Assembly: GCF_001412595.2 (NCBI RefSeq)
Contig: NZ_CP012640.2
Coordinates: 1,798,001 to 1,862,000 of the forward strand
Reading direction: 5' to 3'
Length of the DNA: 64,000 bases
Origin: Massilia sp. WG5
GTDB lineage: Bacteria > Pseudomonadota > Gammaproteobacteria > Burkholderiales > Burkholderiaceae_D
Below are positions 1 through 64,000 of the stretch, piece after piece. The number at the start of each line of letters is the position of its first letter. Position 1 is the first letter of the stretch. Made by a program: the position numbers and the translations under genes. Below the pieces are notes generated by a model. That model saw only the letters and a program-made list of their open reading frames with translations, did not search any database and was not told the origin of the DNA.

Positions 1-939
1 GATATAGGTCGGCGGATCGCCGGCCGGGCGGTTGGCGAGGTTCATGCCGTCCACCACCTCCCCGGCCGGCAGCGCGCGCAACCTGTCCAGCACCTGAGCC
101 TGCGGATCGCCGGCCGCGATGCCCTTGCTGGCCGCGAAATTCACGCCGGCCTGCTCGACCTCGGCCAGGGCGGGCGTCGGCGTGCCGCCATCGCCGCCCG
201 ACAGCACCACGGCGCCGGCGAACAGCCCCCTGGCCAGCGGCGACGCCAGCAGCGTATTCACCGACATGCCGCCCGCCGACTCGCCGACGATGGTCACCCT
301 GGCTGGATCGCCGCCGAAGGCCGCGGCATTCCGCTGCACCCACTGCAGGGCTGCGAGCTGGTCCATGAAACCGTAGTTGCCGCCTGCCTCGTCGCGACTC
401 TCCCTGCTCAGGGCCGGATGGGCGAAGAAGCCGAAGCGCCCCAGGCGGTAATTGAAGCTGACCACCAGCACGCCCTGCTTCGCCAGCCGGGCGCCGGCAT
501 AGGTCGGCGGCGAGCTGCCGCCGTTGACGAAGCCGCCGCCATAGATCCAGACCAGCACCGGCAGTCCGCCCCTGGCGCCGGCCTTCGTCGGCTGCACCGG
601 CTTCCAGACGTTGGCGTACAGGCAGTCTTCCGAAGGCGCGGTGCCGAGCGGGGCGGCGTCGCTGGGGAAAGGCAGCTGCATGCAGTCGTGGCCGTATGCC
701 AACGCCTGGCGCACGCCGCTCCACGACGCGGCCGGCTGCGGCGCGCGCCAGCGCAGCGCGCCGCCAGGGGGCGCGGCAAAGGGAATGCCCTTCCAGCTCG
801 CGACCCCGCTTTCGACCGCGCCGGCCAGCTTGCCGGTGTCGATCGCCACCACCGGCCCGGCCTTCACGGCGGCGAGCGCCGGCGCGCCCAGGGCGAGAAT
901 GGCGGCGAACAGGATGCTGCGTGGCGCGGGATGGGGCAT
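1..939 (-). CDS. type B carboxylesterase/lipase, secreted (3' end outside window)
   Basis: Carboxylesterase of the alpha/beta-hydrolase fold (COesterase family), expected to hydrolyse esters in the periplasm or outside the cell. The translation starts with a signal peptide (about residues 1-24, ending ALA-A) and shows the family landmarks: an EDCLYANVW segment, an oxyanion-hole IYGGGF stretch and the nucleophile elbow GESAGG. Only the N-terminal 313 residues are here; family members are about 500 residues, so the acid and His of the triad lie beyond the left edge. The ATG at 939 is preceded by a GGAGA ribosome-binding site. Substrate cannot be told from sequence. Confidence 0.9.
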   Translation of the reverse strand, partial: MPHPAPRSILFAAILALGAPALAAVKAGPVVAIDTGKLAGAVESGVASWKGIPFAAPPGGALRWRAPQPAASWSGVRQALAYGHDCMQLPFPSDAAPLGTAPSEDCLYANVWKPVQPTKAGARGGLPVLVWIYGGGFVNGGSSPPTYAGARLAKQGVLVVSFNYRLGRFGFFAHPALSRESRDEAGGNYGFMDQLAALQWVQRNAAAFGGDPARVTIVGESAGGMSVNTLLASPLARGLFAGAVVLSGGDGGTPTPALAEVEQAGVNFAASKGIAAGDPQAQVLDRLRALPAGEVVDGMNLANRPAGDPPTYI

Positions 940-1040
940 GGGCGGTCTCCGATGGTTGAACCCGGCCGATGCTAATCAGAGCTTGATAGCCCGTCAATTG
1001 AAATTGGTCGGGGCGCCGCAACTTGTCCTAGAATGGCTCG

Positions 1041-2657
1041 TTGCCAACTTTTCATCCGACCTTGAAAATTTCGATCGGCCATCGCCTGTTCGCTTCCGTC
1101 CTGCTCGCGATCCTCGCGGTGGCGGCGGGCGCCGTCTACCTGCTGCGCCAGAACGTGCTGGCGGGCTTCGGCGACTATGCCGTCGGGATCGAGCTGGACC
1201 GCCTGGACGAGTTGTCCGGCGCGCTGGCGCGCCAGTACCGCGGCCATGGCGGCTGGACCTTCCTGCCTGCCGGCGATGCGCGCGCGGGCTGGATCGCCCG
1301 CGAGCTGGAACGCCTGCAGCGCGAACGCGAGGAGACCGTCGCGCCGGCGCCGGCCGCGCCGGAGGCTCCTGCTGCGCCCGAGGCTCCCGCCGTGCCGCAA
1401 GCCGTTCCAGCAGCGGCGCCGGTCGCCGGCGTGCCTGACGAGCCGCCTGCCGCTGCGCCGGCCGCGCCGATGGCCGTGGCCGCCCCGCCCGCGCCGCCCG
1501 CACCGCCCGCGCCGCCGCTTCCGCCCCTGCCGGCGCCCAGGATCGCCCCCGAACCGGGCGTGGACGCCTCCCTGCCCCGGCGCATCACCCTGCTCGACGC
1601 CGGCGGCCGCTACCTGGCCGGGCGCGTCCCCGGTGCGCTTCCGCTGGCGCGCCGCCCGATCGCCGTGGACGGCCGCACTGTCGGCTATCTCGGCGTGGCG
1701 CGCGGCCGCCGCCCGAGCGACGCCATGGCGCTGGCCTTCCTCGAGCAGCTGCGCGCCAGCCTGTGGTGGATCCTTGCTTTTGCGGTGGCCCTGTCGGCGC
1801 TGGCCGCGACCCTGCTGGCGCGCCACTTCCGCGGTCCGATCCGTGAACTCGCGGGCGGCGCCGGCATGCTGGCCGAGGGCCGCTTCGAGGTGCGCCTGCC
1901 GGCCGGGCGCAGCGATGAACTGGGCGAGCTGGCGCGCCACTTCAACACCCTGGCGCAGAAGCTGGACAGCGCGGAAAGCGCGCGCCGCCAGTGGGTGGCC
2001 GACACCTCGCACGAGCTGCGCACCCCGCTGGCCGTGCTGCGCGCCCAGCTCGAGGCGATCCAGGACGGCGTGCGCGGCAGCGGCCCGGACAGCATCGACG
2101 CCATGCTGCGCCAGGTGCTGGCCCTGAACAAGCTGATCGACGAGCTGTATGCGCTGGCGCGCGCCGACGTCGGTGCGCTCGAACTCAGCCTGGTGCCGCT
2201 CGACCTGTGGCGGCTGGCCTGCGACCAGGCCCGCGCCTTCGAAGCGCGCCTGCTGGCGGCCGGGCTGGCGCTCGAATTCGGCCCGGCGCCGGCTTCGGCG
2301 ATGGTGCTGGCCGATCCCGACCGCATGCGCCAGGTGCTCGACAACCTGCTCGAGAACAGCCTGCGCTACAGCGCCGCCGGCGGCCGCGTGGTGCTGGGCG
2401 CTGCAAGCGATGGGACGCTGCTGCGGCTGCACCTGGACGACAGCGCGCCCGGCGTGCCGGACGAGGCCCTGAGCCGCCTGGGGCAGCGCTTCTACCGCGT
2501 CGACGCCTCGCGCAGCCGCGCCCACGGCGGCGCGGGCCTCGGCCTGGCGCTGTGCCGCCGCCTGCTCGAAGCGCAGGGCGCGCAGCTCGGCTTCGCGCAT
2601 GCGCCGGCCGGCGGACTGCGCGCCACCATCGTCATCCCTCTCGCCAGGCAAGCATGA
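1041..2657 (+). CDS. BaeS-like sensor histidine kinase with proline/alanine-rich periplasmic insert
   Basis: Membrane sensor kinase. One transmembrane helix lies near residues 12-32 and a second near 235-255, enclosing a periplasmic region; HAMP follows at about 260-310, then HisKA with the H-box DTSHELRTPL (His about 324) and a HATPase_c domain with the N-box (DNLLENSLRYS) and a G-box (GGAGLGLAL). The periplasmic part contains about 75 residues (about 98-173) almost entirely of Ala and Pro, unusual for BaeS-type kinases. No suitable ATG exists; the TTG at 1041 sits 6 nt after TAGAAT, and another TTG at 1062 gives the more BaeS-like start. The stop overlaps the next gene's ATG (ATGA), so kinase and regulator are translationally coupled. 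Confidence 0.9.
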   Translation: MPTFHPTLKISIGHRLFASVLLAILAVAAGAVYLLRQNVLAGFGDYAVGIELDRLDELSGALARQYRGHGGWTFLPAGDARAGWIARELERLQREREETVAPAPAAPEAPAAPEAPAVPQAVPAAAPVAGVPDEPPAAAPAAPMAVAAPPAPPAPPAPPLPPLPAPRIAPEPGVDASLPRRITLLDAGGRYLAGRVPGALPLARRPIAVDGRTVGYLGVARGRRPSDAMALAFLEQLRASLWWILAFAVALSALAATLLARHFRGPIRELAGGAGMLAEGRFEVRLPAGRSDELGELARHFNTLAQKLDSAESARRQWVADTSHELRTPLAVLRAQLEAIQDGVRGSGPDSIDAMLRQVLALNKLIDELYALARADVGALELSLVPLDLWRLACDQARAFEARLLAAGLALEFGPAPASAMVLADPDRMRQVLDNLLENSLRYSAAGGRVVLGAASDGTLLRLHLDDSAPGVPDEALSRLGQRFYRVDASRSRAHGGAGLGLALCRRLLEAQGAQLGFAHAPAGGLRATIVIPLARQA

Positions 2658-3337
2658 ACCAGGAAATCTACATCGTCGAAGACGAACCCGAACTGGCCGC
2701 GCTGGTGGCCGACTATGCGAAGGCGGCCGGCTTCGAGGCCACCGTGTTCGGCGACGGCGCCCAGGCCCTGGACGCGATCCGGCGCCGGCCGCCGGCCCTG
2801 GTGGTGCTCGACCTGATGCTGCCCGGCCTGGATGGCCTGTCGCTGTGCCGCGAACTGCGCCGTTTTTCGGCGCTGCCGGTGGTGATGACGACCGCGCGCG
2901 TCGAGGAGATCGACCGCCTGCTCGGCCTGGAGCTCGGCGCCGACGACTACCTGTGCAAGCCTTTCAGCCCGCGCGAGCTGGTAGCGCGCATCAAGGCGAT
3001 CCTGCGCCGCGCCGCGCCGGCCGCCGGGCCCGCCGCGCCGGCGCCGCCCGCCATCGACGTCGACGCCGCCGCGCGCCGGATCCGCATCCACGGCCAGGTG
3101 CTGGCGCTGACGCCCACCGAATACGGCATCCTGGCCGCGCTGGCGCGCCGGCCCGGCCAGGTATTCTCGCGCGCCCAGCTGCTCGACGCCGCGCGCGAGG
3201 GCAACGCCAGCCTGGACGTCGCCGACCGCGCCATCGACAGCCACGTCAAGAATTTGCGCCGCAAGCTGGACGCCGTCCTGCCGGGCGTCGAGGCCATCCA
3301 TTCGATCTACGGGCTGGGATACCGCTTCGATTTGTGA
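2654..3337 (+). CDS. OmpR/PhoB-family response regulator (BaeR-like)
   Basis: Partner of the kinase immediately upstream, whose stop it overlaps by 4 nt. The receiver domain (about 1-120) has the acidic pair in IVEDEPELA, the phosphoacceptor Asp in VVLDLMLPGLDG and the conserved Lys in CKPF. The C-terminal winged helix (about 130-227) ends with the usual DSHVKNLRRKLD and YGLGYRF signatures. Length (227 residues) is normal for the family. It probably controls the proline-rich protein encoded 63 nt downstream and may autoregulate the pair; the signal is unknown. Confidence 0.93.
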   Translation: MNQEIYIVEDEPELAALVADYAKAAGFEATVFGDGAQALDAIRRRPPALVVLDLMLPGLDGLSLCRELRRFSALPVVMTTARVEEIDRLLGLELGADDYLCKPFSPRELVARIKAILRRAAPAAGPAAPAPPAIDVDAAARRIRIHGQVLALTPTEYGILAALARRPGQVFSRAQLLDAAREGNASLDVADRAIDSHVKNLRRKLDAVLPGVEAIHSIYGLGYRFDL

Positions 3338-3400
3338 TCTTCATTTTTTCTCCACATTCGGGCTGCACCATGGTTGCATCCAACTGAAAAGGAGAACGAC

Positions 3401-3856
3401 ATGAAAACCCGCATCGCCTTCCTGGGCTTCGTCCTGCTGTCGGGCGCCGCCGGGGCCAGCCTGGCCGACGGCCGCGTCCACGTCTACGTCAACTGCCAGG
3501 CCGCCGACGCCCACTGCCCGCCGCCGCCGAAGGCGCCGAAGCCGCCGCGTCCTCCGGTCCCGCCGCCGCCGCCGGCGCCACCCGCGCCCGATGCCGACAC
3601 GGCCGCCGCCGCGCTGCCCGCGCCGCCCGCACCGCCGGCTCCCGCAGTCCCACCCGCGCCGCCCGTCCCGCCGGCTCCGCCGCCGCAGCCGGAGATCCCG
3701 CCGGTACCCGACAGCGCCCACGCCGACTGCGCCGCGAAGAAGCCGGGCACCCGCCTGAGCTTCACCCTGCGCCCGGGCGAAACCATGAGCGGCGTCTGCC
3801 GGAAACAGGGCGGCAAGATGGTCTTTTCGCTGCGCGAGTACGAGCTGGCCGGGTGA
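3401..3856 (+). CDS. secreted proline-rich protein of unknown function
   Basis: A 151-residue protein with a signal peptide (about 1-22, cleaved near ASLADG). The middle (about 40-115) is a repetitive Pro/Ala tract of PPAPPAP type, followed by a short conserved-looking C-terminal part with paired cysteines (HADCAAKK and SGVCRKQ) that may form a disulfide. A strong AAAGGAG site precedes the ATG. It follows the BaeSR-like pair in the same direction, and its Pro/Ala composition resembles the insert of that kinase, suggesting a common envelope role. I recognise no family. Confidence 0.75.
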   Translation: MKTRIAFLGFVLLSGAAGASLADGRVHVYVNCQAADAHCPPPPKAPKPPRPPVPPPPPAPPAPDADTAAAALPAPPAPPAPAVPPAPPVPPAPPPQPEIPPVPDSAHADCAAKKPGTRLSFTLRPGETMSGVCRKQGGKMVFSLREYELAG

Positions 3857-3888
3857 CTTTCGCGGCGGGAGCGGGTATCCTTGCCCGC

Positions 3889-4296
3889 ATGCCGTCTCCC
3901 GCCCCACCGAAACCGACTCCATCCGAACTGGAACTGCTGCGCATCCTCTGGCAGCTGGGCGCCGCCACGGCCAAACAGGTGCACGAGGCGATCGCGGCGG
4001 AGCGCCCCGACATGACGGCGGCGACCGTGCTGCGCCTGCTCCAGCTGATGCACGCCAAGGGCCTGCTGCTGCGCGACGAAAGCCAGCGCGCCCACGTCTA
4101 TACACCGGCCCAGCCGCAGGACAGCCTGCAGACCAGCCTGGTCAGCGACTTGATCACGAAAGCCTTTTCCGGCTCCGGCAAGGCGCTGGTGCTGGCCGCC
4201 CTGCGCGGCCACGTCAGCAAGAAGGAGCGCGAGGAGATCCAGGCCATCCTCAGCGGCGAGAACACCGGTCAAAAAGACGGCGGGAAGGCATCGTGA
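3889..4296 (+). CDS. BlaI/MecI/CopY-family transcriptional repressor
   Basis: Winged-helix repressor of the Penicillinase_R family, about 135 residues. After a Pro-rich start, the segment PTPSELELLRILWQLG and the recognition region TAATVLRLLQLMHAKGLL match the family; the C-terminal half would form the dimerisation helices. The ATG at 3889 is preferred to the GTG at 3853 because it begins right before the conserved domain; a -10-like TATCCT lies 8 nt upstream, suggesting little or no leader. Normally such regulators accompany a BlaR1-type M56 sensor protease, but none is adjacent. Its stop overlaps the next start. Confidence 0.88.
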   Translation: MPSPAPPKPTPSELELLRILWQLGAATAKQVHEAIAAERPDMTAATVLRLLQLMHAKGLLLRDESQRAHVYTPAQPQDSLQTSLVSDLITKAFSGSGKALVLAALRGHVSKKEREEIQAILSGENTGQKDGGKAS

Positions 4297-4487
4297 ACGA
4301 CAGCGTTTCCCTGCCCGACCCCGACCCGCGCCCCGTGCCGCCCAGGGAACCCGCGCTCGAGGATTGCTGCGGCACCGGCTGCGTCAACTGCGTGTTCGAC
4401 ATGTACCAGATCGCGCTCGAGAACTACGAGCGGGCGCTGGCAGCCTGGGAAGCGCGGCATCCGGGACAGGCCGGTGCAGGCGCCTAG
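4293..4487 (+). CDS. small oxidoreductase-like domain protein
   Basis: A 64-residue protein with the short Cys-rich motif CCGTGCVNCVFDMY, characteristic of the 'oxidoreductase-like' N-terminal domain family (Pfam Oxidored-like). The motif has four cysteines and could bind metal or act in redox chemistry; the biochemical role is not known. GTG start overlapping the BlaI stop by 4 nt, and its own end overlaps the CLC start, so the three genes form an operon. Confidence 0.82.
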   Translation: MNDSVSLPDPDPRPVPPREPALEDCCGTGCVNCVFDMYQIALENYERALAAWEARHPGQAGAGA

Positions 4488-6228
4488 CGCCGGCCGCGGC
4501 GCCGGCATCGGCGGGCGGCTGCGCACCCTGGTCGGCGCCAACGCCTTCCTGCTGCTGGCCGCCCTGACCGGCTTCGTCGGCGCGCTCGCCACCGTCGCCT
4601 TCCGCGAAGGGCTGGTCGGCTTGCAGAAACTGTTATACGGTCGCAGCGGCTCCTTCGTCGAAATCGCCGGCAGCCTGCCCTGGCAGACCCGCCTGCTGCT
4701 GCCCTGCGCGGGCGGCCTGCTGGCCGGCGCCCTGCTGGCCCTCGGCCGCCGCCTGCCCTCGCAGCGCCGCCCGGACTACATGGAGATCGTGGCGATCGGC
4801 GACGGCCGGGTGCCCATCCGCCTCACCCTCGTCAACGGCCTGTCCTCGCTGCTGTCGATCGCCTCGGGCGGCTCGATCGGCCGCGAAGGCTCGATGATCC
4901 AGCTGGCCGCGCTGTCGGCTTCCGTGGGCGGGCGGGCGCTCGGCCTCACGCCGATGCGCCTGCGCCTGCTGGTGGCCTGCGGCGCCGCGGCCGGCATCGC
5001 CGCCGCCTACAACGCGCCGATCGCGAGCGCCTTCTTCGTCACCGAAATCGTGCTGGGCGCGATCGCCATGGAGAGCCTCGGCCCGATCATGGTGGCGGCG
5101 GTGGTCTCGAACATCACGATGCGCCACCTGCCCGGCTACCACCCGACCTACGAGATGCCCGCCTTCGCGCCGATCGCCGGCGCCGAGATGCTGGCCTTTG
5201 CGGTGCTGGGAGTGCTCGCGGGCCTGGCCGCGCCGGCCTTCCTCGGCGGGCTGCGGCGCACCCGCCGGCTGTTCGAGGCGCTGGCGCTGCCGCTGCCGCT
5301 GCGGCTGGCCCTCGGCGGCCTCGGGGTCGGCGCGATCTCGGTATGGGTGCCGCAGGTCTGGGGCAACGGCTACAGCGTGGTGAACTCGCTGCTGCACGCG
5401 CCCTGGGTCTGGCAGAGCGTGCTGCTGGTGCTGGCCGCCAAGATGCTGGCGACCTGGCTCACCTGCGGTTCCGGCGCGGTCGGCGGCATCTTCACCCCGA
5501 CCCTGTTCGTCGGCGCCACGCTCGGCTACCTGTTCGCGCTGGCGGTGCAGGCGGTCTGGCCCGGCGCCGCCGCGCTGCCGCCGGCCTACGTCGCGGTGGG
5601 CATGGGCGCGACCCTGGCGGCCGCGGCCAGCGCGCCCCTGATGGCGATCCTGATGATTTTCGAGATGACCCTCAGCTATCCGCTGATGCTGCCGCTGGTG
5701 CTGGCCTGCGTGATCGCCTACGCGGTCGCGCGCGCGGCCGGCGGCGCTTCGATGTACGAGATCACGGCGCAGCGCCTGGCCGAGGCGGAAGAGCGCGAAC
5801 GGCTGCGCACCATGCGCATCGCCGAACTGATCCGCCCCGGCGAAACGGTCCTGCCGGAAGGTGCGCCGCTGAGCGAGGCGGCGGCGCTGTTCCGCCAGCA
5901 TACCGTCAAGTACATCTACCTGGTCGACGGCGCGAACCGCTATCGCGGCGTGGTGGCGCTGCACGACATCGCGCCGCGCTTCCAGGATCCGGCGCTCGCC
6001 ACCCAGCCCTGCGCGGAGATCGCCCGCCAGGACGCGCTGCCGCTGCTGACGGCCGATATGAGCCTGGACGAGGCCCTGCGCCAGTTCATGCGCCACCACG
6101 GCGAGCGCCTGCCCATCGTGGGCGGCGCCGACAATCCGGAACTGCTGGGCACCGTGCACAAGACCGACCTGCTGGACGCCTACGTGCGGCTGAATCGGAC
6201 CCTGCTCCACACCCGGATCGAGGCGTAG
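4474..6228 (+). CDS. CLC-family chloride channel/transporter with C-terminal CBS pair
   Basis: Polytopic CLC protein of 584 residues. The gating glutamate is retained in SIGREGSM (counterpart of GREGP), and GGIFTP forms the anion-site loop near the second half. The classical GSGIP loop is altered (GDGRVP). By hand alignment the proton glutamate of E. coli ClcA (E203) is replaced by Ile in FFVTEIVLG, which would favour a channel or altered coupling; this alignment is tentative. Two CBS domains occupy about residues 445-575 and may sense nucleotides. GTG start inside the preceding gene's 3' end. Confidence 0.92.
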   Translation: MQAPSAGRGAGIGGRLRTLVGANAFLLLAALTGFVGALATVAFREGLVGLQKLLYGRSGSFVEIAGSLPWQTRLLLPCAGGLLAGALLALGRRLPSQRRPDYMEIVAIGDGRVPIRLTLVNGLSSLLSIASGGSIGREGSMIQLAALSASVGGRALGLTPMRLRLLVACGAAAGIAAAYNAPIASAFFVTEIVLGAIAMESLGPIMVAAVVSNITMRHLPGYHPTYEMPAFAPIAGAEMLAFAVLGVLAGLAAPAFLGGLRRTRRLFEALALPLPLRLALGGLGVGAISVWVPQVWGNGYSVVNSLLHAPWVWQSVLLVLAAKMLATWLTCGSGAVGGIFTPTLFVGATLGYLFALAVQAVWPGAAALPPAYVAVGMGATLAAAASAPLMAILMIFEMTLSYPLMLPLVLACVIAYAVARAAGGASMYEITAQRLAEAEERERLRTMRIAELIRPGETVLPEGAPLSEAAALFRQHTVKYIYLVDGANRYRGVVALHDIAPRFQDPALATQPCAEIARQDALPLLTADMSLDEALRQFMRHHGERLPIVGGADNPELLGTVHKTDLLDAYVRLNRTLLHTRIEA

Positions 6229-6238
6229 AATATTGAGC

Positions 6239-6946
6239 ATGGCACATTTGCTCGATAACATCTTCTGGAACACCCTGAACGGCGCGCACTACCACCTGTC
6301 GAGCGGCACCGACCGGGCCAGGCGCTATGCGCAGGGCTTCTCCCCCATCATCGGCTTTCCGGATCCGCAGCAGCCGGACTTCGCGGCGCTGGAGCCCTTC
6401 TGCGAAGCCGGCGAGCGCTTCTACTGCGACGCCTGGTCGGGTCCGGCGCCCGGCGGCTGGCGCATCGAAGCCGAGTCGACCATGTTCCGCATGGTCTGGG
6501 ACGGCGCGCTGCCGGAGCTCGACGAGGCGCCGGACGCGAATTTCCTCGGCACCGAAGATGCTGCCCGGGCGCTCGAGCTGGCCATGCTGACCCGCCCCGG
6601 CCCCTTCGGTCCGCGCACCATCGAGCTGGGCGAGTACTTCGGCTACTTCGAAGAAGGGCATGGCGGCAGCCGGCGCCTGATCGCCATGGCCGGCGAGCGC
6701 ATGGCGGCGCCCGGCCTGCGCGAGATCAGCGGGGTCTGCACCCGCCCCGGCTACGAGGGCCGCGGCTATGCGCGCCGCCTGATGCTGAAGCTGATCCGGC
6801 GCCAGCTGCTGCGCAGCGAAACACCCTTCCTGCACGTGATGCGCGCCAACCAGGCGGCGCACGCGTTCTACCTGCGCATGGGCTTCCGCGACTACAAGGA
6901 AACGGTGGTGCGGGTGGTGACGCCGGAAGGCCGCTACGTTCCCTAG
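6239..6946 (+). CDS. GNAT-family N-acetyltransferase
   Basis: A 235-residue protein with a C-terminal acetyltransferase fold: the acetyl-CoA loop reads CTRPGYEGRGYARRLM and the last strand HAFYLRMGFRDY, both typical of GNAT (FR47-like) enzymes. The N-terminal 120 residues are a less conserved extension. The ATG at 6239 is chosen over the TTG at 6233; a TAGAAT hexamer ends 7 nt before it, overlapping the stop of the CLC gene, so the mRNA is likely leaderless. Substrate unknown. Confidence 0.85.
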   Translation: MAHLLDNIFWNTLNGAHYHLSSGTDRARRYAQGFSPIIGFPDPQQPDFAALEPFCEAGERFYCDAWSGPAPGGWRIEAESTMFRMVWDGALPELDEAPDANFLGTEDAARALELAMLTRPGPFGPRTIELGEYFGYFEEGHGGSRRLIAMAGERMAAPGLREISGVCTRPGYEGRGYARRLMLKLIRRQLLRSETPFLHVMRANQAAHAFYLRMGFRDYKETVVRVVTPEGRYVP

Positions 6947-7013
6947 CGCACGATCGAAACGCGGACTCGTCATTACAATCCTCTCATCCGTCAGCATTCC
7001 TTGAGAGGCCGCC

Positions 7014-7589
7014 ATGTTCGATATGGATCTTCCGTGGTGGGAATTTATTTTGCGCGGCGCGATGGTCTACCTGGCGCTGCTGGTCATGGTGCGCCTGTCC
7101 GGGCGCCGCACCATCGGCCAGTTCACGCCCTTCGACCTGCTGGTCGTCATGCTGCTGTCGGAAGCGGTGTCGAACGGCCTGTCCGGCGGCGATGATTCCG
7201 TGAGCGGCGGCCTGATCATCGCGGCGACCCTGATCGTGCTGAACGGCAGTATCGGCCTGCTGTCGGCGCGCAGCCGGAAGATGGAAGCGATGGTCGAAGG
7301 CGAGGTCGTGCTGATCGGGCGCGACGGCGTTTTCTTCGACAGGACCATGCGGCGCAACCGTATCGGCCAGATCGACATCGAGCAGGCGCTGCGCGGAGCC
7401 GGCTGCGCCCGCCACGAAATGCGGTGCGCCTTTCCCGAGGCGGACGGCAGCATCACCATCATGAAGGAAAACCAGCCGGGAACGCCACCCGGCCCCGGGC
7501 AGGAATATCTCCGAACCCCTCGGTTCTTAAGGGCACTATCTCAGCCGTACGGTGCGAGTCCGCCCCATCCACTGGTGCTAAGTTTTTGA
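7014..7589 (+). CDS. DUF421 (YetF-like) membrane protein
   Basis: Membrane protein of 191 residues: about three N-terminal transmembrane helices including the conserved RLSGRRTIGQFTPFDLLV segment, then a cytoplasmic domain with VEGEVVLIGRDG and a hydrophilic end. This is the architecture of DUF421/YetF proteins, whose role is not established (membrane or stress functions have been suggested). A GAGAGG site precedes the ATG. The last 30 residues are Pro-rich and do not look family-conserved. Confidence 0.87.
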   Translation: MFDMDLPWWEFILRGAMVYLALLVMVRLSGRRTIGQFTPFDLLVVMLLSEAVSNGLSGGDDSVSGGLIIAATLIVLNGSIGLLSARSRKMEAMVEGEVVLIGRDGVFFDRTMRRNRIGQIDIEQALRGAGCARHEMRCAFPEADGSITIMKENQPGTPPGPGQEYLRTPRFLRALSQPYGASPPHPLVLSF

Positions 7590-7643
7590 TCGCATCCCAG
7601 GACGGGGTGCGTTGCAGAGACTCTGTTCAACACGATGTATTCC

Positions 7644-8237
7644 ATGAAACAAGTTCTGTCCGTTCTAGCACTGGCGGCGGCGTCGGCCCTGGCCACCCCG
7701 GCCTTCGCCCAAACCTACCAGGCCGTGGCCAGCGGCCCGGCCGAGAGTCCGCCCAACGGCTCGCCCGGCAACAGCATCGCGACGATCGAGTTCAGCGGCA
7801 CGAATATGTCGGTGGACATGCCGTTCAACAACCTGGTCGGCAGCACCACCGAGGCCCACGTCCACTGCTGCACCAGCGAGGCCTTCACCGGGACGTCGCC
7901 GGTCGCGGTGCCGTTCACCGACTTCCCGGCCGGGGTCAAGTCCGGCTCCTACACCAGGACCTTCGGGCTGTACGACGAAACCACCTATGACCCGGCCTTC
8001 CTGAAGGCGAACGGCGGTACGGTGCAGGGGGCGGCTTCGGCGCTGGTGGACTCCATCAATGCCAACGAGGCTTACATCAACATCCACACGACCGCCCATC
8101 CGGAAGGCGAGATCCGCGGCTTCATCGTGGCTGCGCCGGTTCCGGAACCCGCCGGGTGGGCCCTGCTGGCGGGCGGGCTGGGCGGCCTGCTGTGGGCGAG
8201 CCGGCGCCGGCGTCCGGAAACCAGCTGGCAGAAATAG
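7644..8237 (+). CDS. CHRD-domain protein with PEP-CTERM sorting signal
   Basis: Secreted protein: signal peptide (ends TPAFA-Q), a CHRD domain (about 28-165) with the typical HVHCC and AYINIHTTAHPEGEIRG motifs, and a C-terminal PEP-CTERM signal made of VPEPAGWALL, a hydrophobic helix and an Arg cluster (RRRR). PEP-CTERM proteins are processed by exosortase and usually accompany exopolysaccharide production; the exosortase must be elsewhere. ATG 7644 fits the signal peptide better than ATG 7635; no clear ribosome-binding site. Confidence 0.9.
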   Translation: MKQVLSVLALAAASALATPAFAQTYQAVASGPAESPPNGSPGNSIATIEFSGTNMSVDMPFNNLVGSTTEAHVHCCTSEAFTGTSPVAVPFTDFPAGVKSGSYTRTFGLYDETTYDPAFLKANGGTVQGAASALVDSINANEAYINIHTTAHPEGEIRGFIVAAPVPEPAGWALLAGGLGGLLWASRRRRPETSWQK

Positions 8238-8253
8238 ACAGGAGGTGGGCTAG

Positions 8254-9192
8254 CTAGCCACGCAGCACGGCGCCGCGTTCGGCGAGGAGGTTTGCCCAGG
8301 CCGGGACCGCCTCCTGCCAGAACGCGGCCAGGGTGCTTGTCGACGCGGCCCGCGCGCCAAGGCGCAGGCCGAGGAAGCCGGCGGCTTGTTGCAAGGCTGC
8401 AACGGCGGCCTCTTCCGAATGAGCATGTTCGCCGGGCAGGATCGCCAGCGCCCCGGTCTGCTTGGACAGCTTTTCACCATTCGCATTGCGCACCACCGGC
8501 ACGTGCAGGTAGCGCGGCGTCGGCACGCCGAGCAGGCGCTGCAGGTAGATCTGGCGCGGGGTCGAGTCGAGCAGGTCCGCGCCGCGCACGACGTCGGTCA
8601 CGCCCTGTTCCGCATCGTCCACCACCACCGCGAGCTGGTAGGCCCAGTAGCCGTCGGCGCGCTTGAGCACGAAGTCCCCCGATTCCAGCGCCAGCCGCTG
8701 TTCCTGCCAGCCGGCGAAGCGGTCATGGAAGCCTACCGCGTCCGCGCCCGCTTCCGGCACGCGCAGGCGCAGGCTGCGCGCTTCGCGGCCCGGCGCCAGG
8801 CCGTGGCGGCAGGTGCCGGGATAGATGGCCGCGCCGTCCGGCCCGACGCCGAGGCGCGAATCGGCGATCTCCCTGCGGTTGCAGCCGCAGCCGTACACAT
8901 GCGCCGCGAGCCGCTCGCGGGCAGCCTGGTAGAGCGCCTTGCGCTGGCTCTGCCAGACGATCTCCCCGTCCGAATCCATGCCCAGCCAGGCCAGCTGTTC
9001 GAGGATGGTCTCGGCCGCCCCGGGCACGGCGCGGCCTTCGTCGATGTCTTCGATGCGGATCAGCCAGCGCCCCTTGTTGGCGCGGGCGTCGAGGTAGCTG
9101 GCCAGGGCGGCGACCAGCGAACCGGCGTGCAAGGGGCCGGTCGGAGATGGCGCGAAACGGCCGATGTAGGCGCTGAAAGGGGTCGTGTTCAC
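8254..9192 (-). CDS. gluQ: glutamyl-Q tRNA(Asp) synthetase
   Basis: GluQRS, a truncated paralogue of glutamyl-tRNA synthetase that attaches glutamate to the queuosine of tRNA-Asp rather than charging a tRNA. The class I signatures are present: [14 protein letters not shown] (HIGH equivalent) at the start and EKLSKQTGA (KMSKS equivalent). The zinc-site region has CGCNRREI and YPGTCRHG. No anticodon-binding domain follows, as expected for about 310 residues. The GTG at 9192 (V-N-T-T-P-F) is preferred to longer in-frame starts because it places the catalytic motif at the N-terminus and follows an AAGG site. Confidence 0.93.
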
Positions 9193-9250
9193 AGGCGCAA
9201 CCTTAGCACAGGCGGACAGCGGGCGTCCGGCAGCCCCGGTCGATGGATGT

Positions 9251-9263
9251 TTGTCCACGACAA
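9251..9263. promoter_or_regulatory. candidate distal operator, TTGTC-N3-GACAA
   Basis: Perfect 5-bp inverted repeat TTGTCCACGACAA. A second copy lies at 9314-9326 with centres 63 bp apart, about six DNA turns, placing both on the same helix face. Proposed binding site for the MerR/B12 regulator encoded three genes downstream; inference only. Confidence 0.5.
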
Positions 9264-9279
9264 CAACCGCTATATTCAC

Positions 9280-9307
9280 TTGCAATTACCGCAAAGCAAT
9301 ATACAAT
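9280..9307 (+). promoter_or_regulatory. candidate sigma70 promoter of the pyp operon
   Basis: A -35-like TTGCAA (9280-9285) and a -10-like TACAAT (9302-9307) are separated by 16 bp. The predicted start near 9314 coincides with the proximal palindrome, and leaves a leader of about 48 nt before the pyp ATG. Confidence 0.5.
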
Positions 9308-9313
9308 TGTGTT

Positions 9314-9326
9314 TTGTCCTAGACAA
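9314..9326. promoter_or_regulatory. candidate proximal operator, TTGTC-N3-GACAA
   Basis: TTGTCCTAGACAA, a second perfect copy of the arms found at 9251-9263, lying exactly where transcription should begin. A further half-site GACAA follows at 9331-9335. A repressor bound here would block the pyp promoter; the arrangement of two sites with a helical-turn spacing suits a tetrameric CarH-type repressor. Confidence 0.55.
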
Positions 9327-9361
9327 ATAAGACAAACAACCGAGACCAACAAGGAGCACCC

Positions 9362-9751
9362 ATGCTGTCAATCCCGAACGTGATCGCCTTCGGCAAGGAC
9401 GATATCGACAATTCCCTGTCCAAGCTGCCCGGCAACAAGATCGATGAACTGGCCTTCGGCGCCATCCAGCTCGACGCCCAGGGCAGGATCCTGCGCTACA
9501 ACCAGGCCGAGGCGGAGATCACCGGCCGCAAGGCCGACGCCGTGATCGGCACCAACTTCTTCCGCGACGTCGCGCCCTGCACCAACACGGCCCGCTTCAA
9601 GGGCGTGTTCGACGCCGGCGTGCGCGCCAACAACCTGAACACCATGTTCGAGTACGTGTTCGACTACAAGATGACGCCGACCAAGGTGAAGATCCACATG
9701 AAGAAGGCCATCAGCGACGGCACCTTCTGGATCTTCGTGAAGCGCCTGTAA
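9362..9751 (+). CDS. pyp: photoactive yellow protein (PYP)
   Basis: Blue-light photoreceptor of 129 residues with a PAS fold that covalently carries p-coumaric acid. Comparison with the Halorhodospira halophila protein from memory (offset +4) finds every chromophore residue: Cys73 in DVAPCT (attachment, C69), Tyr46 (Y42) and Glu50 (E46) holding the phenolate, Thr54 (T50), Arg56 (R52) and Met104 (M100). Long identical stretches include [17 protein letters not shown] and MTPTKVK. An AAGGAG site precedes the ATG. It is followed after 3 nt by a ligase gene expected to activate the chromophore. PYP is sporadic in bacteria, so transfer is plausible, although codon use matches its surroundings. Confidence 0.96.
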
Positions 9752-9754
9752 GCC

Positions 9755-10978
9755 ATGCACGCCTCCCCATGGTGGACCGACCGCGGCGCGCTGCTGCGCT
9801 TCGTCGCCGACCTGGCGGCGGGCGAGCTGGCGGCGCTGCGCCATGACCAGTTCCTGCTGCCCGCCGGCTGGACCGGCTCGCTGTCGCTGCAGCACGACCT
9901 CGGCGTCGACTCGCTCGAGCTGCTGCACCTGGCGGGCAGCCTGGCCGAAGCCCTGCAGATGCACCGCAGCGGGATCGAGGACTACCTGCTGGCGCGCCGC
10001 ACCCTGGACGGCTGGCTCGACATCGCCACCGCCGCCCTGCAGCACTGGGACGCCGAACTGACTTTCCGCACCTCGGGCAGCAGCGGCGAGCCAAAACGCT
10101 GCACGCACGCCCTCGCCGCCCTGGAACAGGAAGCGGCCAGCCTGGCCGCGCTGTTCCCGCGGCGCCGGCGCCTGCTGCTGGCGGTGCCCAGCCATCACAT
10201 CTACGGTTTCCTGTTCGGCGTGCTGCTGCCGCGCCATCTCGGCCTTGAAGCGGACCAGGTCGTCAGCGTGCGCGCGCGCCTGCCCTCGCAGCTGGCCAGG
10301 CATGCGCTGCCCGGCGACCTGGTGGTCGGCCATCCGCAGTTCTGGCAGGCGGCGACGGGCAGCGGGGCGCGCTTCCCCGAGGACGTGACGGGCGTCAGCT
10401 CGACCGCGCCCTGCCCCGATACGGTCGCGGAACAGGCCGAGGCGGCGGGGCTGGCTTCGCTGGTCCAGATCTACGGCGCGTCCGAAACCGGCGGCCTCGG
10501 ATGGCGCGCCTCGCACCGCGACGCCTATCGCCTGCTGCCCTACCTGGAACGCGTGCCCGGCCTCGACGACGAGGTGCTGCGCCGCGGCCCCGATGGCGTC
10601 GTGCGCGCCCTGGCGCCGCAGGACGGCCTGGCGTGGTGCGGCGCCGACCGCTTCACGGTGGGCGCGCGCCGCGACGCCGCGGTCCAGGTGGGCGGCGTCA
10701 ACGTGTTCCCGGAACGGGTGCGCAATGTGCTGCTGGCGCACCCGCTGGTGGAAGATGCGGCCGTGCGCCTGATGCGCCCCGACGAGGGCCAGCGCCTGAA
10801 GGCCTTCGTGGTGCCGCGTCCCGGCGCCGGCGCCGCCTTCGCGCAGGAGCTGCGCGCCTGGGCCGACGCCAGGCTGGCGCCGCTCGAGCGTCCGAAGGCG
10901 ATCACCCTCGGCCCGCAGCTTCCGCGCGGCGCGTTGGGCAAGCCTGCCGACTGGCGGCTAGAATACAGTCACTCATGA
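9755..10978 (+). CDS. AMP-forming ligase for PYP chromophore activation, with ACP-like N-terminus
   Basis: ANL-superfamily enzyme (407 residues) likely to adenylate p-coumarate and transfer it to a thiol. Motifs: P-loop TSGSSGEPK (106-114), PSHHIYGF, IYGASETGG, VGGVNVFPERV and the catalytic Lys in GALGKPADW. The N-terminal subdomain of normal 4-coumarate-CoA ligases (about 540 residues) is missing; instead residues about 12-90 look like an acyl carrier domain, with the phosphopantetheine-type motif LGVDSLELL (Ser53). The coumaroyl group might thus be loaded on an attached carrier rather than free CoA. Alternatively this is the standard layout of the PYP-linked ligase family and the carrier is vestigial. 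Coupled to pyp and overlaps the next gene by ATGA. Confidence 0.85.
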   Translation: MHASPWWTDRGALLRFVADLAAGELAALRHDQFLLPAGWTGSLSLQHDLGVDSLELLHLAGSLAEALQMHRSGIEDYLLARRTLDGWLDIATAALQHWDAELTFRTSGSSGEPKRCTHALAALEQEAASLAALFPRRRRLLLAVPSHHIYGFLFGVLLPRHLGLEADQVVSVRARLPSQLARHALPGDLVVGHPQFWQAATGSGARFPEDVTGVSSTAPCPDTVAEQAEAAGLASLVQIYGASETGGLGWRASHRDAYRLLPYLERVPGLDDEVLRRGPDGVVRALAPQDGLAWCGADRFTVGARRDAAVQVGGVNVFPERVRNVLLAHPLVEDAAVRLMRPDEGQRLKAFVVPRPGAGAAFAQELRAWADARLAPLERPKAITLGPQLPRGALGKPADWRLEYSHS

Positions 10979-11877
10979 CGATTACACAAACTACCCTCAG
11001 TATCGCCGCCGTCGAGCGCGAGACCCGGCTGTCCAAGGACGTGCTGCGGGTCTGGGAACGGCGCTACGGCTTCCCGCAGCCGGAGCGCGACGCGAACGGC
11101 GAGCGCAGCTACCCGGCCGAGCAGGTCGAGCGCCTGCGCCTGATGAAGCGCCTGATGGACCAGGGCCACCGCCCCGGCGCCCTTGCCGCGCTGGCGCCCG
11201 GCGAGCTGGCCGCGCTGGCCGCGCCGGAGCTGCGCGCGGCGGCGGACGAGCCGCAGGATGGCGCGATCGCGCTGCTGCTGGACCTGATCCGCGAGCGCGA
11301 CCCGATTGCTGCCCGCCACGCGCTGCGCCAGGCGCTGGCGCGCCAGGGCCTGGAGCGCTTCGTCGAGCAGACCGTGGCGCCGCTCACGGCGGCCGTCGGC
11401 CTGTGCTGGGAAGACGGCAGCTTCGACGTCTTCGACGAACATTTCTATACCGAATCGGTAGAGAGCCTGCTGCGCCAGGCGATCGCCGACCTGCCCGGCG
11501 CCCGCCAGGGTCCGCGCATCCTCCTCACCACCGTGCCTGGCGAAGGGCATGGCCTCGGCCTGCTGATGGCCGAAGCCATGCTCTCGCTGGAAGGCGCGAC
11601 CTGCATTTCGCTGGGCACCGAGACCCCGCTGCTCGACATCGCGCGCGCAGCGGCGGCCTACGGTACCGGGGTCGTGGCGCTGTCGTTTTCGGCGGCCTAT
11701 CCGCGCCGCCAGCTGGCGCCGGCGCTGGCGCAGCTGCGCCAGCTGCTGCCGCCGGCGGTGGAATTATGGGCCGGCGGCGCCGGCGTGGCGCGCCTCGATG
11801 CCGTCGACGGCGTGCAGCTGCTGCCGACGCTGGACAGCGGCCGCCAGGCGCTGGCCGCGCTCGGCCTCAAGATGTAA
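10975..11877 (+). CDS. MerR-family B12-binding regulator, CarH/LitR-like photoreceptor
   Basis: A 300-residue regulator: MerR winged helix at about 8-70 (VLRVWERRYGFPQPERD), a helical bundle and a C-terminal cobalamin-binding Rossmann domain. The light-sensor hallmark Wx9EH is present (Trp145, Glu155, His156), and EGHGLG (190-195) supplies His192 as probable lower cobalt ligand. Known CarH proteins bind adenosylcobalamin, repress as tetramers in the dark and release DNA in light. The residue after Trp145 is Glu, whereas Thermus CarH has His132 there, which forms the bis-His light adduct; photochemistry may differ. TAGAAT at 10959-10964 suggests an additional internal promoter. Likely regulates its own operon through the palindromes upstream of pyp. 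Confidence 0.9.
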   Translation: MTITQTTLSIAAVERETRLSKDVLRVWERRYGFPQPERDANGERSYPAEQVERLRLMKRLMDQGHRPGALAALAPGELAALAAPELRAAADEPQDGAIALLLDLIRERDPIAARHALRQALARQGLERFVEQTVAPLTAAVGLCWEDGSFDVFDEHFYTESVESLLRQAIADLPGARQGPRILLTTVPGEGHGLGLLMAEAMLSLEGATCISLGTETPLLDIARAAAAYGTGVVALSFSAAYPRRQLAPALAQLRQLLPPAVELWAGGAGVARLDAVDGVQLLPTLDSGRQALAALGLKM

Positions 11878-11883
11878 GTCCGC

Positions 11884-14187
11884 TCAGGCGGCGTCCTTCG
11901 ACTGCCAGCCCTGCAGCTGCGCGATGAAGTCGTCCAGCGGCGCCGGGCGCGAGAACAGGAAGCCCTGCATCGCCGGCTTGCGGTTGGCCGTCAGGAACTC
12001 GGCCTGCTGCACGGTCTCGACGCCTTCCGCCACCACGCGCAATCCGAGATGGTCGGCCATCGCCAGGATCGACTGCACGATGGCGGTGCCGTTGGCGTCG
12101 CCCGGGGTGTCGCGGATGAAGCTCTTGTCGATCTTGAGTTCGTACAGCGGCATCTTTTTCAGGTAGGCCAGGTTCGAGTAGCCGGTGCCGAAATCGTCGA
12201 TCGAGAAGCGGATCCCCATCTGCGCCAGCTCGTGCATGCGCGCGATGGTTTCATTGAGATCGTTGACCAGCAGCCCTTCGGTGACTTCGAAGATCAGCTG
12301 GCTGGCCGGCGCGCCGGTCTCGACCAGGATGGTGCAGACCTGGTCGACGAAGTCGGGCTGGCGGAACTGCAGCGGGCTGACGTTGATCGACAGCGGCACC
12401 GCCAGGCCGGCGCGGTCGAGGCGCTGCCAGTACAGGCAGGCCTGGCGCAGCACCCAGTGGCCGAGCGGGACGATCAGGGCGCTCGATTCGGCCGCCGGGA
12501 TGAACACGTCGGGCGCGACCATGTTGCCGTCCGCGCGCCGCCAGCGCATCAGGAGCTCGGCGCCGACCGGCACGCGCCGGTGGTCGATCTGCATCTGCAG
12601 GTGCATCGACAGTTCGCCGTTCTCCATCGCGTTCGCCAGGTCGCGTTCCAGGGTCAGCTTGCGCTCGGCCTCGGCCAGCATGCCGGTCTCGAACAGGGCG
12701 ACGCCGTTGCGGCCGGCGACCTTGGCGCGGTACATCGCGGTATCGGCTTCGCGCAGCAGGTCGTGGCCGGTCTTGCCGTCGCGCAGCGGCAGCGCGATGC
12801 CGATGCTGGCCGAGGCATTGTAGAGCTGGCCGTCGATCTCGACGTCCTGGGCCAGGACGCTGCGGATCTTTTCGGCCACGGTCTGCGCCACGAGGGTGGC
12901 GCGCTCGACTTCCCGGCCCAGGTTCTCGAGCAGGACCACGAATTCGTCGCCGCCCAAGCGCGCCACGGTATCGCCCTGGCGCAGCACGCCGGCGACGCGC
13001 GCGGCGGCATGCTTGAGCATCGTGTCGCCGATCGCATGGCCGCGCGCATCGTTGATGGTCTTGAAATTGTCGAGGTCGATGAACAGCACCGCGCCCAGGC
13101 CGCCGCCCGTGTAGGCGCGCGCGACCATGGCGTCGAGGCGCTCGATCAGCAGGCGCCGGTTGGGCAGCCCGGTCAGCACGTCGTAGAAGGCCAGGCGGTG
13201 GATGGCGTCGGCGTCGTTGCGGCGCTCGGTGATGTCGCGCCCGACCACCACCCAGTGCGTGTTGCGGCCGCCTTCGCCGGCAAAGGGCACCATCTCCATC
13301 TCGACCCAGTATTTTTCGCCGCTCTTGGCGTAGTTCACCAGCTCGGCCGTCACTGGCTCGCCGCGCTGCATGGCGCTGAGGATGCGCGCGACCTCGGCCT
13401 GGTCGGTATCGGGGCCGTACAGCAGGCGCATGCTGCGCCCGACGATGTCTTCGCGCGAATAGCCGGTGCGGCGCACGAAGGCGTCGTTGGCGAAGATGAC
13501 AGGCTGTTCGGCGCCCTCGACATCGACCACCCGGGCGATCAGCACCATGTCGTTGAGGCGCGCCACCGCGGCCGAGGTCAGGCGCAGCTCGGCATTCAGC
13601 TCATGCAGACGGGCATGGCCCTCTTCGAGCGAATCGGCGGTCCGGCCCAGCTCTTCCATCGATGAGTTCAGGCGCTGCAGCAGGCCGCCGCAGGTCAGGG
13701 TGATCAGGGCGCCGACGAACAGGTAGTTCAGGGTGACGATCAGGCAGGGCAAAAAGGCATGCTCTTCCATGCCCGCCACGTACAGCCTGGCATAGCCGGC
13801 GATGCCGAGCGTGAAGATGGTCGCGCCGCTGAACAGCAGCGCGCCGATCGCCGGCCGCATGCCCAGCAGCACCACGCTCAGCACGGGCAACGCGACCAGG
13901 AAGATCTGGCTCACCGGCCCGACGGTCAGCATCAGGCCGATGCCGATCATGTACAGGATCGCGAGGAAATTCACGACCCGGAAGGTGTAGTCGACACGCG
14001 GAAGACGCCAGAGCGCGATCACCCACGCCAGCGCCAGGCTGTCCATTGCGGCGACCGGCCAGAGGCCCTCGCTGACCGACAGGCCGATGCTGGGCACCGC
14101 CGCGAGCGTGCCGAGCATGACCACATACGACAGCAGGGTTGCGAAAACCCTGGAGCGCCAGTGTGCGATGTCGTAATAGGTTCCCAT
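11884..14187 (-). CDS. membrane-bound PAS-GGDEF-EAL cyclic-di-GMP enzyme
   Basis: Bifunctional c-di-GMP turnover protein, about 767 residues. Order: five or six N-terminal transmembrane helices (to about 175), a PAS domain (about 210-325), GGDEF (intact RLGGDEF) and EAL. The EAL domain retains ExLxR (ELLMR), the DDFGTGYS loop, KIDKSF and VAEGVET, so both activities are possible. The PAS resembles LOV domains (GYSREDIVGR, GPDTD, NYAKSG, RDITERR) but the photoactive NCRF motif reads SMRL, so there is no flavin-adduct Cys. ATG 14187 is given; GTG 14208 is an alternative, neither with a good ribosome-binding site. It converges tail to tail on the PYP operon, 6 nt away. Confidence 0.9.
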   Translation of the reverse strand: MGTYYDIAHWRSRVFATLLSYVVMLGTLAAVPSIGLSVSEGLWPVAAMDSLALAWVIALWRLPRVDYTFRVVNFLAILYMIGIGLMLTVGPVSQIFLVALPVLSVVLLGMRPAIGALLFSGATIFTLGIAGYARLYVAGMEEHAFLPCLIVTLNYLFVGALITLTCGGLLQRLNSSMEELGRTADSLEEGHARLHELNAELRLTSAAVARLNDMVLIARVVDVEGAEQPVIFANDAFVRRTGYSREDIVGRSMRLLYGPDTDQAEVARILSAMQRGEPVTAELVNYAKSGEKYWVEMEMVPFAGEGGRNTHWVVVGRDITERRNDADAIHRLAFYDVLTGLPNRRLLIERLDAMVARAYTGGGLGAVLFIDLDNFKTINDARGHAIGDTMLKHAAARVAGVLRQGDTVARLGGDEFVVLLENLGREVERATLVAQTVAEKIRSVLAQDVEIDGQLYNASASIGIALPLRDGKTGHDLLREADTAMYRAKVAGRNGVALFETGMLAEAERKLTLERDLANAMENGELSMHLQMQIDHRRVPVGAELLMRWRRADGNMVAPDVFIPAAESSALIVPLGHWVLRQACLYWQRLDRAGLAVPLSINVSPLQFRQPDFVDQVCTILVETGAPASQLIFEVTEGLLVNDLNETIARMHELAQMGIRFSIDDFGTGYSNLAYLKKMPLYELKIDKSFIRDTPGDANGTAIVQSILAMADHLGLRVVAEGVETVQQAEFLTANRKPAMQGFLFSRPAPLDDFIAQLQGWQSKDAA

Positions 14188-14346
14188 GGAGCGGCTCGTC
14201 AATCTCACTCCGCATGCGACTTCTACGGAGGATCATGGATTGTTGCAAAGCAACATTCTAGTTTAGGGCGCGGAAGCTGTCAGCAACTCCGTGCCCGGTG
14301 TTGTACCTGCGGGACGAAACGATAGCATCAAGAAATTGAACGCCGG

Positions 14347-14841
14347 CTATTTCGAGGGCGCGGCCTCGGCCTGCGTCACCAGCGCCGTCACCTGCTTCGC
14401 GATCCCGTTCGGCACCGCCATCGACAGCTGGTAGTGCAGGATTTCGAATCCCTTGCCGGTCCGGCGGATCACGCCGCTGGCCATGCAGTGGCCCATGTTC
14501 GGGGTGTCCAGCAGTTCGTCGAACCAGATCAGCTTGCCGTCGTCGGAGGCGTAGACATTGCGCCGGGTGGCCTTGAACGACCAGGCGGACTGCTTGCCTT
14601 CGAAGTATTTGCGGGCCCAGGCCTTGAACGCGTCGCGCTGCCACAGCTCGCTGCGGTCGGTGCCGATGTAGACGCCGTCCGGCGCCATCTTGTCGAAATA
14701 AGCCATGCGCGCGTGGGCCGCGTCATCGTGCCAGCCGTCGACGAAGGCGTTGACCTGCTTGCTCAGGGCCGGGTCGGCGCTGGCGGCCTGGGCGAGGCTG
14801 GCGAAGCACAGCGCGCAGGCCAGGATGAATGATTTCAGCAT
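14347..14841 (-). CDS. secreted SnoaL/NTF2-like protein
   Basis: A 164-residue protein with a signal peptide (ends LAQAASA) and a cystatin/NTF2-type fold as in SnoaL-like proteins: an N-terminal helix VNAFVDGWHDDAAHARMAYFDKM, GVYIGTDRSELW and strands around ASGVIRRTGKGFEILHYQLS. Such domains bind small ligands or stabilise partners; no function can be assigned. Its ATG overlaps the stop of the upstream hydrolase (TGATG), so the two are co-translated and both exported. Confidence 0.75.
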   Translation of the reverse strand: MLKSFILACALCFASLAQAASADPALSKQVNAFVDGWHDDAAHARMAYFDKMAPDGVYIGTDRSELWQRDAFKAWARKYFEGKQSAWSFKATRRNVYASDDGKLIWFDELLDTPNMGHCMASGVIRRTGKGFEILHYQLSMAVPNGIAKQVTALVTQAEAAPSK

Positions 14842-15863
14842 CAGAAGCGCCCTCCGTCGACGTCGCGCAGGAATTTGATCAGGCCCTTGAAATAGGTCTT
14901 CTGGTCGTCGTACATCGACATGTGGCTGCCGTTCGGGCATTCCAGCAGGCGGCCATGCTGCACCTTCTGCGACACCATCTTCATATGGGCCGGATCCATG
15001 GTGTCGTGCAGGCCGGCGATCACCAGGGTCGGCACCGCGATCTTCGGCAGGTCGGCGACGCGGTCCCAGTTTTCCAGGCGCGCGTTGTGGGCGCCCAGTT
15101 CGCTCGGGCCCTGCATCGGCACGTAGATCTTCGGGTTGATGTGCGCGAACGAGCGCTTGACCGGCTCGGGCCACTGGTCGGCCGGCATGCGCAGGACGTG
15201 GTGCTCGTAGTGATTCGGGACCAGCAGCGCCATGTAGCGCGGATCCTCGTACTTGCCGGCCGCTTCGAGCTGCCTGATCTCGGCCAGGGCCTTCTGGTCC
15301 ATCTGCGGCATCAGGACGGTGTCGGCGTATTTGTTATACGCCGGGATGCTCATCATCATGTTCGAGATGACCAGGCCCTTCAGGTTGCGGCCGTACTTGA
15401 GCGCGTACTCGGCGGCCAGGATGCCGCCCCAGGAATGGCCCAGCAGGTAGAAATTCTTGTTGTCCAGGCCCAGCGCCTTGCGCACCTGCTCGACCTCTTC
15501 CACGTAGCGCGGCAGGTCGACCAGGGAAGGATCGTCGGGCTGGTCGCTGTAGCTCGATCCGAGCTGGTCGTAGTAGTAGTACTCGATGCTGGCGCCGGGG
15601 AAGTAACTGTCGAAGGCTTCGAAATACTCGTGCGTGGCGCCGGGGCCGCCGTGCAGCAGCAGGACCTTGATGGTCGGGTTGTTGCCGACGCGCTTGGTCC
15701 AGACCTTGAAGGTGCCCTTCGGCGTCGTGATCGGAATCATGCGCACGCCGCCGGACAGCACGTCGCTGCGGCCGGTGTTGTCGAAATAATCCTGGGAAGC
15801 GGCGCTGGCCGGGCCGGTAGCCGTCAGCAGTACTGCCGCGATCAATGCAAGAATGCGTTTCAT
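14841..15863 (-). CDS. secreted proline-iminopeptidase-type alpha/beta hydrolase
   Basis: Alpha/beta hydrolase of about 340 residues with a signal peptide (MKRILALIAAVLL..., ends PASA-A). Motifs match the prolyl aminopeptidase subfamily (S33): HGGPG oxyanion loop, YYYYDQLGSS, nucleophile elbow GHSWGG, a late Asp (AGLHDTMDP) and the catalytic His in NGSHMSMYDD. Family enzymes release N-terminal proline or act on related amides and esters. ATG 15863 is chosen because it begins the signal peptide; a longer in-frame start at 15914 would bury it. First gene of a two-gene operon. Confidence 0.85.
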   Translation of the reverse strand: MKRILALIAAVLLTATGPASAASQDYFDNTGRSDVLSGGVRMIPITTPKGTFKVWTKRVGNNPTIKVLLLHGGPGATHEYFEAFDSYFPGASIEYYYYDQLGSSYSDQPDDPSLVDLPRYVEEVEQVRKALGLDNKNFYLLGHSWGGILAAEYALKYGRNLKGLVISNMMMSIPAYNKYADTVLMPQMDQKALAEIRQLEAAGKYEDPRYMALLVPNHYEHHVLRMPADQWPEPVKRSFAHINPKIYVPMQGPSELGAHNARLENWDRVADLPKIAVPTLVIAGLHDTMDPAHMKMVSQKVQHGRLLECPNGSHMSMYDDQKTYFKGLIKFLRDVDGGRF

Positions 15864-15886
15864 CGGGACCTCGTGGGTTGCAGTGC

Positions 15887-15910
15887 TTACATTGTACGTT
15901 GGAAATGTAA
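15887..15910. promoter_or_regulatory. candidate operator TTACATT-N10-AATGTAA
   Basis: Perfect 7-bp inverted repeat between divergent genes (hydrolase starting at 15863 on the minus strand, small secreted protein at 15984 on the plus strand). It lies about 25 nt upstream of the hydrolase ATG, where a repressor could act. The binding protein is unknown. Confidence 0.35.
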
Positions 15911-15983
15911 CCAAATGTGCAAGAAAACCAAGTGTTCAATAAGTCGTGTACAGTTGGTTCTCCAGCAATTTCGTACTTGAGCG

Positions 15984-16379
15984 ATGAGAGCGTGGACCTT
16001 GATGATGGCGGCAGGACTCTGTGCGGCCGCGCTGCAGGCGCCGACGCAGGAACTCGAGGAGCACAAGGCCGTGCAGCCGAAGCTCAGCCTGCGCCTGAGC
16101 GACGCGGTAATCGAGAAGGCGGTGCGGGAGACCCTGGCCGAACAAAAGGGCAAGCTCGGCACACCGTCGGGAAAGACGCTCAGCGGCGACGCCTACCAGA
16201 AATTCGAGCGCGCCTTCTCCGAAGCGGAAAAGCCGGACTGCCTGCATCCGGATGCGATGAAATTCCAGCCGCACAGCCTGCAGTTCAAGATCCTTGGCCA
16301 GACCTACGGCATGGGCGTCGGCGGCCTGCTTGCCCTGCCCTTCTGGGGAGCCGCCATCGTGCGCGGCAAGTGCAATTGA
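15984..16379 (+). CDS. small secreted protein, unknown function
   Basis: A 131-residue protein with a short N-terminal hydrophobic signal (MRAWTLMMAAGLCAAALQA). The mature part is a charged helical stretch (VIEKAVRETLAEQKGKLG) followed by a segment with two cysteines (DCLHPDAMK and the terminal GKC) around a hydrophobic glycine-rich stretch (TYGMGVGGLLALPFWGAA). I recognise no family. Codon use is typical for the region and it is transcribed divergently from the hydrolase. Confidence 0.65.
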   Translation: MRAWTLMMAAGLCAAALQAPTQELEEHKAVQPKLSLRLSDAVIEKAVRETLAEQKGKLGTPSGKTLSGDAYQKFERAFSEAEKPDCLHPDAMKFQPHSLQFKILGQTYGMGVGGLLALPFWGAAIVRGKCN

Positions 16380-16410
16380 GGCCGAATCAGGAATCGTGGA
16401 TAATATCGCC

Positions 16411-16662
16411 ATGAACGATACTACCCAACTCCCTCCCCTGCCCGACCACCTGTCGATCGACCCGCGTAGCCCGCATCACAACGCGGAGGTCTTCAAGCAC
16501 CCGGTCGGCATCCGTTTCAACGGTAAAGAGCGCACCGACGTCGAGGAATACTGCGTCAGCGAAGGCTGGATCAAGGTCGCGGCCGGCAAGGTCGTGGACC
16601 GCAAGGGCCGTCCGATGCTGATCAAGCTGAAGGGCACGGTCGAGCCGTATTACGCGGTTTAA
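16411..16662 (+). CDS. DUF3297 family protein
   Basis: An 83-residue protein with the compact DUF3297 pattern: DHLSIDPRSPHHN, VGIRFNGKERTDVEEYCVSEGWIKV and VDRKGRPMLIKLKGTVEPYY. The family is small, cytosolic and widespread in proteobacteria with no known role. GATAAT at 16399-16404 ends 6 nt before the ATG and there is no ribosome-binding site, pointing to a leaderless mRNA. A strong terminator follows. Confidence 0.9.
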   Translation: MNDTTQLPPLPDHLSIDPRSPHHNAEVFKHPVGIRFNGKERTDVEEYCVSEGWIKVAAGKVVDRKGRPMLIKLKGTVEPYYAV

Positions 16663-16689
16663 GCTTCTCCCCTTAGCTCATCCACAAGG

Positions 16690-16724
16690 CGGCTGCCGGA
16701 GCGATCCGGCAGCCGTTTTCTTTT
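16690..16724 (+). terminator. Rho-independent terminator after the DUF3297 gene
   Basis: An 11-bp stem (CGGCTGCCGGA / TCCGGCAGCCG) with a 4-nt loop followed by TTTTCTTTT. Confidence 0.9.
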
Positions 16725-17131
16725 CAGCGGTGCAGTTCCCCTGCCCGTTCCGGCTGGTAAATCAGTTCCAGCACGGTCAGCTTGAACAGTTCGCCGCCGG
16801 GGCGCGCCCATTCGATCGTATCGCCTTCCGCCAGGCCGATCAGGGCGCTGCCGATCGGCGACAGCACCGACACCCGGTCGCTGCCGAAGGCGATGTCCTT
16901 CGGGTAGGACAGCGTCATGCAGAAATCCTGCGCCGGGTGGTCGATCTCGAAGCGCACGGTCGAGTTCATCGTCACCACATTCGGCGGCACCTCGTCCGGA
17001 TCGACGACGTCGGCCCGGCCCAGCTCGTCCGTCAGGTGGAAATCGCGGTCGCCATGGGCCTGCGGCAGTGCGTCGAACAACGCTTCCAGGCGCTCCATGT
17101 CGAGGGAGGATACGGTGATGTTGGGTCTCAT
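16724..17131 (-). CDS. rnk: nucleoside diphosphate kinase regulator (GreA/GreB family)
   Basis: A 135-residue Rnk protein: a short N-terminal coiled coil (MERLEALFDALPQ), then a GreA/GreB C-terminal FKBP-like domain with VVTMNSTVRFEI, LSVLSPIGSALIGL-type core (VSVLSPIGSALIGLAEGD) and the conserved W-x-x-P segment EWARPGG. Rnk binds RNA polymerase and influences nucleoside triphosphate pools through Ndk. A clear AGGAG site precedes the ATG. The gene ends at the edge of the terminator of the convergent DUF3297 gene. Confidence 0.9.
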   Translation of the reverse strand: MRPNITVSSLDMERLEALFDALPQAHGDRDFHLTDELGRADVVDPDEVPPNVVTMNSTVRFEIDHPAQDFCMTLSYPKDIAFGSDRVSVLSPIGSALIGLAEGDTIEWARPGGELFKLTVLELIYQPERAGELHR

Positions 17132-17209
17132 GCTTAACTCCTGTAATGGTCAGACCAGCAAATGGCGTGGCTGACGCCGGTGGCGGCAGCCGGGTGGGTC
17201 ATTGGAATA

Positions 17210-17258
17210 GGCTCGGGGAGGAAGATGCCGCTTCGTGCGGCGCTGTCCTCACCGAGCC
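17210..17258 (-). other. long nested hairpin upstream of rnk
   Basis: Three nested stems occur in one 49-nt stretch: GGCTCGG/CCGAGCC, GAGGA/TCCTC and GCCGC/GCGGC with a TTCGT loop. It lies about 80 nt upstream of the rnk start in a 297-nt gap between rnk and gltA. No T-run follows on either strand, so it is not a standard terminator. It could be a leader structure of rnk or part of a small RNA. I see nothing else definite in this gap besides the gltA terminator. Confidence 0.4.
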
Positions 17259-17379
17259 CAGGAGAGCCAGGCGAGATCTCGCGGGTAAAATCGCGCGTGC
17301 AGCAACCGTACGCCTTCGGACAGGAAGGCGGTTCGGCGATCGGCGCGGACGGCTGGCTTGCACATGAGTCCAGTATATA

Positions 17380-17410
17380 GAAAAAAAGCGAGCCCGCAGG
17401 CTCGCTTTCT
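17380..17410 (-). terminator. Rho-independent terminator after gltA
   Basis: An 8-bp stem (AGCGAGCC / GGCTCGCT, 17388-17407) followed on the minus strand by a run of seven T, about 20 nt downstream of the gltA stop codon. Confidence 0.88.
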
Positions 17411-17428
17411 CATGAGAACAAAGCGGGA

Positions 17429-18730
17429 TCAGCGCTTGTCGATGCTCGGGACGTCGCGGCGCGGCGAACCGACGAACAGCTGGCGCGGACGGCCGATCTT
17501 CTGTTCCGGATCGGCGATCATCTCGTTCCACTGGGCGATCCAGCCCACGGTACGGGCCATCGCGAAGATACCCGTGAACAGCGAGACCGGGATGCCCAGG
17601 GCCGACTGCACGATGCCCGAGTAGAAGTCGACGTTCGGGTACAGCTTGCGCGACACGAAGTATTCGTCGTTCAGGGCGATCTTTTCCAGTTCCATCGCCA
17701 GCTTGAACAGCGGGTCGTCCTGCAGGCCCAGCTCTTCCAGCACTTCGTGGCAGGTTTCGCGCATCAGCTTGGCGCGCGGGTCGAAGTTCTTGTACACGCG
17801 GTGACCGAAGCCCATCAGCTTCACGCCCGAGTTCTTGTCCTTGACCTTCTCGATGAAGGCCGGGATGTTCTCGACGCTGCCGATTTCCTTCAGCATGTTC
17901 AGTGCGGCTTCGTTCGCGCCGCCGTGCGCCGGGCCCCACAGGCAGGCGATACCGGCAGCGATACAGGCGAACGGGTTGGCGCCCGACGAACCGGCCAGGC
18001 GGACGGTCGAGGTCGATGCGTTCTGCTCGTGGTCGGCGTGCAGGATCAGGATGCGGTCCAGGGCGCGCACCAGCACGTCGTTGACCTTGTACTCTTCGCA
18101 CGGGTTACCGAACATCATGTGCATGAAGTTCGCGCTGTACGACAGGTCGTTGCGCGGGTACATGAACGGCTGGCCGATCGAGTACTTGTACGCCATGGCG
18201 ACCAGGGTCGGCAGCTTGGCGATCAGGCGGATTGCCGAGATCTCGCGCTGCTTCGGATCGTTGATGTCCAGCGAGTCGTGGTAGAACGACGCCAGCGCGC
18301 CGACGGTACCGACCAGCACCGACATCGGGTGCGCGTCGCGGCGGAAGCCACGGAAGAAGAAGTTCATCTGCTCGTGAATCATCGTGTGACGGGTCACGGT
18401 GTTCTCGAACGTCGCCTTCTGCTCGGCGGTCGGCAGTTCGCCGTTCAGCAGCAGGTAGCAGGTTTCCAGGAAGTCGCAATTGACGGCCAGTTGCTCGATC
18501 GGGTAGCCGCGGTACAGCAGCTCGCCCTTGTCACCGTCGATGTAGGTGATGCTCGAGTTACAGGCGGCGGTCGACATGAAGCCGGGGTCGTAGGTGAACT
18601 TGCCGGTCTGGCCGTACAGCTTGCGGATGTCGATGACGTCCGGGCCGATGGTGCCCTTGTAGATCGGCATGTCGACCGACGGGCTGCCGTCCGAGAACGA
18701 CAGGGTGGCTTTGGTTTCAGAGGTATTCAT
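17429..18730 (-). CDS. gltA: citrate synthase (type II)
   Basis: Condenses oxaloacetate and acetyl-CoA to citrate in the TCA cycle. The 433-residue translation has the catalytic segments [24 protein letters not shown] and [15 protein letters not shown] with its Asp. The N-terminal extension with [21 protein letters not shown] is typical of hexameric, NADH-regulated proteobacterial enzymes. ATG 18730 is preceded by GGAAG; the longer in-frame start at 18775 is not needed. Last gene of the sdh operon: sdhC-sdhD-sdhA-sdhB-sdhE-gltA. Confidence 0.98.
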
Positions 18731-18783
18731 GACACTTCCTTCTGTGGGAGGTGATATACAAAAAAACGAAAACAAAGGTTTCG

Positions 18784-19050
18784 TTACGCTTGCCGCAGGC
18801 GCGCCACCAAAGCACGCACATGCGGCAGGTCGACCTCGCCCTCGGGCTCGGCGCGTCCCAGCAGCAGGTCCATCAGCGGATTGTCCGCCAGGTCCAGCAA
18901 ACGGGTCAGCGCATCGACTTCTTCGTCCGTCAATTCCTCTTCGTGCGCATCCAGGAAGCGCGTGAGGATCAGGTCGTTTTCGAGCAGGCCCCGGCGGGCG
19001 CGCCAGCGCAGGCGGGCGCGGTTGGCGGGGTCGGATTGATGCGTTTTCAC
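18784..19050 (-). CDS. sdhE: succinate dehydrogenase flavinylation factor SdhE
   Basis: An 88-residue helical protein of the SdhE/SDH5 family that promotes covalent FAD attachment to SdhA. The conserved RGxxE motif is present as RRGLLEND, along with the [20 protein letters not shown] region. Its place between sdhB and gltA is the classic arrangement in beta- and gammaproteobacteria. Confidence 0.95.
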
Positions 19051-19233
19051 ACTAGAGTCCGTTGTTCGGTCAACACTATACTCCGGCTGCCGCTTAGCGG
19101 CAGTACGGTAGTTTTACTGTATTTATGGAAACAAGTTAGGCGCATTTCGCCGGAAATATACCTGTTCCGGCCCAATTGCGCCGTTTCGCACAATGGAGCA
19201 CCGCCCCGACAAGCGGGGCGGTCTGCGATCGCC

Positions 19234-19944
19234 TTAGATCGCGCGGCGAACCAGCAATTCCTTGATCTTGCCGATCGCCTTGTTCGGATTCAGGCCCTTC
19301 GGGCACACGTCCGTGCAATTCATGATCGAGTGGCAGCGGAACAGGCGGTACGGGTCTTCCAGGTTGTCCAGGCGCTCGTTGGTCGCTTCGTCGCGCGAGT
19401 CGGCGATGAAGCGGTAGGCCTGCAGCAGGCCGGCCGGGCCGACGAACTTGTCCGGGTTCCACCAGAACGACGGGCAGGAGGTCGAGCAGCAGGCGCACAG
19501 GATGCACTCGTACACGCCGTCCAGCTCTTCGCGCTCTTCCGGCGACTGCAGACGCTCCTTCTCCGGCGGGATCGAGTCGTTGATCAGGAACGGCTTGATC
19601 GAGTGGTACTGCTTGAAGAAGTTGGTCATGTCGACGATCAGGTCGCGCACCACCGGCAGGCCCGGCAGCGGACGCAGCACGATCGGCTGGGTCAGCTCGT
19701 TCAGGTTGGTGGTGCAGGCCAGGCCGTTCTTGCCGTTGATGTTCATGGCGTCCGAACCGCACACGCCTTCGCGGCAGGAGCGGCGCAGGGCCAGCGAGTC
19801 GTCGACGTCGGCCTTGATGCGCTGCAGTGCGTCGAGCAGCATCTTGTCGGTGTCTTTCAGCTCGACGGTGACGTCTTGCATATAGGGCTTCGAATCCTTG
19901 TCCGGATCGTAGCGGTAGATCTTCAGTTGGACAGTGCGTGCCAT
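19234..19944 (-). CDS. sdhB: succinate dehydrogenase iron-sulfur subunit
   Basis: Complex II subunit carrying electrons from FAD to quinone. The N-terminal ferredoxin domain has the [2Fe-2S] ligands in SCREGVCGSDAM and GLACTT; the C-terminal domain binds [4Fe-4S] and [3Fe-4S] through CILCACCSTSCPSFWW and CHSIMNCTDVCPKGLNP. 236 residues, as usual. ATG 19944 lies 18 nt after a 117-nt structured element that separates it from sdhA and may control its translation or stabilise the transcript. Confidence 0.98.
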   Translation of the reverse strand: MARTVQLKIYRYDPDKDSKPYMQDVTVELKDTDKMLLDALQRIKADVDDSLALRRSCREGVCGSDAMNINGKNGLACTTNLNELTQPIVLRPLPGLPVVRDLIVDMTNFFKQYHSIKPFLINDSIPPEKERLQSPEEREELDGVYECILCACCSTSCPSFWWNPDKFVGPAGLLQAYRFIADSRDEATNERLDNLEDPYRLFRCHSIMNCTDVCPKGLNPNKAIGKIKELLVRRAI

Positions 19945-19962
19945 TGTTTTTACCTTTGGTTG

Positions 19963-20079
19963 GGACCTCGCAAACCCTGCTGCGCGTTGCAATGTCGCCC
20001 TGCGATGCTCGCCGTACCTTAAGTACGGCTGCGCTTCTCGGACAACATTGCTGCCGCTCGCGACGGTTTTTCCAGGTCC
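19963..20079 (-). repeat. 117-nt structured element, copy 1 (sdhA-sdhB intergenic)
   Basis: Read on the minus strand this sequence aligns without gaps to 26556-26672 (94 of 117 identical by hand count). It folds into a long hairpin: outer GGACCT/AGGTCC, a middle 11-bp stem (CAATGTTGTCC with GGGCGACATTG, one G-T pair or more) and a terminal CCGTAC/GTACGG stem. Stem differences between the copies are largely compensatory, while GCGAGCGGCAGC and GAGAAGCGCAGCCGTACTT are unchanged. It ends 18 nt before the sdhB ATG. Candidate cis-regulatory RNA or palindromic repeat. Confidence 0.8.
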
Positions 20080-20093
20080 TTTAGCTATGTTTG

Positions 20094-21872
20094 TTAGAAC
20101 GTGCGTGGCTTCGGTTTGAAGGTGTCGACCGTCAGCGGCTTGGTAATGACCGGCTTGTAATCCAGGCGGTTACCTTCCGAGAAGAACAGCGAGTGCTTCA
20201 TCCAGTTGTCGTCGTCGCGGTTCGGGAAATCGCTGTGGGCGTGGGCGCCGCGCGATTCCTTGCGCGCCGCGGCCGAGACGATGGTCGCCTTCGCCACTTC
20301 GATCAGGTTGTCCAGTTCGATCGCTTCGATGCGCGCGGTGTTGAACACCTTCGACTTGTCCTTGAACGAGACGTGCTTGCGGCGCTCGTCCAGCTTCATG
20401 ATCTCGCGCACGCCTTCGTCCATCAGGGCCTGGGTACGGAACACGCCGCAGAACTTCTGCATGGTGGCGCGGATGTCGTTGGCCACGTTCTGCACCTTCT
20501 CGCCGCCGGTCGAGTTTTCGAGGCGGTTCAGGCGGTCCAGCGCGTAGTCGGCGAAGTCCTTCGGCAGCGCGCGGTTGCCCTGCGCCTTCAGGTTCTGGCC
20601 GACGATGTGGTTGCCGGCCGCGCGGCCGAACACCACCAGGTCGAGCAGCGAGTTGGTGCCCAGGCGGTTGGCGCCGTGCACCGAGACGCAGGAGCACTCG
20701 CCGATCGCGTACAGGCCGTTGACGATCTTCTGGCCGCCGGTGCCGTCCGGCGCGATGACCTGGCCGTGGATGTTGGTCGGGATGCCGCCCATCTGGTAGT
20801 GGATGGTCGGGACCACCGGGATCGGTTCCTTGGTCGCATCGACGTTGGCGAACTTGTGGCCGATTTCCAGGATCGACGGCAGGCGCTTGCGGATGGTGTC
20901 CGCGCCGATGTGGCGCAGGTCCAGCAGCACGTGGTCCTTGTTCGGGCCGACGCCGCGGCCTTCCTTGATCTCCTGGTCCATCGAGCGCGAGACGAAGTCG
21001 CGCGGCGCCAAGTCCTTCAGGGTCGGCGCGTAGCGCTCCATGAAGCGTTCGCCGTTCGAGTTGATCAGGATACCGCCCTCGCCGCGCACGCCCTCGGTGA
21101 TCAGGACGCCCGCGCCGGCCACGCCGGTCGGGTGGAACTGCCAGAACTCCATGTCTTCCAGGGGCAGGCCGGCGCGTGCCGCCATGCCCAGGCCGTCACC
21201 GGTGTTGATGAAGGCGTTGGTCGACGCGGCGAAGATACGGCCGGCGCCGCCGGTGGCGAACACAGTGGTCTTCGCCTGCAGCATCATCACGTCGCCGGTT
21301 TCCATTTCCAGCGCCATCACGCCCAGCACGTCGCCGTCCTGGTTGCGGACCAGGTCCAGCGCCTGCCACTCGACGAAGAAGTGGGTGCGCGAACGGACGT
21401 TACGCTGGTACAGGGTGTGCAGCAGCGCGTGGCCGGTACGGTCGGCGGCCGCGCAGGCGCGCTGCACCGGCTTCTCGCCGAAGTTGGCGGTGTGGCCGCC
21501 GAACGGACGCTGGTAAATCGTGCCGTCCGGATTGCGGTCGAAAGGCATGCCGAAGTGTTCGAGTTCGTACACGACCTTCGGCGCCTCGCGGCACATGAAT
21601 TCGATCGCGTCCTGGTCGCCCAGGTAGTCCGAGCCCTTGACGGTGTCGAACATGTGCCAGTACCAGTCGTCTTCGCTCATGTTGCCCAGCGAAGCACCGA
21701 TGCCGCCCTGGGCAGCCACGGTGTGCGAGCGGGTCGGGAAGACTTTCGACAGCACGGCGACGTTCAGGCCGGCTTCCGACAGTTGCAGCGCGGCGCGCAG
21801 GCCGGAACCGCCGGCGCCGACGATCACCACGTCGAAGTGGCGGGTAGGGATTGAAGAATTGAATGCTGCCAC
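20094..21872 (-). CDS. sdhA: succinate dehydrogenase flavoprotein subunit
   Basis: Catalytic subunit of complex II oxidising succinate to fumarate. The FAD-binding GAGGSGLRAA lies at the N-terminus, the flavinylation motif SHTVAAQGG supplies His, and the active-site segments HPTGVAGAG, GEGG and the late Arg in CVSVHGANRLGTNSLLD are present. Length 592 residues matches the family. The GTG at 21872 (V-A-A-F-N-S-S) is the start that fits; it lies 3 nt after the sdhD stop. Confidence 0.98.
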   Translation of the reverse strand: MAAFNSSIPTRHFDVVIVGAGGSGLRAALQLSEAGLNVAVLSKVFPTRSHTVAAQGGIGASLGNMSEDDWYWHMFDTVKGSDYLGDQDAIEFMCREAPKVVYELEHFGMPFDRNPDGTIYQRPFGGHTANFGEKPVQRACAAADRTGHALLHTLYQRNVRSRTHFFVEWQALDLVRNQDGDVLGVMALEMETGDVMMLQAKTTVFATGGAGRIFAASTNAFINTGDGLGMAARAGLPLEDMEFWQFHPTGVAGAGVLITEGVRGEGGILINSNGERFMERYAPTLKDLAPRDFVSRSMDQEIKEGRGVGPNKDHVLLDLRHIGADTIRKRLPSILEIGHKFANVDATKEPIPVVPTIHYQMGGIPTNIHGQVIAPDGTGGQKIVNGLYAIGECSCVSVHGANRLGTNSLLDLVVFGRAAGNHIVGQNLKAQGNRALPKDFADYALDRLNRLENSTGGEKVQNVANDIRATMQKFCGVFRTQALMDEGVREIMKLDERRKHVSFKDKSKVFNTARIEAIELDNLIEVAKATIVSAAARKESRGAHAHSDFPNRDDDNWMKHSLFFSEGNRLDYKPVITKPLTVDTFKPKPRTF

Positions 21873-21874
21873 GA

Positions 21875-22252
21875 TTAAACGCTCCAGAGAATTTGCACAG
21901 TCCAGGCGGCGCAGCCGAGCAGCCACAGCATCGTCAGGGTCTGCAGGGTCAGGCGGATGCCGACCGGTTTGATGTAGTCCATCCAGATATCACGGATGCC
22001 GACCCAGACGTGGTAGAACAGGCCGAAGAAGGTGACCATCGTGAAGAGCTTGAACCACTGGCGCGAGAACAGCCCGGCCCAGCCTTCATAGCTGAAATTC
22101 TGGCCGGTCAGGAAGGAGACCAGCAGGACGATGGTGAAGACCGCCATCAGGATCGCGGTCAGGCGCTGGGCGAGCCAGTCGCGCATGCCGTAGTGGGCGC
22201 CGACGACCAGGCGGCGCTGTCCGATATTCTTTTTAGTGTTGGTGGATTGCAT
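21875..22252 (-). CDS. sdhD: succinate dehydrogenase membrane anchor subunit
   Basis: A 125-residue hydrophobic protein with three predicted transmembrane helices (about 28-48, 65-85, 98-120). The segment GAHYGMRDWLAQRLTAI and the YHVWVGIRDIWMDYIK helix (with the heme-region His) match SdhD. Together with SdhC it binds heme b and the quinone. Located between sdhC and sdhA with gaps of 3 nt, so tightly co-transcribed. Confidence 0.96.
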   Translation of the reverse strand: MQSTNTKKNIGQRRLVVGAHYGMRDWLAQRLTAILMAVFTIVLLVSFLTGQNFSYEGWAGLFSRQWFKLFTMVTFFGLFYHVWVGIRDIWMDYIKPVGIRLTLQTLTMLWLLGCAAWTVQILWSV

Positions 22253-22255
22253 GAT

Positions 22256-22687
22256 TTAAAACACTCCGAACAGTTTGAGGGCAACCAGCACGGTCAGCGC
22301 CAGGCTGATGACCAGCACCCAGCGCGCGGTCTTTTGCGACGCGTCCTTGTCCAGGGCAATGTGGTTGTCCATGAACAGGTGGCGCACGCCGGCGCAGAAG
22401 TGGTGCAGGTAGGCCCACGACAGGCCCAGGATGATGATCTTGGTGAACGGGTGGCCGACAACGCCGGCGAAGTGCGCGAACGAGATTTCCGAGCGCAGGC
22501 TTTCCTGGAGCAACCAGAGCAGGAACGGCAGGAACAGGAACAGACCGGCGCCGCTGACGCGGTGCAGGATCGAGACGATCGCCGACGGCGGCTGTTTGTA
22601 GTAACCGCGGTACGTGATATCGCCAAAGTCGACATTACGGATCACGGGTCGGCCCTTCTTTTGAGCCTCTCTCACGGCTTCGGACAT
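22256..22687 (-). CDS. sdhC: succinate dehydrogenase cytochrome b556 subunit
   Basis: A 143-residue three-helix membrane subunit. SAIVSILHRVSGAGLFL is the conserved quinone-site helix (Ser/Arg) and LHHFCAGVRHLFMD carries the heme-ligand His. First gene of the sdh operon; the 187-nt gap upstream should hold its promoter, but I see no convincing -35/-10 pair or operator there. Confidence 0.97.
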   Translation of the reverse strand: MSEAVREAQKKGRPVIRNVDFGDITYRGYYKQPPSAIVSILHRVSGAGLFLFLPFLLWLLQESLRSEISFAHFAGVVGHPFTKIIILGLSWAYLHHFCAGVRHLFMDNHIALDKDASQKTARWVLVISLALTVLVALKLFGVF

Positions 22688-22874
22688 TGCAACACCTCCC
22701 TCAAATACTGACTAAATTTATCCAACCCAAATTCATCGATTTTGTGACCTGCGCGGATCCGTTTCCGGACGCCGGGGAACGCCGGCCGGGCTTCGCCAAC
22801 GCTTTCCCAAAATCAATCCATTTTACTCGCTCGAGGCGATTCCTGCACCAGCATAGATCTAGCACAAAAACTTA

Positions 22875-23714
22875 TCAGGACAATTCATTCTGGTAATGGT
22901 GCGAGGTGGTCAGATACAGACCACGGCGCAGTTCCACTGCCTTGTCTCCATACGTAAACGAAATCCGGTCGGCGCACAGCAGCGGCGTGCCCTCCGGCAC
23001 TTTCAGGTACTCGGCCGCGCCGGCATCGGCCACCACCGCGCGGATCTTTTCCGTCGCGCGGATCATGCGGGTGCCGAACTCGGATTCGAACAGGCCGTAC
23101 ATCGCGCCCTTGTATTCCGCCAGGCGCTCGGCCGTCAGGCCCTTGAACAGCTGTCCCGGCAGCCACAGCTCTTCGAGGATCGTCGGCGCGCCGTCGAAGG
23201 ACATGGTGCGCTTGATATAGACGACCGCGTCGCCCGACTTCAGGTCGAGCAGGCGCGCCACCTCGGCCGGCGCACGGATGCGCTTGACTTCGAGGTAGTG
23301 GTGATCGGCAGGATGGGGAACGCCCTCGTCGGGCATCAGCTTCAGGAAGCGGAAGTGGGCGCGCGCCTCGTTGTGGCTGGCCACGAAGGTGCCCTTGCCC
23401 TGGCGCCGCACCACCAGGTGCTCGGCCGCGAGTTCGTCGATCGCCTTGCGCACCGTGCCCTGGCTGACCTTGTAGCGGCCGGCCAGCTCGACTTCACTGG
23501 GGATGAGTTCGCCCGGCTTCCACTCGCCGGACTGCAGGCTCTGGGTGATCAGGGCCTTGATCTGCTGGTACAGCGGAGAAAACGTGGGAGACGTGCTCGT
23601 CGGGGACATGCCCGTTCCGGAGGCGCCTCCGGCACTGCCCGCATTGTTGTTGCCTGCGGCGCCATTGCTGTTCGGATTGGACGGGACCTGATTCATAGCC
23701 TGCGATTTTTTCAC
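22875..23714 (-). CDS. GntR/HutC-family transcriptional regulator
   Basis: A 279-residue regulator. The first 45 residues are a low-complexity Asn/Gly/Ser linker. A GntR winged helix follows (about 45-115: IPSEVELAGRYKVSQGTVRKAIDELAAEHLVVRRQGKGTF in pieces), then a UTRA effector domain (about 120-275) ending in RRGLYLTTSHHYQNELS. Its position between sdhC and divergent mdh, conserved in Burkholderiales as far as I recall, suggests control of TCA genes. A GAGAGGG site precedes the GTG start; ATG 23696 is an alternative. A perfect palindrome overlaps its promoter region. Confidence 0.9.
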   Translation of the reverse strand: MKKSQAMNQVPSNPNSNGAAGNNNAGSAGGASGTGMSPTSTSPTFSPLYQQIKALITQSLQSGEWKPGELIPSEVELAGRYKVSQGTVRKAIDELAAEHLVVRRQGKGTFVASHNEARAHFRFLKLMPDEGVPHPADHHYLEVKRIRAPAEVARLLDLKSGDAVVYIKRTMSFDGAPTILEELWLPGQLFKGLTAERLAEYKGAMYGLFESEFGTRMIRATEKIRAVVADAGAAEYLKVPEGTPLLCADRISFTYGDKAVELRRGLYLTTSHHYQNELS

Positions 23715-23755
23715 AAATCCCTCTCTGCGTCCAGTGGGCGGAGCGTAAGATTATC

Positions 23756-23771
23756 TGTCTTATATAAGACA
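23756..23771. promoter_or_regulatory. perfect 16-bp palindrome, candidate GntR operator
   Basis: TGTCTTATATAAGACA, fully symmetric, has the GT-N-TA-N-AC type core of many GntR-family operators. On the minus strand a GATAAT -10 (23755-23750) for the gntR gene abuts it, 42 nt upstream of the GTG; on the plus strand it lies just before the putative mdh -35. Autoregulation is the simplest reading. Confidence 0.6.
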
Positions 23772-23782
23772 TATGATATGAA

Positions 23783-23810
23783 TTGACAGATGGAATATTG
23801 GAGGTCTAAA
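23783..23810 (+). promoter_or_regulatory. candidate mdh promoter
   Basis: Consensus -35 TTGACA (23783-23788) and a -10-like TCTAAA (23805-23810) spaced by 16 bp, reading toward mdh and leaving a leader of about 130 nt. The 16-bp palindrome is 12 bp upstream. Confidence 0.45.
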
Positions 23811-23947
23811 CTCGCGGTCGACTAAGCGCCCGAAGCTGGATGCGCTTTTGGTATGATTGCAGTTTCTCGAACTGGCGTATCCTCGGCGTCGCTTGCGAGG
23901 TCGTCCGCGAGGTCGACCGTATTCTTTCCCACTTTTGGAGATTCATC

Positions 23948-24940
23948 ATGGCTAAAACCCCAATGCGCGTCGCGGTTACCGGCGCGGCCGGCCAGATCGG
24001 CTATTCCCTGCTGTTCCGCATCGCCAACGGCGACATGCTGGGCAAGGACCAGCCGGTCATCCTGCAGCTGCTCGAAATCGACAACGAGAAGGCACAGAAG
24101 GCGCTGAAGGGCGTCATGATGGAAATCGACGACTGCGCATTCCCCCTGCTGGCCGGCATGACCGCCCACAGCGATCCGATGACCGCATTCAAGGATGCCG
24201 ACGTCGCCCTGCTGGTCGGCGCCCGTCCGCGCGGTCCGGGCATGGAGCGCAAGGACCTGCTGGAAGCCAACGCCCAGATCTTCACCGTGCAGGGCAAGGC
24301 GCTGGACGCCGTCGCTTCGCGTAACGTGAAAGTCCTGGTGGTCGGCAACCCGGCCAACACCAACGCCTACATCGCCATGAAGTCGGCCCCGAACCTGCCG
24401 GCCAAGAACTTCACCGCCATGCTGCGCCTGGACCACAACCGCGCCCTGTCGCAGGTCGCCGCCAAGACCGGCAAGCCGGTCGGCTCGATCGAGAAGATGG
24501 TCGTGTGGGGCAACCACTCGCCGACCATGTACGCCGACTACCGCTTCGCCACCGTCGACGGCCAGTCGGTCAAGGACCTGATCAACGACGACGTCTGGAA
24601 CCGCGACACCTTCCTGCCGACCGTCGGCAAGCGCGGCGCAGCGATCATCGACGCCCGCGGCGCCTCGTCGGCAGCCTCGGCCGCCAACGCAGCGATCGAC
24701 CACGTGCGTGACTGGGTCCTGGGCACCAACGGCAAGTGGACCACCATGGGCATCCCGTCGGACGGTTCGTACGGCATCCCGGAAGGCACCGTGTTCGGCT
24801 TCCCGGTGACCACCGAAAACGGCGAGTACAAGATCGTTCAGGGCCTGGAAATCGACCAGTTCTCGCAAGAGCGCATCAACCACACGCTGAACGAGCTGAA
24901 CGAAGAGCGCGCCGGCGTCGCTCACCTGCTGGGTCAGTAA
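23948..24940 (+). CDS. mdh: malate dehydrogenase
   Basis: NAD-dependent oxidation of malate to oxaloacetate. The 330-residue sequence has the dinucleotide loop [13 protein letters not shown], the substrate Arg loop [12 protein letters not shown], the catalytic pair in [11 protein letters not shown] and [13 protein letters not shown] with the active His. This is the cytosolic-type (group 2) enzyme usual for betaproteobacteria. A TTGGAG site precedes the ATG. It is transcribed divergently from the GntR regulator and sdh operon. Confidence 0.98.
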
Positions 24941-24944
24941 TATC

Positions 24945-24999
24945 GTAGGGTGGGCTCGCCGAGCCCACCAACCGCGTGGGCACGGTGTGCCCACCCTAC
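24945..24999. repeat. 55-bp imperfect palindrome, REP/MITE-like
   Basis: GTAGGGTGGG and CCCACCCTAC form the ends, and GGGCTCGCCGAGCCC and GTGGGCACGGTGTGCCCAC internal palindromes. It fills the gap between mdh and the next gene. Repeats of this type are widely dispersed in proteobacterial genomes; it may also act as a terminator-like structure. Confidence 0.7.
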
Positions 25000-25013
25000 A
25001 TTCATTTTCAATC

Positions 25014-26003
25014 ATGCATCCTTCCGAGGTTTTATTCCAGGGTCAACGCCAGCCGCTGCTGCTGCCCGCCTGCGATCACTATGCCGGCAGCGAAAAGCTG
25101 ATGCGCAAGTCGATGGCCCTGCAACAAGAGCTTGGCCCGGTATTCGACATCACCTTCGACTGCGAGGACGGCGCCGCCGCCGGCAACGAAGCGGCCCATG
25201 CCCGCCTGGTGGCGAGCCTGCTGAACGACGACGCGAACCGCTTCGGCCGCATCGGCGCGCGCCTGCACGACGTCGGCAGCGAATACTTCGAGCAGGACGT
25301 CGAGTTGATCGTCGGCAACGCGGCGCAGCGGCTTGCCTACGTGGTATGCCCGAAGCCGAACGGCATCGACGATGTGCTGCGTGCACAACGGATCGTCAAT
25401 GCCGCAGCGGAAAAGGCCGGCCGTCCGCACCTGCCGCTGCACGTGCTGATCGAGACCCACGGCGCGCTGCACGATGCCTACGCGATCGCCGCCCTGCCCC
25501 AGGTCGAATGTCTTTCGTTCGGCATCATGGACTTCGTGTCGGCCCACTATGGCGCGATTCCGGCAAGCGCCATGCGCACTCCGGGGCAATTTACCCATCC
25601 TCTCGTAGTACGGGCAAAGCTGGAGATGGTTGCGGCATGTCATGCGCATGACAAGGTCCCCTCCCATAATGTGACGACCGATATCAAGGATAGTGCGGTC
25701 GTCGCCAACGACGCCACCCGCGCCGCCGGCGAATTCGGGTTCACGCGCATGTGGAGCATCCACCCTGACCAGATCAAGCCGATCGTCAAGGCCTTTACCC
25801 CGCGCGTGTCGGAAGTAAACGAAGCAAGCAGCATCCTGCTCGAAGCAATGGCAGCAGATTGGGGGCCGATTGCCCAGCATGGCCGCTTGCATGACCGCGC
25901 CAGCTACCGATATTATTGGGCGGTGTTGCAGCGCGCGAAGCTGGCCGGCCTTGCGCTGCCAGATGCGGCGGCGGCAATCGTCAATCAACCGGAATCCATC
26001 TGA
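25014..26003 (+). CDS. HpcH/HpaI aldolase / citrate lyase beta-subunit family protein
   Basis: A 329-residue TIM-barrel lyase of the CitE-like group. ITFDCEDGAA carries the metal-ligand Glu/Asp pair, LHVLIETHGALHDAYAIA the second acidic residue, and MWSIHPDQIKPI is the typical C-terminal motif. Relatives cleave malyl-CoA, citramalyl-CoA or similar C-C bonds. No other citrate-lyase subunits are nearby, so it is not classical citrate lyase. It lies between mdh and acnA and overlaps the following gene (TGATG), suggesting one transcript. Confidence 0.88.
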   Translation: MHPSEVLFQGQRQPLLLPACDHYAGSEKLMRKSMALQQELGPVFDITFDCEDGAAAGNEAAHARLVASLLNDDANRFGRIGARLHDVGSEYFEQDVELIVGNAAQRLAYVVCPKPNGIDDVLRAQRIVNAAAEKAGRPHLPLHVLIETHGALHDAYAIAALPQVECLSFGIMDFVSAHYGAIPASAMRTPGQFTHPLVVRAKLEMVAACHAHDKVPSHNVTTDIKDSAVVANDATRAAGEFGFTRMWSIHPDQIKPIVKAFTPRVSEVNEASSILLEAMAADWGPIAQHGRLHDRASYRYYWAVLQRAKLAGLALPDAAAAIVNQPESI

Positions 26004-26518
26004 TGGCCATCACCCTGAAACAACTCACCGCTGCCTGCGCCGTCGCGCTCGCGGCCGCCAGCCTGTGCGCGCCCGCGTCCGCCGCCAACAACGTCCACGA
26101 ATCGCATCCCAAGGCCACCAAGGTCTTGAAGGAAAAGGCCAAAAAGGCCACAAAAGGGAAAAAAGAAGAAGCGAAGCAGGAAGTCGCCGACGACGAACCC
26201 GAACCGGACATCACCGACACCGTCGTCACCGACTATGCCTGCGAATTGAGCAACAAGGTCACCATCTATACCAACGAAAAGGATAGTGGCCACATCGCAC
26301 TGCGCTGGAAGAACCGCCTGCACCGCCTGTCGCGCGTGGGCACCACCACCGGCGCGCTGCGTTTCGAGAATACCAAGTTCGGCCTGATCTGGATCGGCAT
26401 CCCGTCGAAGGGCATCCTGCTCGACTCGAAGCAGAACCGCCAGCTGGCCAACGAATGCAAGAACGCCGAACAGGCCAAGCCGCTCGTTGCGGCTGTGCCG
26501 ACGGAAAGGAAAAGCTGA
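26003..26518 (+). CDS. secreted protein with MliC-like domain
   Basis: A 171-residue protein with a signal peptide (ends APASAANN), a Lys/Glu-rich linker (about 35-70) and a C-terminal beta-rich domain: YACELSNKVTIYTNEKD, IALRWKNRLHRLSRV, a TTTGALRFEN loop and LANECKN. This order (Cys near the start, SGA-type loop, closing Cys) resembles MliC lysozyme inhibitors, but the match is weak and the name is tentative. Its ATG overlaps the stop of the lyase gene. Confidence 0.65.
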   Translation: MAITLKQLTAACAVALAAASLCAPASAANNVHESHPKATKVLKEKAKKATKGKKEEAKQEVADDEPEPDITDTVVTDYACELSNKVTIYTNEKDSGHIALRWKNRLHRLSRVGTTTGALRFENTKFGLIWIGIPSKGILLDSKQNRQLANECKNAEQAKPLVAAVPTERKS

Positions 26519-26555
26519 CGCCGGCGATCGGTCTTAGCTCATAGCTGTACTAAAA

Positions 26556-26672
26556 GGGGCTCGAGAAACCGTAGCGAGCGGCAGCAGTTCTGGCCGAGAA
26601 GCGCAGCCGTACTTGCGGTACGACGAGCATCGCAGGCCAGAAATGCAACGCGCAGTAGGTTTATCGAGCCCC
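26556..26672 (+). repeat. 117-nt structured element, copy 2 (upstream of acnA)
   Basis: Same length and orientation relative to the downstream gene as 19963-20079. Outer stem here is GGGGCTCGA/TCGAGCCCC and the middle stem TTCTGGCC/GGCCAGAA, so bases differ from copy 1 but pairing is kept; loops and the core GAGAAGCGCAGCCGTACTT are nearly identical. The element ends 22 nt before the acnA ATG, including the GAAGGAGAG ribosome-binding site. Candidate translational or stability element for iron-sulfur TCA enzymes. Confidence 0.8.
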
Positions 26673-26694
26673 CACCATAACTGAAGGAGAGTTT

Positions 26695-29403
<2,709 letters not shown>

Positions 29404-29439
29404 TCAGTCTTCCTGCCCGCTTCGCGCGGGCAGCGCAAG

Positions 29440-29476
29440 AAAGGCCGGAACCCGCGAGGGCTCCGGCCTTTTTCTT
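29440..29476 (+). terminator. Rho-independent terminator after acnA
   Basis: A 10-bp stem AAAGGCCGGA / TCCGGCCTTT followed by TTTCTTT. A second hairpin (CTGCCCGC/GCGGGCAG, 29413-29433) lies just before it. Confidence 0.88.
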
Positions 29477-29613
29477 TCCACAAAGATTTCCCGTGACCCG
29501 AAGCTTCTGTGATAGGCTGTCCGGTGCCCGATGCTCGGGCCCCCGCCTCTCTTCGCCTGCCAAGACTCTGCAGGCCCCTCAACGGCATCGTTTGCCAACG
29601 CATTGCAGAGTCC

Positions 29614-30009
29614 ATGACCCTACCCATACCGCAGGCCAACCGGCGCCTGCTTCTTGTCGATGACAACGTCGACGCGCTTGACCTGATGCAGATGCTTCTC
29701 ACTGTTCACGGATTTACTGTGGAAACGGCCAGCAATGGCGAAGATGGACTGGCAAAGGCGCGCGCCTTCCTGCCCCAGGTCGTTTTTCTCGATCTCGGCA
29801 TGCCCGGCATGTCGGGCTATGAAGTAGCCGACCGGCTCCGGTGCATCCCAGGACTCGAGCAGGTCTTCCTGCTGGCCCTGACCGGCTGGAATGACCAGGC
29901 AACGCGTGCGGCAGTGATCAAGGCGCGTTTCGATCGGCACCTGCTCAAGCCGCCCCAGTACGAACAGATCACCGGCATCCTGGAAGAATACTTTGCCGGT
30001 GTTGCATGA
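29614..30009 (+). CDS. single-domain response regulator
   Basis: A 131-residue stand-alone receiver. RLLLVDDNVDALDL has the acidic pair, QVVFLDLGMPGMSGYEVADRL the phosphoacceptor Asp, ALTGWNDQATR the switch Thr and HLLKPPQYEQI the conserved Lys. Receivers with the GMPGMSGYE wording are usually found in CheB/hybrid-kinase-associated proteins. No partner kinase is adjacent. ATG 29614 is selected; no strong ribosome-binding site. Confidence 0.88.
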   Translation: MTLPIPQANRRLLLVDDNVDALDLMQMLLTVHGFTVETASNGEDGLAKARAFLPQVVFLDLGMPGMSGYEVADRLRCIPGLEQVFLLALTGWNDQATRAAVIKARFDRHLLKPPQYEQITGILEEYFAGVA

Positions 30010-30016
30010 GTTCCCC

Positions 30017-30694
30017 TTAGGTCTCCGCCCACTGCCGCAGCAGGTTGTGATAATGCCCGGCCAGGCCCACCAGCTCCGGCCCGTCCCCATGCTTCGCGCG
30101 CAAGGACTGGATGTTCGCATCCAGCTCGTACAGCATCGCCCTCCTCCAGTCGTCCCGCACCATCGATTGCACCCACAGGAAGGACGCGATGCGTTCGCCG
30201 CGCGTTACCGGCTGGACCTCGTGCACGCTGGTCGCCGGATAGACGATCGCATCGCCCGCCGGCAGTTTCACCTCGTGCGTGCCGTAGGAATCGATGACGG
30301 TCAGCTCGCCGCCCTCGTATTCATCGGGATCGGACAGGAACACCGTGCAGGAGACATCGGTGCGGAGCGGCGAAGCGCCCCGCTGCGCGCGGACCGCGCC
30401 ATCGACGTGCGGGCCGTAATGCTCGCCGCCGGCGTAGCTGTTGAAGAAAGGCGGCAGGATGCGCAGCGGCAGGACGCTCGAAAAGAACAGCGGATTCGCG
30501 CTCAGGGCCGCGCTGACGAGCTGGCCGAATTCCAGCGCCAGCGGCGACCCTTCCGCCAGCTGGCGGTTGCGCTTGACCTGCGCTCCCTGGCTGCCGACGC
30601 TGGCGCGGCCGTCGATCCAGTCGGCGGACGCCAGGCGTTCACGCATCGCCTTCACTTGCGCCGGCGACAGCACGCCAGGGATATGCAGCATCAT
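30017..30694 (-). CDS. Fe(II)/2-oxoglutarate dioxygenase, PiuC/PKHX type
   Basis: A 225-residue PKHD-type hydroxylase. The iron ligands appear as HYGPHVDG (HxD) and [15 protein letters not shown] (distal His and the 2-oxoglutarate Arg). N-terminal [11 protein letters not shown] and C-terminal [15 protein letters not shown] are typical of the YbiX/PiuC family. It is encoded 13 nt downstream of a TonB-dependent siderophore receptor in the same direction, the usual PiuA-PiuC pairing under iron control; its substrate is unknown, perhaps a siderophore. Confidence 0.92.
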
Positions 30695-30707
30695 GATGGC
30701 CTCGGAC

Positions 30708-33038
30708 TCAGAACTTGAAGTTGGCGGTCAGCGTCGCCGAACGCCCCGGCGCCACGCCCGCGTAGTGCGGCGACGACACCTTGTCGAAGTACAGTTTATC
30801 AGTCAGGTTCTGCAGGTTCAGCTGCAGCGAGACGTCCTTGTTCAGCGCATAGCTGGCCATCGCATCGAAGCGCGCATAGCCCGGCGCGTATTTGTTGTTG
30901 TTCACGTTCGCATAGACCCTGGACATCGCGCTCATGCCGAAGCCGGCGCTGAAGTCCTTGCTGAAGGCATAGCTGGTCCACAGGGTGGCGCTGTGCTTCG
31001 GCGTGGTCGGGAAACGGTTGCCGTTGTAGGGCGACGGGGTCCAGACCGGGCTTGCGGTCGTGCCGGTGTTCACATAGCCGTTGTCGGCGATTTCCGCGTC
31101 CAGCCAGGTGTAGCCGCCGAACACGGTCCAGGCGCTGGCGAGCTTGCCCGAGAAGCCCAGTTCCACGCCCTGCACCTGCTTGCGGCCGACGTTCTGGCTG
31201 CTGCCGTCCGGCGCCGTGACGCGGGCATTGTTCATGGTGCTCTTGAACAGCGCGCCGGTGACGGACAGGCGGCCGCCCGGCAGCAGGTCCCATTTGCTGC
31301 CCAGTTCGAGGTTGCGGCTGCGCTGGGGCTGCAGGTTCTGCACCGCCGCGCTCAGGGCATCCAGGCCGTCGCCGGCGTCGTTGCCCGGCGGGGTCGCCGA
31401 GCTGGCGTAGGACAGGTACACGCTGCCGTTCCTGGCCGGCTTGTAGACGATGCCGGCCTGGGTGCTGGCGAAGCTGGTGTCGACCGTGGCATGGGCGGCG
31501 GCCGTGGTGGCGGTCGCCAGGGTGTCCAGCGTGCTCTGGAAATCGTCCCAGCGCAGGCCCAGGTTCAGCAGCCACTGCGGGTTGATCTCGATGGTGTCGA
31601 AGGCGTAGGCGGCGCGGGTCCTGGTGCGCACATGGGTCAGCGCGCCGGACAAGGCGCGGCTATAAACCCACGGGTCGTAGGGATTCGGATCGACCAGGGT
31701 GGTGCAGTTGTACAGCGTGGCCGCGCCGGACGTCGGGCAGGTGAAGGTGCCGGTCAGCGGATTGTTGGTGCCGGGCGTGAACACATAGGCGGCGCGGTCG
31801 GTCGTCTCGCGGTCGAATTCGACGCCGGCGTTGAAGCTGTGCTTGAAGCCGGCGGTCGTCAGCTCGCCGGTCAGGCTGGTGACGTTGGCAAGGGTACGGG
31901 TCTCGGCGGCGCGGGTGTTGGCGCGGCGCCAGACGGTGCCGTACAGGACGGTGTTGCCCTTCGAATCGTCGGGCTGGGTCCAGACGTAGTCGTTGCTCGA
32001 CTTGCCGTAGCGGGTCACGTTGCGAAGCGCCAGGCTGCGACCCGGGACGGAACTGAACTCGTGGCGCAGGTCGATGGTGCCGACGTCGCTCTTGGTGTCG
32101 CGGAAGTCGCGGTTGGCCAGGCCGTAGAAGGTCTCGCGGTCGACCGCGAACGGGGCGCCGTTGCCGTTCTTGCCGACGTTGGCGCCGGTCGCGATCGGGT
32201 TGTTGAAGGGGATGCCGGTGTCCGGGATCTCGTGCGAGGTCAGGTGGTAGAGGCTGACGATGGCGCGGTCCGGTCCCTGCAGGCCGAAGGTGACGGTCGG
32301 CGCCACGCCCCAGCGCGTGCCGCCGACGACCTTGCGGCCGGGGACGTCGTTCTCGTGCGCCATCACGTTCAGGCGGAAGGCGCTGTTGCTGCCGAGCGCG
32401 CGGTTCACGTCGCCGGTGATGCGGCGGTACTTGTCGCTGCCCACGCCGACCGAGGCGCCATTGAAATCGTAGGCCTGGGCGGTCTTGCTGATCAGGTTGA
32501 CGCCGCCGCCGGCCGAGGACCGGCCGCCATAGGCCGAGTTCGGGCCCTTCACCACCTCGACCTGCTCGAGGTTGAAGACTTCACGCGACTGCGAACCGGC
32601 GTCGCGGATGCCGTCGATATAGGTATCGGTCTGGGCGTTGTAGCCGCGGATGAAGAGATTGTCGCCGACCGGGTTGCCGCCCTCGCCCGCGCCGATGGTA
32701 ATGCCGGGCACGGTACGCAGGGCGTCGGTCAGCGACACGGCGCCGGTCTGCGCGATCACGTCGCTCGATACCACGGTGACCGACTTCGGCGTGTCCAGCA
32801 GCGGCGCCGTGAATTTCTGGTTATCCGAGACCGGCGCCCGGCTCGCGCCCGTCACCTGCACGGTCGGGATGCTCTGGTCGATCGCATTGTCCGGCGCGGC
32901 ATGGGCGACCGGCATGCCGAGGCTGGCCAGCAAGCTCAGGGCCAGTGCGGGCGCGGGCGCCGGCAACGCCGAACGGACGGACACCGCATGCTTGCGGCTC
33001 TTGATGAAGGATGCTTGCTGCGCTGTGGTCGAGGTCAT
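30708..33038 (-). CDS. TonB-dependent siderophore receptor (Fiu/PiuA-like)
   Basis: Outer-membrane ferric-siderophore transporter of 776 residues. The signal peptide is preceded by a charged stretch and ends near PVAHA-A. The plug domain shows [41 protein letters not shown] and [19 protein letters not shown] in separate blocks; the barrel ends with an aromatic residue (LTANFKF). It resembles catecholate receptors. ATG 33038 is preferred to upstream in-frame codons because it begins the signal peptide; a Fur box overlaps the leader. Confidence 0.93.
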
Positions 33039-33058
33039 GGTGCCGGCGTGTGAATTTA

Positions 33059-33090
33059 AATGAGAACGATTCGCATTATGATTCTTATTG
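33059..33090. promoter_or_regulatory. Fur box upstream of the siderophore receptor
   Basis: AATGAGAACGATTCGCATT (33059-33077) matches most of the 19-bp Fur consensus, and a second overlapping hexamer array (GCATTATGATTCTTATTG) extends it to about 33090. It lies 21-52 nt upstream of the receptor ATG. Confidence 0.85.
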
Positions 33091-33235
33091 TGGTCTTTGA
33101 CAAGACGGATGAGAAAATCGTTCGCCGGCCGAGCTTGCCTGTGTGTTACAGGCATGTGGCCGAATCAACTACAATACCGTGGATAAGGGTTTATCATGCC
33201 CCTCTGGACCATCGTTCCACATTCAATTACCTACT

Positions 33236-34483
33236 ATGCGTCGCTCCTCCAAAGACTCACCCAAACTATCGGCAGAAAGCCAGCGTCTAGTCAGTACCAG
33301 CCAAGCCATCGTGCAGGCCGCCAGCCGCGTTGAAGAACGAACCTGGGAGCGCAATCTCGACTCGCAGCTGCAGAAGCTGCTCAAGACCAACCACCAGGAC
33401 AGCATCGACGCCGCGCTGAACGTCCTGTTCAAGGGCGACCTCGCGGTCTACGACGTGCTGATGGACAGCGTCGAGGCGGTCAGCGAATCCTCGACCATGA
33501 CGGAACAGGCCAACGGCGCCGAAGTCACCTGGCAGGCCCTGCTGGTGGCCGCGCCCGTGCTCGCCTGGACCCGCTTCTCGATCGCGTCCGGCACGATCCC
33601 GAACGAGATCGTGAGCACGCTGTCGGCCCACTTCTCGGCCCACCTGCTGGCCGAGGGCGCCCGCATGGCGATGGCGCCGACCCTGTATTCGCTCGACCAG
33701 CTGCCGCGCACCCATGCCGAAACCTACGGCCTGACGCACAAGCTGGCCCAGGCCGCGCACAAGGGTTCGAGCGTGAAGCCGGCCGCGCCGGGCCCGGACG
33801 CGTCCCAGTTCCTGGCCGACACCCGCTACCTGCTGGTGGCCGTCATCGCGCCGGTGGGCGCTCCGCTGTTCCGCTGGCAGGAGCCGCAGCACCTGCTGAA
33901 CTTCGAAGCCGAACGCGAAGCCGCGCTGGAGCAATGGCGCGCGCAGGCCGGCCCCAGCGTCGCACGCCTGCTGCCGGGCTGCGGCACCGAGCTGCTGCTG
34001 CCGGAAGCCTATTACGTGGCCTGCCGCGAGGCGGACAAGCTGATCCGGCCGGTGTCGGTGCGCGCCGCCGTCCACTATCTCACCTACACGCTGGGCGTCG
34101 AGGCGGGCGACCTGCGCGCCGTGATCGCCGGCTTCGGCGACGAAGTGAACGACAGCCAGGTCGACGAATACCGGGTCGGCTTCACCCTGCGCCAGTCCCC
34201 GGACGTGGTGTACGGCATCGTCTGGCCGCTGTACGGCCAGGAAGACGAAGAAGGCACGCCGATGGAAGGCCCGGTGCACGGCGACCGTCCGCTGGCGCCG
34301 ATCGACGAGATCGTCAAGCACCTGAACGAAATGGGCATCGCCCACGTCAAGCGCATCGGCGAGCGCTATGTCGCCGAATACTGCGACGACTGCGGCGCCC
34401 CGCTGTTCGCCGACCCGAGCGGCGAACTGGTGCATGCTGAGATGCCGGAGGACACGCCGGCGGGGAACGAGCACTTCCACTAA
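33236..34483 (+). CDS. DUF2863 family protein
   Basis: A 415-residue cytosolic protein of the DUF2863 family, which as far as I know is confined to Burkholderiales. Recognisable regions are RNLDSQLQKLLKTNHQD, TRFSIASGTIPNEI, GCGTELLLPEAYYVACREAD and a C-terminal CDDCGAPLFADP segment that could bind metal. Function unknown. ATG 33236 is used; longer in-frame starts would overlap the receptor's regulatory region. Confidence 0.88.
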   Translation: MRRSSKDSPKLSAESQRLVSTSQAIVQAASRVEERTWERNLDSQLQKLLKTNHQDSIDAALNVLFKGDLAVYDVLMDSVEAVSESSTMTEQANGAEVTWQALLVAAPVLAWTRFSIASGTIPNEIVSTLSAHFSAHLLAEGARMAMAPTLYSLDQLPRTHAETYGLTHKLAQAAHKGSSVKPAAPGPDASQFLADTRYLLVAVIAPVGAPLFRWQEPQHLLNFEAEREAALEQWRAQAGPSVARLLPGCGTELLLPEAYYVACREADKLIRPVSVRAAVHYLTYTLGVEAGDLRAVIAGFGDEVNDSQVDEYRVGFTLRQSPDVVYGIVWPLYGQEDEEGTPMEGPVHGDRPLAPIDEIVKHLNEMGIAHVKRIGERYVAEYCDDCGAPLFADPSGELVHAEMPEDTPAGNEHFH

Positions 34484-34493
34484 ACCCCGCCAT

Positions 34494-34578
34494 GTCGTCT
34501 CCGCGCAGGCGGGACCCTGGTTCTGCATGCGTTACCGTAGCGCCGGCAAACTTGGATCCCCGCCTGCGCGGGGACGAC
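34494..34578. repeat. 85-bp inverted-repeat element (REP/MITE-like)
   Basis: The ends GTCGTCTCCGCGCAGGCGGG and CCCGCCTGCGCGGGGACGAC are inverted copies around about 45 bp of unique sequence. It lies in the gap after the DUF2863 gene. Similar CGCAGGCGGG palindromes are scattered in many proteobacterial genomes and are thought to be non-autonomous repeats. Confidence 0.75.
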
Positions 34579-34600
34579 GAGCTGGCGCGGGGATGACGGC

Positions 34601-36298
34601 TTAATTGGCCAGATAAGCATGAATCTGCGCCACCACCGCCGCGCCCTCCCCGGCCGCGGCGGCGACGCGCTTGGTCGACCCCGCGCGCAGGTCTCCCACG
34701 GCAAACACCCCATCCACGCTGGTTTCCAGCGCGCGCGGATGATGGTCGCGCCCGGCCTCGCGCCCGGTCAGCACGAAGCCCTTGTCGTCCAGCGCCACGC
34801 CGCATTCGCCCAGCCAGTCGCTGTTGGGATCGGCGCCCACGAACAGGAACATGTGACGGGTTTCGAACTCGACCATCCGGCCGTCCGCGATGCCGCGGCA
34901 GCGCACTTTGTTCAGGCCGCCCTCGTCCCCTTCCAGTCCCGCCGGTTCCAGGCGGGTGTGCAGCACGATGTTCGGCGCTGCCGCGATGCGCTCGATCAGG
35001 TAGCTCGACATCGTCTCCTCCAGCCCGGCGCGGCGCACCACCAGGTGCACCTGCGAAGCATGCGCCGACAGGAACACGGCGGCCTGCCCGGCCGAGTTGC
35101 CGCCGCCGACCAGCAGCACCGGCTGCTTGCGGCACAGCCCGGCCTCCACCGGCGAGGCCCAGTAGTAGACACCGCGCCCTTCCCAGCGCCCGAGGTCCGG
35201 CATGTCCGGCCTGCGGTAGCGCGCGCCGGCTGCCAGCACCACGGCGCGCGCGCGCAGGCAGCTGCCGTCCGCCAGTTCCACCTTCAGCGGCCGCTCATGG
35301 CACAGCAGGCGGGTCGCCTGGGCCGGGATCGCAATTTCGGCGCCGAACTTGATCGCCTGCACGTACGAACGTCCCGCCAGCGCGCGTCCCGAGATGCCGG
35401 TCGGGAAGCCGAGAAAATTCTCGATGCGCGCGCTGGCCCCGGCCTGGCCGCCATATGCGCGCTGGTCCAGCACCAGCACCGACAGGCCCTCGGAGGCCGC
35501 ATACACGGCGGTCGCCAGGCCGGCCGGTCCGGCGCCGACCACCAGCACATCGAAGACCTTGCCGTGCTCGATCCGCGGCAGCGTGCCGAGGCAGCGTCCC
35601 AGTTCCACCAGGCTCGGATTGCGCATCACGAAGCCGTCGGGCAAGGCCACCAGCGGCCAGTCGGCCTCGTCATGCCAGTGCTCGCGCACCAGCTGCGCGG
35701 ATTCGGGGTCCGAGGCCGGGTCGCGCCGCGTGTAGGGATAGGCGTTACGGGACAGGAAGTTCTCGAGTTCGAACAGGCCGGCATGCGCGGGCGGGCCGAT
35801 CAGGATCGGGCCGCCGGGATGGCCGCCGATCAGCAGCACCCGGCGCAGGATGAAGGCGCGCATCAGGCGTTCGCCCAGTTCGGCCTCAGCCATCAGCAGG
35901 GCATGCAGCGACTCCCTATCGACCGCCAGGGCCTCGAGCACGCCCACCGCGACGCCATCGACCAGCGGCGGACGGCCGGACAGGACCGCCACCTCGCCGC
36001 TGAACTGGCCGGGTCCGTATTCGACCACCTCGACCCGATTGCCGAGCGCATCGGTGCGGCTGCACAGCAGGTGGCCGGCCAGCACCACGATCATGCCGGG
36101 CGAGGCGCCGCAGGCGTGGAATACGCACTCGCCATCGTGCCAGCGGCGCGGGACGCCGAAGCGCTGCACCCGCCGGATATCGTCGGCGCTCAGGACGGGA
36201 AAGATCTGGTGGCCGCGTGTGGCGAGGTCGACCGCGGCACGGGATTCGGCATCGGCCCCGAAGGCATCGGGACCGAATACGGGAAGCTGGTCTGGCAT
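34601..36298 (-). CDS. cyclic-nucleotide-binding domain fused to thioredoxin-reductase-like flavoprotein
   Basis: A 565-residue protein. Residues about 30-150 form a cNMP-binding (CAP-like) domain (PGQFSGEVAVLSGRPPLVDG); a short linker domain follows, then an FAD/NAD(P) oxidoreductase module from about 245 with VVGAGPAGLATAVYAASEG, VLVGGGNSAGQAAVFLS-type NAD(P) loop and a final VDGVFAVGDLRAGSTKR. The CxxC of real thioredoxin reductases is absent (the place reads YYWASPVEA), so it cannot reduce thioredoxin by the usual dithiol route. Likely a signal-responsive flavin oxidoreductase; partner unknown. Confidence 0.88.
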   Translation of the reverse strand: MPDQLPVFGPDAFGADAESRAAVDLATRGHQIFPVLSADDIRRVQRFGVPRRWHDGECVFHACGASPGMIVVLAGHLLCSRTDALGNRVEVVEYGPGQFSGEVAVLSGRPPLVDGVAVGVLEALAVDRESLHALLMAEAELGERLMRAFILRRVLLIGGHPGGPILIGPPAHAGLFELENFLSRNAYPYTRRDPASDPESAQLVREHWHDEADWPLVALPDGFVMRNPSLVELGRCLGTLPRIEHGKVFDVLVVGAGPAGLATAVYAASEGLSVLVLDQRAYGGQAGASARIENFLGFPTGISGRALAGRSYVQAIKFGAEIAIPAQATRLLCHERPLKVELADGSCLRARAVVLAAGARYRRPDMPDLGRWEGRGVYYWASPVEAGLCRKQPVLLVGGGNSAGQAAVFLSAHASQVHLVVRRAGLEETMSSYLIERIAAAPNIVLHTRLEPAGLEGDEGGLNKVRCRGIADGRMVEFETRHMFLFVGADPNSDWLGECGVALDDKGFVLTGREAGRDHHPRALETSVDGVFAVGDLRAGSTKRVAAAAGEGAAVVAQIHAYLAN

Positions 36299-36339
36299 GG
36301 CGCGTATCTCTCGATGAGGATCGTGCCCGCCAATCTACC

Positions 36340-37479
36340 TTACTTTTGCCTGATCGCCGCGATCACGCGCCTGGCAAACTCCGCCGGATTGCCCGCATGC
36401 CAGCGCCACACGATGAGCAGGTCGTGCTCCGGCGACACCACGATGTCGTTGCTGCCCGCGCCCAGCGCCGCGAAGGCGGTGGCGGGCAGGCCCGGCAGGT
36501 TCTTGCCCCTGGTGTTCAGCCACCACAGGTAGCCATAATCGGGGCCGTGCTCGCTCGGGCTGAGGGCCGCCTTCACGTAGCCGGCCGGCACGATCTGGCG
36601 GCCGTTCCAGGCGCCGCCACGCAGCCACAGGTAGCCGAAGCGCGCCATGTCCCAGGAGTCGATCCACATCCCGCCGCCCCAGCGCGTGCCGCCGCTCACC
36701 GAGGGCACCAGCTTGCCGTTCAGCTCGACGTAGCTGTTGGTGTAGGGCACCCACTTCCAGCCATGCGAGGCGCCGATCGGGTCCATCACTTCCTGCTGGA
36801 ACACGTCCGGCACCGGCTTGCCGAACACGCGCAGCAGCGACAGCGCGAAGCGGTTGATGCGCGCGTCGTTGTATTCGTAGTGCTGGCCCGGCGCTTCCAG
36901 CGCGCGCGGCTTGCGCTCGCCGGCACCGAAAGCGTCGTGGCCGACGAAATCGGCGTTCTTGCCCCACATGCTGCCTTCCCACTCGCTCTCCTGCTGCAGG
37001 TGGTGCTTCCAGGTGATCGGCGCGTTGTGCGGCGAGGCGTAGCCGCCGTCCTGCACGGTCTGGCCGACCGGCTGGTTCAGGTCGGCGATCCTGCCCTCGC
37101 GCACGGCGATCCCGGCCACCGTCGACAGCATGCTCTTCGCCACCGAATAGGTCGGGTCGACGAAGTGCGTGTCGCCGAACTCGGCCACCACATAGCCCTT
37201 GTAGATGACGACGCCGTTGGTCGCGGCGCGCTGCGTGGGCAGCGAGCCGAGCGGTTCGCCGAAGGTCTTGCGCTGGTCCGAGAAATCCTTCGCGCGCTCG
37301 GTCTCGTGCGCGCTGGCGTAGGCGACGGCCTCGGCCAGTTTGGCCGGGTCCATGCCCAGCGCCTCGGGCGACTGGCGGGCCCAGTTGCCGGCTGGCGGGA
37401 AGTAGGTCTGCGCGGAAGCTGCGGCACAAGCCGCGAGGGGAAGGAATAAAGCCAGCGACAGCAGGGAGCGGCGCATCAT
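36340..37479 (-). CDS. secreted beta-lactamase-fold serine hydrolase
   Basis: A 379-residue hydrolase of the beta-lactamase/class C (esterase or 6-aminohexanoate-dimer hydrolase-like) superfamily. Signal peptide with a lipobox-like LPLAACAAA, catalytic SxxK as SVAKS, YxN-type motif in YEYNDARIN and a C-terminal GAGSNDIVVSPEHDLLIVW. It may be a lipoprotein. The ATG (37479) overlaps the stop of the upstream CYTH gene by 4 nt (ATGA). Substrate not predictable. Confidence 0.87.
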   Translation of the reverse strand: MMRRSLLSLALFLPLAACAAASAQTYFPPAGNWARQSPEALGMDPAKLAEAVAYASAHETERAKDFSDQRKTFGEPLGSLPTQRAATNGVVIYKGYVVAEFGDTHFVDPTYSVAKSMLSTVAGIAVREGRIADLNQPVGQTVQDGGYASPHNAPITWKHHLQQESEWEGSMWGKNADFVGHDAFGAGERKPRALEAPGQHYEYNDARINRFALSLLRVFGKPVPDVFQQEVMDPIGASHGWKWVPYTNSYVELNGKLVPSVSGGTRWGGGMWIDSWDMARFGYLWLRGGAWNGRQIVPAGYVKAALSPSEHGPDYGYLWWLNTRGKNLPGLPATAFAALGAGSNDIVVSPEHDLLIVWRWHAGNPAEFARRVIAAIRQK

Positions 37480-37952
37480 GCGGGTTTTTCCCACTTGGCG
37501 TAAGGCAGCCGGATCAGGCTGGAGTTGTAGTAGCGCGGCTCGCCCGTCACTTCCTTGCCGATCCAGTCGGGTTTCTCGAAGGCCTCTTCTTCACTGCCCA
37601 GTTCGATCTCGGCCACCACCAGGCCGGCGTTCTCGCCCTGGAACTCGTCGACTTCCCAGGTGTGGCCGGCATGTTCGATGCGGTGACGGACCTTCTCGAC
37701 CAGCGGCTGCTCGCACAGGCGGTCGAGCAGTTCGGCGGCATCCGGCACGGGAACCTCGTATTCCCACTCGCCGCGGCTGGCGCCGGTGCTCTTGCTCTTG
37801 ATCGTGATGACGGCCCGCTCGCCCTCGATGCGCACGCGCACGGTGCGCACCGGATCGGCCACCAGGTAGCCCTGGCGCATCAGGGTCGGCTGGCCGAGCC
37901 CGCGCCAGCCGTCGCCGTTGAGGAGGAACTTGCGCTCGATTTCGATGCCCAT
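37476..37952 (-). CDS. CYTH domain protein (triphosphate tunnel metalloenzyme family)
   Basis: A 158-residue single-domain CYTH protein. The N-terminal EIERKFLL supplies the ExExK signature, and alternating basic and acidic strands follow (VRVRIEGERAVITIKS, EVDEFQGENAGLVVAEIEL). Such enzymes hydrolyse inorganic triphosphate or nucleotides with a divalent metal. It is coupled to the serine hydrolase gene by overlap. Confidence 0.92.
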   Translation of the reverse strand: MGIEIERKFLLNGDGWRGLGQPTLMRQGYLVADPVRTVRVRIEGERAVITIKSKSTGASRGEWEYEVPVPDAAELLDRLCEQPLVEKVRHRIEHAGHTWEVDEFQGENAGLVVAEIELGSEEEAFEKPDWIGKEVTGEPRYYNSSLIRLPYAKWEKPA

Positions 37953-37967
37953 GATTCCTCCCCCGCC

Positions 37968-39092
37968 TCAGTCGTCCAGCGACAGCAGGATCGGCTGCAG
38001 CATCGCCGCGCCGAGCGCGCTGCTGCGCGCACCGTTCCAGCCGACGTGCGGGTCGGGCAGGTTGGCGTTGTCCTTGAACGGCATTTCCAGCGTCAGCGAC
38101 AGGCATTTATAGGTGTGGCCGATGTACTTCGACGCCAGGGTCAGCAGCTCCTCGTTGTACTTGCTGGCGGCGTAGCCATGGACGTTCTGGAAGTCCGGGC
38201 TGGACGCCATGTAGCGCTCGATGAAGGCGTTCTGGCTTGCCAGGCGCTCGGGCGTGAAGTCGGTCAGCATCTCGCTGCCGGCCACGAAGTTGTAGGGCAG
38301 CGCTTCGTCGCCGTGGATGTCGAAGAACATGTCGACGCCGGTTTCCTCGATCTTGTTCTTCACGCACAGCACTTCCGGGCTGCGTTCCGGCGACGGCGTC
38401 ATCCACTCGCGGTTCAGGTTGGCGCCGGCCGCGTTGGTGCGCAGGTTGCCGCGCACCGAGCCGTCCGGGTTCATGTTCGGCACGATGTAGAACACGGCGC
38501 GGGCCAGCAGCTTGCGCGAGACCGGATTCGAATTGTCCAGCAGCGCATCCATCATGCCCTCGACGAACCACTCGGCCATCGTCTCGCCGGGGTGCTGGCG
38601 TGCGATCACCCAGATCTTCTTTTCGGCGTTCGGATTGCCGATCACCACCAGGTTCATGTCGCGGCCGTCGACCGTGGTGCCGATGTCGTGCACGCGCGCG
38701 ATCGGGTTCTCGGCGACTTCGCCCAGCAGGCGCAGGTGGCGCTCCCAGGTGTAGGGCTCGAAGTAGGCGTAGTAGATGCTGTCCAGTTCCGGCGTGTGGT
38801 TAACGGTCATCACCTGGCCGTCGAAGCTGGTCGGCACCCGGAACCAGTTCTCGGTGTCGTAGCTGGCGGCGACCTGGTAGCCTTCGAAGCCTTTCGGATA
38901 GGTCGCCTGGCCGGCGTTCAGGAAGCGAATCGTGCAGGCCTGGCCGCGCGCGCCCTGCAGGCGGAAGTGGAACCACTGGTGGATGTCGGCATGCGAATCC
39001 TTGCGCAGGTTCAGGTCGATCCGGCGCGGATTGTCGGCATTCACGACCTCGATGGCGCCGGAATCGAAGTGCTGGCTGATCTTGATGGGCAT
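37968..39092 (-). CDS. M14-family carboxypeptidase (cytosolic carboxypeptidase-like)
   Basis: A 374-residue zinc carboxypeptidase. An N-terminal beta domain (about 1-120, typical of bacterial cytosolic carboxypeptidases) precedes the catalytic domain with the zinc motif RQHPGETMAEW, the substrate-binding NMNPDGSVRGNLRTNAAGANLNREW, the third zinc His in DIHGDE and the catalytic Glu near LTLEMPFKD. No signal peptide. Relatives in eukaryotes trim polyglutamate from tubulin; the bacterial substrate is unknown. Its start follows a 13-nt gap after the next upstream gene. Confidence 0.92.
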   Translation of the reverse strand: MPIKISQHFDSGAIEVVNADNPRRIDLNLRKDSHADIHQWFHFRLQGARGQACTIRFLNAGQATYPKGFEGYQVAASYDTENWFRVPTSFDGQVMTVNHTPELDSIYYAYFEPYTWERHLRLLGEVAENPIARVHDIGTTVDGRDMNLVVIGNPNAEKKIWVIARQHPGETMAEWFVEGMMDALLDNSNPVSRKLLARAVFYIVPNMNPDGSVRGNLRTNAAGANLNREWMTPSPERSPEVLCVKNKIEETGVDMFFDIHGDEALPYNFVAGSEMLTDFTPERLASQNAFIERYMASSPDFQNVHGYAASKYNEELLTLASKYIGHTYKCLSLTLEMPFKDNANLPDPHVGWNGARSSALGAAMLQPILLSLDD

Positions 39093-39105
39093 GATGGCTC
39101 CTTCC

Positions 39106-39507
39106 TTATGCTTCGAGGTCGATCAGGTCGCGGCTGTAGGCGGCCAGGATCTGGCGCATCATCTCGACATTGCTGCGGTCCAGGACCAGGGTCAGGTCCG
39201 GCTTGACGTCGAGGTTGAAAGTCATGCTGATCTTGCCGGGCAGGACCTTGCAGTTGACCGTGAAGGCGCGCGGCAGGTTCGGACTGTCCCAGTCCCACTG
39301 GGTGATCTGCGGCGGCGCCGGCGGCGGCTGCAGGGTGGGATCCTGGTTGACCGGCAGGTTCTTGAGCAGGAAGAACACGATCGAGGCCGGGATGACGAAA
39401 CAGATGTCATTCGCCCCCTGGGCGGAGAACTTGGCCAGCAACAGATTACCGACCCGGTCGCAGGACATGGCCATGCTCTTGACTTGACGGATGACCGCAG
39501 ATTTCAC
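39106..39507 (-). CDS. conserved-looking hypothetical protein
   Basis: About 133 residues with an N-terminal half containing a hydrophobic stretch (DICFVIPASIVFFLL) that may be a transmembrane segment, a Pro-rich linker (LQPPPAPPQITQWDWD) and a beta-rich C-terminal half ending in a helix (VEMMRQILAAYSRDLIDLE). GTG 39507 preceded by AGGAG is better than TTG 39531. I do not recognise a family. It is transcribed with the M14 carboxypeptidase. Confidence 0.6.
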   Translation of the reverse strand: MKSAVIRQVKSMAMSCDRVGNLLLAKFSAQGANDICFVIPASIVFFLLKNLPVNQDPTLQPPPAPPQITQWDWDSPNLPRAFTVNCKVLPGKISMTFNLDVKPDLTLVLDRSNVEMMRQILAAYSRDLIDLEA

Positions 39508-39580
39508 GACAACTCCTATGAGATTGGACAAAAAGGCGCAGCGATTCTACCGCATCCCATACGCGAATTGTGTGAAAGAA

Positions 39581-39616
39581 AAACAAAACGGGGAGCCTGC
39601 GCTCCCCGGTTTTTTA
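39581..39616 (-). terminator. bidirectional Rho-independent terminator
   Basis: An 8-bp stem CGGGGAGC/GCTCCCCG (39589-39608) flanked by A-rich sequence on the left and TTTTTT on the right, so it can work on both strands. It should end the KGG-protein transcript on the minus strand. Confidence 0.82.
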
Positions 39617-39661
39617 CTGGCTCGGAGGGGCGGCGCCGCCACCGCCCTTCCCAGCCCGCAC

Positions 39662-39901
39662 TTACTGCTTGTTGCCGCGCGACGAGCTGCGCGACGAGCC
39701 CGATGCCGACTGGCGATTGCCGTGGCTCATGCTGCCTGCGCGACGCGCCTCTTCCGAGGTGAACTCGTGCGCGGTGCCTTTCTGGTGAGCAGCCTTGCCG
39801 CCCTGGCTGGCGATCTCGCGCTGACGCTCGGGGTCCATCGACGCAAAACCGCGGTTTTTGGTACCGCCACTCTGTTTGTTGCCCTGGTTATTCGATGCCA
39901 T
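39662..39901 (-). CDS. KGG-motif (stress-induced) small hydrophilic protein
   Basis: A 79-residue basic, Gly/Ser/Asn-rich protein with the KGG/GsiB-type repeat RGFASMDPERQREIASQGGKAAHQKGTA in pieces, followed by FTSEEARRAGSMSHGN. Such hydrophilins are induced by stress and stationary phase. A GAGGAGAG site lies before ATG 39901. It is divergent from another long disordered gene; the shared 325-nt gap (39902-40226) is AT-richer than the rest and probably holds both promoters, but I cannot assign hexamers with confidence. Confidence 0.85.
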   Translation of the reverse strand: MASNNQGNKQSGGTKNRGFASMDPERQREIASQGGKAAHQKGTAHEFTSEEARRAGSMSHGNRQSASGSSRSSSRGNKQ

Positions 39902-40226
39902 GATGCTCTCTCCTCGTTGCTCTAAAAACCGCCGCGTCCTGCGGCAGGCCAATTCCGACGCTCTCGGCTAACACCGATGAGTGCTCGGTCGGATTCATCT
40001 TAGGCATGCAGGATGGATGAGGCTATAGGACGTTTTCAGATGACTTTGTAGGACAATGTGAGACAGAAAATGCACAGCTGAAATCTACTTCCAGTAGTAA
40101 ATTGTTAAGCGTGCAGTCGTCAGTATTAGTCCTACAATCACCCGCCGTCTCTTCCTATACTGAAATGCGCATGGAGGGCGCATTATCTTAATGAGAATGC
40201 ATCGTTCCAGTTGAAAGGAGACGACC

Positions 40227-41228
40227 ATGGACGCAAACCAACGTAGTGAAGTCAACAACCAGACGAATAACGTCGCCAACGAAAAATGGACGCCCGGCTC
40301 GAAGGGCAAGACCGCGGACGACGGACCGCTCGACCACACCTATCCGCAAGGCCTCGGCGCGCAGCAGCAGGGCAACCAGGGCATCGACACCATGGGCACG
40401 CAGCAAAGCGGCGCCGGTCCCGGCGCACAGCCCGGCGGCATGGGCGGCCGCGAGGACGCGGGCAAGCGCTCCGAGGTCCCGGGCGGCTCCATGCAGACCC
40501 AGATGAGCGGCGGCTCGGGCCCGGTGCAGGGCATCACCGACAGCCACCAGCGCCAGATGGAACAGAAGTCCGGCGCCTACGGCATACTGGAAGAGGCTGT
40601 CGGACACCGTCCGAAAGATTCCGGCGTGGATCTGAAGCATGAGCGCAATATGCAGCGCGACGTCGTGCGCGGCCAGATGGCCTCGCAGAATGCGGCGCAG
40701 CCGGACTTGCAGGGCGGCTCGCTGGGGCCGAACCATGGCAATATGCAGGCGAGTTCGCAGGGCACCAGCGGCGGCGGCATGCATGGTCCGCAGAGCCCGC
40801 CGACCAGCCTGAACGCCGGTTCGGTCGGCAACCGCCAGCAGGGCAGCAGCCTGTACGTGTCCGACAACTCCACCCGCAGCGGCGGCGGGATGCGCGGCCC
40901 GCAGGACGCATCGCAGGACCTGCCCGGTGAAGAAGCCCAGCGCGGCAATACCCAGCTCGGCGTGGCCGGCTCGCATTCGATGGCGAACCAGGCACCCAGC
41001 ATCGGCGGCGTGCACCAGTCGAACGACGTGGCCGGCGGCCTGCCGCGCTCGCCGGGCAACACCGGTGCGCAGCATGCGGCGAGCAGCACCGACCGCCTCG
41101 GCTCGCAGACCGGCGATCACCAGTCGAACGACGCCGCCGGCGGCTATCCGCGCAGCCCGGGCTACGCCAACCGCCTGAACGGCGACGAGAACATGGACGA
41201 CGACACCGGCTTCAAGCGCAAGCCCTGA
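40227..41228 (+). CDS. long disordered Gly/Ser/Gln-rich protein, unknown function
   Basis: A 333-residue protein almost free of large hydrophobic residues and with no signal peptide or membrane segment; composition (Gly, Gln, Ser, Asn, Asp) predicts full disorder. It contains imperfect repeats: HQSNDVAGGLPRSPGN and HQSNDAAGGYPRSPGY near the C-terminus, MHGPQSPP and MRGPQDAS in the middle. AAAGGAGACG precedes the ATG. Next to a KGG hydrophilin, so a desiccation or stress role is plausible. A terminator follows. Frame and codon bias indicate a real gene. Confidence 0.75.
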   Translation: MDANQRSEVNNQTNNVANEKWTPGSKGKTADDGPLDHTYPQGLGAQQQGNQGIDTMGTQQSGAGPGAQPGGMGGREDAGKRSEVPGGSMQTQMSGGSGPVQGITDSHQRQMEQKSGAYGILEEAVGHRPKDSGVDLKHERNMQRDVVRGQMASQNAAQPDLQGGSLGPNHGNMQASSQGTSGGGMHGPQSPPTSLNAGSVGNRQQGSSLYVSDNSTRSGGGMRGPQDASQDLPGEEAQRGNTQLGVAGSHSMANQAPSIGGVHQSNDVAGGLPRSPGNTGAQHAASSTDRLGSQTGDHQSNDAAGGYPRSPGYANRLNGDENMDDDTGFKRKP

Positions 41229-41248
41229 ACCCGTGAGCGCCTAGACCC

Positions 41249-41280
41249 GACGCGGCCCTTCCCGGGCCGCGTTTTCTTTT
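41249..41280 (+). terminator. Rho-independent terminator
   Basis: Stem CGCGGCCC/GGGCCGCG (from 41251) followed by TTTTCTTTT, 20 nt after the stop of the disordered-protein gene. Confidence 0.88.
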
Positions 41281-41368
41281 GATTCAGATTCAGGCTCTCC
41301 ACCGGCAAGGGAACCCTGCCGTTCCACCGCAGTCGAACCGGTCACATCATCGACGAGGGGAAAAGGCC

Positions 41369-41515
41369 ATGCGCCGCCTGAACATCCTGACCTGGCACAC
41401 GCACGGCATCCGCGTCACCGCGGTGGTGGCCGGCGGCATGCGCACGCCCTTCCTGCCGGACCGCTTCCCCGCGCTCGATCCCGCGCTGCCGGTGCGCGAA
41501 ACCTCCTGGCCCTGA
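41369..41515 (+). pseudogene. composite remnant: glycosyltransferase start joined to SDR end
   Basis: A 48-codon frame with a good ribosome-binding site. Its first residues (RRLNILTWHTHG) look like the start of a GT-B glycosyltransferase (usual wording NILTWHVHG), the middle (IRVTAVVAGGMRTPFLPDRFP) like the C-terminal part of a sugar short-chain dehydrogenase, and the end (LPVRETSWP) like that same family's C-terminus. Large in-frame deletions would explain it. It precedes the HAD phosphatase gene by 4 nt, so it may now serve only for translational coupling. Homology is from memory and short. Confidence 0.5.
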
Positions 41516-41519
41516 GCGT

Positions 41520-42083
41520 ATGAAAGCGGTTTTCCTGGACAAGGACGGCACCCTGGTCGACGACCTGCCCTACAACGTCGAGCCCGGACGCATCACCCTG
41601 TGCAGCGGGGCCGGCGCGGCCCTGCGCCTGCTGTCGCGGCTCGACTACCGGCTGTTCGTCGTCAGCAACCAGGCCGGCATCGCCTTCGGGCGCTTCCCCG
41701 AGGCGGCGATGGACACCGTCCACGACCGCCTGCAGGACCTGCTGTTCAGCGAGCAGCTCGCGCTCGACGGCTTCTACTACTGCCCGCACCACCCGGACGG
41801 CAGCGTCGCCGCCCACGCCCATGGCTGCCACTGCCGCAAGCCCTTGCCCGGCCTGCTGCTGCGGGCGGCGCAGGACCATGGCATCGACCTGCGCGCCTCG
41901 TGGATGATCGGCGACATCCTGCACGACGTCGAAGCCGGCAACCGCGCCGGCTGCCGCACCCTCCTGCTCGACAAGGGCAACGAGACCGAATGGCGGCTCG
42001 GGCCGCGCCGCATCCCGACCCGCATGGCGCCCGACCTGTATGCGGCGGCGGTGCTAATCGCCAGCCACGGAGATCCAGCGTGA
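41520..42083 (+). CDS. HAD-IIIA phosphatase, GmhB-like
   Basis: A 187-residue haloacid-dehalogenase phosphatase. Motif I FLDKDGTLVDD, motif II VVSNQAG, the zinc-binding region YCPHHPDG...GCHCRKP, and motif IV MIGDILHDVEAG match D-glycero-D-manno-heptose-1,7-bisphosphate phosphatases. With the family 9 glycosyltransferase following (GTGA overlap), a role in heptose or other sugar-phosphate supply for surface polysaccharide is likely, but it may be a paralogue of the true GmhB. Confidence 0.87.
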   Translation: MKAVFLDKDGTLVDDLPYNVEPGRITLCSGAGAALRLLSRLDYRLFVVSNQAGIAFGRFPEAAMDTVHDRLQDLLFSEQLALDGFYYCPHHPDGSVAAHAHGCHCRKPLPGLLLRAAQDHGIDLRASWMIGDILHDVEAGNRAGCRTLLLDKGNETEWRLGPRRIPTRMAPDLYAAAVLIASHGDPA

Positions 42084-43249
42084 GGCCGGCCCCGATGCAG
42101 GCCCCGCTGCCGACCCGGATGCAGGCATGGGAAGGGGCGCGCCGCGTCCTGTGCGTGCGTCTCGATGGGCTCGGCGGCGTCCTGATGTGCACGCCGGCGA
42201 TGCGGCTGCTGCGCGACGCCCTGCCCGGGCGCAGCCTGACCCTGCTGACCTCGCCCTCCGGCGCGGCGCTTGCCCCCTTCGTCCCGGAAGTCGAGGACAC
42301 CATCGTGCATGCGGCACCCTGGATGAAGGAAGGCGCGCCGGCCGCGCCGGCGGAACTGCCGGCCCTGGCCGCGACCCTGGCCGCGCGCCGCTTCGATGCC
42401 GCGGTCGTGTTCACGAGCTATACGCAAAGCGCCCTGCCGGCCGCCCTGCTGTGCTGGCTGGCCGGGATTCCGCTGCGGCTGGCCCATTGCCGCGAGAATC
42501 CCTACCACCTCCTCACCGACTGGATCGCGGAACCGGAGCCGCAGGCCATGGTGCTCCACGAGGTGCAGCGCCAGCTCGAACTGGTGCGGCATGCCGGCGC
42601 GCAGCGCCAGGCCGGACCGGCGCCGGGCCTGTCCTTCGCGCTGCGCGCCGCCGACCTGGCCGCGGTGCGCGTGCGCCTGCTCCGCCTCGGCATCGACGCC
42701 GACCGGCCCTGGTTGCTGCTGCATCCGGGCGCCAGCGCGGCCTCGCGCCGCTATCCGGCCAGCCACTGGGCGCGCGCGCTCGACCTGCTGGCGCGGCGCT
42801 GCGCCCTGCCCGTCGTCCTTGCCGGGAGCAGCGCGGAGACCGAACTGGTCGAGGAAATCCGCGCCGGCTGTGGGGTGGCGGTGCACTCCCTCGCCGGCCA
42901 GCTGAGCCTGGGCGAGCTGGGGGCGGCGCTGCACCTGGCCGCGGTCGCACTGACCAACAACAGCGGGCCGGCCCATGTGGCGGCTGCGGTCGGCACCCCG
43001 CTGGTCGACCTGTATGCGCTGACCAGTCCCCAGCACACGCCCTGGCGCGTGCGCAGCCGGGTACTGTTCCAGGACGTGCCCTGCCGCTTCTGCTTCAAGA
43101 GCAGCTGCCATGCCGGCCACCACGCCTGCCTGGCCGGGGTGGCGCCGGAGCGCGTGGTCGATGCGGTGCTGGAGCTGCTGCCGCCGGACGCCCGCTCCCC
43201 TCCCGTGGCGGCCGCCGATACCGGCGCGGTCGGCCTCGGCACCGGCTGA
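42080..43249 (+). CDS. glycosyltransferase family 9 (heptosyltransferase-like)
   Basis: A 389-residue GT-B enzyme of family 9. VRLDGLGGVLMCTPAMRLLR is the N-terminal signature, HPGASAASRRYP the donor-site segment and TNNSGPAHVAAAVGTPLVDLY the C-terminal motif. A Cys cluster near the end (CRFCFKSSCHAGHHAC) is seen in several bacterial relatives. The start is ambiguous: GTG 42080 overlapping the phosphatase stop, or ATG 42095; a GGAG lies 8 nt before the GTG. Probably transfers a heptose or related sugar to a surface glycan. Confidence 0.88.
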   Translation: MRPAPMQAPLPTRMQAWEGARRVLCVRLDGLGGVLMCTPAMRLLRDALPGRSLTLLTSPSGAALAPFVPEVEDTIVHAAPWMKEGAPAAPAELPALAATLAARRFDAAVVFTSYTQSALPAALLCWLAGIPLRLAHCRENPYHLLTDWIAEPEPQAMVLHEVQRQLELVRHAGAQRQAGPAPGLSFALRAADLAAVRVRLLRLGIDADRPWLLLHPGASAASRRYPASHWARALDLLARRCALPVVLAGSSAETELVEEIRAGCGVAVHSLAGQLSLGELGAALHLAAVALTNNSGPAHVAAAVGTPLVDLYALTSPQHTPWRVRSRVLFQDVPCRFCFKSSCHAGHHACLAGVAPERVVDAVLELLPPDARSPPVAAADTGAVGLGTG

Positions 43250-43265
43250 CCCGGTGCCGGCTGGC

Positions 43266-44735
43266 TCAGTGCTTGCCGGCGCGCGCCACCGCGCTGGTGC
43301 TGCCGGCCACGCTGCTCAGGCTGCGGAACAGCTGCAGCGGAATCGCGTTGGCCATGGCCTGCATGCCGAGGTCGTTCGGATGCAGGTGGTCGCCGCTGTC
43401 GTAGGCCGGCAGCATGCGGGTCGGATGGCTCGGGTCGCGGACCGCGCGGTCGAAGTCGATCACGCCGTCGAACTCGTCGCCCGAGCGGATCCAGTTGTTG
43501 ACGGCCTGGCGGATCTGCTCCTTCGCCGGCGTGTAGTAGCCCGGGAAGATCGTGCCTTCGAACGGCGTCAGGGTGGCGCCGTAGATCGCGATGCCTTTTT
43601 CGTGGGCGCGGGCGATCAGCTGGCGGTAGCCGGCGATCAGGTCGGCCGGGGTCGGTTCTTCCGAGATCGGGATGGTGCCGGTGCCCGGATGGCCGATGTC
43701 GTTGATGCCGATCAGGAGCACCATGTAGCGCACGCCGGCGGTGGCCAGCACGTCACGGTCGAAGCGCTCCAGCGCGGCGCGGCCGAACAGCGGCTGCTCG
43801 CCCGGATCGCGCAGCAGGCGGTTGCCGCCGATGCCGCGGTTGACGACGCCGAGACGGGCGCTCCAGGCCACCAGGCCGGCCGTGCCCAGCGCCGGCCTGC
43901 CGGCCTTGCTCTTGACCACGGCGAGCGGCTCGCGCGCGGTCTGCAGGCGCAGGGCCAGCAGGTCGGGCCAGCGGTGGTTGGCGTCGACCATTGTGTTGGA
44001 ACCGTCGGTGATCGAATCGCCCAGCGCCACGATGGCGGACGCGCCCGGGGCGTTGACGTCGACCTCGGTCAGGAAAGGCCAGGAGGTGATGGTCCGCTCC
44101 AGCGGGAAGGCGGCGGCGCCGGTGAAGTTCCCCGGCAGCGAGACGTAGTTGGTCTGGAAGGCCGAGGCGTGGATGGTGGTGGCCTGGACGCTGCCCGGCA
44201 GGTGCAGGCTGACCGCCAGGTCCGACAGCGCCGGCACCTCGAGGTCGACCGGATCGGACAGCACCGGCGCGCCCGGCGGCACCGTGATCGAAGCGCTGCC
44301 GCTGAAGGTCAGCGGGCGGTCGCTGCCGGCGACGATGCTGGCGCCGTTCCGGCGCAGCGCGATGTGGGCTTCGCCGATCCGCAGCGGCGCCGCGCCAAAG
44401 GTATTCGAGATCCGGATCCGGACCTGATTTCCTCCGATACTGGTGTGCACGATCAGGCGCAGGGTCTGGTCGTTGAAGGTCATCACCTGGGTGCTCAGCG
44501 GCGGGCCGGCCGGCCCCGTGCCCCAGGTGCCGACCCACTGCTCGGTGGTCCAGCCGGACTGGGCCATGGCGGGCAGCAGGGGCAGCGCCACGCCGGCCAT
44601 CGCCAGCAGGCTGGCCGCCAGCAGGCGCCTGGCCGATTGCGCGGGCCGTCGGCGGCGCCAGGCGAACAGGCCCGGCAGCACGGCGGCGCGGACCCGGTGG
44701 AGCAGATCGGAAACTGGCGGCGGCTTGCGCTTCAT
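43266..44735 (-). CDS. secreted SGNH/GDSL hydrolase
   Basis: A 489-residue esterase-type protein. A long Arg-rich N-terminus precedes the signal helix (about 36-58, ends PAMAQ). A beta-sandwich region (about 60-240) is followed by the SGNH domain: block I IVALGDSITDGSN, block II around NRGIGGNRLL, block III MVLLIGINDIGHPG and block V SGDHLHPNDLGM with Asp and His. Likely acts on acylated polysaccharide outside the cytoplasm. GAGGAGACC precedes the ATG. Confidence 0.9.
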   Translation of the reverse strand: MKRKPPPVSDLLHRVRAAVLPGLFAWRRRRPAQSARRLLAASLLAMAGVALPLLPAMAQSGWTTEQWVGTWGTGPAGPPLSTQVMTFNDQTLRLIVHTSIGGNQVRIRISNTFGAAPLRIGEAHIALRRNGASIVAGSDRPLTFSGSASITVPPGAPVLSDPVDLEVPALSDLAVSLHLPGSVQATTIHASAFQTNYVSLPGNFTGAAAFPLERTITSWPFLTEVDVNAPGASAIVALGDSITDGSNTMVDANHRWPDLLALRLQTAREPLAVVKSKAGRPALGTAGLVAWSARLGVVNRGIGGNRLLRDPGEQPLFGRAALERFDRDVLATAGVRYMVLLIGINDIGHPGTGTIPISEEPTPADLIAGYRQLIARAHEKGIAIYGATLTPFEGTIFPGYYTPAKEQIRQAVNNWIRSGDEFDGVIDFDRAVRDPSHPTRMLPAYDSGDHLHPNDLGMQAMANAIPLQLFRSLSSVAGSTSAVARAGKH

Positions 44736-44905
44736 GATGGTCTCCTCGGTATGGGAATCGGGAAGCCGCCGGCGCTGCTTGGATAAGCGAACTCGACGGC
44801 ACGGACCAATCTAGCCACCGCCAAGGGGCGCAACAAGACAGGGTCGATGAGGACTCTTGCGCCATATCGAGAAGAGCGAATGAATGTGATGAAAGCCGGA
44901 AATGC

Positions 44906-46843
44906 TTACTTGATGACCACTTCCTGAGAGCTAGAAACGGCCTGTTCCTTGCGCAGCAGCAGGTCGAGCGCCTCGCGGTCGACGGTTTCTTTTTCCAGCA
45001 GCGCATGCGCCAGCGCATCGAGCAGGCGGCGCCGCTCGCGCAGGGTCGCGCGCACGCGCTCATGGGCCTCGTCCAGCAGGCGCGCGATATCGGCGTCGAT
45101 CATGCGCGCGGTGCGCTCGCTGTACTCGCGGCGCTGGCCGGGCGGCATCGCGTACAGCGTGCTGTTGGGCGCCTGCTCGAAGGCCGCCAGGCCCAGCCGC
45201 TCGCTCATGCCGTACTGCGTCACCATGTGGCGCGCCAGCTCGGTCGCCATCTGCAGGTCGTTCTGGGCGCCGGTGGAGACGTCGCCGAAGGCCAGCTCCT
45301 CGGCTACCCGGCCGCCGAGGTAGACGTCGATCCGGTCCAGCAATTCGCTTTTCTTGAGCAGGTAGCGGTCTTCGAGCGGCAGCTGCTGGGTATAGCCGAG
45401 GGCGGCAATGCCGCGCGGGATGATCGAGATCTTGGCCACGCGGTCGGCGTGCTGGCGGAACTCGGCCACCAGCGCATGCCCGGCCTCGTGCCAGGCGACC
45501 GTCTCCTTCTCGAGCGGATTGATCAGGCGCGAGCGCTTTTCCATGCCGGCAATGACGCGGTCGATCGCCTCGTCGAAGTCGACGCGCTCGACCCGGTCCT
45601 TGCCGCGCCGCGCCGCCAGCAGCGCCGCCTCGTTGACCAGGTTGGCAAGGTCGGCGCCGGACAGCCCCGGCGTGCGCGCGGCGATGCGGGCCAGGTCGAC
45701 GTCGCCGGCGAGCGTCACCGTCCGCGCATGCACCTGCAGAATCTGCTGGCGTCCGCGCAGGTCGGGGCGGTCGAGGGCGACGTGGCGGTCGAAGCGCCCC
45801 GGGCGCAGCAGGGCCGGGTCGAGGATCTCGGGACGGTTGGTGGCGGCCAGGATGATCACGCCCTTGCCGGTGTCGAAGCCATCCATCTCGACCAGCAGCT
45901 GGTTCAGGGTCTGCTCCTGCTCGTTGTAGCCGCCGATGGCGCCGGCGATGCCGCGCGCCCGGCCCAGCGCGTCCAGCTCGTCGATGAAGATGATGCAGGG
46001 CGCCACCTTCTGGGCCTGCACGAACAGGTCGCGCACGCGCGCCGCGCCGACGCCGACGAACATCTCGACGAACTCCGAACCGCTGATCGAGAAGAACGGC
46101 ACCCCGGCCTCGCCGGCCACGGCCTTGGCCAGCAGGGTCTTGCCGGTGCCGGGCGCGCCGACGATCAGCACGCCTTTCGGGATGCGTCCGCCGAGGCGGT
46201 GGTAGCGCTGCGGGTGCTTCAGGAATTCGACGACTTCCATCAGCTCTTCCCTGGCCTCGTCGGCGCCGGCCACGTCGCCGAAGCTGACCCCGGTCTTGCT
46301 CTGCATATGGACGCGGGCGCGGCTCTTGCCGATGTCAAACAGGCCGGCCGTCATGCCGCCGCGCTTGAGCATGCTGCTCCACAACCAGAACAGCAGCAGG
46401 ATGGGCAGCACCCAGGACAGCAGGCTCGACAGCAATTCGCTGTGCGCCTGTCCGGCATAGCGCACCTTGGCCGCCTCGAGCTCCTTGGCCAGGTCGGGGT
46501 CGGTCACGCGCACCGTGGTGAAGGGGCAGCTGCCATCGGCGCCGCACTTGATCGACGCCGCGCGCGCCTTCGGCAGCACGGCGTCGAGGCCGCTGTCCTT
46601 GAGGGTGCCGGAGACCGTCGTGTCCGACACCGTGACTTCCTTCACCTGGCCGGCGCGCAGCAGCTGCTTGAACTCGCTGTAGGCAAGCGGCGAGCTCGTC
46701 ATCAGCTCGAACAGGGACTGCGACAGCATGAACAGCAGCAGCCCGAACATCCAGTACCACAGGAAGGGCCGGATCGCCCCGTTTTTATCATCGGCTTTGT
46801 GGTCGGGTTGGTCCTCGGCCTTGTTGTCGGCCTTGCTGTCCAC
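44906..46843 (-). CDS. ftsH: FtsH-family ATP-dependent zinc metalloprotease
   Basis: A 645-residue membrane AAA protease: two transmembrane helices (about 28-48 and 135-155) around a periplasmic domain, an AAA module with Walker A GAPGTGKT, Walker [12 protein letters not shown] and the second region of homology, then the M41 protease with HEAGH. The hydrophilic N-terminus ([17 protein letters not shown]) and a Cys-containing periplasmic domain differ from housekeeping FtsH, suggesting a second copy. GTG start with an AGGAGA site. Confidence 0.92.
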
Positions 46844-46936
46844 GCGCGTTCTCCTGGCGGCTGCCGTGCCGCGTCATTCATACGTTGTTCTTCAGAATAG
46901 TCCTTGCTTTGACCTTAATCAAACCCGGCCCGTGAC

Positions 46937-47347
46937 TCACAGCGTTTCGCGCACCTGGCGCACTGCCTCGGCGGCATCGTGGGCGATCTCGGCGATGTCC
47001 TTGCTGCGGCGCCGCTCGAACCACAGCAGCAGCGCACCGACGACCCACCAGGCCGGCAGCCCGGCCAGCACCACGAAGGGGGTGGCCGCCAGCAGCACGC
47101 CGAGTTCGGCCGGCCCGCCGGCCAGCACCGCGAACTGCCCGCCCGACGCGAACAGGGCCGGCCACCAGCAGTAGGCGGCGATCGCCAGGCATGGCCCCGC
47201 CACCGCGCAGCCCAGCAGCGTGCAGGCGAAGCGCGCGGCCGCCTCGCGTCCCGACTTCGGCCACAGGAACAGGAAGCCGAGGCCGGTCGCCGCCAGGCCG
47301 GCGGCAAACGGGACGGCGGCGAGCTTGAAGAATATGAACGCGTGCAT
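46937..47347 (-). CDS. small membrane protein, unknown function
   Basis: A 136-residue protein with four hydrophobic segments (about 5-28, 40-62, 68-90, 93-112) and a charged C-terminal tail (ERRRSKDIAEIAHDAAEAVRQ). Rich in Trp, Ala and Pro; no family recognised. CGGAGACC precedes the ATG. It is divergent from the S24 repressor and separated from it by operator-like repeats, so it is probably that repressor's target. Confidence 0.65.
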   Translation of the reverse strand: MHAFIFFKLAAVPFAAGLAATGLGFLFLWPKSGREAAARFACTLLGCAVAGPCLAIAAYCWWPALFASGGQFAVLAGGPAELGVLLAATPFVVLAGLPAWWVVGALLLWFERRRSKDIAEIAHDAAEAVRQVRETL

Positions 47348-47383
47348 GGCGGGGTCTCCGATGGTTGATCTTCGGCTTCCGAA

Positions 47384-47466
47384 GGTTTAGTATTTCGATT
47401 AAAGTATAGAACTCTAAACTGATAAACGTCAAGAATACTAAACCAATCGAGTTTAGGATGCTAAAC
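47384..47466. promoter_or_regulatory. operator-like repeats between the membrane protein and S24 repressor genes
   Basis: A 10-bp inverted repeat GGTTTAGTAT (47384-47393) / ATACTAAACC (47435-47444), a further CTAAAC half-site near 47413-47418, and a palindrome GTTTAG-GATG-CTAAAC (47451-47466) abut the repressor's ATG. The common half-site is TTTAG. The stretch is strongly AT-rich compared with the rest of the window. Proposed to bind the S24 repressor. Confidence 0.65.
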
Positions 47467-48177
47467 ATGAATACACTCTCAGAACGCCTCGATCGCATCT
47501 ACCGCGACCTGCCCCAGCTGGAAGGCGAACGCGGCCAGACCGGCCTCGTGAAAGCCTCCGGCGCCTCGAAGAGCGTGGTCAACCAGTGGCTGACCGGGAA
47601 GATCAAGTCGATGGATATCCGCTATGCGCTGAACATCGAGCGCGCGCTGGGCTTTTCCCACATCTGGCTGATGACCGGCGACGGCGACCCGCAGCAGGCG
47701 CCGCTGCACGGCATCAGGAATGCGCTGCCGGTACGCGCCGCCGCCAACGACGATGCCGACTTCGTCGAGATCCAGATGGTGAAACTGCGCCTGTCGGCCG
47801 GCATCACCGGCTACCAGACCGAGCCGGAGCGGCGCGACGGCGGCACCCTCGGCCTGCGCCGCTCCTGGATCGAGCGCCACCAGCTGCGGCCCGAGCACCT
47901 GATCGCCATCCTGGTCAAGGGGGAAAGCATGGAGCCCTCGCTGTACGAGGACGACATCGTGGTCGTCAATACCCTCGACACCCGGCCGGTCGACGGCGCC
48001 GTCTACGCCTTCAACTACGAGGGGGAAGCGGTGGTCAAGCGCCTCGCGCGCGACGCCGGCCAGTGGTGGCTGACCTCGGACAATCCGGACCAGCGCAAGT
48101 ACCATCGCAAGCTGTGCAAGGGCGCGGAATGCCTGCTGATCGGGCGCGTGGTGCGCAAGGAAAGCGACCGGATCTGA
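47467..48177 (+). CDS. LexA-like S24-family phage-type repressor
   Basis: A 236-residue regulator: an N-terminal helix-turn-helix of XRE type (GLVKASGASKSVVNQWLTGK) and a C-terminal S24 peptidase domain with the Ser in VKGESMEPSLYEDDIVVV and the Lys in GEAVVKRL. A Ser-Ala-Gly-Ile site (LRLSAGITG) could be the self-cleavage point. ATG 47467 follows an AGGATG site; ATG 47458 is inside the palindrome. Similar genes are phage repressors or domesticated relatives; no phage structural genes are near. Confidence 0.85.
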   Translation: MNTLSERLDRIYRDLPQLEGERGQTGLVKASGASKSVVNQWLTGKIKSMDIRYALNIERALGFSHIWLMTGDGDPQQAPLHGIRNALPVRAAANDDADFVEIQMVKLRLSAGITGYQTEPERRDGGTLGLRRSWIERHQLRPEHLIAILVKGESMEPSLYEDDIVVVNTLDTRPVDGAVYAFNYEGEAVVKRLARDAGQWWLTSDNPDQRKYHRKLCKGAECLLIGRVVRKESDRI

Positions 48178-48193
48178 GCGCGCATCCGATACC

Positions 48194-48484
48194 ATGAAGA
48201 TCCGGGTCGCGGTGACGGTATTGAAGGGGGTGCGGGTGGCGGTGGCCTTCCCGCCGCCGGCCTGGGTCGTGCCCGGCATGGGCGACGCGCTGCTGGCGCG
48301 CCTGCAGCCGCACTTCCCTGCCCTGCCGGTGATGCTGGTGTCGAAGCAGGCGCATGCCCTGCGGGCGCATGCGGCCTTCCAGGCCCAGGCCCTGGCGGAG
48401 GGCGCAGACCTCGACGCCTTGCCGACGGTCGAGATCGACCTCGACGCGCCGCCGGCGGCGCCGGAGGAAGCGCCGCCTTTCTAG
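48194..48484 (+). CDS. small hypothetical protein downstream of the S24 repressor
   Basis: A 96-residue protein: the first half (KIRVAVTVLKGVRVAVAFPPP) is a beta-rich hydrophobic stretch, the second Ala-rich and acidic with a Pro-rich end (DAPPAAPEEAPPF). No family recognised and no strong ribosome-binding site, but it follows the repressor by 16 nt in the same direction and third-position GC is high as in real genes here. Confidence 0.5.
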   Translation: MKIRVAVTVLKGVRVAVAFPPPAWVVPGMGDALLARLQPHFPALPVMLVSKQAHALRAHAAFQAQALAEGADLDALPTVEIDLDAPPAAPEEAPPF

Positions 48485-48619
48485 CGGTCGGGCCGCCGCG
48501 GGTGCGCCAGGCCGGGCATCCGGCTGGTCATCGATCGATGTCCGTTCGAAAACAGGCGTCATGGCTGGCCGAAATCCGGGACAATTGATTCCCTACCTCA
48601 AAACCGGGAGCGAGGCCGG

Positions 48620-49810
48620 ATGCCAGATCGACGGTTTTCCACACTGCGCAAGATTCCACGCCCGATCTGGGTGCTCGGCTTCGTCAGCATGCTGATGGAT
48701 ATCTCTTCCGAAATCGTCCACAGCCTGCTGCCGATGTTCCTGGTGTCGGGGCTGGGCGCCAGCGTCGCGGCGGTCGGGCTCATCGAAGGCATTGCCGAGG
48801 CGGCCGCGCCGATCGTCAAGGTGTTCTCGGGCGGACTCAGCGACTACCTGGGCAAGCGCAAATGGCTGGCCGTCGCCGGCTACGCACTCGGCGCGGCGAG
48901 CAAGCCCTTCTTCGCCATCGCCACCTCGGCGAACCTGGTCCTGGCGGCGCGCTTCGTCGATCGCATCGGCAAAGGCATCCGCGGCGCGCCGCGCGATGCG
49001 CTGGTCGCCGATATCGCGCCGCCCGAAAGCCGCGGCGCCGCGTTCGGCCTGCGGCAGTCGCTGGACACCCTCGGCGCCTTCACCGGCCCCCTGATCGCCG
49101 TCGCCCTGATGTTCCTGTGGGCGAACGACTATCGGCGGATTTTCTGGATCGCCGTGATACCGGGCGCATGTGCCGTGCTGCTGCTGGCGCTGGGCGTGAA
49201 GGAACCCAGACATGCGTCCGCATCCAGGGGCATCAATCCGATCCGCAGGGAGAGCCTGCGCAAGCTGTCGGCCGACTATTGGTGGGTGGTCGCGATCGGC
49301 GCCGTGTTCGCCCTGGCGCGCTTCAGCGAAGCCTTCCTGGTCTTGCGCGCCATGGAGGGCGGCATGCGGCCGGCCCTGGTGCCGCTGGTGATGGTCGCGA
49401 TGAACCTGGTCTATACCCTGTCCGCCTACCCGTTCGGAAAGCTGGCCGACGCCATCAGCCACCCGCGCCTGCTCGTCATCGGACTGGGTTTTCTGGTGCT
49501 GGCCGACCTGGTGCTTGCGCAAGGCAATGGCTGGCCGGTGGTGCTGCTCGGGGTCAGCCTGTGGGGGCTGCACATGGGCATGACCGAGGGCCTGCTGGCC
49601 GTGATGGTCGCGAATACCGCGCCGCCCGAACTAAAAGGGACGGCGTTCGGCTTTTTCAACCTGGTGTCCGGCATCGCCATGCTGCTGGCGAGCCCCCTTG
49701 CCGGCCTGCTGTGGGAAGGCCACGGCGCCGCGGCCACCTTCCATGCCGGCGCGGCGTTCAGCATGCTGGCCGCCATGCTGATCGTCGGCCTCGGCAGGCG
49801 GCAAGCATGA
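48620..49810 (+). CDS. MFS transporter
   Basis: A 396-residue major facilitator with 12 predicted helices. The loop 2-3 motif reads GGLSDYLGKRKW and loop 4-5 has RFVDRIGKGIRGAPRDALVAD, the wording seen in a Burkholderiales/Bacteroidetes MFS group of unknown substrate. It lacks further neighbours in an obvious operon; the next gene begins about 90 nt later. Confidence 0.9.
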   Translation: MPDRRFSTLRKIPRPIWVLGFVSMLMDISSEIVHSLLPMFLVSGLGASVAAVGLIEGIAEAAAPIVKVFSGGLSDYLGKRKWLAVAGYALGAASKPFFAIATSANLVLAARFVDRIGKGIRGAPRDALVADIAPPESRGAAFGLRQSLDTLGAFTGPLIAVALMFLWANDYRRIFWIAVIPGACAVLLLALGVKEPRHASASRGINPIRRESLRKLSADYWWVVAIGAVFALARFSEAFLVLRAMEGGMRPALVPLVMVAMNLVYTLSAYPFGKLADAISHPRLLVIGLGFLVLADLVLAQGNGWPVVLLGVSLWGLHMGMTEGLLAVMVANTAPPELKGTAFGFFNLVSGIAMLLASPLAGLLWEGHGAAATFHAGAAFSMLAAMLIVGLGRRQA

Positions 49811-49902
49811 ATTGAATTCGCCGTCCCTTGAGTTTTCCTCGTTTGGCGGCGCGCCCGCAATCCGGGAACATGGCGTCACCATCGAATATCAAGGAGACAT
49901 CC

Positions 49903-50652
49903 ATGTTACTGAAAGAACGAGTGGCCATCGTCACGGGCGGCGCCGGCGTCAACGGCCTGGGTTTTGCAACGGCGCGCATGCTGGCGGCGCACGGGGCCCG
50001 CGTCGTGATCCTCGACCTGGCGGCGAGCAAGCCTGCCGGCGCCGCGGCTGAGCTCGGGCCGGACCACCTGGGCCTGGTCGCCGACGTCACCAGCAAGGAA
50101 CAATGCGAATCGGCCGCCCGCGCGGTGCTGGAGCGCTACGGCCGCATCGACATCCTGTTCAACAACGCCGGCATCACCCAGGCGCGCAAGACCGTCGACA
50201 TCTCGGAAGCAGACTATGACGCCGTGCTCGACGTCAGCCTGCGCGGCACGCTGCTGATGTCGCAGGCCGTCCTGCCCGCCATGCAGGCCCAGAAGGGGGG
50301 CAGCATCATCTGCACCTCGTCGGTGTCGGCGCAGCGCGGCGGCGGCATCCTGGGCGGACCGCACTACTCGGCCGCCAAGGCCGGCGTGCTCGGCCTGACC
50401 CGGGCCATGGCGCGCGAATTCGGCCCGGACGGCATCCGCGTGAATGCGATCACGCCGGGGCTGATCGCCACCGACATCATCAAGGGCAAGCTGACGGAAG
50501 AACGCAAGGGCGAGATCGCCTCGGATATTCCGCTGGCGCGCCTGGGCCGGGCCAGCGACATTGGCGGCGCGGTCGTGTTCCTCGCCAGCGAACTGTCCGC
50601 CTACTGCACCGGCATCACGCTGGATGTGAATGGCGGGATGCTCATTCACTGA
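49903..50652 (+). CDS. SDR-family oxidoreductase
   Basis: A 249-residue classical short-chain dehydrogenase: cofactor loop TGGAGVNGLGFATA, NNAGIT, catalytic Ser in CTSSVSAQRGG, YSAAKAG (Tyr, Lys) and the closing YCTGITLDVNGG. AAGGAGA precedes ATG 49903. It converges with the LysR gene (11-bp overlap of the ends) and probably belongs with the transketolase locus, acting on a sugar or polyol. Confidence 0.92.
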   Translation: MLLKERVAIVTGGAGVNGLGFATARMLAAHGARVVILDLAASKPAGAAAELGPDHLGLVADVTSKEQCESAARAVLERYGRIDILFNNAGITQARKTVDISEADYDAVLDVSLRGTLLMSQAVLPAMQAQKGGSIICTSSVSAQRGGGILGGPHYSAAKAGVLGLTRAMAREFGPDGIRVNAITPGLIATDIIKGKLTEERKGEIASDIPLARLGRASDIGGAVVFLASELSAYCTGITLDVNGGMLIH

Positions 50653-51586
50653 GCCCGCTACCGTCAGCGTCGAAGTCCGCAAATCCCCGCATCCACTCCA
50701 GGACCGTCTTCACGGCCTGGAGCCCTTCCCTGCTCTTCGGCACCGCCAGGTGATGCGCGGTGGCGTCGATCGCAAGCTCGCCGAACGGGCAGACCAGCCT
50801 CCCCTGCTGCAGGTATTCGTGCACCAGCACGGTACTCTCGATGCACATCCCGAGTCCGTTTTCCGCCGCGCCGAGCGTCATGAAGGCCCGGTCCAGGCGC
50901 AGGCCGCGGACCGGGTGGCCGCAGCCTGGCACAAAGCGTGCGATCCATTCGTCCCATGAGGTCAGCGAGACGTCGTTCTGGATCAGGTAGAAATTCTCGA
51001 TGTCGCCGGGCGGCAGCGGCAGGGTCCAGCCGTCGACCAGCGTCGGGCTGCACACCGGCAGAAACCGTTCGCGGCGCGAGATCGGCTCGACGTGCACGCC
51101 GGCCGAGGCCGCGGGGCGGCCATACGTGACCGCGACGTCGACGCCGCTGTTCGAAAAATCCGGCGCCTGGTGCACCGCCCACAGCCGCACGTCGAGGTCG
51201 GGATGGGCGCGCAGGAAGGCGGGCAGTCTCGGCATGATCCAGATCGCGGCGAAGCTGGGCGCGCTCTGGATCGTCACCACCTGCTGATGGCGGCCGCGGT
51301 CGAGGATGGTGCGCAATTCGTCGTCGATGTCGCCGAAGGAACGGCGGATCACCTCATACAGCCGGGCGCCCTCCTCGGTCGGCACCACGCCGCGCCGCGC
51401 GCGCTCGAACAGGAGCGTGCCGAGCGCTTCCTCGAGCGTCTGGATCGCGTGGCTGACGGCCGAGGCCGTGATCGAGAGCTCCTGGGCCGCGGCGGCAAAC
51501 GAACGGTGCATGCAAGCGGCCTCGAAGGCCTGCAATCCCTTGAGTGAAGCCTTGCGCAGGGCGCGGTATCGCTGAACTGGTTTCAT
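50642..51586 (-). CDS. LysR-family transcriptional regulator (GcvA-like)
   Basis: A 314-residue LysR regulator. The HTH (about 14-75) reads LKGLQAFEAACMHRSFAAAAQELSITASAVSHAIQTLEEALG in pieces; the effector domain (about 100-300) has GVDVAVTYGRP and LGMCIESTVLVHEYL, as in the GcvA subgroup. It is divergent from the two transketolase genes and presumably controls them; the 83-nt gap between has no clear T-N11-A site that I can defend. Confidence 0.92.
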   Translation of the reverse strand: MKPVQRYRALRKASLKGLQAFEAACMHRSFAAAAQELSITASAVSHAIQTLEEALGTLLFERARRGVVPTEEGARLYEVIRRSFGDIDDELRTILDRGRHQQVVTIQSAPSFAAIWIMPRLPAFLRAHPDLDVRLWAVHQAPDFSNSGVDVAVTYGRPAASAGVHVEPISRRERFLPVCSPTLVDGWTLPLPPGDIENFYLIQNDVSLTSWDEWIARFVPGCGHPVRGLRLDRAFMTLGAAENGLGMCIESTVLVHEYLQQGRLVCPFGELAIDATAHHLAVPKSREGLQAVKTVLEWMRGFADFDADGSGLSE

Positions 51587-51669
51587 CTATCACCAAGAAT
51601 TACTCGCTATACGGTTCATGTGTCACTTCATACACTGGAATCGATTCGAACAACGTACTGGAGACACAC

Positions 51670-52530
51670 ATGGAACACCAACAGGAGCAACAGCACTCCC
51701 TCGCCGGGCTGAAGAGCGCGGCCTACCGGATCCGCCGCTACGCACTGCGCATGGGGGAGGTCCAGGGCCAGGGCTACGTCGGGCAGGCCCTCGGCATGGC
51801 CGACATCCTGGCCGTCGCCTACCGGCACGCGCTGAATTATCGGCCGGATGAGCCCGAATGGGAAGGCCGCGACCGCTTCCTGCTGTCGCACGGCCATTAT
51901 GCGATCGCGCTGTACGCCGCCCTCCTCGAAGCCGGCATCCTGCCCGAATCGGAGCTGGAAACCTACGGCAGCGACGACAGCCGCCTGCCGATGTCCGGCA
52001 TGGCCACCTACACGCCCGGCATGGAAATGTCCGGCGGCTCGCTGGGCCAGGGCCTCTCGATCGCGGTCGGCATGGCGCTGGGCCTGCGCCGGAAGAACAA
52101 CCCGGCCTTCGTCTACAACTCCATGTCGGACGGCGAACTCGACGAAGGTTCGACCTGGGAAGCCGCGATGTCGGCCGCCCACTTCGGCCTCGGCAACCTG
52201 ATCTGCCTGGTCGACATCAACAACCAGCAGGCCGATGGGCCGTCCGGCAAGATCCTCGGCTTCGAGCCGCTGGCCGACAAGTGGGAAGCCTTCGGCTGGC
52301 TCGTCCAGCGCGTGAAGGGCAACGACATCGGCGCCGTCCTGCACGCGTTCGATACCGCGCGCAGCCACCCGCAGCCCCGGCCGCGCGTGATCCTGTGCGA
52401 CACCCTGATGGGCAGCGGCGTGCCCTTCCTCGAACAGCGCGACAAGAACCATTTCATCCGCGTCGAAGCCGACGAATGGCAGCAGGCCATCGCCATCCTC
52501 GACAAAAACCAGGCAGGAGACATGCAATGA
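51670..52530 (+). CDS. transketolase, N-terminal (TPP-binding) subunit
   Basis: A 286-residue protein matching the first half of transketolase: DRFLLSHGHYAIALYAAL, GGSLGQGLSIAVGMALGLR and the thiamine diphosphate motif SDGELDEGSTWEA...DINNQQADG. Split transketolases of this kind pair with a separate C-terminal subunit, here overlapping by ATGA. They are usually found in catabolic operons for uncommon sugars rather than the housekeeping pentose-phosphate pathway. Confidence 0.93.
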   Translation: MEHQQEQQHSLAGLKSAAYRIRRYALRMGEVQGQGYVGQALGMADILAVAYRHALNYRPDEPEWEGRDRFLLSHGHYAIALYAALLEAGILPESELETYGSDDSRLPMSGMATYTPGMEMSGGSLGQGLSIAVGMALGLRRKNNPAFVYNSMSDGELDEGSTWEAAMSAAHFGLGNLICLVDINNQQADGPSGKILGFEPLADKWEAFGWLVQRVKGNDIGAVLHAFDTARSHPQPRPRVILCDTLMGSGVPFLEQRDKNHFIRVEADEWQQAIAILDKNQAGDMQ

Positions 52531-53528
52531 ACGCCCCGATCACGAATAAACCGCGCCTGACCACCTCGGCGATGATCGCCTCGATCGCCGCCGAGGGCCA
52601 GCGCACCAGGAGTGCACCGTTCGGCAATGCCCTGGTGGAACTCGCTGCCCGGCGCCCTGACATCGTCGGCATGAGCGCCGACCTGGCGAAATACACTGAC
52701 CTGCACCTGTTCGCCCAGGCCTACCCGGAACGCTTCTTCCAGATGGGCATGGCCGAGCAGCTGCTGATGGGCGCCGCCGGCGGCATGGCCAAGGAAGGCT
52801 TCACACCCTTCGTCACCACCTATGCCGTGTTCGCCTCGCGCCGGGCCTACGACTTCATCCACCAGGTGATCGCCGAAGAACACCTGAACGTCAAGATCGC
52901 CTGCGCCCTGCCGGGCCTGACCACCGGCTACGGCCCCAGCCACCAGGCCACCGAAGACATCGCCATCTTCCGCGGCGTGCCGGGCCTGACCATCGTCGAC
53001 CCGTGCGACGCGCTCGACACCGAGCAGGCGGTGGCGGCCATTGCGGCGCACCAGGGCCCGGTCTACATGCGCCTGCTGCGCGGGAAAGTCCCGCTGGTGC
53101 TGGACGAGTATGATTACAAATTCGAGCTCGGCAAGGCCAAGCTGCTGCGCGACGGCCGCGACGTGCTGGTGGTTTCGAGCGGCATCATGACGATGCGCGC
53201 GCTGGAAGTGGCGGAGGCGCTGAAGGCAGACAAGGTGGGCGTGGCCGTGCTGCACACGCCGACCATCAAGCCGCTGGACGAGGAAGCGATCGTCCGCGAA
53301 GCGCGGCGCAGCGGCCGGCTGGTGGTGGTGGCCGAGAACCACTCGGTGGTCGGCGGCCTGGGCGAAGCGGTCGCGGGCACCCTGCTGCGGGCCGGCGTGG
53401 CGCCCGCCTTCCGCCAGGTCGCCCTGCCCGACGCCTTCCTCCACGCCGGCGCGCTGCCGACGCTGCACGACCGTTACGGCATCTCGGTGGAGGCAATGGC
53501 GGCCAGCATCAAGTCCTGGCTGCGCTGA
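52527..53528 (+). CDS. transketolase, C-terminal (pyrimidine-binding) subunit
   Basis: A 333-residue partner of the preceding gene. The pyrimidine domain has FGNALVELAARRPDIVGMSADLAKYTDLH, the catalytic Glu region FFQMGMAEQLLMGAAGG and GPSHQATEDIAIFRGVPGL; a transketolase C-terminal domain follows (VVVAENHSVVGGLGEAVA). Its start codon overlaps the stop of the first subunit, so equal amounts are made. Confidence 0.93.
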   Translation: MNAPITNKPRLTTSAMIASIAAEGQRTRSAPFGNALVELAARRPDIVGMSADLAKYTDLHLFAQAYPERFFQMGMAEQLLMGAAGGMAKEGFTPFVTTYAVFASRRAYDFIHQVIAEEHLNVKIACALPGLTTGYGPSHQATEDIAIFRGVPGLTIVDPCDALDTEQAVAAIAAHQGPVYMRLLRGKVPLVLDEYDYKFELGKAKLLRDGRDVLVVSSGIMTMRALEVAEALKADKVGVAVLHTPTIKPLDEEAIVREARRSGRLVVVAENHSVVGGLGEAVAGTLLRAGVAPAFRQVALPDAFLHAGALPTLHDRYGISVEAMAASIKSWLR

Positions 53529-53605
53529 GCCGCAGTTCGAGCGCGCGGCAAGAAGGCAGCAAGACCTTCGTGCGCCGCGCAAAAAAACAGAACGATTTGG
53601 AGACA

Positions 53606-54936
53606 ATGATGAAATCACCTTCGGTCACCCCCGCGGCGGCAGGCGCCACGGCCACCCCGGCCGGCGCCGCCGACCTCGAAACGCGAGCCTATGCCAAGGT
53701 CACGCGCCGGCTGGTCCCCTTCCTCATGCTGTGCTACCTGGCGGCCTACCTCGACCGCGTCAACGTCGGCTTCGCCAAGCTGCAGATGCTCAGCGACCTG
53801 CACTGGAGCGACACCGTCTACGGCCTCGGCGCCGGCATCTTCTTCATCGGCTACTTCCTGTTCGAAGTGCCCAGCAACCTGATCCTGCACCGCTTCGGCG
53901 CACGCCGCTGGCTGGCCCGCATCATGATCACCTGGGCCATCATCTCCGCCAGCTTCAGCGTGGTCGGTTCGCCGACGCTGTTCTACGTCATGCGCTTCCT
54001 GCTCGGCGTGGCCGAAGCCGGCTTCGCACCCGGCGTCATCCTCTACATCACCTACTGGTTCCCGCAAGCGCGCCGCGCCAAGGTGATGGCCCTGTTCTTC
54101 ATGGCGATCCCGCTGGCCAGCATCGTCGGCGCGCCGCTGTCGGGCTGGATCCTCGAGACCTTCTCGGGCGCGCACGGCCTGCAGGGATGGCAATGGCTGT
54201 TCGCGCTGGAGGCGCTGCCCTCGCTGCTGCTCGGCCTGGCCATCCTGTCTACCTGGACGACAGCATCGAGGCGGCCAGATGGCTGAGCCCCGAAGAGAAG
54301 ACCATCCTGCAGCGCAATATCGCCAGCGAGGACAGCGGCAAGCTTGCTCACCATACGGCCGCCGCCTTCCTGGCCGACCGCCGCCTGTGGCTGCTGACCG
54401 CGATCTACTTCTGCATCGTGATGGGCCAGTACGGCATCACCTTCTGGCTGCCGGCCCTGGTCAGGAACGCCGGTGTGAGCGGCACCGGCATGGTCGGGCT
54501 GCTGGCGGCGATCCCGTATGCAGTGGCGCTGGCCTGCCTGCCGCTGATCGGCCGCAGTTCCGACCGCACCCGCGCCCGGCGCCTGCACTGCGGCGTGCCG
54601 ATGCTGGTGGCGGCCGCCTCGCTGTTCGCGCTGCCCTTCACCAGCGGCGTCGGCGTCGCCCTGGTCCTGCTCAGCACCGCGGCTGCGGGCGCCATCGGCT
54701 GCACCTCGCAGTTCTGGACCCTGCCGACCGCCTTCCTGGGCGGCATGACGGCCGCGGCGGGCATCGCCACCATCAACTGCATCGCCAACCTGGCCGGCTT
54801 CTTCTCGCCCTCGCTGGTCGGCTGGCTGAACGACCTGACCGGCACGCAGGGAGCGGGACTGATGCTGACCTCGGGGGTTTTGCTGGTGGGCGCCTGCTTG
54901 CTGGTGCTGGTGCCGAAGCAGGTGGTGGATCGCTGA
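53606..54936 (+). pseudogene. MFS transporter (ACS family) interrupted by a frameshift
   Basis: Two overlapping frames give one MFS of about 440 residues. The first (from ATG 53606) covers helices 1-6 (LVPFLMLCYLAAYLDRVNVGFAKLQ) and runs to LLGLAILSTW, then stops at 54286; the second frame continues at about 54247 with VYLDDSIEAARWLSPEEK and helices 7-12 to 54936. One missing base near 54246-54248 (ATCCTG-TCTACC where CTG-GTC is expected) explains it. ACS-type permeases carry sugar acids such as galactonate or tartrate. Either a true pseudogene or a sequencing error. Confidence 0.85.
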
Positions 54937-55015
54937 GCAACACCCCAGCTTTCCCCACCGTCAGTCGCGCTGTCGGACGCCTCGCACGGCGAGGCGCTCA
55001 CGCGGAGGATGCGTA

Positions 55016-55471
55016 TCAATAATATGCGCTGCAGTCGGACCGGGTCGTATTCAGGGAATTGCGCTTTTTGATGGCGCTGATCCGGCTTGCCTTGGCTTTA
55101 GGGCAGAACTTGCTCAAATCGAGTTTGTATTCCGCCTCGAACACCGGTTTATTGAGCGTCAGGAAATTGGAGAAATATCCACACTCGTTGTACTGGAAGC
55201 ACTGCTCGCTCACGACGAAGTCGAAAGTGTTATAGATGCGAGCGTCGTGTGCCTGGTTAATGTCGTTTTTAAGCGCGACCAGCATCCCTCTGGCATGGGT
55301 TTGCTCAGCCACCCAGAGGTTAAAGTAGATTTGATCCTCATACGTTAGCGGAAAACCGCTATTGCTATGCGCCGTTGTGTCATAACCGTCGACATTATCC
55401 GGTTCGATCGCATCGCAGCCCATGGCCTTTGCTCGATCCAGTCGAGCCAAAAGAATGGTTGCAAGCGCCAT
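55016..55471 (-). pseudogene. C-terminal fragment of a GH114 (endo-alpha-1,4-polygalactosaminidase-like) gene
   Basis: The frame encodes the second half of a glycoside hydrolase family 114/TM1410-type barrel: LARLDRAKAMGCDAIEPDNVDGY (in pieces), YFNLWVAEQTHARGMLVALKND and FVVSEQCFQYNECG. The usual N-terminal half (with VICYFSAG and GWPGEKWLDI-type motifs) is missing: upstream in the same frame the sequence is unrelated and reaches a stop at 55571-55573. GC is visibly lower than the surroundings. Probably a decayed, possibly acquired, gene. Confidence 0.65.
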
Positions 55472-55901
55472 GCCGGTCTGAGACTTGGTGTAAAGGCCGT
55501 GATGGGTGGTCTTCGGGACACCCAGTGCTTTTTCAATCGCACATGGTGCGAATTGCTTGGCCTGATTTGTTCAGCACGATGAATAGGAGGGACGGCAACC
55601 GGGATGCCCCGGCAAAGAGAGCATGCCTCGATGCCAAGCAACGGACAAGCTCGGTGAAATTAAGGATAGGACCCGATCTGTGCCGGGTCAAATAGACAGC
55701 GTCTATTACTGAAAAGGCGAAAAGTCCGTAAATACAATAGATGCGGATTGCTTGAAGCAAGTCTCGGGCTGCAAATAAGCACCTGGAGCGGCGCTTGCGA
55801 AAATGGCTTGCGTTGGACGGAGCAAATAAAGCTTGCGCTGGACGACCAAAAACAAAAAGGGCCAGCTTTCGCTGGCCCTTTTTGGCTTGCTTTGAATTCA
55901 T
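55472..55901. other. gene-poor, lower-GC interval
   Basis: No credible gene on either strand. It holds unrelated sequence upstream of the GH114 fragment, a short direct repeat (CTTGCGTTGGACG near 55808 and CTTGCGCTGGACG near 55832) and the terminator at 55854-55883. Confidence 0.6.
55854..55883 (-). terminator. Rho-independent terminator after tRNA-Pro
   Basis: AAAAAGGGCCAGC-TTTC-GCTGGCCCTTTTT, a 13-bp symmetrical hairpin with T-runs in both directions, 18 nt beyond the tRNA 3' end. Confidence 0.88.
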
Positions 55902-55978
<77 letters not shown>

Positions 55979-56037
55979 ACTCAGCCTGCAATTATATCAG
56001 AGCCGGGCAGGATGATAAGTTTTTTGTCACGAAGAAT

Positions 56038-57951
56038 CTATTTCCAGTCTCCCCGCAGCGCCAGCACCTGCTCGTACAAGCCTTCCGGCGTCACCTCCTG
56101 CGGCGGCACCGGCCGGCCCACCACCAGCGCCAGGCGCGAGCGCCAGCCGCGCGAGAAGGAGCGCTCGAACACGTTCGACGGGTCGCGCGAGAACACGCTG
56201 CCCCACAGGCCGCGCAGGGCCATCGGGATCACCGGCACCTTGCTGCGCTCGGTGATCTTGGCGATGCCGCCGCGGAACTCGTTCATGTCGCCGGTGCGGG
56301 TCAGCCTGCCTTCCGGGAAGATGCAGACCAGGTCGCCGTCGTGCAGGGCGTGGGCGATGTCGACGAAGGCCTTTTCCATCAGCCACGGGTCTTCCGCCGC
56401 CGGCGCGATCGGGATCGCCTTGGCGGTGCGGAAGATGAAGCCCAGCAGCGGCGTCCTGAAGATGCGGTGGTCCATCACGAAGCGGATCGGGCGCGGGCTG
56501 GCGGCCATGATCACGATCGCGTCGACGTAGGACACATGGTTGCAGACCAGGACCGCCGCGCCCTCTTCCGGAATGCGGTCGGTACCCATGGTCGAGACGC
56601 GGTGGATGGTATGGATCAGCAGCCAGGCCAGGAAGCGCATCAGGAATTCCGGCACCAGCGAGAAGATGTAGATGGCGACCAGCGCGTTCAGCAGCGCCGT
56701 GGTCAGGAACATCTCGGGAATCGTGAAGCCCTGCCCGATCAGGAACACGGCCACACCGGCCGCCGCCACCATGAACAGCGCATTCAGGATGTTCATGCCG
56801 GCGATGGTGCGCGATACGTGGGCCGGGTCGCAGCGAGTCTGGATCAGGGCGAACAGCGGCACGATGAAGAAGCCGCCGAACACGCCCAGCAGCAGCAGGT
56901 CGGCCAGGATGCGCGCGGTGCCCGCCTGCCGCAGCAGGCCGATGAAGTCGACCGGCGCGGTATTCGTGTAGCCCTGGCTGGCGAAGTACAGGTCGATGCC
57001 GAACAGCGACAGGCCGATCGCGCCGAAGGGCACCAGGCCGATCTCGACCTTCCGGCCCGACAGCTTTTCGCACAGCAGCGAACCGGCGCCGATGCCGAGC
57101 GAGAAAATCGTCAGCAGCAGCACGAACACGCTGTGGTCGCCGTGCAGGTAATCCTTGGCGTACAGCGGAAACTGCGACAGCACCAGCGCGCCGTAGAACC
57201 AGAACCAGGAATTGCCGAGCATGGACAGGAACACCGTGCGGTTCTTGCGCGAGAACGCCAGGTTGCGCAGCGATTCGGCGACCGGGTTGCGGCTGATGAC
57301 GAGACCGGGCTCGGGCGCCGGCGAGTGCGGGATGCGCCAGCTCGTGACCAGGCCCAGCACCGCAACCAGCAGCGTCCCGCCGGCCACCAGGTGGACGCCC
57401 GCGGCGCCATGGCCGGCCAGCACCGCGCCCACCACCTCGCCCAGCAGGATGCCGACGAAAGTGCCCATCTCGATCACGCCATTGCCGCCGACCAGTTCGT
57501 CCGGACGCAGGTGCTGCGGGAGGTAGGCGTACTTCACCGGGCCGAACAGGGTCGAGTGCACGCCCATGCCGGCCACCGCAGCGATCAGCAGCCACAGCGT
57601 GTGCGTCATCCAGCCCAGCGCCGCCACGCCCATGATGCCGATCTCGAGCAGCTTGACCCAGCGCGCCAGCCTGCCCTTCTCGACCTTGTCGGCGATCTGG
57701 CCGGCGGTCGCCGAGAACACGACATAGGGCAGGATGAACAGGCCGGGGATCAGGTTGTTGAGGAGCGCCGGCGGCAGCGTGGTCCAGGACAGCGCGTCGT
57801 AGGTGATCACCACCATCAGCGCGGTCTTGAACAGGTTGTCGTTGAAGGCGCCGAGGAACTGGGTCCAGAAGAAGGGGCCGAAGCGGCGCTGCGCCAGCAG
57901 GGCGAACTGGCTGCTATGGCTGGCATGGCTTGTGAGATTGGTATCGCTCAT
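56038..57951 (-). CDS. MFS (LplT-like) transporter fused to PlsC-type acyltransferase
   Basis: A 637-residue fusion. The first about 415 residues are a 12-helix MFS domain with FGPFFWTQFLGAFNDNLFKTAL, as in lysophospholipid transporter LplT; the C-terminal about 200 residues are a 1-acylglycerol-phosphate acyltransferase with VLVCNHVSYVDAI (HX4D) and FPEGRLTRTGD. Compared with LplT-Aas fusions it lacks the AMP-ligase part. It likely imports and re-acylates lysophospholipids at the inner membrane. ATG 57951 is preferred; GATAAC 9 nt upstream hints at a leaderless mRNA, and ATG 57960 is an alternative. Confidence 0.9.
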   Translation of the reverse strand: MSDTNLTSHASHSSQFALLAQRRFGPFFWTQFLGAFNDNLFKTALMVVITYDALSWTTLPPALLNNLIPGLFILPYVVFSATAGQIADKVEKGRLARWVKLLEIGIMGVAALGWMTHTLWLLIAAVAGMGVHSTLFGPVKYAYLPQHLRPDELVGGNGVIEMGTFVGILLGEVVGAVLAGHGAAGVHLVAGGTLLVAVLGLVTSWRIPHSPAPEPGLVISRNPVAESLRNLAFSRKNRTVFLSMLGNSWFWFYGALVLSQFPLYAKDYLHGDHSVFVLLLTIFSLGIGAGSLLCEKLSGRKVEIGLVPFGAIGLSLFGIDLYFASQGYTNTAPVDFIGLLRQAGTARILADLLLLGVFGGFFIVPLFALIQTRCDPAHVSRTIAGMNILNALFMVAAAGVAVFLIGQGFTIPEMFLTTALLNALVAIYIFSLVPEFLMRFLAWLLIHTIHRVSTMGTDRIPEEGAAVLVCNHVSYVDAIVIMAASPRPIRFVMDHRIFRTPLLGFIFRTAKAIPIAPAAEDPWLMEKAFVDIAHALHDGDLVCIFPEGRLTRTGDMNEFRGGIAKITERSKVPVIPMALRGLWGSVFSRDPSNVFERSFSRGWRSRLALVVGRPVPPQEVTPEGLYEQVLALRGDWK

Positions 57952-58003
57952 GCGGGCCATGTTATCGCACAAGCCCGCACTTGCCTACCTGGCCGGACCG
58001 CGT

Positions 58004-59056
58004 TCAGCGCAGCCTGGCCCAGGCGCGGTACAGCGGACCGATCGCGAGCACCACGACCACCATGCGCGACACATGGAAGGCCGTCACCACCGGCACGCCG
58101 AGGTGCAGCACGCGCGCCGTCAGCGACATCTCGGCGATGCCGCCGGGCGAGGTCGCCAGCAGCATGGTGCCCGGATGCAGGTCGGTGATCTGGGCCAGGC
58201 ACAGGGCGAAGGCGGCGGCCAGCATCATCGTCACGACCGTGCAGGCGGCCACGCTGGCCAGGTAGCGCGGCGCGGTGTGCACGAAGCGCGGGGTGAAGCG
58301 GGTGCCGAGCGAGACGCCGATGAACAGCTGGCCAGTGCGGATCATCCACTCCGGCAGGCGCGAGAGTTCGATGCCGGCCGCGGTCAGCATCAGCGCCACC
58401 AGCAGCGGGCCGATCACCCAGGCGTTCGGCAGTTGCAGGCGCTTGAACAGCAGCGCGGCGATGGAGGTCAATGCGATCAGGACCAGCAGGCCGCCCGGGC
58501 GCACGGTGGCGGCCAGCGGCACGAAAGGATCGATGCCGGCGCCCCAGCCGTGGCTGCTCCACCAGCGCACCGCGAACGGAATCGTGGCGACCACCATCAT
58601 GATGCGCAGACTGTGGGCGGCGGCCACGTGCTCGACCACCGCGCCGTGGCGCTCGCCCTGCACCGCCATCTCGGAGGCGCCGCCGACCGCCATCGCGAAG
58701 AAGGCGGTCGCTTCGTCGCTGCCGGACAGGCGGCGCAGCATGGCGGCGGCCGCCATGCCGAGGCAGACGGCAAAGGCCACCGCCAGCGCGATCCAGGGCA
58801 GGTTGCGCGCCAGCGCGGCCAGCACGGGTGCGCTGAAATACAGCCCGAGCGCGGTGCCGATGGCCCACTGGCCGGCCTCGCGCGCCTGCACCGGCGCGCC
58901 CAGGCGCGCGCCCAGCATGCAGGCCAGCGCGGTCGAGAACAGCGGCCCGATCATCCACGGCAGCGGCGTGTCGAGCGCGATGCAGGCCTCGGCCGCGGCA
59001 AACGCCAGGGCCAACGCCGGCAGGAAGGTGCGCAGCGCTCCTTTTAGAACACCCAC
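58004..59056 (-). CDS. AbrB-family membrane protein (Pfam AbrB, 'ammonia monooxygenase' type)
   Basis: About 350 residues with roughly ten transmembrane helices and the duplicated motif of the family: LPWMIGPLF in the first half and NAWVIGPLL in the second, plus ATSPGGIAEMSLTA and AVGGASEMAVQ. Despite old names it is neither a regulator nor a monooxygenase; it is a putative transporter often next to TctC-like proteins. The GTG at 59056 overlaps the end of the ATPase gene by 13 nt. End of the transport operon. Confidence 0.88.
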   Translation of the reverse strand: MGVLKGALRTFLPALALAFAAAEACIALDTPLPWMIGPLFSTALACMLGARLGAPVQAREAGQWAIGTALGLYFSAPVLAALARNLPWIALAVAFAVCLGMAAAAMLRRLSGSDEATAFFAMAVGGASEMAVQGERHGAVVEHVAAAHSLRIMMVVATIPFAVRWWSSHGWGAGIDPFVPLAATVRPGGLLVLIALTSIAALLFKRLQLPNAWVIGPLLVALMLTAAGIELSRLPEWMIRTGQLFIGVSLGTRFTPRFVHTAPRYLASVAACTVVTMMLAAAFALCLAQITDLHPGTMLLATSPGGIAEMSLTARVLHLGVPVVTAFHVSRMVVVVLAIGPLYRAWARLR

Positions 59057-60120
59057 AGCTTCTCGGCCGGCATCTCCAGCCAGTACTGGCCCGGATCGAT
59101 GCGGTGCTTCGAATAGGCGCGCACGCTGGCCTCGCCCTGCTTGAACAGGCATTCCCAGCGGTCGCCGAGGTACATGCAGGTCGACAGCGGCATCTGGATG
59201 CCGTTCTCCACCTGCTGGCGGCCGATGCGCACTTCCTCGACGCGGATCAGGGCGGCAGGTTCGGCTGCGCCCGCGGCGCTGTCGCCGGCGCCGCGCGTGG
59301 TCGCGTTCAGCGCCATGCCCTCGACCTGCAGCCGGGTCGTGCCGCCGTTGCGGCCGACCACGCGCGCCGGCAGGCGGTTGTTACTGCCCATGAACTCGGC
59401 GGTGAACAGGGTGTCCGGCGATTCGTACATCGACTGCGGGGTGCCCTGCTGTTCGATCTTGCCGTTATTCAGCAGCAGGATGCGATCCGAGATCGCCATC
59501 GCTTCGGCCTGGTCGTGGGTCACCATCAGGGCGGACAGGCCCAGGCGCACGATCAGTTCGCGCAGGAAGGCGCGCGCTTCCTCGCGCAGCTTGGCGTCCA
59601 GGTTCGACAGCGGTTCGTCGAGCAGGATCACGGGCGGGTTGTAGACCAGCGCGCGGGCGATCGCCACGCGCTGCTGCTGGCCGCCGGAGAGCTGGTGCGG
59701 GAAGCGCTCGCCCAGGTGGCCCAGGCCGAGCTGGGACAGCACCTCGTTCACCTTCTCCTTGGTATCGCTGGCGGACAGCTTGCGCAGCTTGAGGCCGTAG
59801 GCGACGTTGTCGAACACGGTCTTGTGCGGCCACAGCGCATACGACTGGAACACCAGGCCCAGGTTGCGCGCCTCGGCCGGCAGTTCCATCTTCCTGGCGC
59901 CGTCGAACACGCGGCGCTCGCCGATGTCGATGGTGCCGGCTTTCGGGCTTTCCAGGCCGGCGACGGCGCGCAGCAGCGTGGTCTTGCCGCTGCCCGAAGG
60001 GCCCAGCAGCGCCACCACCTCGCCGCGCTGCAGGTGCATCGACACGCCTTTCAGGATCGGGTTGGCGGTAGCGCCGCTGCCGTAGTCGAGGTGCAGGTCG
60101 TTGACGGTCAAAACGTTCAT
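59044..60120 (-). CDS. ABC transporter ATP-binding protein (Fbp/Pot type)
   Basis: A 358-residue ATPase: Walker [12 protein letters not shown]-loop [10 protein letters not shown], signature [15 protein letters not shown], Walker [13 protein letters not shown] and switch THDQ, followed by a C-terminal TOBE-like domain (about 245-358). Energises the permease encoded 20 nt upstream. ATG 60120. Confidence 0.94.
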
Positions 60121-60139
60121 GGTGAGGTCTCGCAATGAT

Positions 60140-61954
60140 TTAGTTATGCAGCTTGACGCCGAAGCGCAGCGCGATGCCCAGGCCGATGGCCACGAGCGTG
60201 ATATTGATGAAGGACAGCGCCGCCACCAGGTCGGTCGAGCCGCCGGCCCACAGCGACACCAGCATCGCGCCGATCACCTCGGTGCCCGGCGACAGCAGGT
60301 ACACGCCGGTCGAGTATTCGCGTTCGAAGATCAGGAACACCATCAGCCAGGCGCCCAGCATGCCGAACTTGATCAGTGGGATGGTGACGTCGCGGGTCAC
60401 GCGGCCACGGCTGGCGCCGACCGCGCGGGCCGCCTCTTCCAGTTCCGGACCGACCTGCAGCAGCGAGGTCGAGACCAGGCGCATGCCGTAGGCCAGCCAC
60501 ACCACTGAATAGGCCAGCCACAGCGCGAAGATGGTCGAGCGGACCTGGCGCAGCGCCGGGATGAAGTGCGCCGACAGCCAGCGCGCAAGGTCGTTGTCGA
60601 AATTGTGCAGGAAGCCGTCCAGCCAGCTCGGCACGAACAGGAACACCCACAGGAAGGACAGGCCGGCCAGCAGGCCCGGCACGGCGCGCGGCACCAGCAC
60701 GCTGTAGTCGAGCAGGCGGGTCACGCCGTCCTGCTTGCGGTGCATGGCCAGCGCGATCGCGGTGTAGCACAGCACGGCCACGCCGCCGCCGATCACGCCG
60801 ATCAGGATGGTGTTGACGATGCCGCGCACCAGCGAAGGCTGTTCCCAGATGTCGCGGAAATGCTGCAGGGTCAGCACGTCGCCCAGCTTCACGCCCTCGC
60901 CCCAGTACTCGACGAAGGAGCGCAGCACGATGCCGGACAGCGGCAGCACCACGGTCACCAGGACCCAGGCGAGCAGCACGCCCATCGCCAGCCACTTCCA
61001 CTTGCCCAGCGGGAGCGGCTTCTGGCGCGCGCCCTTGCCCTTGATCGACACGTATTTGTTGGCCGACTTCAGCAGCCAGCGCTGCAGCATCACCAGCGGC
61101 ATGGTCACCGCCACCAGGCACACGGCCACGGCCGCCATCAGGTGGTAGGACGGCGTGCCCAGCTTATTCGTCAGTTTGTACAGGTAGGTCGCCAGCACCA
61201 GGTGGCCTTCCGGGTCGCCCAGCACCAGCACCAGGCCGAACACCTCGAAGCCGAGGAAGAACACCAGCACGCCCGCATAGGCCAGCGCCGGCATGATCAT
61301 CGGCAGCGAGACGTTGAACATCACCTGCCACGGCGAGGCGCCGGAGACGCGCGCAGCTTCTTCGACGTCCGAACCCAGGCTCTTCAGCGCCGAGGAGGCG
61401 TACAGGTAGACGTGCGGCACGTGGGTCAGGCCGGCGATCACGACGATGCTGGTGAAGGAGTACACGTTCCACGGCGTGACGCCGAGCAGCTGGTGCACCC
61501 AGGTGGTGTAGAAGCCCACCGGGCCCATCGACACCACGTAGCCGAAGCCCATCACCATCGGCGAGACGAAGATCGGCACCAGCAGAATCGGCGCGATCCA
61601 GCTGCGGCCCGGCAGGTCGGTGCGCACCATCAGGAAGGCCAGCATGCCGCCCAGCGGGACGGCGATCGCGGCCAGGCCGGCGGCGAGGATCATGCCGTTC
61701 TTGAACGCCAGCCAGAAGTCGGCGTCGTCGAAGATGAAGCGGAAAGCGTCCAGCCCGAGCTGTTTGTCGGGCATGAAGAAAGGCGCCGTCAGGAAGCTCT
61801 GGTAGAACACCAGGAACAGCGGCAGGAAGATCGCCACGCAGGTGAGCAGGACGACGATGGCGCGGGGCCAGTTCAGGCGCCGCTTGCGCGCGGCCGCGGC
61901 GTCAAGCGCGGCGGCGGATTTCTCGCGGGCGCCTGGCAGGGAAAAGGTAGACAT
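60140..61954 (-). CDS. ABC transporter permease, fused two-half FbpB type
   Basis: A 604-residue permease with 12 predicted helices, made of two homologous BPD_transp_1 halves as in FbpB/SfuB. Each half has an EAA-type loop: EEAARVSGASPWQVMFNVSLPMI in the first and EEAARAVGASRGRVTRDVTIPLI in the second (in pieces). This arrangement is typical of ferric-iron, phosphonate and related importers. ATG 61954 has a weak ribosome-binding site; the hydrophilic first 30 residues are Ala-rich. Confidence 0.93.
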   Translation of the reverse strand: MSTFSLPGAREKSAAALDAAAARKRRLNWPRAIVVLLTCVAIFLPLFLVFYQSFLTAPFFMPDKQLGLDAFRFIFDDADFWLAFKNGMILAAGLAAIAVPLGGMLAFLMVRTDLPGRSWIAPILLVPIFVSPMVMGFGYVVSMGPVGFYTTWVHQLLGVTPWNVYSFTSIVVIAGLTHVPHVYLYASSALKSLGSDVEEAARVSGASPWQVMFNVSLPMIMPALAYAGVLVFFLGFEVFGLVLVLGDPEGHLVLATYLYKLTNKLGTPSYHLMAAVAVCLVAVTMPLVMLQRWLLKSANKYVSIKGKGARQKPLPLGKWKWLAMGVLLAWVLVTVVLPLSGIVLRSFVEYWGEGVKLGDVLTLQHFRDIWEQPSLVRGIVNTILIGVIGGGVAVLCYTAIALAMHRKQDGVTRLLDYSVLVPRAVPGLLAGLSFLWVFLFVPSWLDGFLHNFDNDLARWLSAHFIPALRQVRSTIFALWLAYSVVWLAYGMRLVSTSLLQVGPELEEAARAVGASRGRVTRDVTIPLIKFGMLGAWLMVFLIFEREYSTGVYLLSPGTEVIGAMLVSLWAGGSTDLVAALSFINITLVAIGLGIALRFGVKLHN

Positions 61955-62038
61955 GGGAGATCCGATCAAACGGCGTAAAACGGTTCGGCAGGCGGGCGGG
62001 CAGGCCGTGAACCGGCCCGCCCGGATGCTGGGTAATGC

Positions 62039-63130
62039 TTACTTCTTGCCGGCGGTGGCTTTCCACTCCTTCAGGAAGGCCATGCGGATCGCCGGATCCA
62101 GGTACTCGGCGACGGCCGGGCTGACCGGCAGCGGCTTGATGTTCTTCTCGCCGACCATCTTGATCAGGTCGCTCGAAGTGGTTTCGCCGGTGACGTCGGC
62201 GCGGATCGCGTACAGCTTGGCGCCGTTGGCGACGACGGTCTGGCCGCGGTGCGACAGCAGGTAGTCGGTCCACAGCTTGGCGGCGTTCGGGTGCTTGGCC
62301 GACTTGTTGATGAAGTGGACGCGCGAAATGATCAGCGTGTAGTCCTTCGGCAGCACCACGCCCAGCGACGGGTCGGTCTTGGCGCGCACCAGGGCGTAGG
62401 AACCCAGCACGTTATAGCCGATCAGGTTTTCGCCCGAGGAGATCCGCTCCAGCATGGTGCCGGTCGAGGACTGGACGCGCACCCTGGCGGCGCCGAAAGC
62501 CTGTTCCAGCTGCTTGAACTGCGGGAAGTCTTTCTCGTCCTGGGTCATGAACATGAAGCCGACGCCGGATTTCTCGATGTCGTAGGTGGTGACCTTGTCC
62601 TGGAACTTCGGCTTGCTGATGAGGCTTGCGAATTCGGCGTGGGTATGCGGGACTTCGGCTTCCGTCACCAGGCGCTTGTTGTAGACGAAGGCGGCCGGCT
62701 CGAAGGTGGTGCCGTAGGCGGTGTCTTTCCACACGGCCCAGCCCGGGATCTTCGAGGCTTCGACCGATTTATAGGGCATCGCGTAGCCGCCGGCGGCCAG
62801 CTTCATCTGCAGGTCCATGGCCGAGGACCACAGCACGTCGGCGGTGTCGCCGCCGGCCGCGGATTCGGAGATGAAGCGGTTGTACACTTCGGTCGAGTTC
62901 ATGTCGTTGTACTCGACGCTGATGCCCGGGTAGAGGGCATTGAAGTCCTTGATCAGCGGCGCCGCGGCCTTGCTGTCGGTGGCGCCGTAGATCACCAGCT
63001 TGGCTTCCTTCTTGGCGCCGTCGACCAGTTGCTGGTAGTTGGCGGGATAGCCGGCCGGCACCTGGGCCAGGGCCAGCGGGGCGGCCAGCATGGCGGCTGC
63101 GGCGGCGATGAGGGTTTTCGTGAAATGCAT
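62039..63130 (-). CDS. ABC transporter substrate-binding protein (Fe3+/AfuA-like family)
   Basis: A 363-residue periplasmic protein: signal peptide ends PLALAQ, then a type II binding fold with LVIYGATDSKAAAPLIKDFNALYPGI, DVLWSSAMDLQMKL, FVYNKRLV and GENLIGYNVLGSYA. The family (FbpA/AfuA/PotD group) binds ferric iron, 2-aminoethylphosphonate, spermidine or sugars phosphates; the Tyr pair used by FbpA for iron is not clearly present, so the ligand is open. It precedes the permease and ATPase genes. Confidence 0.92.
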   Translation of the reverse strand: MHFTKTLIAAAAAMLAAPLALAQVPAGYPANYQQLVDGAKKEAKLVIYGATDSKAAAPLIKDFNALYPGISVEYNDMNSTEVYNRFISESAAGGDTADVLWSSAMDLQMKLAAGGYAMPYKSVEASKIPGWAVWKDTAYGTTFEPAAFVYNKRLVTEAEVPHTHAEFASLISKPKFQDKVTTYDIEKSGVGFMFMTQDEKDFPQFKQLEQAFGAARVRVQSSTGTMLERISSGENLIGYNVLGSYALVRAKTDPSLGVVLPKDYTLIISRVHFINKSAKHPNAAKLWTDYLLSHRGQTVVANGAKLYAIRADVTGETTSSDLIKMVGEKNIKPLPVSPAVAEYLDPAIRMAFLKEWKATAGKK

Positions 63131-63164
63131 GTCGTCTCCTTGTTTATCGGTCTTTGTCGTATGG

Positions 63165-64000
63165 TCAGCGGACCAGGTTGAACTGCCTGGCCTGCCGGTT
63201 GTAGTCGGCCACGGCCTGTTTGATATAGCGGGTCAGCGCGTCGCCGGTGAGCGAGAACGGATAGAGCCCGGCCTCGACGCGCATCTGGGCGAAGCCAGGC
63301 GACGCTTCGAGGCGGTCGAAGGCCTCGACCCAGCGCTTGTAGTCGGCGTCGGATACGCCCGGGCCCACCCACACGCCGCGGATCACCGGCCACACCACGT
63401 CGTAGCCCTGCTCGCGCGCGGTCGGGACTTGCGACAGCACGCCCGGCAGGCGGTGTTCGGCCAGCACCGCCAGCACGCGCACCTTGCCGGCGACGGCGTA
63501 CAGCGTGGCTTCCGAGGTGTCGCCGGAGACCACCTGGACGTAGTTGGCCTGCATCGCGGTGAACTCTTCGCCGCCGCCTTCGAGGGCGACGAAACGCAGC
63601 TGCTTCGGATCGACGCCCGCCAGGCGCGCCAGCAGCGCCATCTTGATCCAGTCCTGGCTGCCGATGGTGCCGGACATGCCGATCAGGACCTTCTGCGGAT
63701 CGCGCCGCAGGGCCCCGACCAGGTCGCCGAGGCTGTGGTAAGGCGAGTCGGCGCGCACCGCGATCATGCCGTAGTCGGCGCCGACGGCGGCAACCCAGCG
63801 CACGTCGTCGGCGCTGGCCTTGCCAAACTTGCCCTGGGCCAGGTTGAGCAGCGAACCGCTCGAGAAGGCGACCAGGGTGTCCGGCTCGGCGCGACGCTGC
63901 GATTCCATGGTGTGCCATGCAACCGCACCGATCCCGCCCGGCAGGTAGCTCAGCTTCATGCGTGGCGCATCGGGCCTGGCCTCCAGCGCCTTGCGGGCCA
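63165..64000 (-). CDS. TctC/Bug-family periplasmic binding protein (5' end outside window)
   Basis: Only the C-terminal 277 codons are present; the frame is open through the right edge (upstream codons read LEARPDAPRMK). Tricarboxylate-binding TctC/Bug features: SYLPGGIGAVAWHTM, YHSLGDLVGALRRDPQKV, GSQDWIKMALL and a C-terminal VADYNRQARQF. Such proteins bind carboxylates in the periplasm. No TctA/TctB permease is seen; instead the gene lies 34 nt upstream of an Fbp-type ABC system. Confidence 0.88.
   Translation of the reverse strand, partial: ARKALEARPDAPRMKLSYLPGGIGAVAWHTMESQRRAEPDTLVAFSSGSLLNLAQGKFGKASADDVRWVAAVGADYGMIAVRADSPYHSLGDLVGALRRDPQKVLIGMSGTIGSQDWIKMALLARLAGVDPKQLRFVALEGGGEEFTAMQANYVQVVSGDTSEATLYAVAGKVRVLAVLAEHRLPGVLSQVPTAREQGYDVVWPVIRGVWVGPGVSDADYKRWVEAFDRLEASPGFAQMRVEAGLYPFSLTGDALTRYIKQAVADYNRQARQFNLVR

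Follow-up and report, generated by a model that had tools for sequence, protein, structure and literature searches.

Photoactive yellow protein (PYP), its ligase and a MerR/B12 regulator probably form a single light-gated photoreceptor operon in Massilia sp. WG5, in which an autoregulated, B12-dependent light repressor of the LitR/CarH type gates PYP synthesis. On this reading, drawn from sequence comparison, the timing of blue-light sensor synthesis appears to be set by a B12 switch. The host genome gives no match to PF00124 (Photo_RC), the single marker used for photosynthetic reaction-centre genes; that one marker supports a first-pass annotation of this DNA, which had called the host non-phototrophic in appearance. 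The operon lies in the window, the whole stretch of 64,000 nucleotides analysed here (G000:C1:1798001-1862000), part of the 6.2 Mb genome G000. As the same annotation had described, the genes for PYP (pyp, 9362-9751; 129 aa), an AMP-forming, PYP-type p-coumarate ligase (9755-10978; 407 aa) and a regulator probably of the class I LitR type (10975-11877; 300 aa) are consecutive on the plus strand, with a 3-nt gap after pyp and an ATGA overlap between ligase and regulator. An Rfam scan of the window matched only a tRNA (55905-55978) and, about 1.2 kb from it, Bcj11 (Burkholderia RNA 11; 57145-57266, minus strand; 62.2 bits).

The mechanism that we favor can be outlined as follows. In the dark, the regulator with bound adenosylcobalamin would sit on two TTGTC-N3-GACAA palindromes, one of them at the inferred transcription start, and repress pyp, the ligase gene and its own gene. 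Light would break the Co-C bond and the repressor would leave the DNA, allowing apo-PYP, ligase and new repressor to be made. The ligase would then adenylate p-coumarate, probably imported, and the p-coumaroyl group would pass to Cys73, most likely via the phosphopantetheine arm of an N-terminal carrier domain of the ligase, to give holo-PYP.

The product of pyp passes the TIGR02373 equivalog profile (180.8 bits; cut-off 143.05) and matches Halorhodospira-type PYP in the PDB with an E value of 1.3e-50, its closest matches among named records being from Massilia. The earlier statement that all chromophore residues are present holds: at an offset of +4, 13 positions of the Halorhodospira halophila protein (Ile31, Tyr42, Glu46, Thr50, Arg52, Phe62, Val66, Ala67, Pro68, Cys69, Phe92, Phe96 and Met100) are identical in the window PYP, whose Cys73, Tyr46 and Glu50 correspond to Cys69, Tyr42 and Glu46. 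Six PYPs with Thr50 absorb at 445 +/- 2.7 nm according to the available text of PMC12826048, and since the window PYP has Thr at this position its absorbance is predicted to lie near 445 nm. The genome also encodes a second, divergent PYP near C1:5942036 (L097:6028-6420, minus strand), with 73.9 bits to TIGR02373 and equivalents of Tyr42, Glu46 and Cys69; a second carrier-type ligase gene (L097:6615-7859, plus strand) is oriented divergently from it. Matches of this second type (64-86 bits) occur in 53/62 genomes of the genus, and at 21 of the 22 loci fetched a ligase lies no more than 1.5 kb away; these matches resemble clade C as set out in the text available of PMC9664959. Four PYP-like matches (107-110 bits) are packed inside 3.5 kb in a genome from another family of the order (G185:C1:133875-137373).

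Full PYPs, above the TIGR02373 cut-off, are found in 8 of the 62 genus genomes, and among 399 genomes drawn evenly from the order two have one, both from this genus. A survey of pyp neighbourhoods, the check suggested in the first-pass annotation, places the regulator at the pyp locus in all eight PYP-bearing genus genomes, 1.3-3.6 kb from pyp, and at 6 of the 65 PYP loci of one scan, all six in Massilia. These pyp-linked regulators are 62-100% identical to that of the window, the best match in other genus genomes (62 searched) being 58% identical, and dN/dS values of 0.26-0.33 (six pairs from four loci) indicate purifying selection. The operon occupies two chromosomal sites: it adjoins gluQ in four genomes, three of which also have a c-di-GMP gene there, and lies between genes resembling dapD and pilT in the remaining four. 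It has therefore moved or been acquired as a unit, and comparison supports regarding the B12/MerR gene as one of its stable members. In a tree built on the genus set, a single-clade result was obtained (19 rows, 98/98). This result holds only for the genus set, because a second tree, from which L157-L160 were left out and to which 15 of 119 further homologues were added, intersperses pyp-linked rows with Massilia-like rows lacking context.

The regulator contains PF13411 and PF02607 above cut-off and PF02310 just below it (30.8 bits against 32.1), all three also appearing in its precomputed domain annotation, and it matches the structure of Thermus CarH with an E value of 1.4e-33. The W-x9-EH light-sensor motif reported earlier can be read in its sequence, as can GExHxxG; in the alignment, GxxW, W-x9-EH, GExHxxG and GxxxP are present in 8/8 pyp-linked regulators. 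These match the signature of light-responsive cobalamin domains (GxxW, EH, GxxH and GxxxP) given in the available text of PMC11796333. A class II LitR assignment (PmlR2 type, with no working C-terminal B12 domain) was considered and set aside, the B12 motifs being present. The genome also encodes a corrinoid adenosyltransferase. We infer that the protein is an adenosylcobalamin-dependent light repressor of the LitR/CarH type. The earlier label "CarH", however, goes too far: the score against the CarH equivalog NF052513 is 134.5 bits for a cut-off of 400, and the conserved Trp is followed by Glu instead of His. At the position of Thermus CarH His132, all eight pyp-linked regulators have Glu, Gln or Ala. 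As the H132A mutant of TtCarH is described as unable to monomerise in the text available of PMC11796333, the mechanism of release may differ in these proteins. The substitution would also fit a regulator that acts as repressor of the operon but responds to B12 status, or no longer responds to light. We regard this as improbable, since the signature residues are all kept, position 132 is occupied by Arg, Gln or Tyr in photoreceptors reported in the same paper, and the palindrome discussed below precedes photolyase and BLUF genes in the genus.

The predicted operators are two palindromes upstream of pyp, to which no strand is assigned. The proximal copy, TTGTCCTAGACAA (9314-9326), lies at the inferred transcription start just after the -10-like element and is exact in 8/8 regulator-linked operons; the distal copy, TTGTCCACGACAA (9251-9263), is exact in five and one base off in three. 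A consensus scan places between them a sigma-70-like promoter, TTGCAA-N16-TACAAT (9280-9307, plus strand; 9/12), and among the eight upstream regions compared the -10 region is alike and the -35 region shows no clear conservation. The interval of the first-pass annotation starts exactly at the distal palindrome, which that annotation does not mention. An exact palindrome occurs within 500 bp of pyp in the window and in 7/7 fetched regulator-linked loci, and in 0/59 other PYP loci (one of which, L089, has only 3 bp upstream). In a family-wide test on 46 regulator genes (28 order-level and 18 genus-level loci), with the N3 spacing and a 400-bp reach fixed and the arm free (1024 arms), TTGTC preceded 17/46 genes, the next best arm 2/46 and any of 19 permutations of TTGTC at most one. 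None of the 17 genes, which include close kin (L235-L239), is linked to pyp; because pyp-linked operons carry the palindrome before pyp, the count is better given as 17 of 38 pyp-less regulator genes. The shared palindrome thereby supports, at the level of sequence, a tie between the regulator family and the pyp promoter.

Could the palindrome belong to another regulator, the MerR/B12 gene merely riding in the operon? Binding of the regulator to the palindrome is a prediction, and no copy of it lies within 400 bp of 21/38 pyp-less regulator genes. Yet the palindrome tracks the regulator with and without pyp, and PYP loci that lack the regulator lack the palindrome too, which makes this explanation very unlikely. 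Across the eight pyp genomes there is no genome-wide excess of the palindrome (35 sites, against 29 for a backward control). At the genome level, by a Fisher test that ignores kinship, the palindrome link is significant when pyp genomes are included (11/18 versus 3/44) and has a p value of 0.07 when they are left out (3/10 versus 3/44). In G041, with the locus on a single 5.3 Mb contig, the only two exact palindromes are both at the pyp promoter. Control of PYP synthesis by the B12 regulator remains our preferred reading. The first-pass annotation had proposed that light might control both the amount and the state of PYP; it is for the amount that comparison argues, as the best reading, because the regulator is stable in the operon, the palindrome is shared and the light-response signature is intact.

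Elsewhere in the genus the palindrome fronts BLUF genes (L200, L204), a photolyase gene (L203), a PNPOx-like gene (L202) and an amine-oxidase/cyclopropane-synthase cluster (L151). At L152 and L153, regulator homologues and divergently oriented chemoreceptor genes have a promoter in common that carries the palindrome, raising the possibility of light control of chemotaxis. The window genome has further copies at C1:1718535 and 1827654, and others at C1:443210 and 2392392 with no neighbour linkable to light. In three genomes (G000, G057 and G020; L195, L197 and L199 aligned) the palindrome is part of a conserved block some 150-170 bp upstream of a gene for a PAS hybrid histidine kinase (L195:2295-5609), which may be a second target or a partner of PYP.

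The signal chain of PYP is called an important gap in knowledge in the available text of PMC12826048. Three candidates for its output can be named here. One is this palindrome-linked kinase. Another is a MASE11-PAS-GGDEF-EAL protein encoded convergently with the operon, 6 bp past the regulator gene (11884-14208, minus strand), and present at 3/8 pyp loci. The third is the regulator itself, suggested by the precedent of a LOV-LitR pair: in Pseudomonas mendocina, a short LOV protein binds the neighbouring LitR PmlR2 and frees it from DNA (PMC9758184, in the text available). One could envision that PYP is the light input, binding the regulator as an anti-repressor when illuminated, B12 being a second input. 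PYP is inherited together with the regulator in 8/8 cases, and the operon has no output domain or other constant partner; PmlR2, however, is a class II protein whose B12 site does not work, while all eight pyp-linked regulators retain the B12 signature, and other regulators of the family exist without PYP. We consider such an arrangement unlikely; were it true, a single-domain PYP would have a direct transcriptional output.

Returning to the B12-gated operon, a ligase beside pyp is ordinary (64/65 PYP loci). That of the window carries PF00501 and PF13193 and scores 331.3 bits against TIGR02372 (4-coumarate-CoA ligase of PYP operons), below the cut-off of 334.7, for which reason we call it a PYP-type ligase and not an equivalog. 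Its residues 1-97 (9755-10045, plus strand), passed over in the first-pass annotation, adopt a four-helix carrier fold by model (pLDDT 93.4) and structural fold matches, with Asp-Ser-Leu at the start of helix 2; D52-S53 is invariant (48/48). Against PF00550 the domain scores 14.2 bits, and 7 of 10 ligase N-terminal fragments match that profile with a best score of 19.2; the gathering score of 20.8 being missed, we use the term "carrier-like". Given this predicted domain and its invariant Ser, the chromophore may travel on the ligase's built-in arm and not on CoA. It is tempting to go further and regard the "CoA ligase" of PYP operons as a self-loading carrier enzyme, which would place p-coumarate on the phosphopantetheine of its own N-terminal domain and hand it straight to the PYP cysteine, CoA not being the donor. 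Since the Ser is conserved in Massilia, Halomonas, Idiomarina, Spirochaetes and an Acidobacterium, the idea would apply to PYP ligases generally, with gating by the B12 light repressor added in this Massilia lineage; we rate the whole proposal at slightly under an even chance. The accepted last maturation step, as given in the available text of PMC12826048, is the reaction of p-coumaryl-CoA with apo-PYP, and it would need correcting if the carrier domain is used.

As to the source of the chromophore, a PF00221 search of the genome revealed no recognisable tyrosine ammonia-lyase (TAL), so p-coumarate is probably taken up. The sole match is a histidine ammonia-lyase (NF006871, 741 bits; cut-off 524), which by eye sits among genes resembling hut genes. 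Three relatives have a full-length TAL gene between ligase and regulator (pyp-ligase-TAL-regulator; L034, L035 and L098), an arrangement that the first-pass annotation did not report; the pyp locus has no lyase in L036, L037 or the window itself. The lyase frames of L032 and L033 (L032:8689-9957 and L033:9636-10988) are open (422 and 448 aa) but lack the YGVTTGYG loop and the ASG stretch, which we take to be the catalytic Tyr loop and the MIO site of the enzyme; they might be pseudoenzymes or genes on the way out. The lyase dN/dS is 0.49-0.67 in pairs with a loop-less copy and 0.24-0.36 among full-length pairs. G020 and G053 have a TAL-like lyase away from the pyp locus (66% identical), which in G020 lies, by eye, among genes resembling an aryl-polyene pigment cluster (L161:5530-7089, minus strand), and G014 has a TAL-like lyase fragment at a contig end.

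The novelty claimed for the combination survives in part. In the open-access literature we found no paper linking photoactive yellow protein with Massilia and, in main texts, no earlier description of the B12 regulator, the palindrome or the carrier-like domain. The main text of one PYP survey (PMC12826048) mentions no MerR, cobalamin, B12, CarH or Massilia, and that of another (PMC9664959) no MerR, cobalamin or Massilia. The latter does describe clade A PYPs as "often adjacent" to transcriptional regulators and lists these in its Data Set S3, where the pairing of PYP and regulator may stand unremarked.

Among known systems, the pyp-pCL-TAL operon of Halorhodospira halophila (PMC12826048, in the text available) likewise has a p-coumarate ligase gene directly after pyp, with TAL next as in the window's relatives; the window adds the MerR/B12 regulator and the palindromes, has no TAL and encodes a ligase that we read as carrier-fused. 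Acyl carrier proteins share the four-helix fold and the Ser at the start of helix 2, whereas the window domain is fused before a shortened adenylation domain, beside a photoreceptor gene, and falls short of the PF00550 cut-off. The Caballeronia sp. SBC2 pyp operons described in the available text of PMC12826048 also combine two kinds of photoreceptor, but their BLUF partner is a flavin receptor and not a DNA-binding B12 regulator. The PmSB-LOV/PmlR2 pair of Pseudomonas mendocina similarly sets a blue-light receptor gene beside a LitR-family gene; it differs, as far as the text available of PMC9758184 goes, in its LitR, which is of class II and has no working B12 site, in having LOV and not PYP, and in its operator, TGTACA-N12-TGTACA. 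With the class I LitR/CarH adenosylcobalamin light repressors of Thermus, Bacillus megaterium and Myxococcus, finally, the window regulator shares the MerR HTH, W-x9-EH, GExHxxG and, with PF02310 just under its cut-off, probably the two B12 domains; it stands apart from them in lying below the CarH equivalog cut-off, in lacking His132, in its palindrome and in its association with a PYP operon instead of carotenoid genes.
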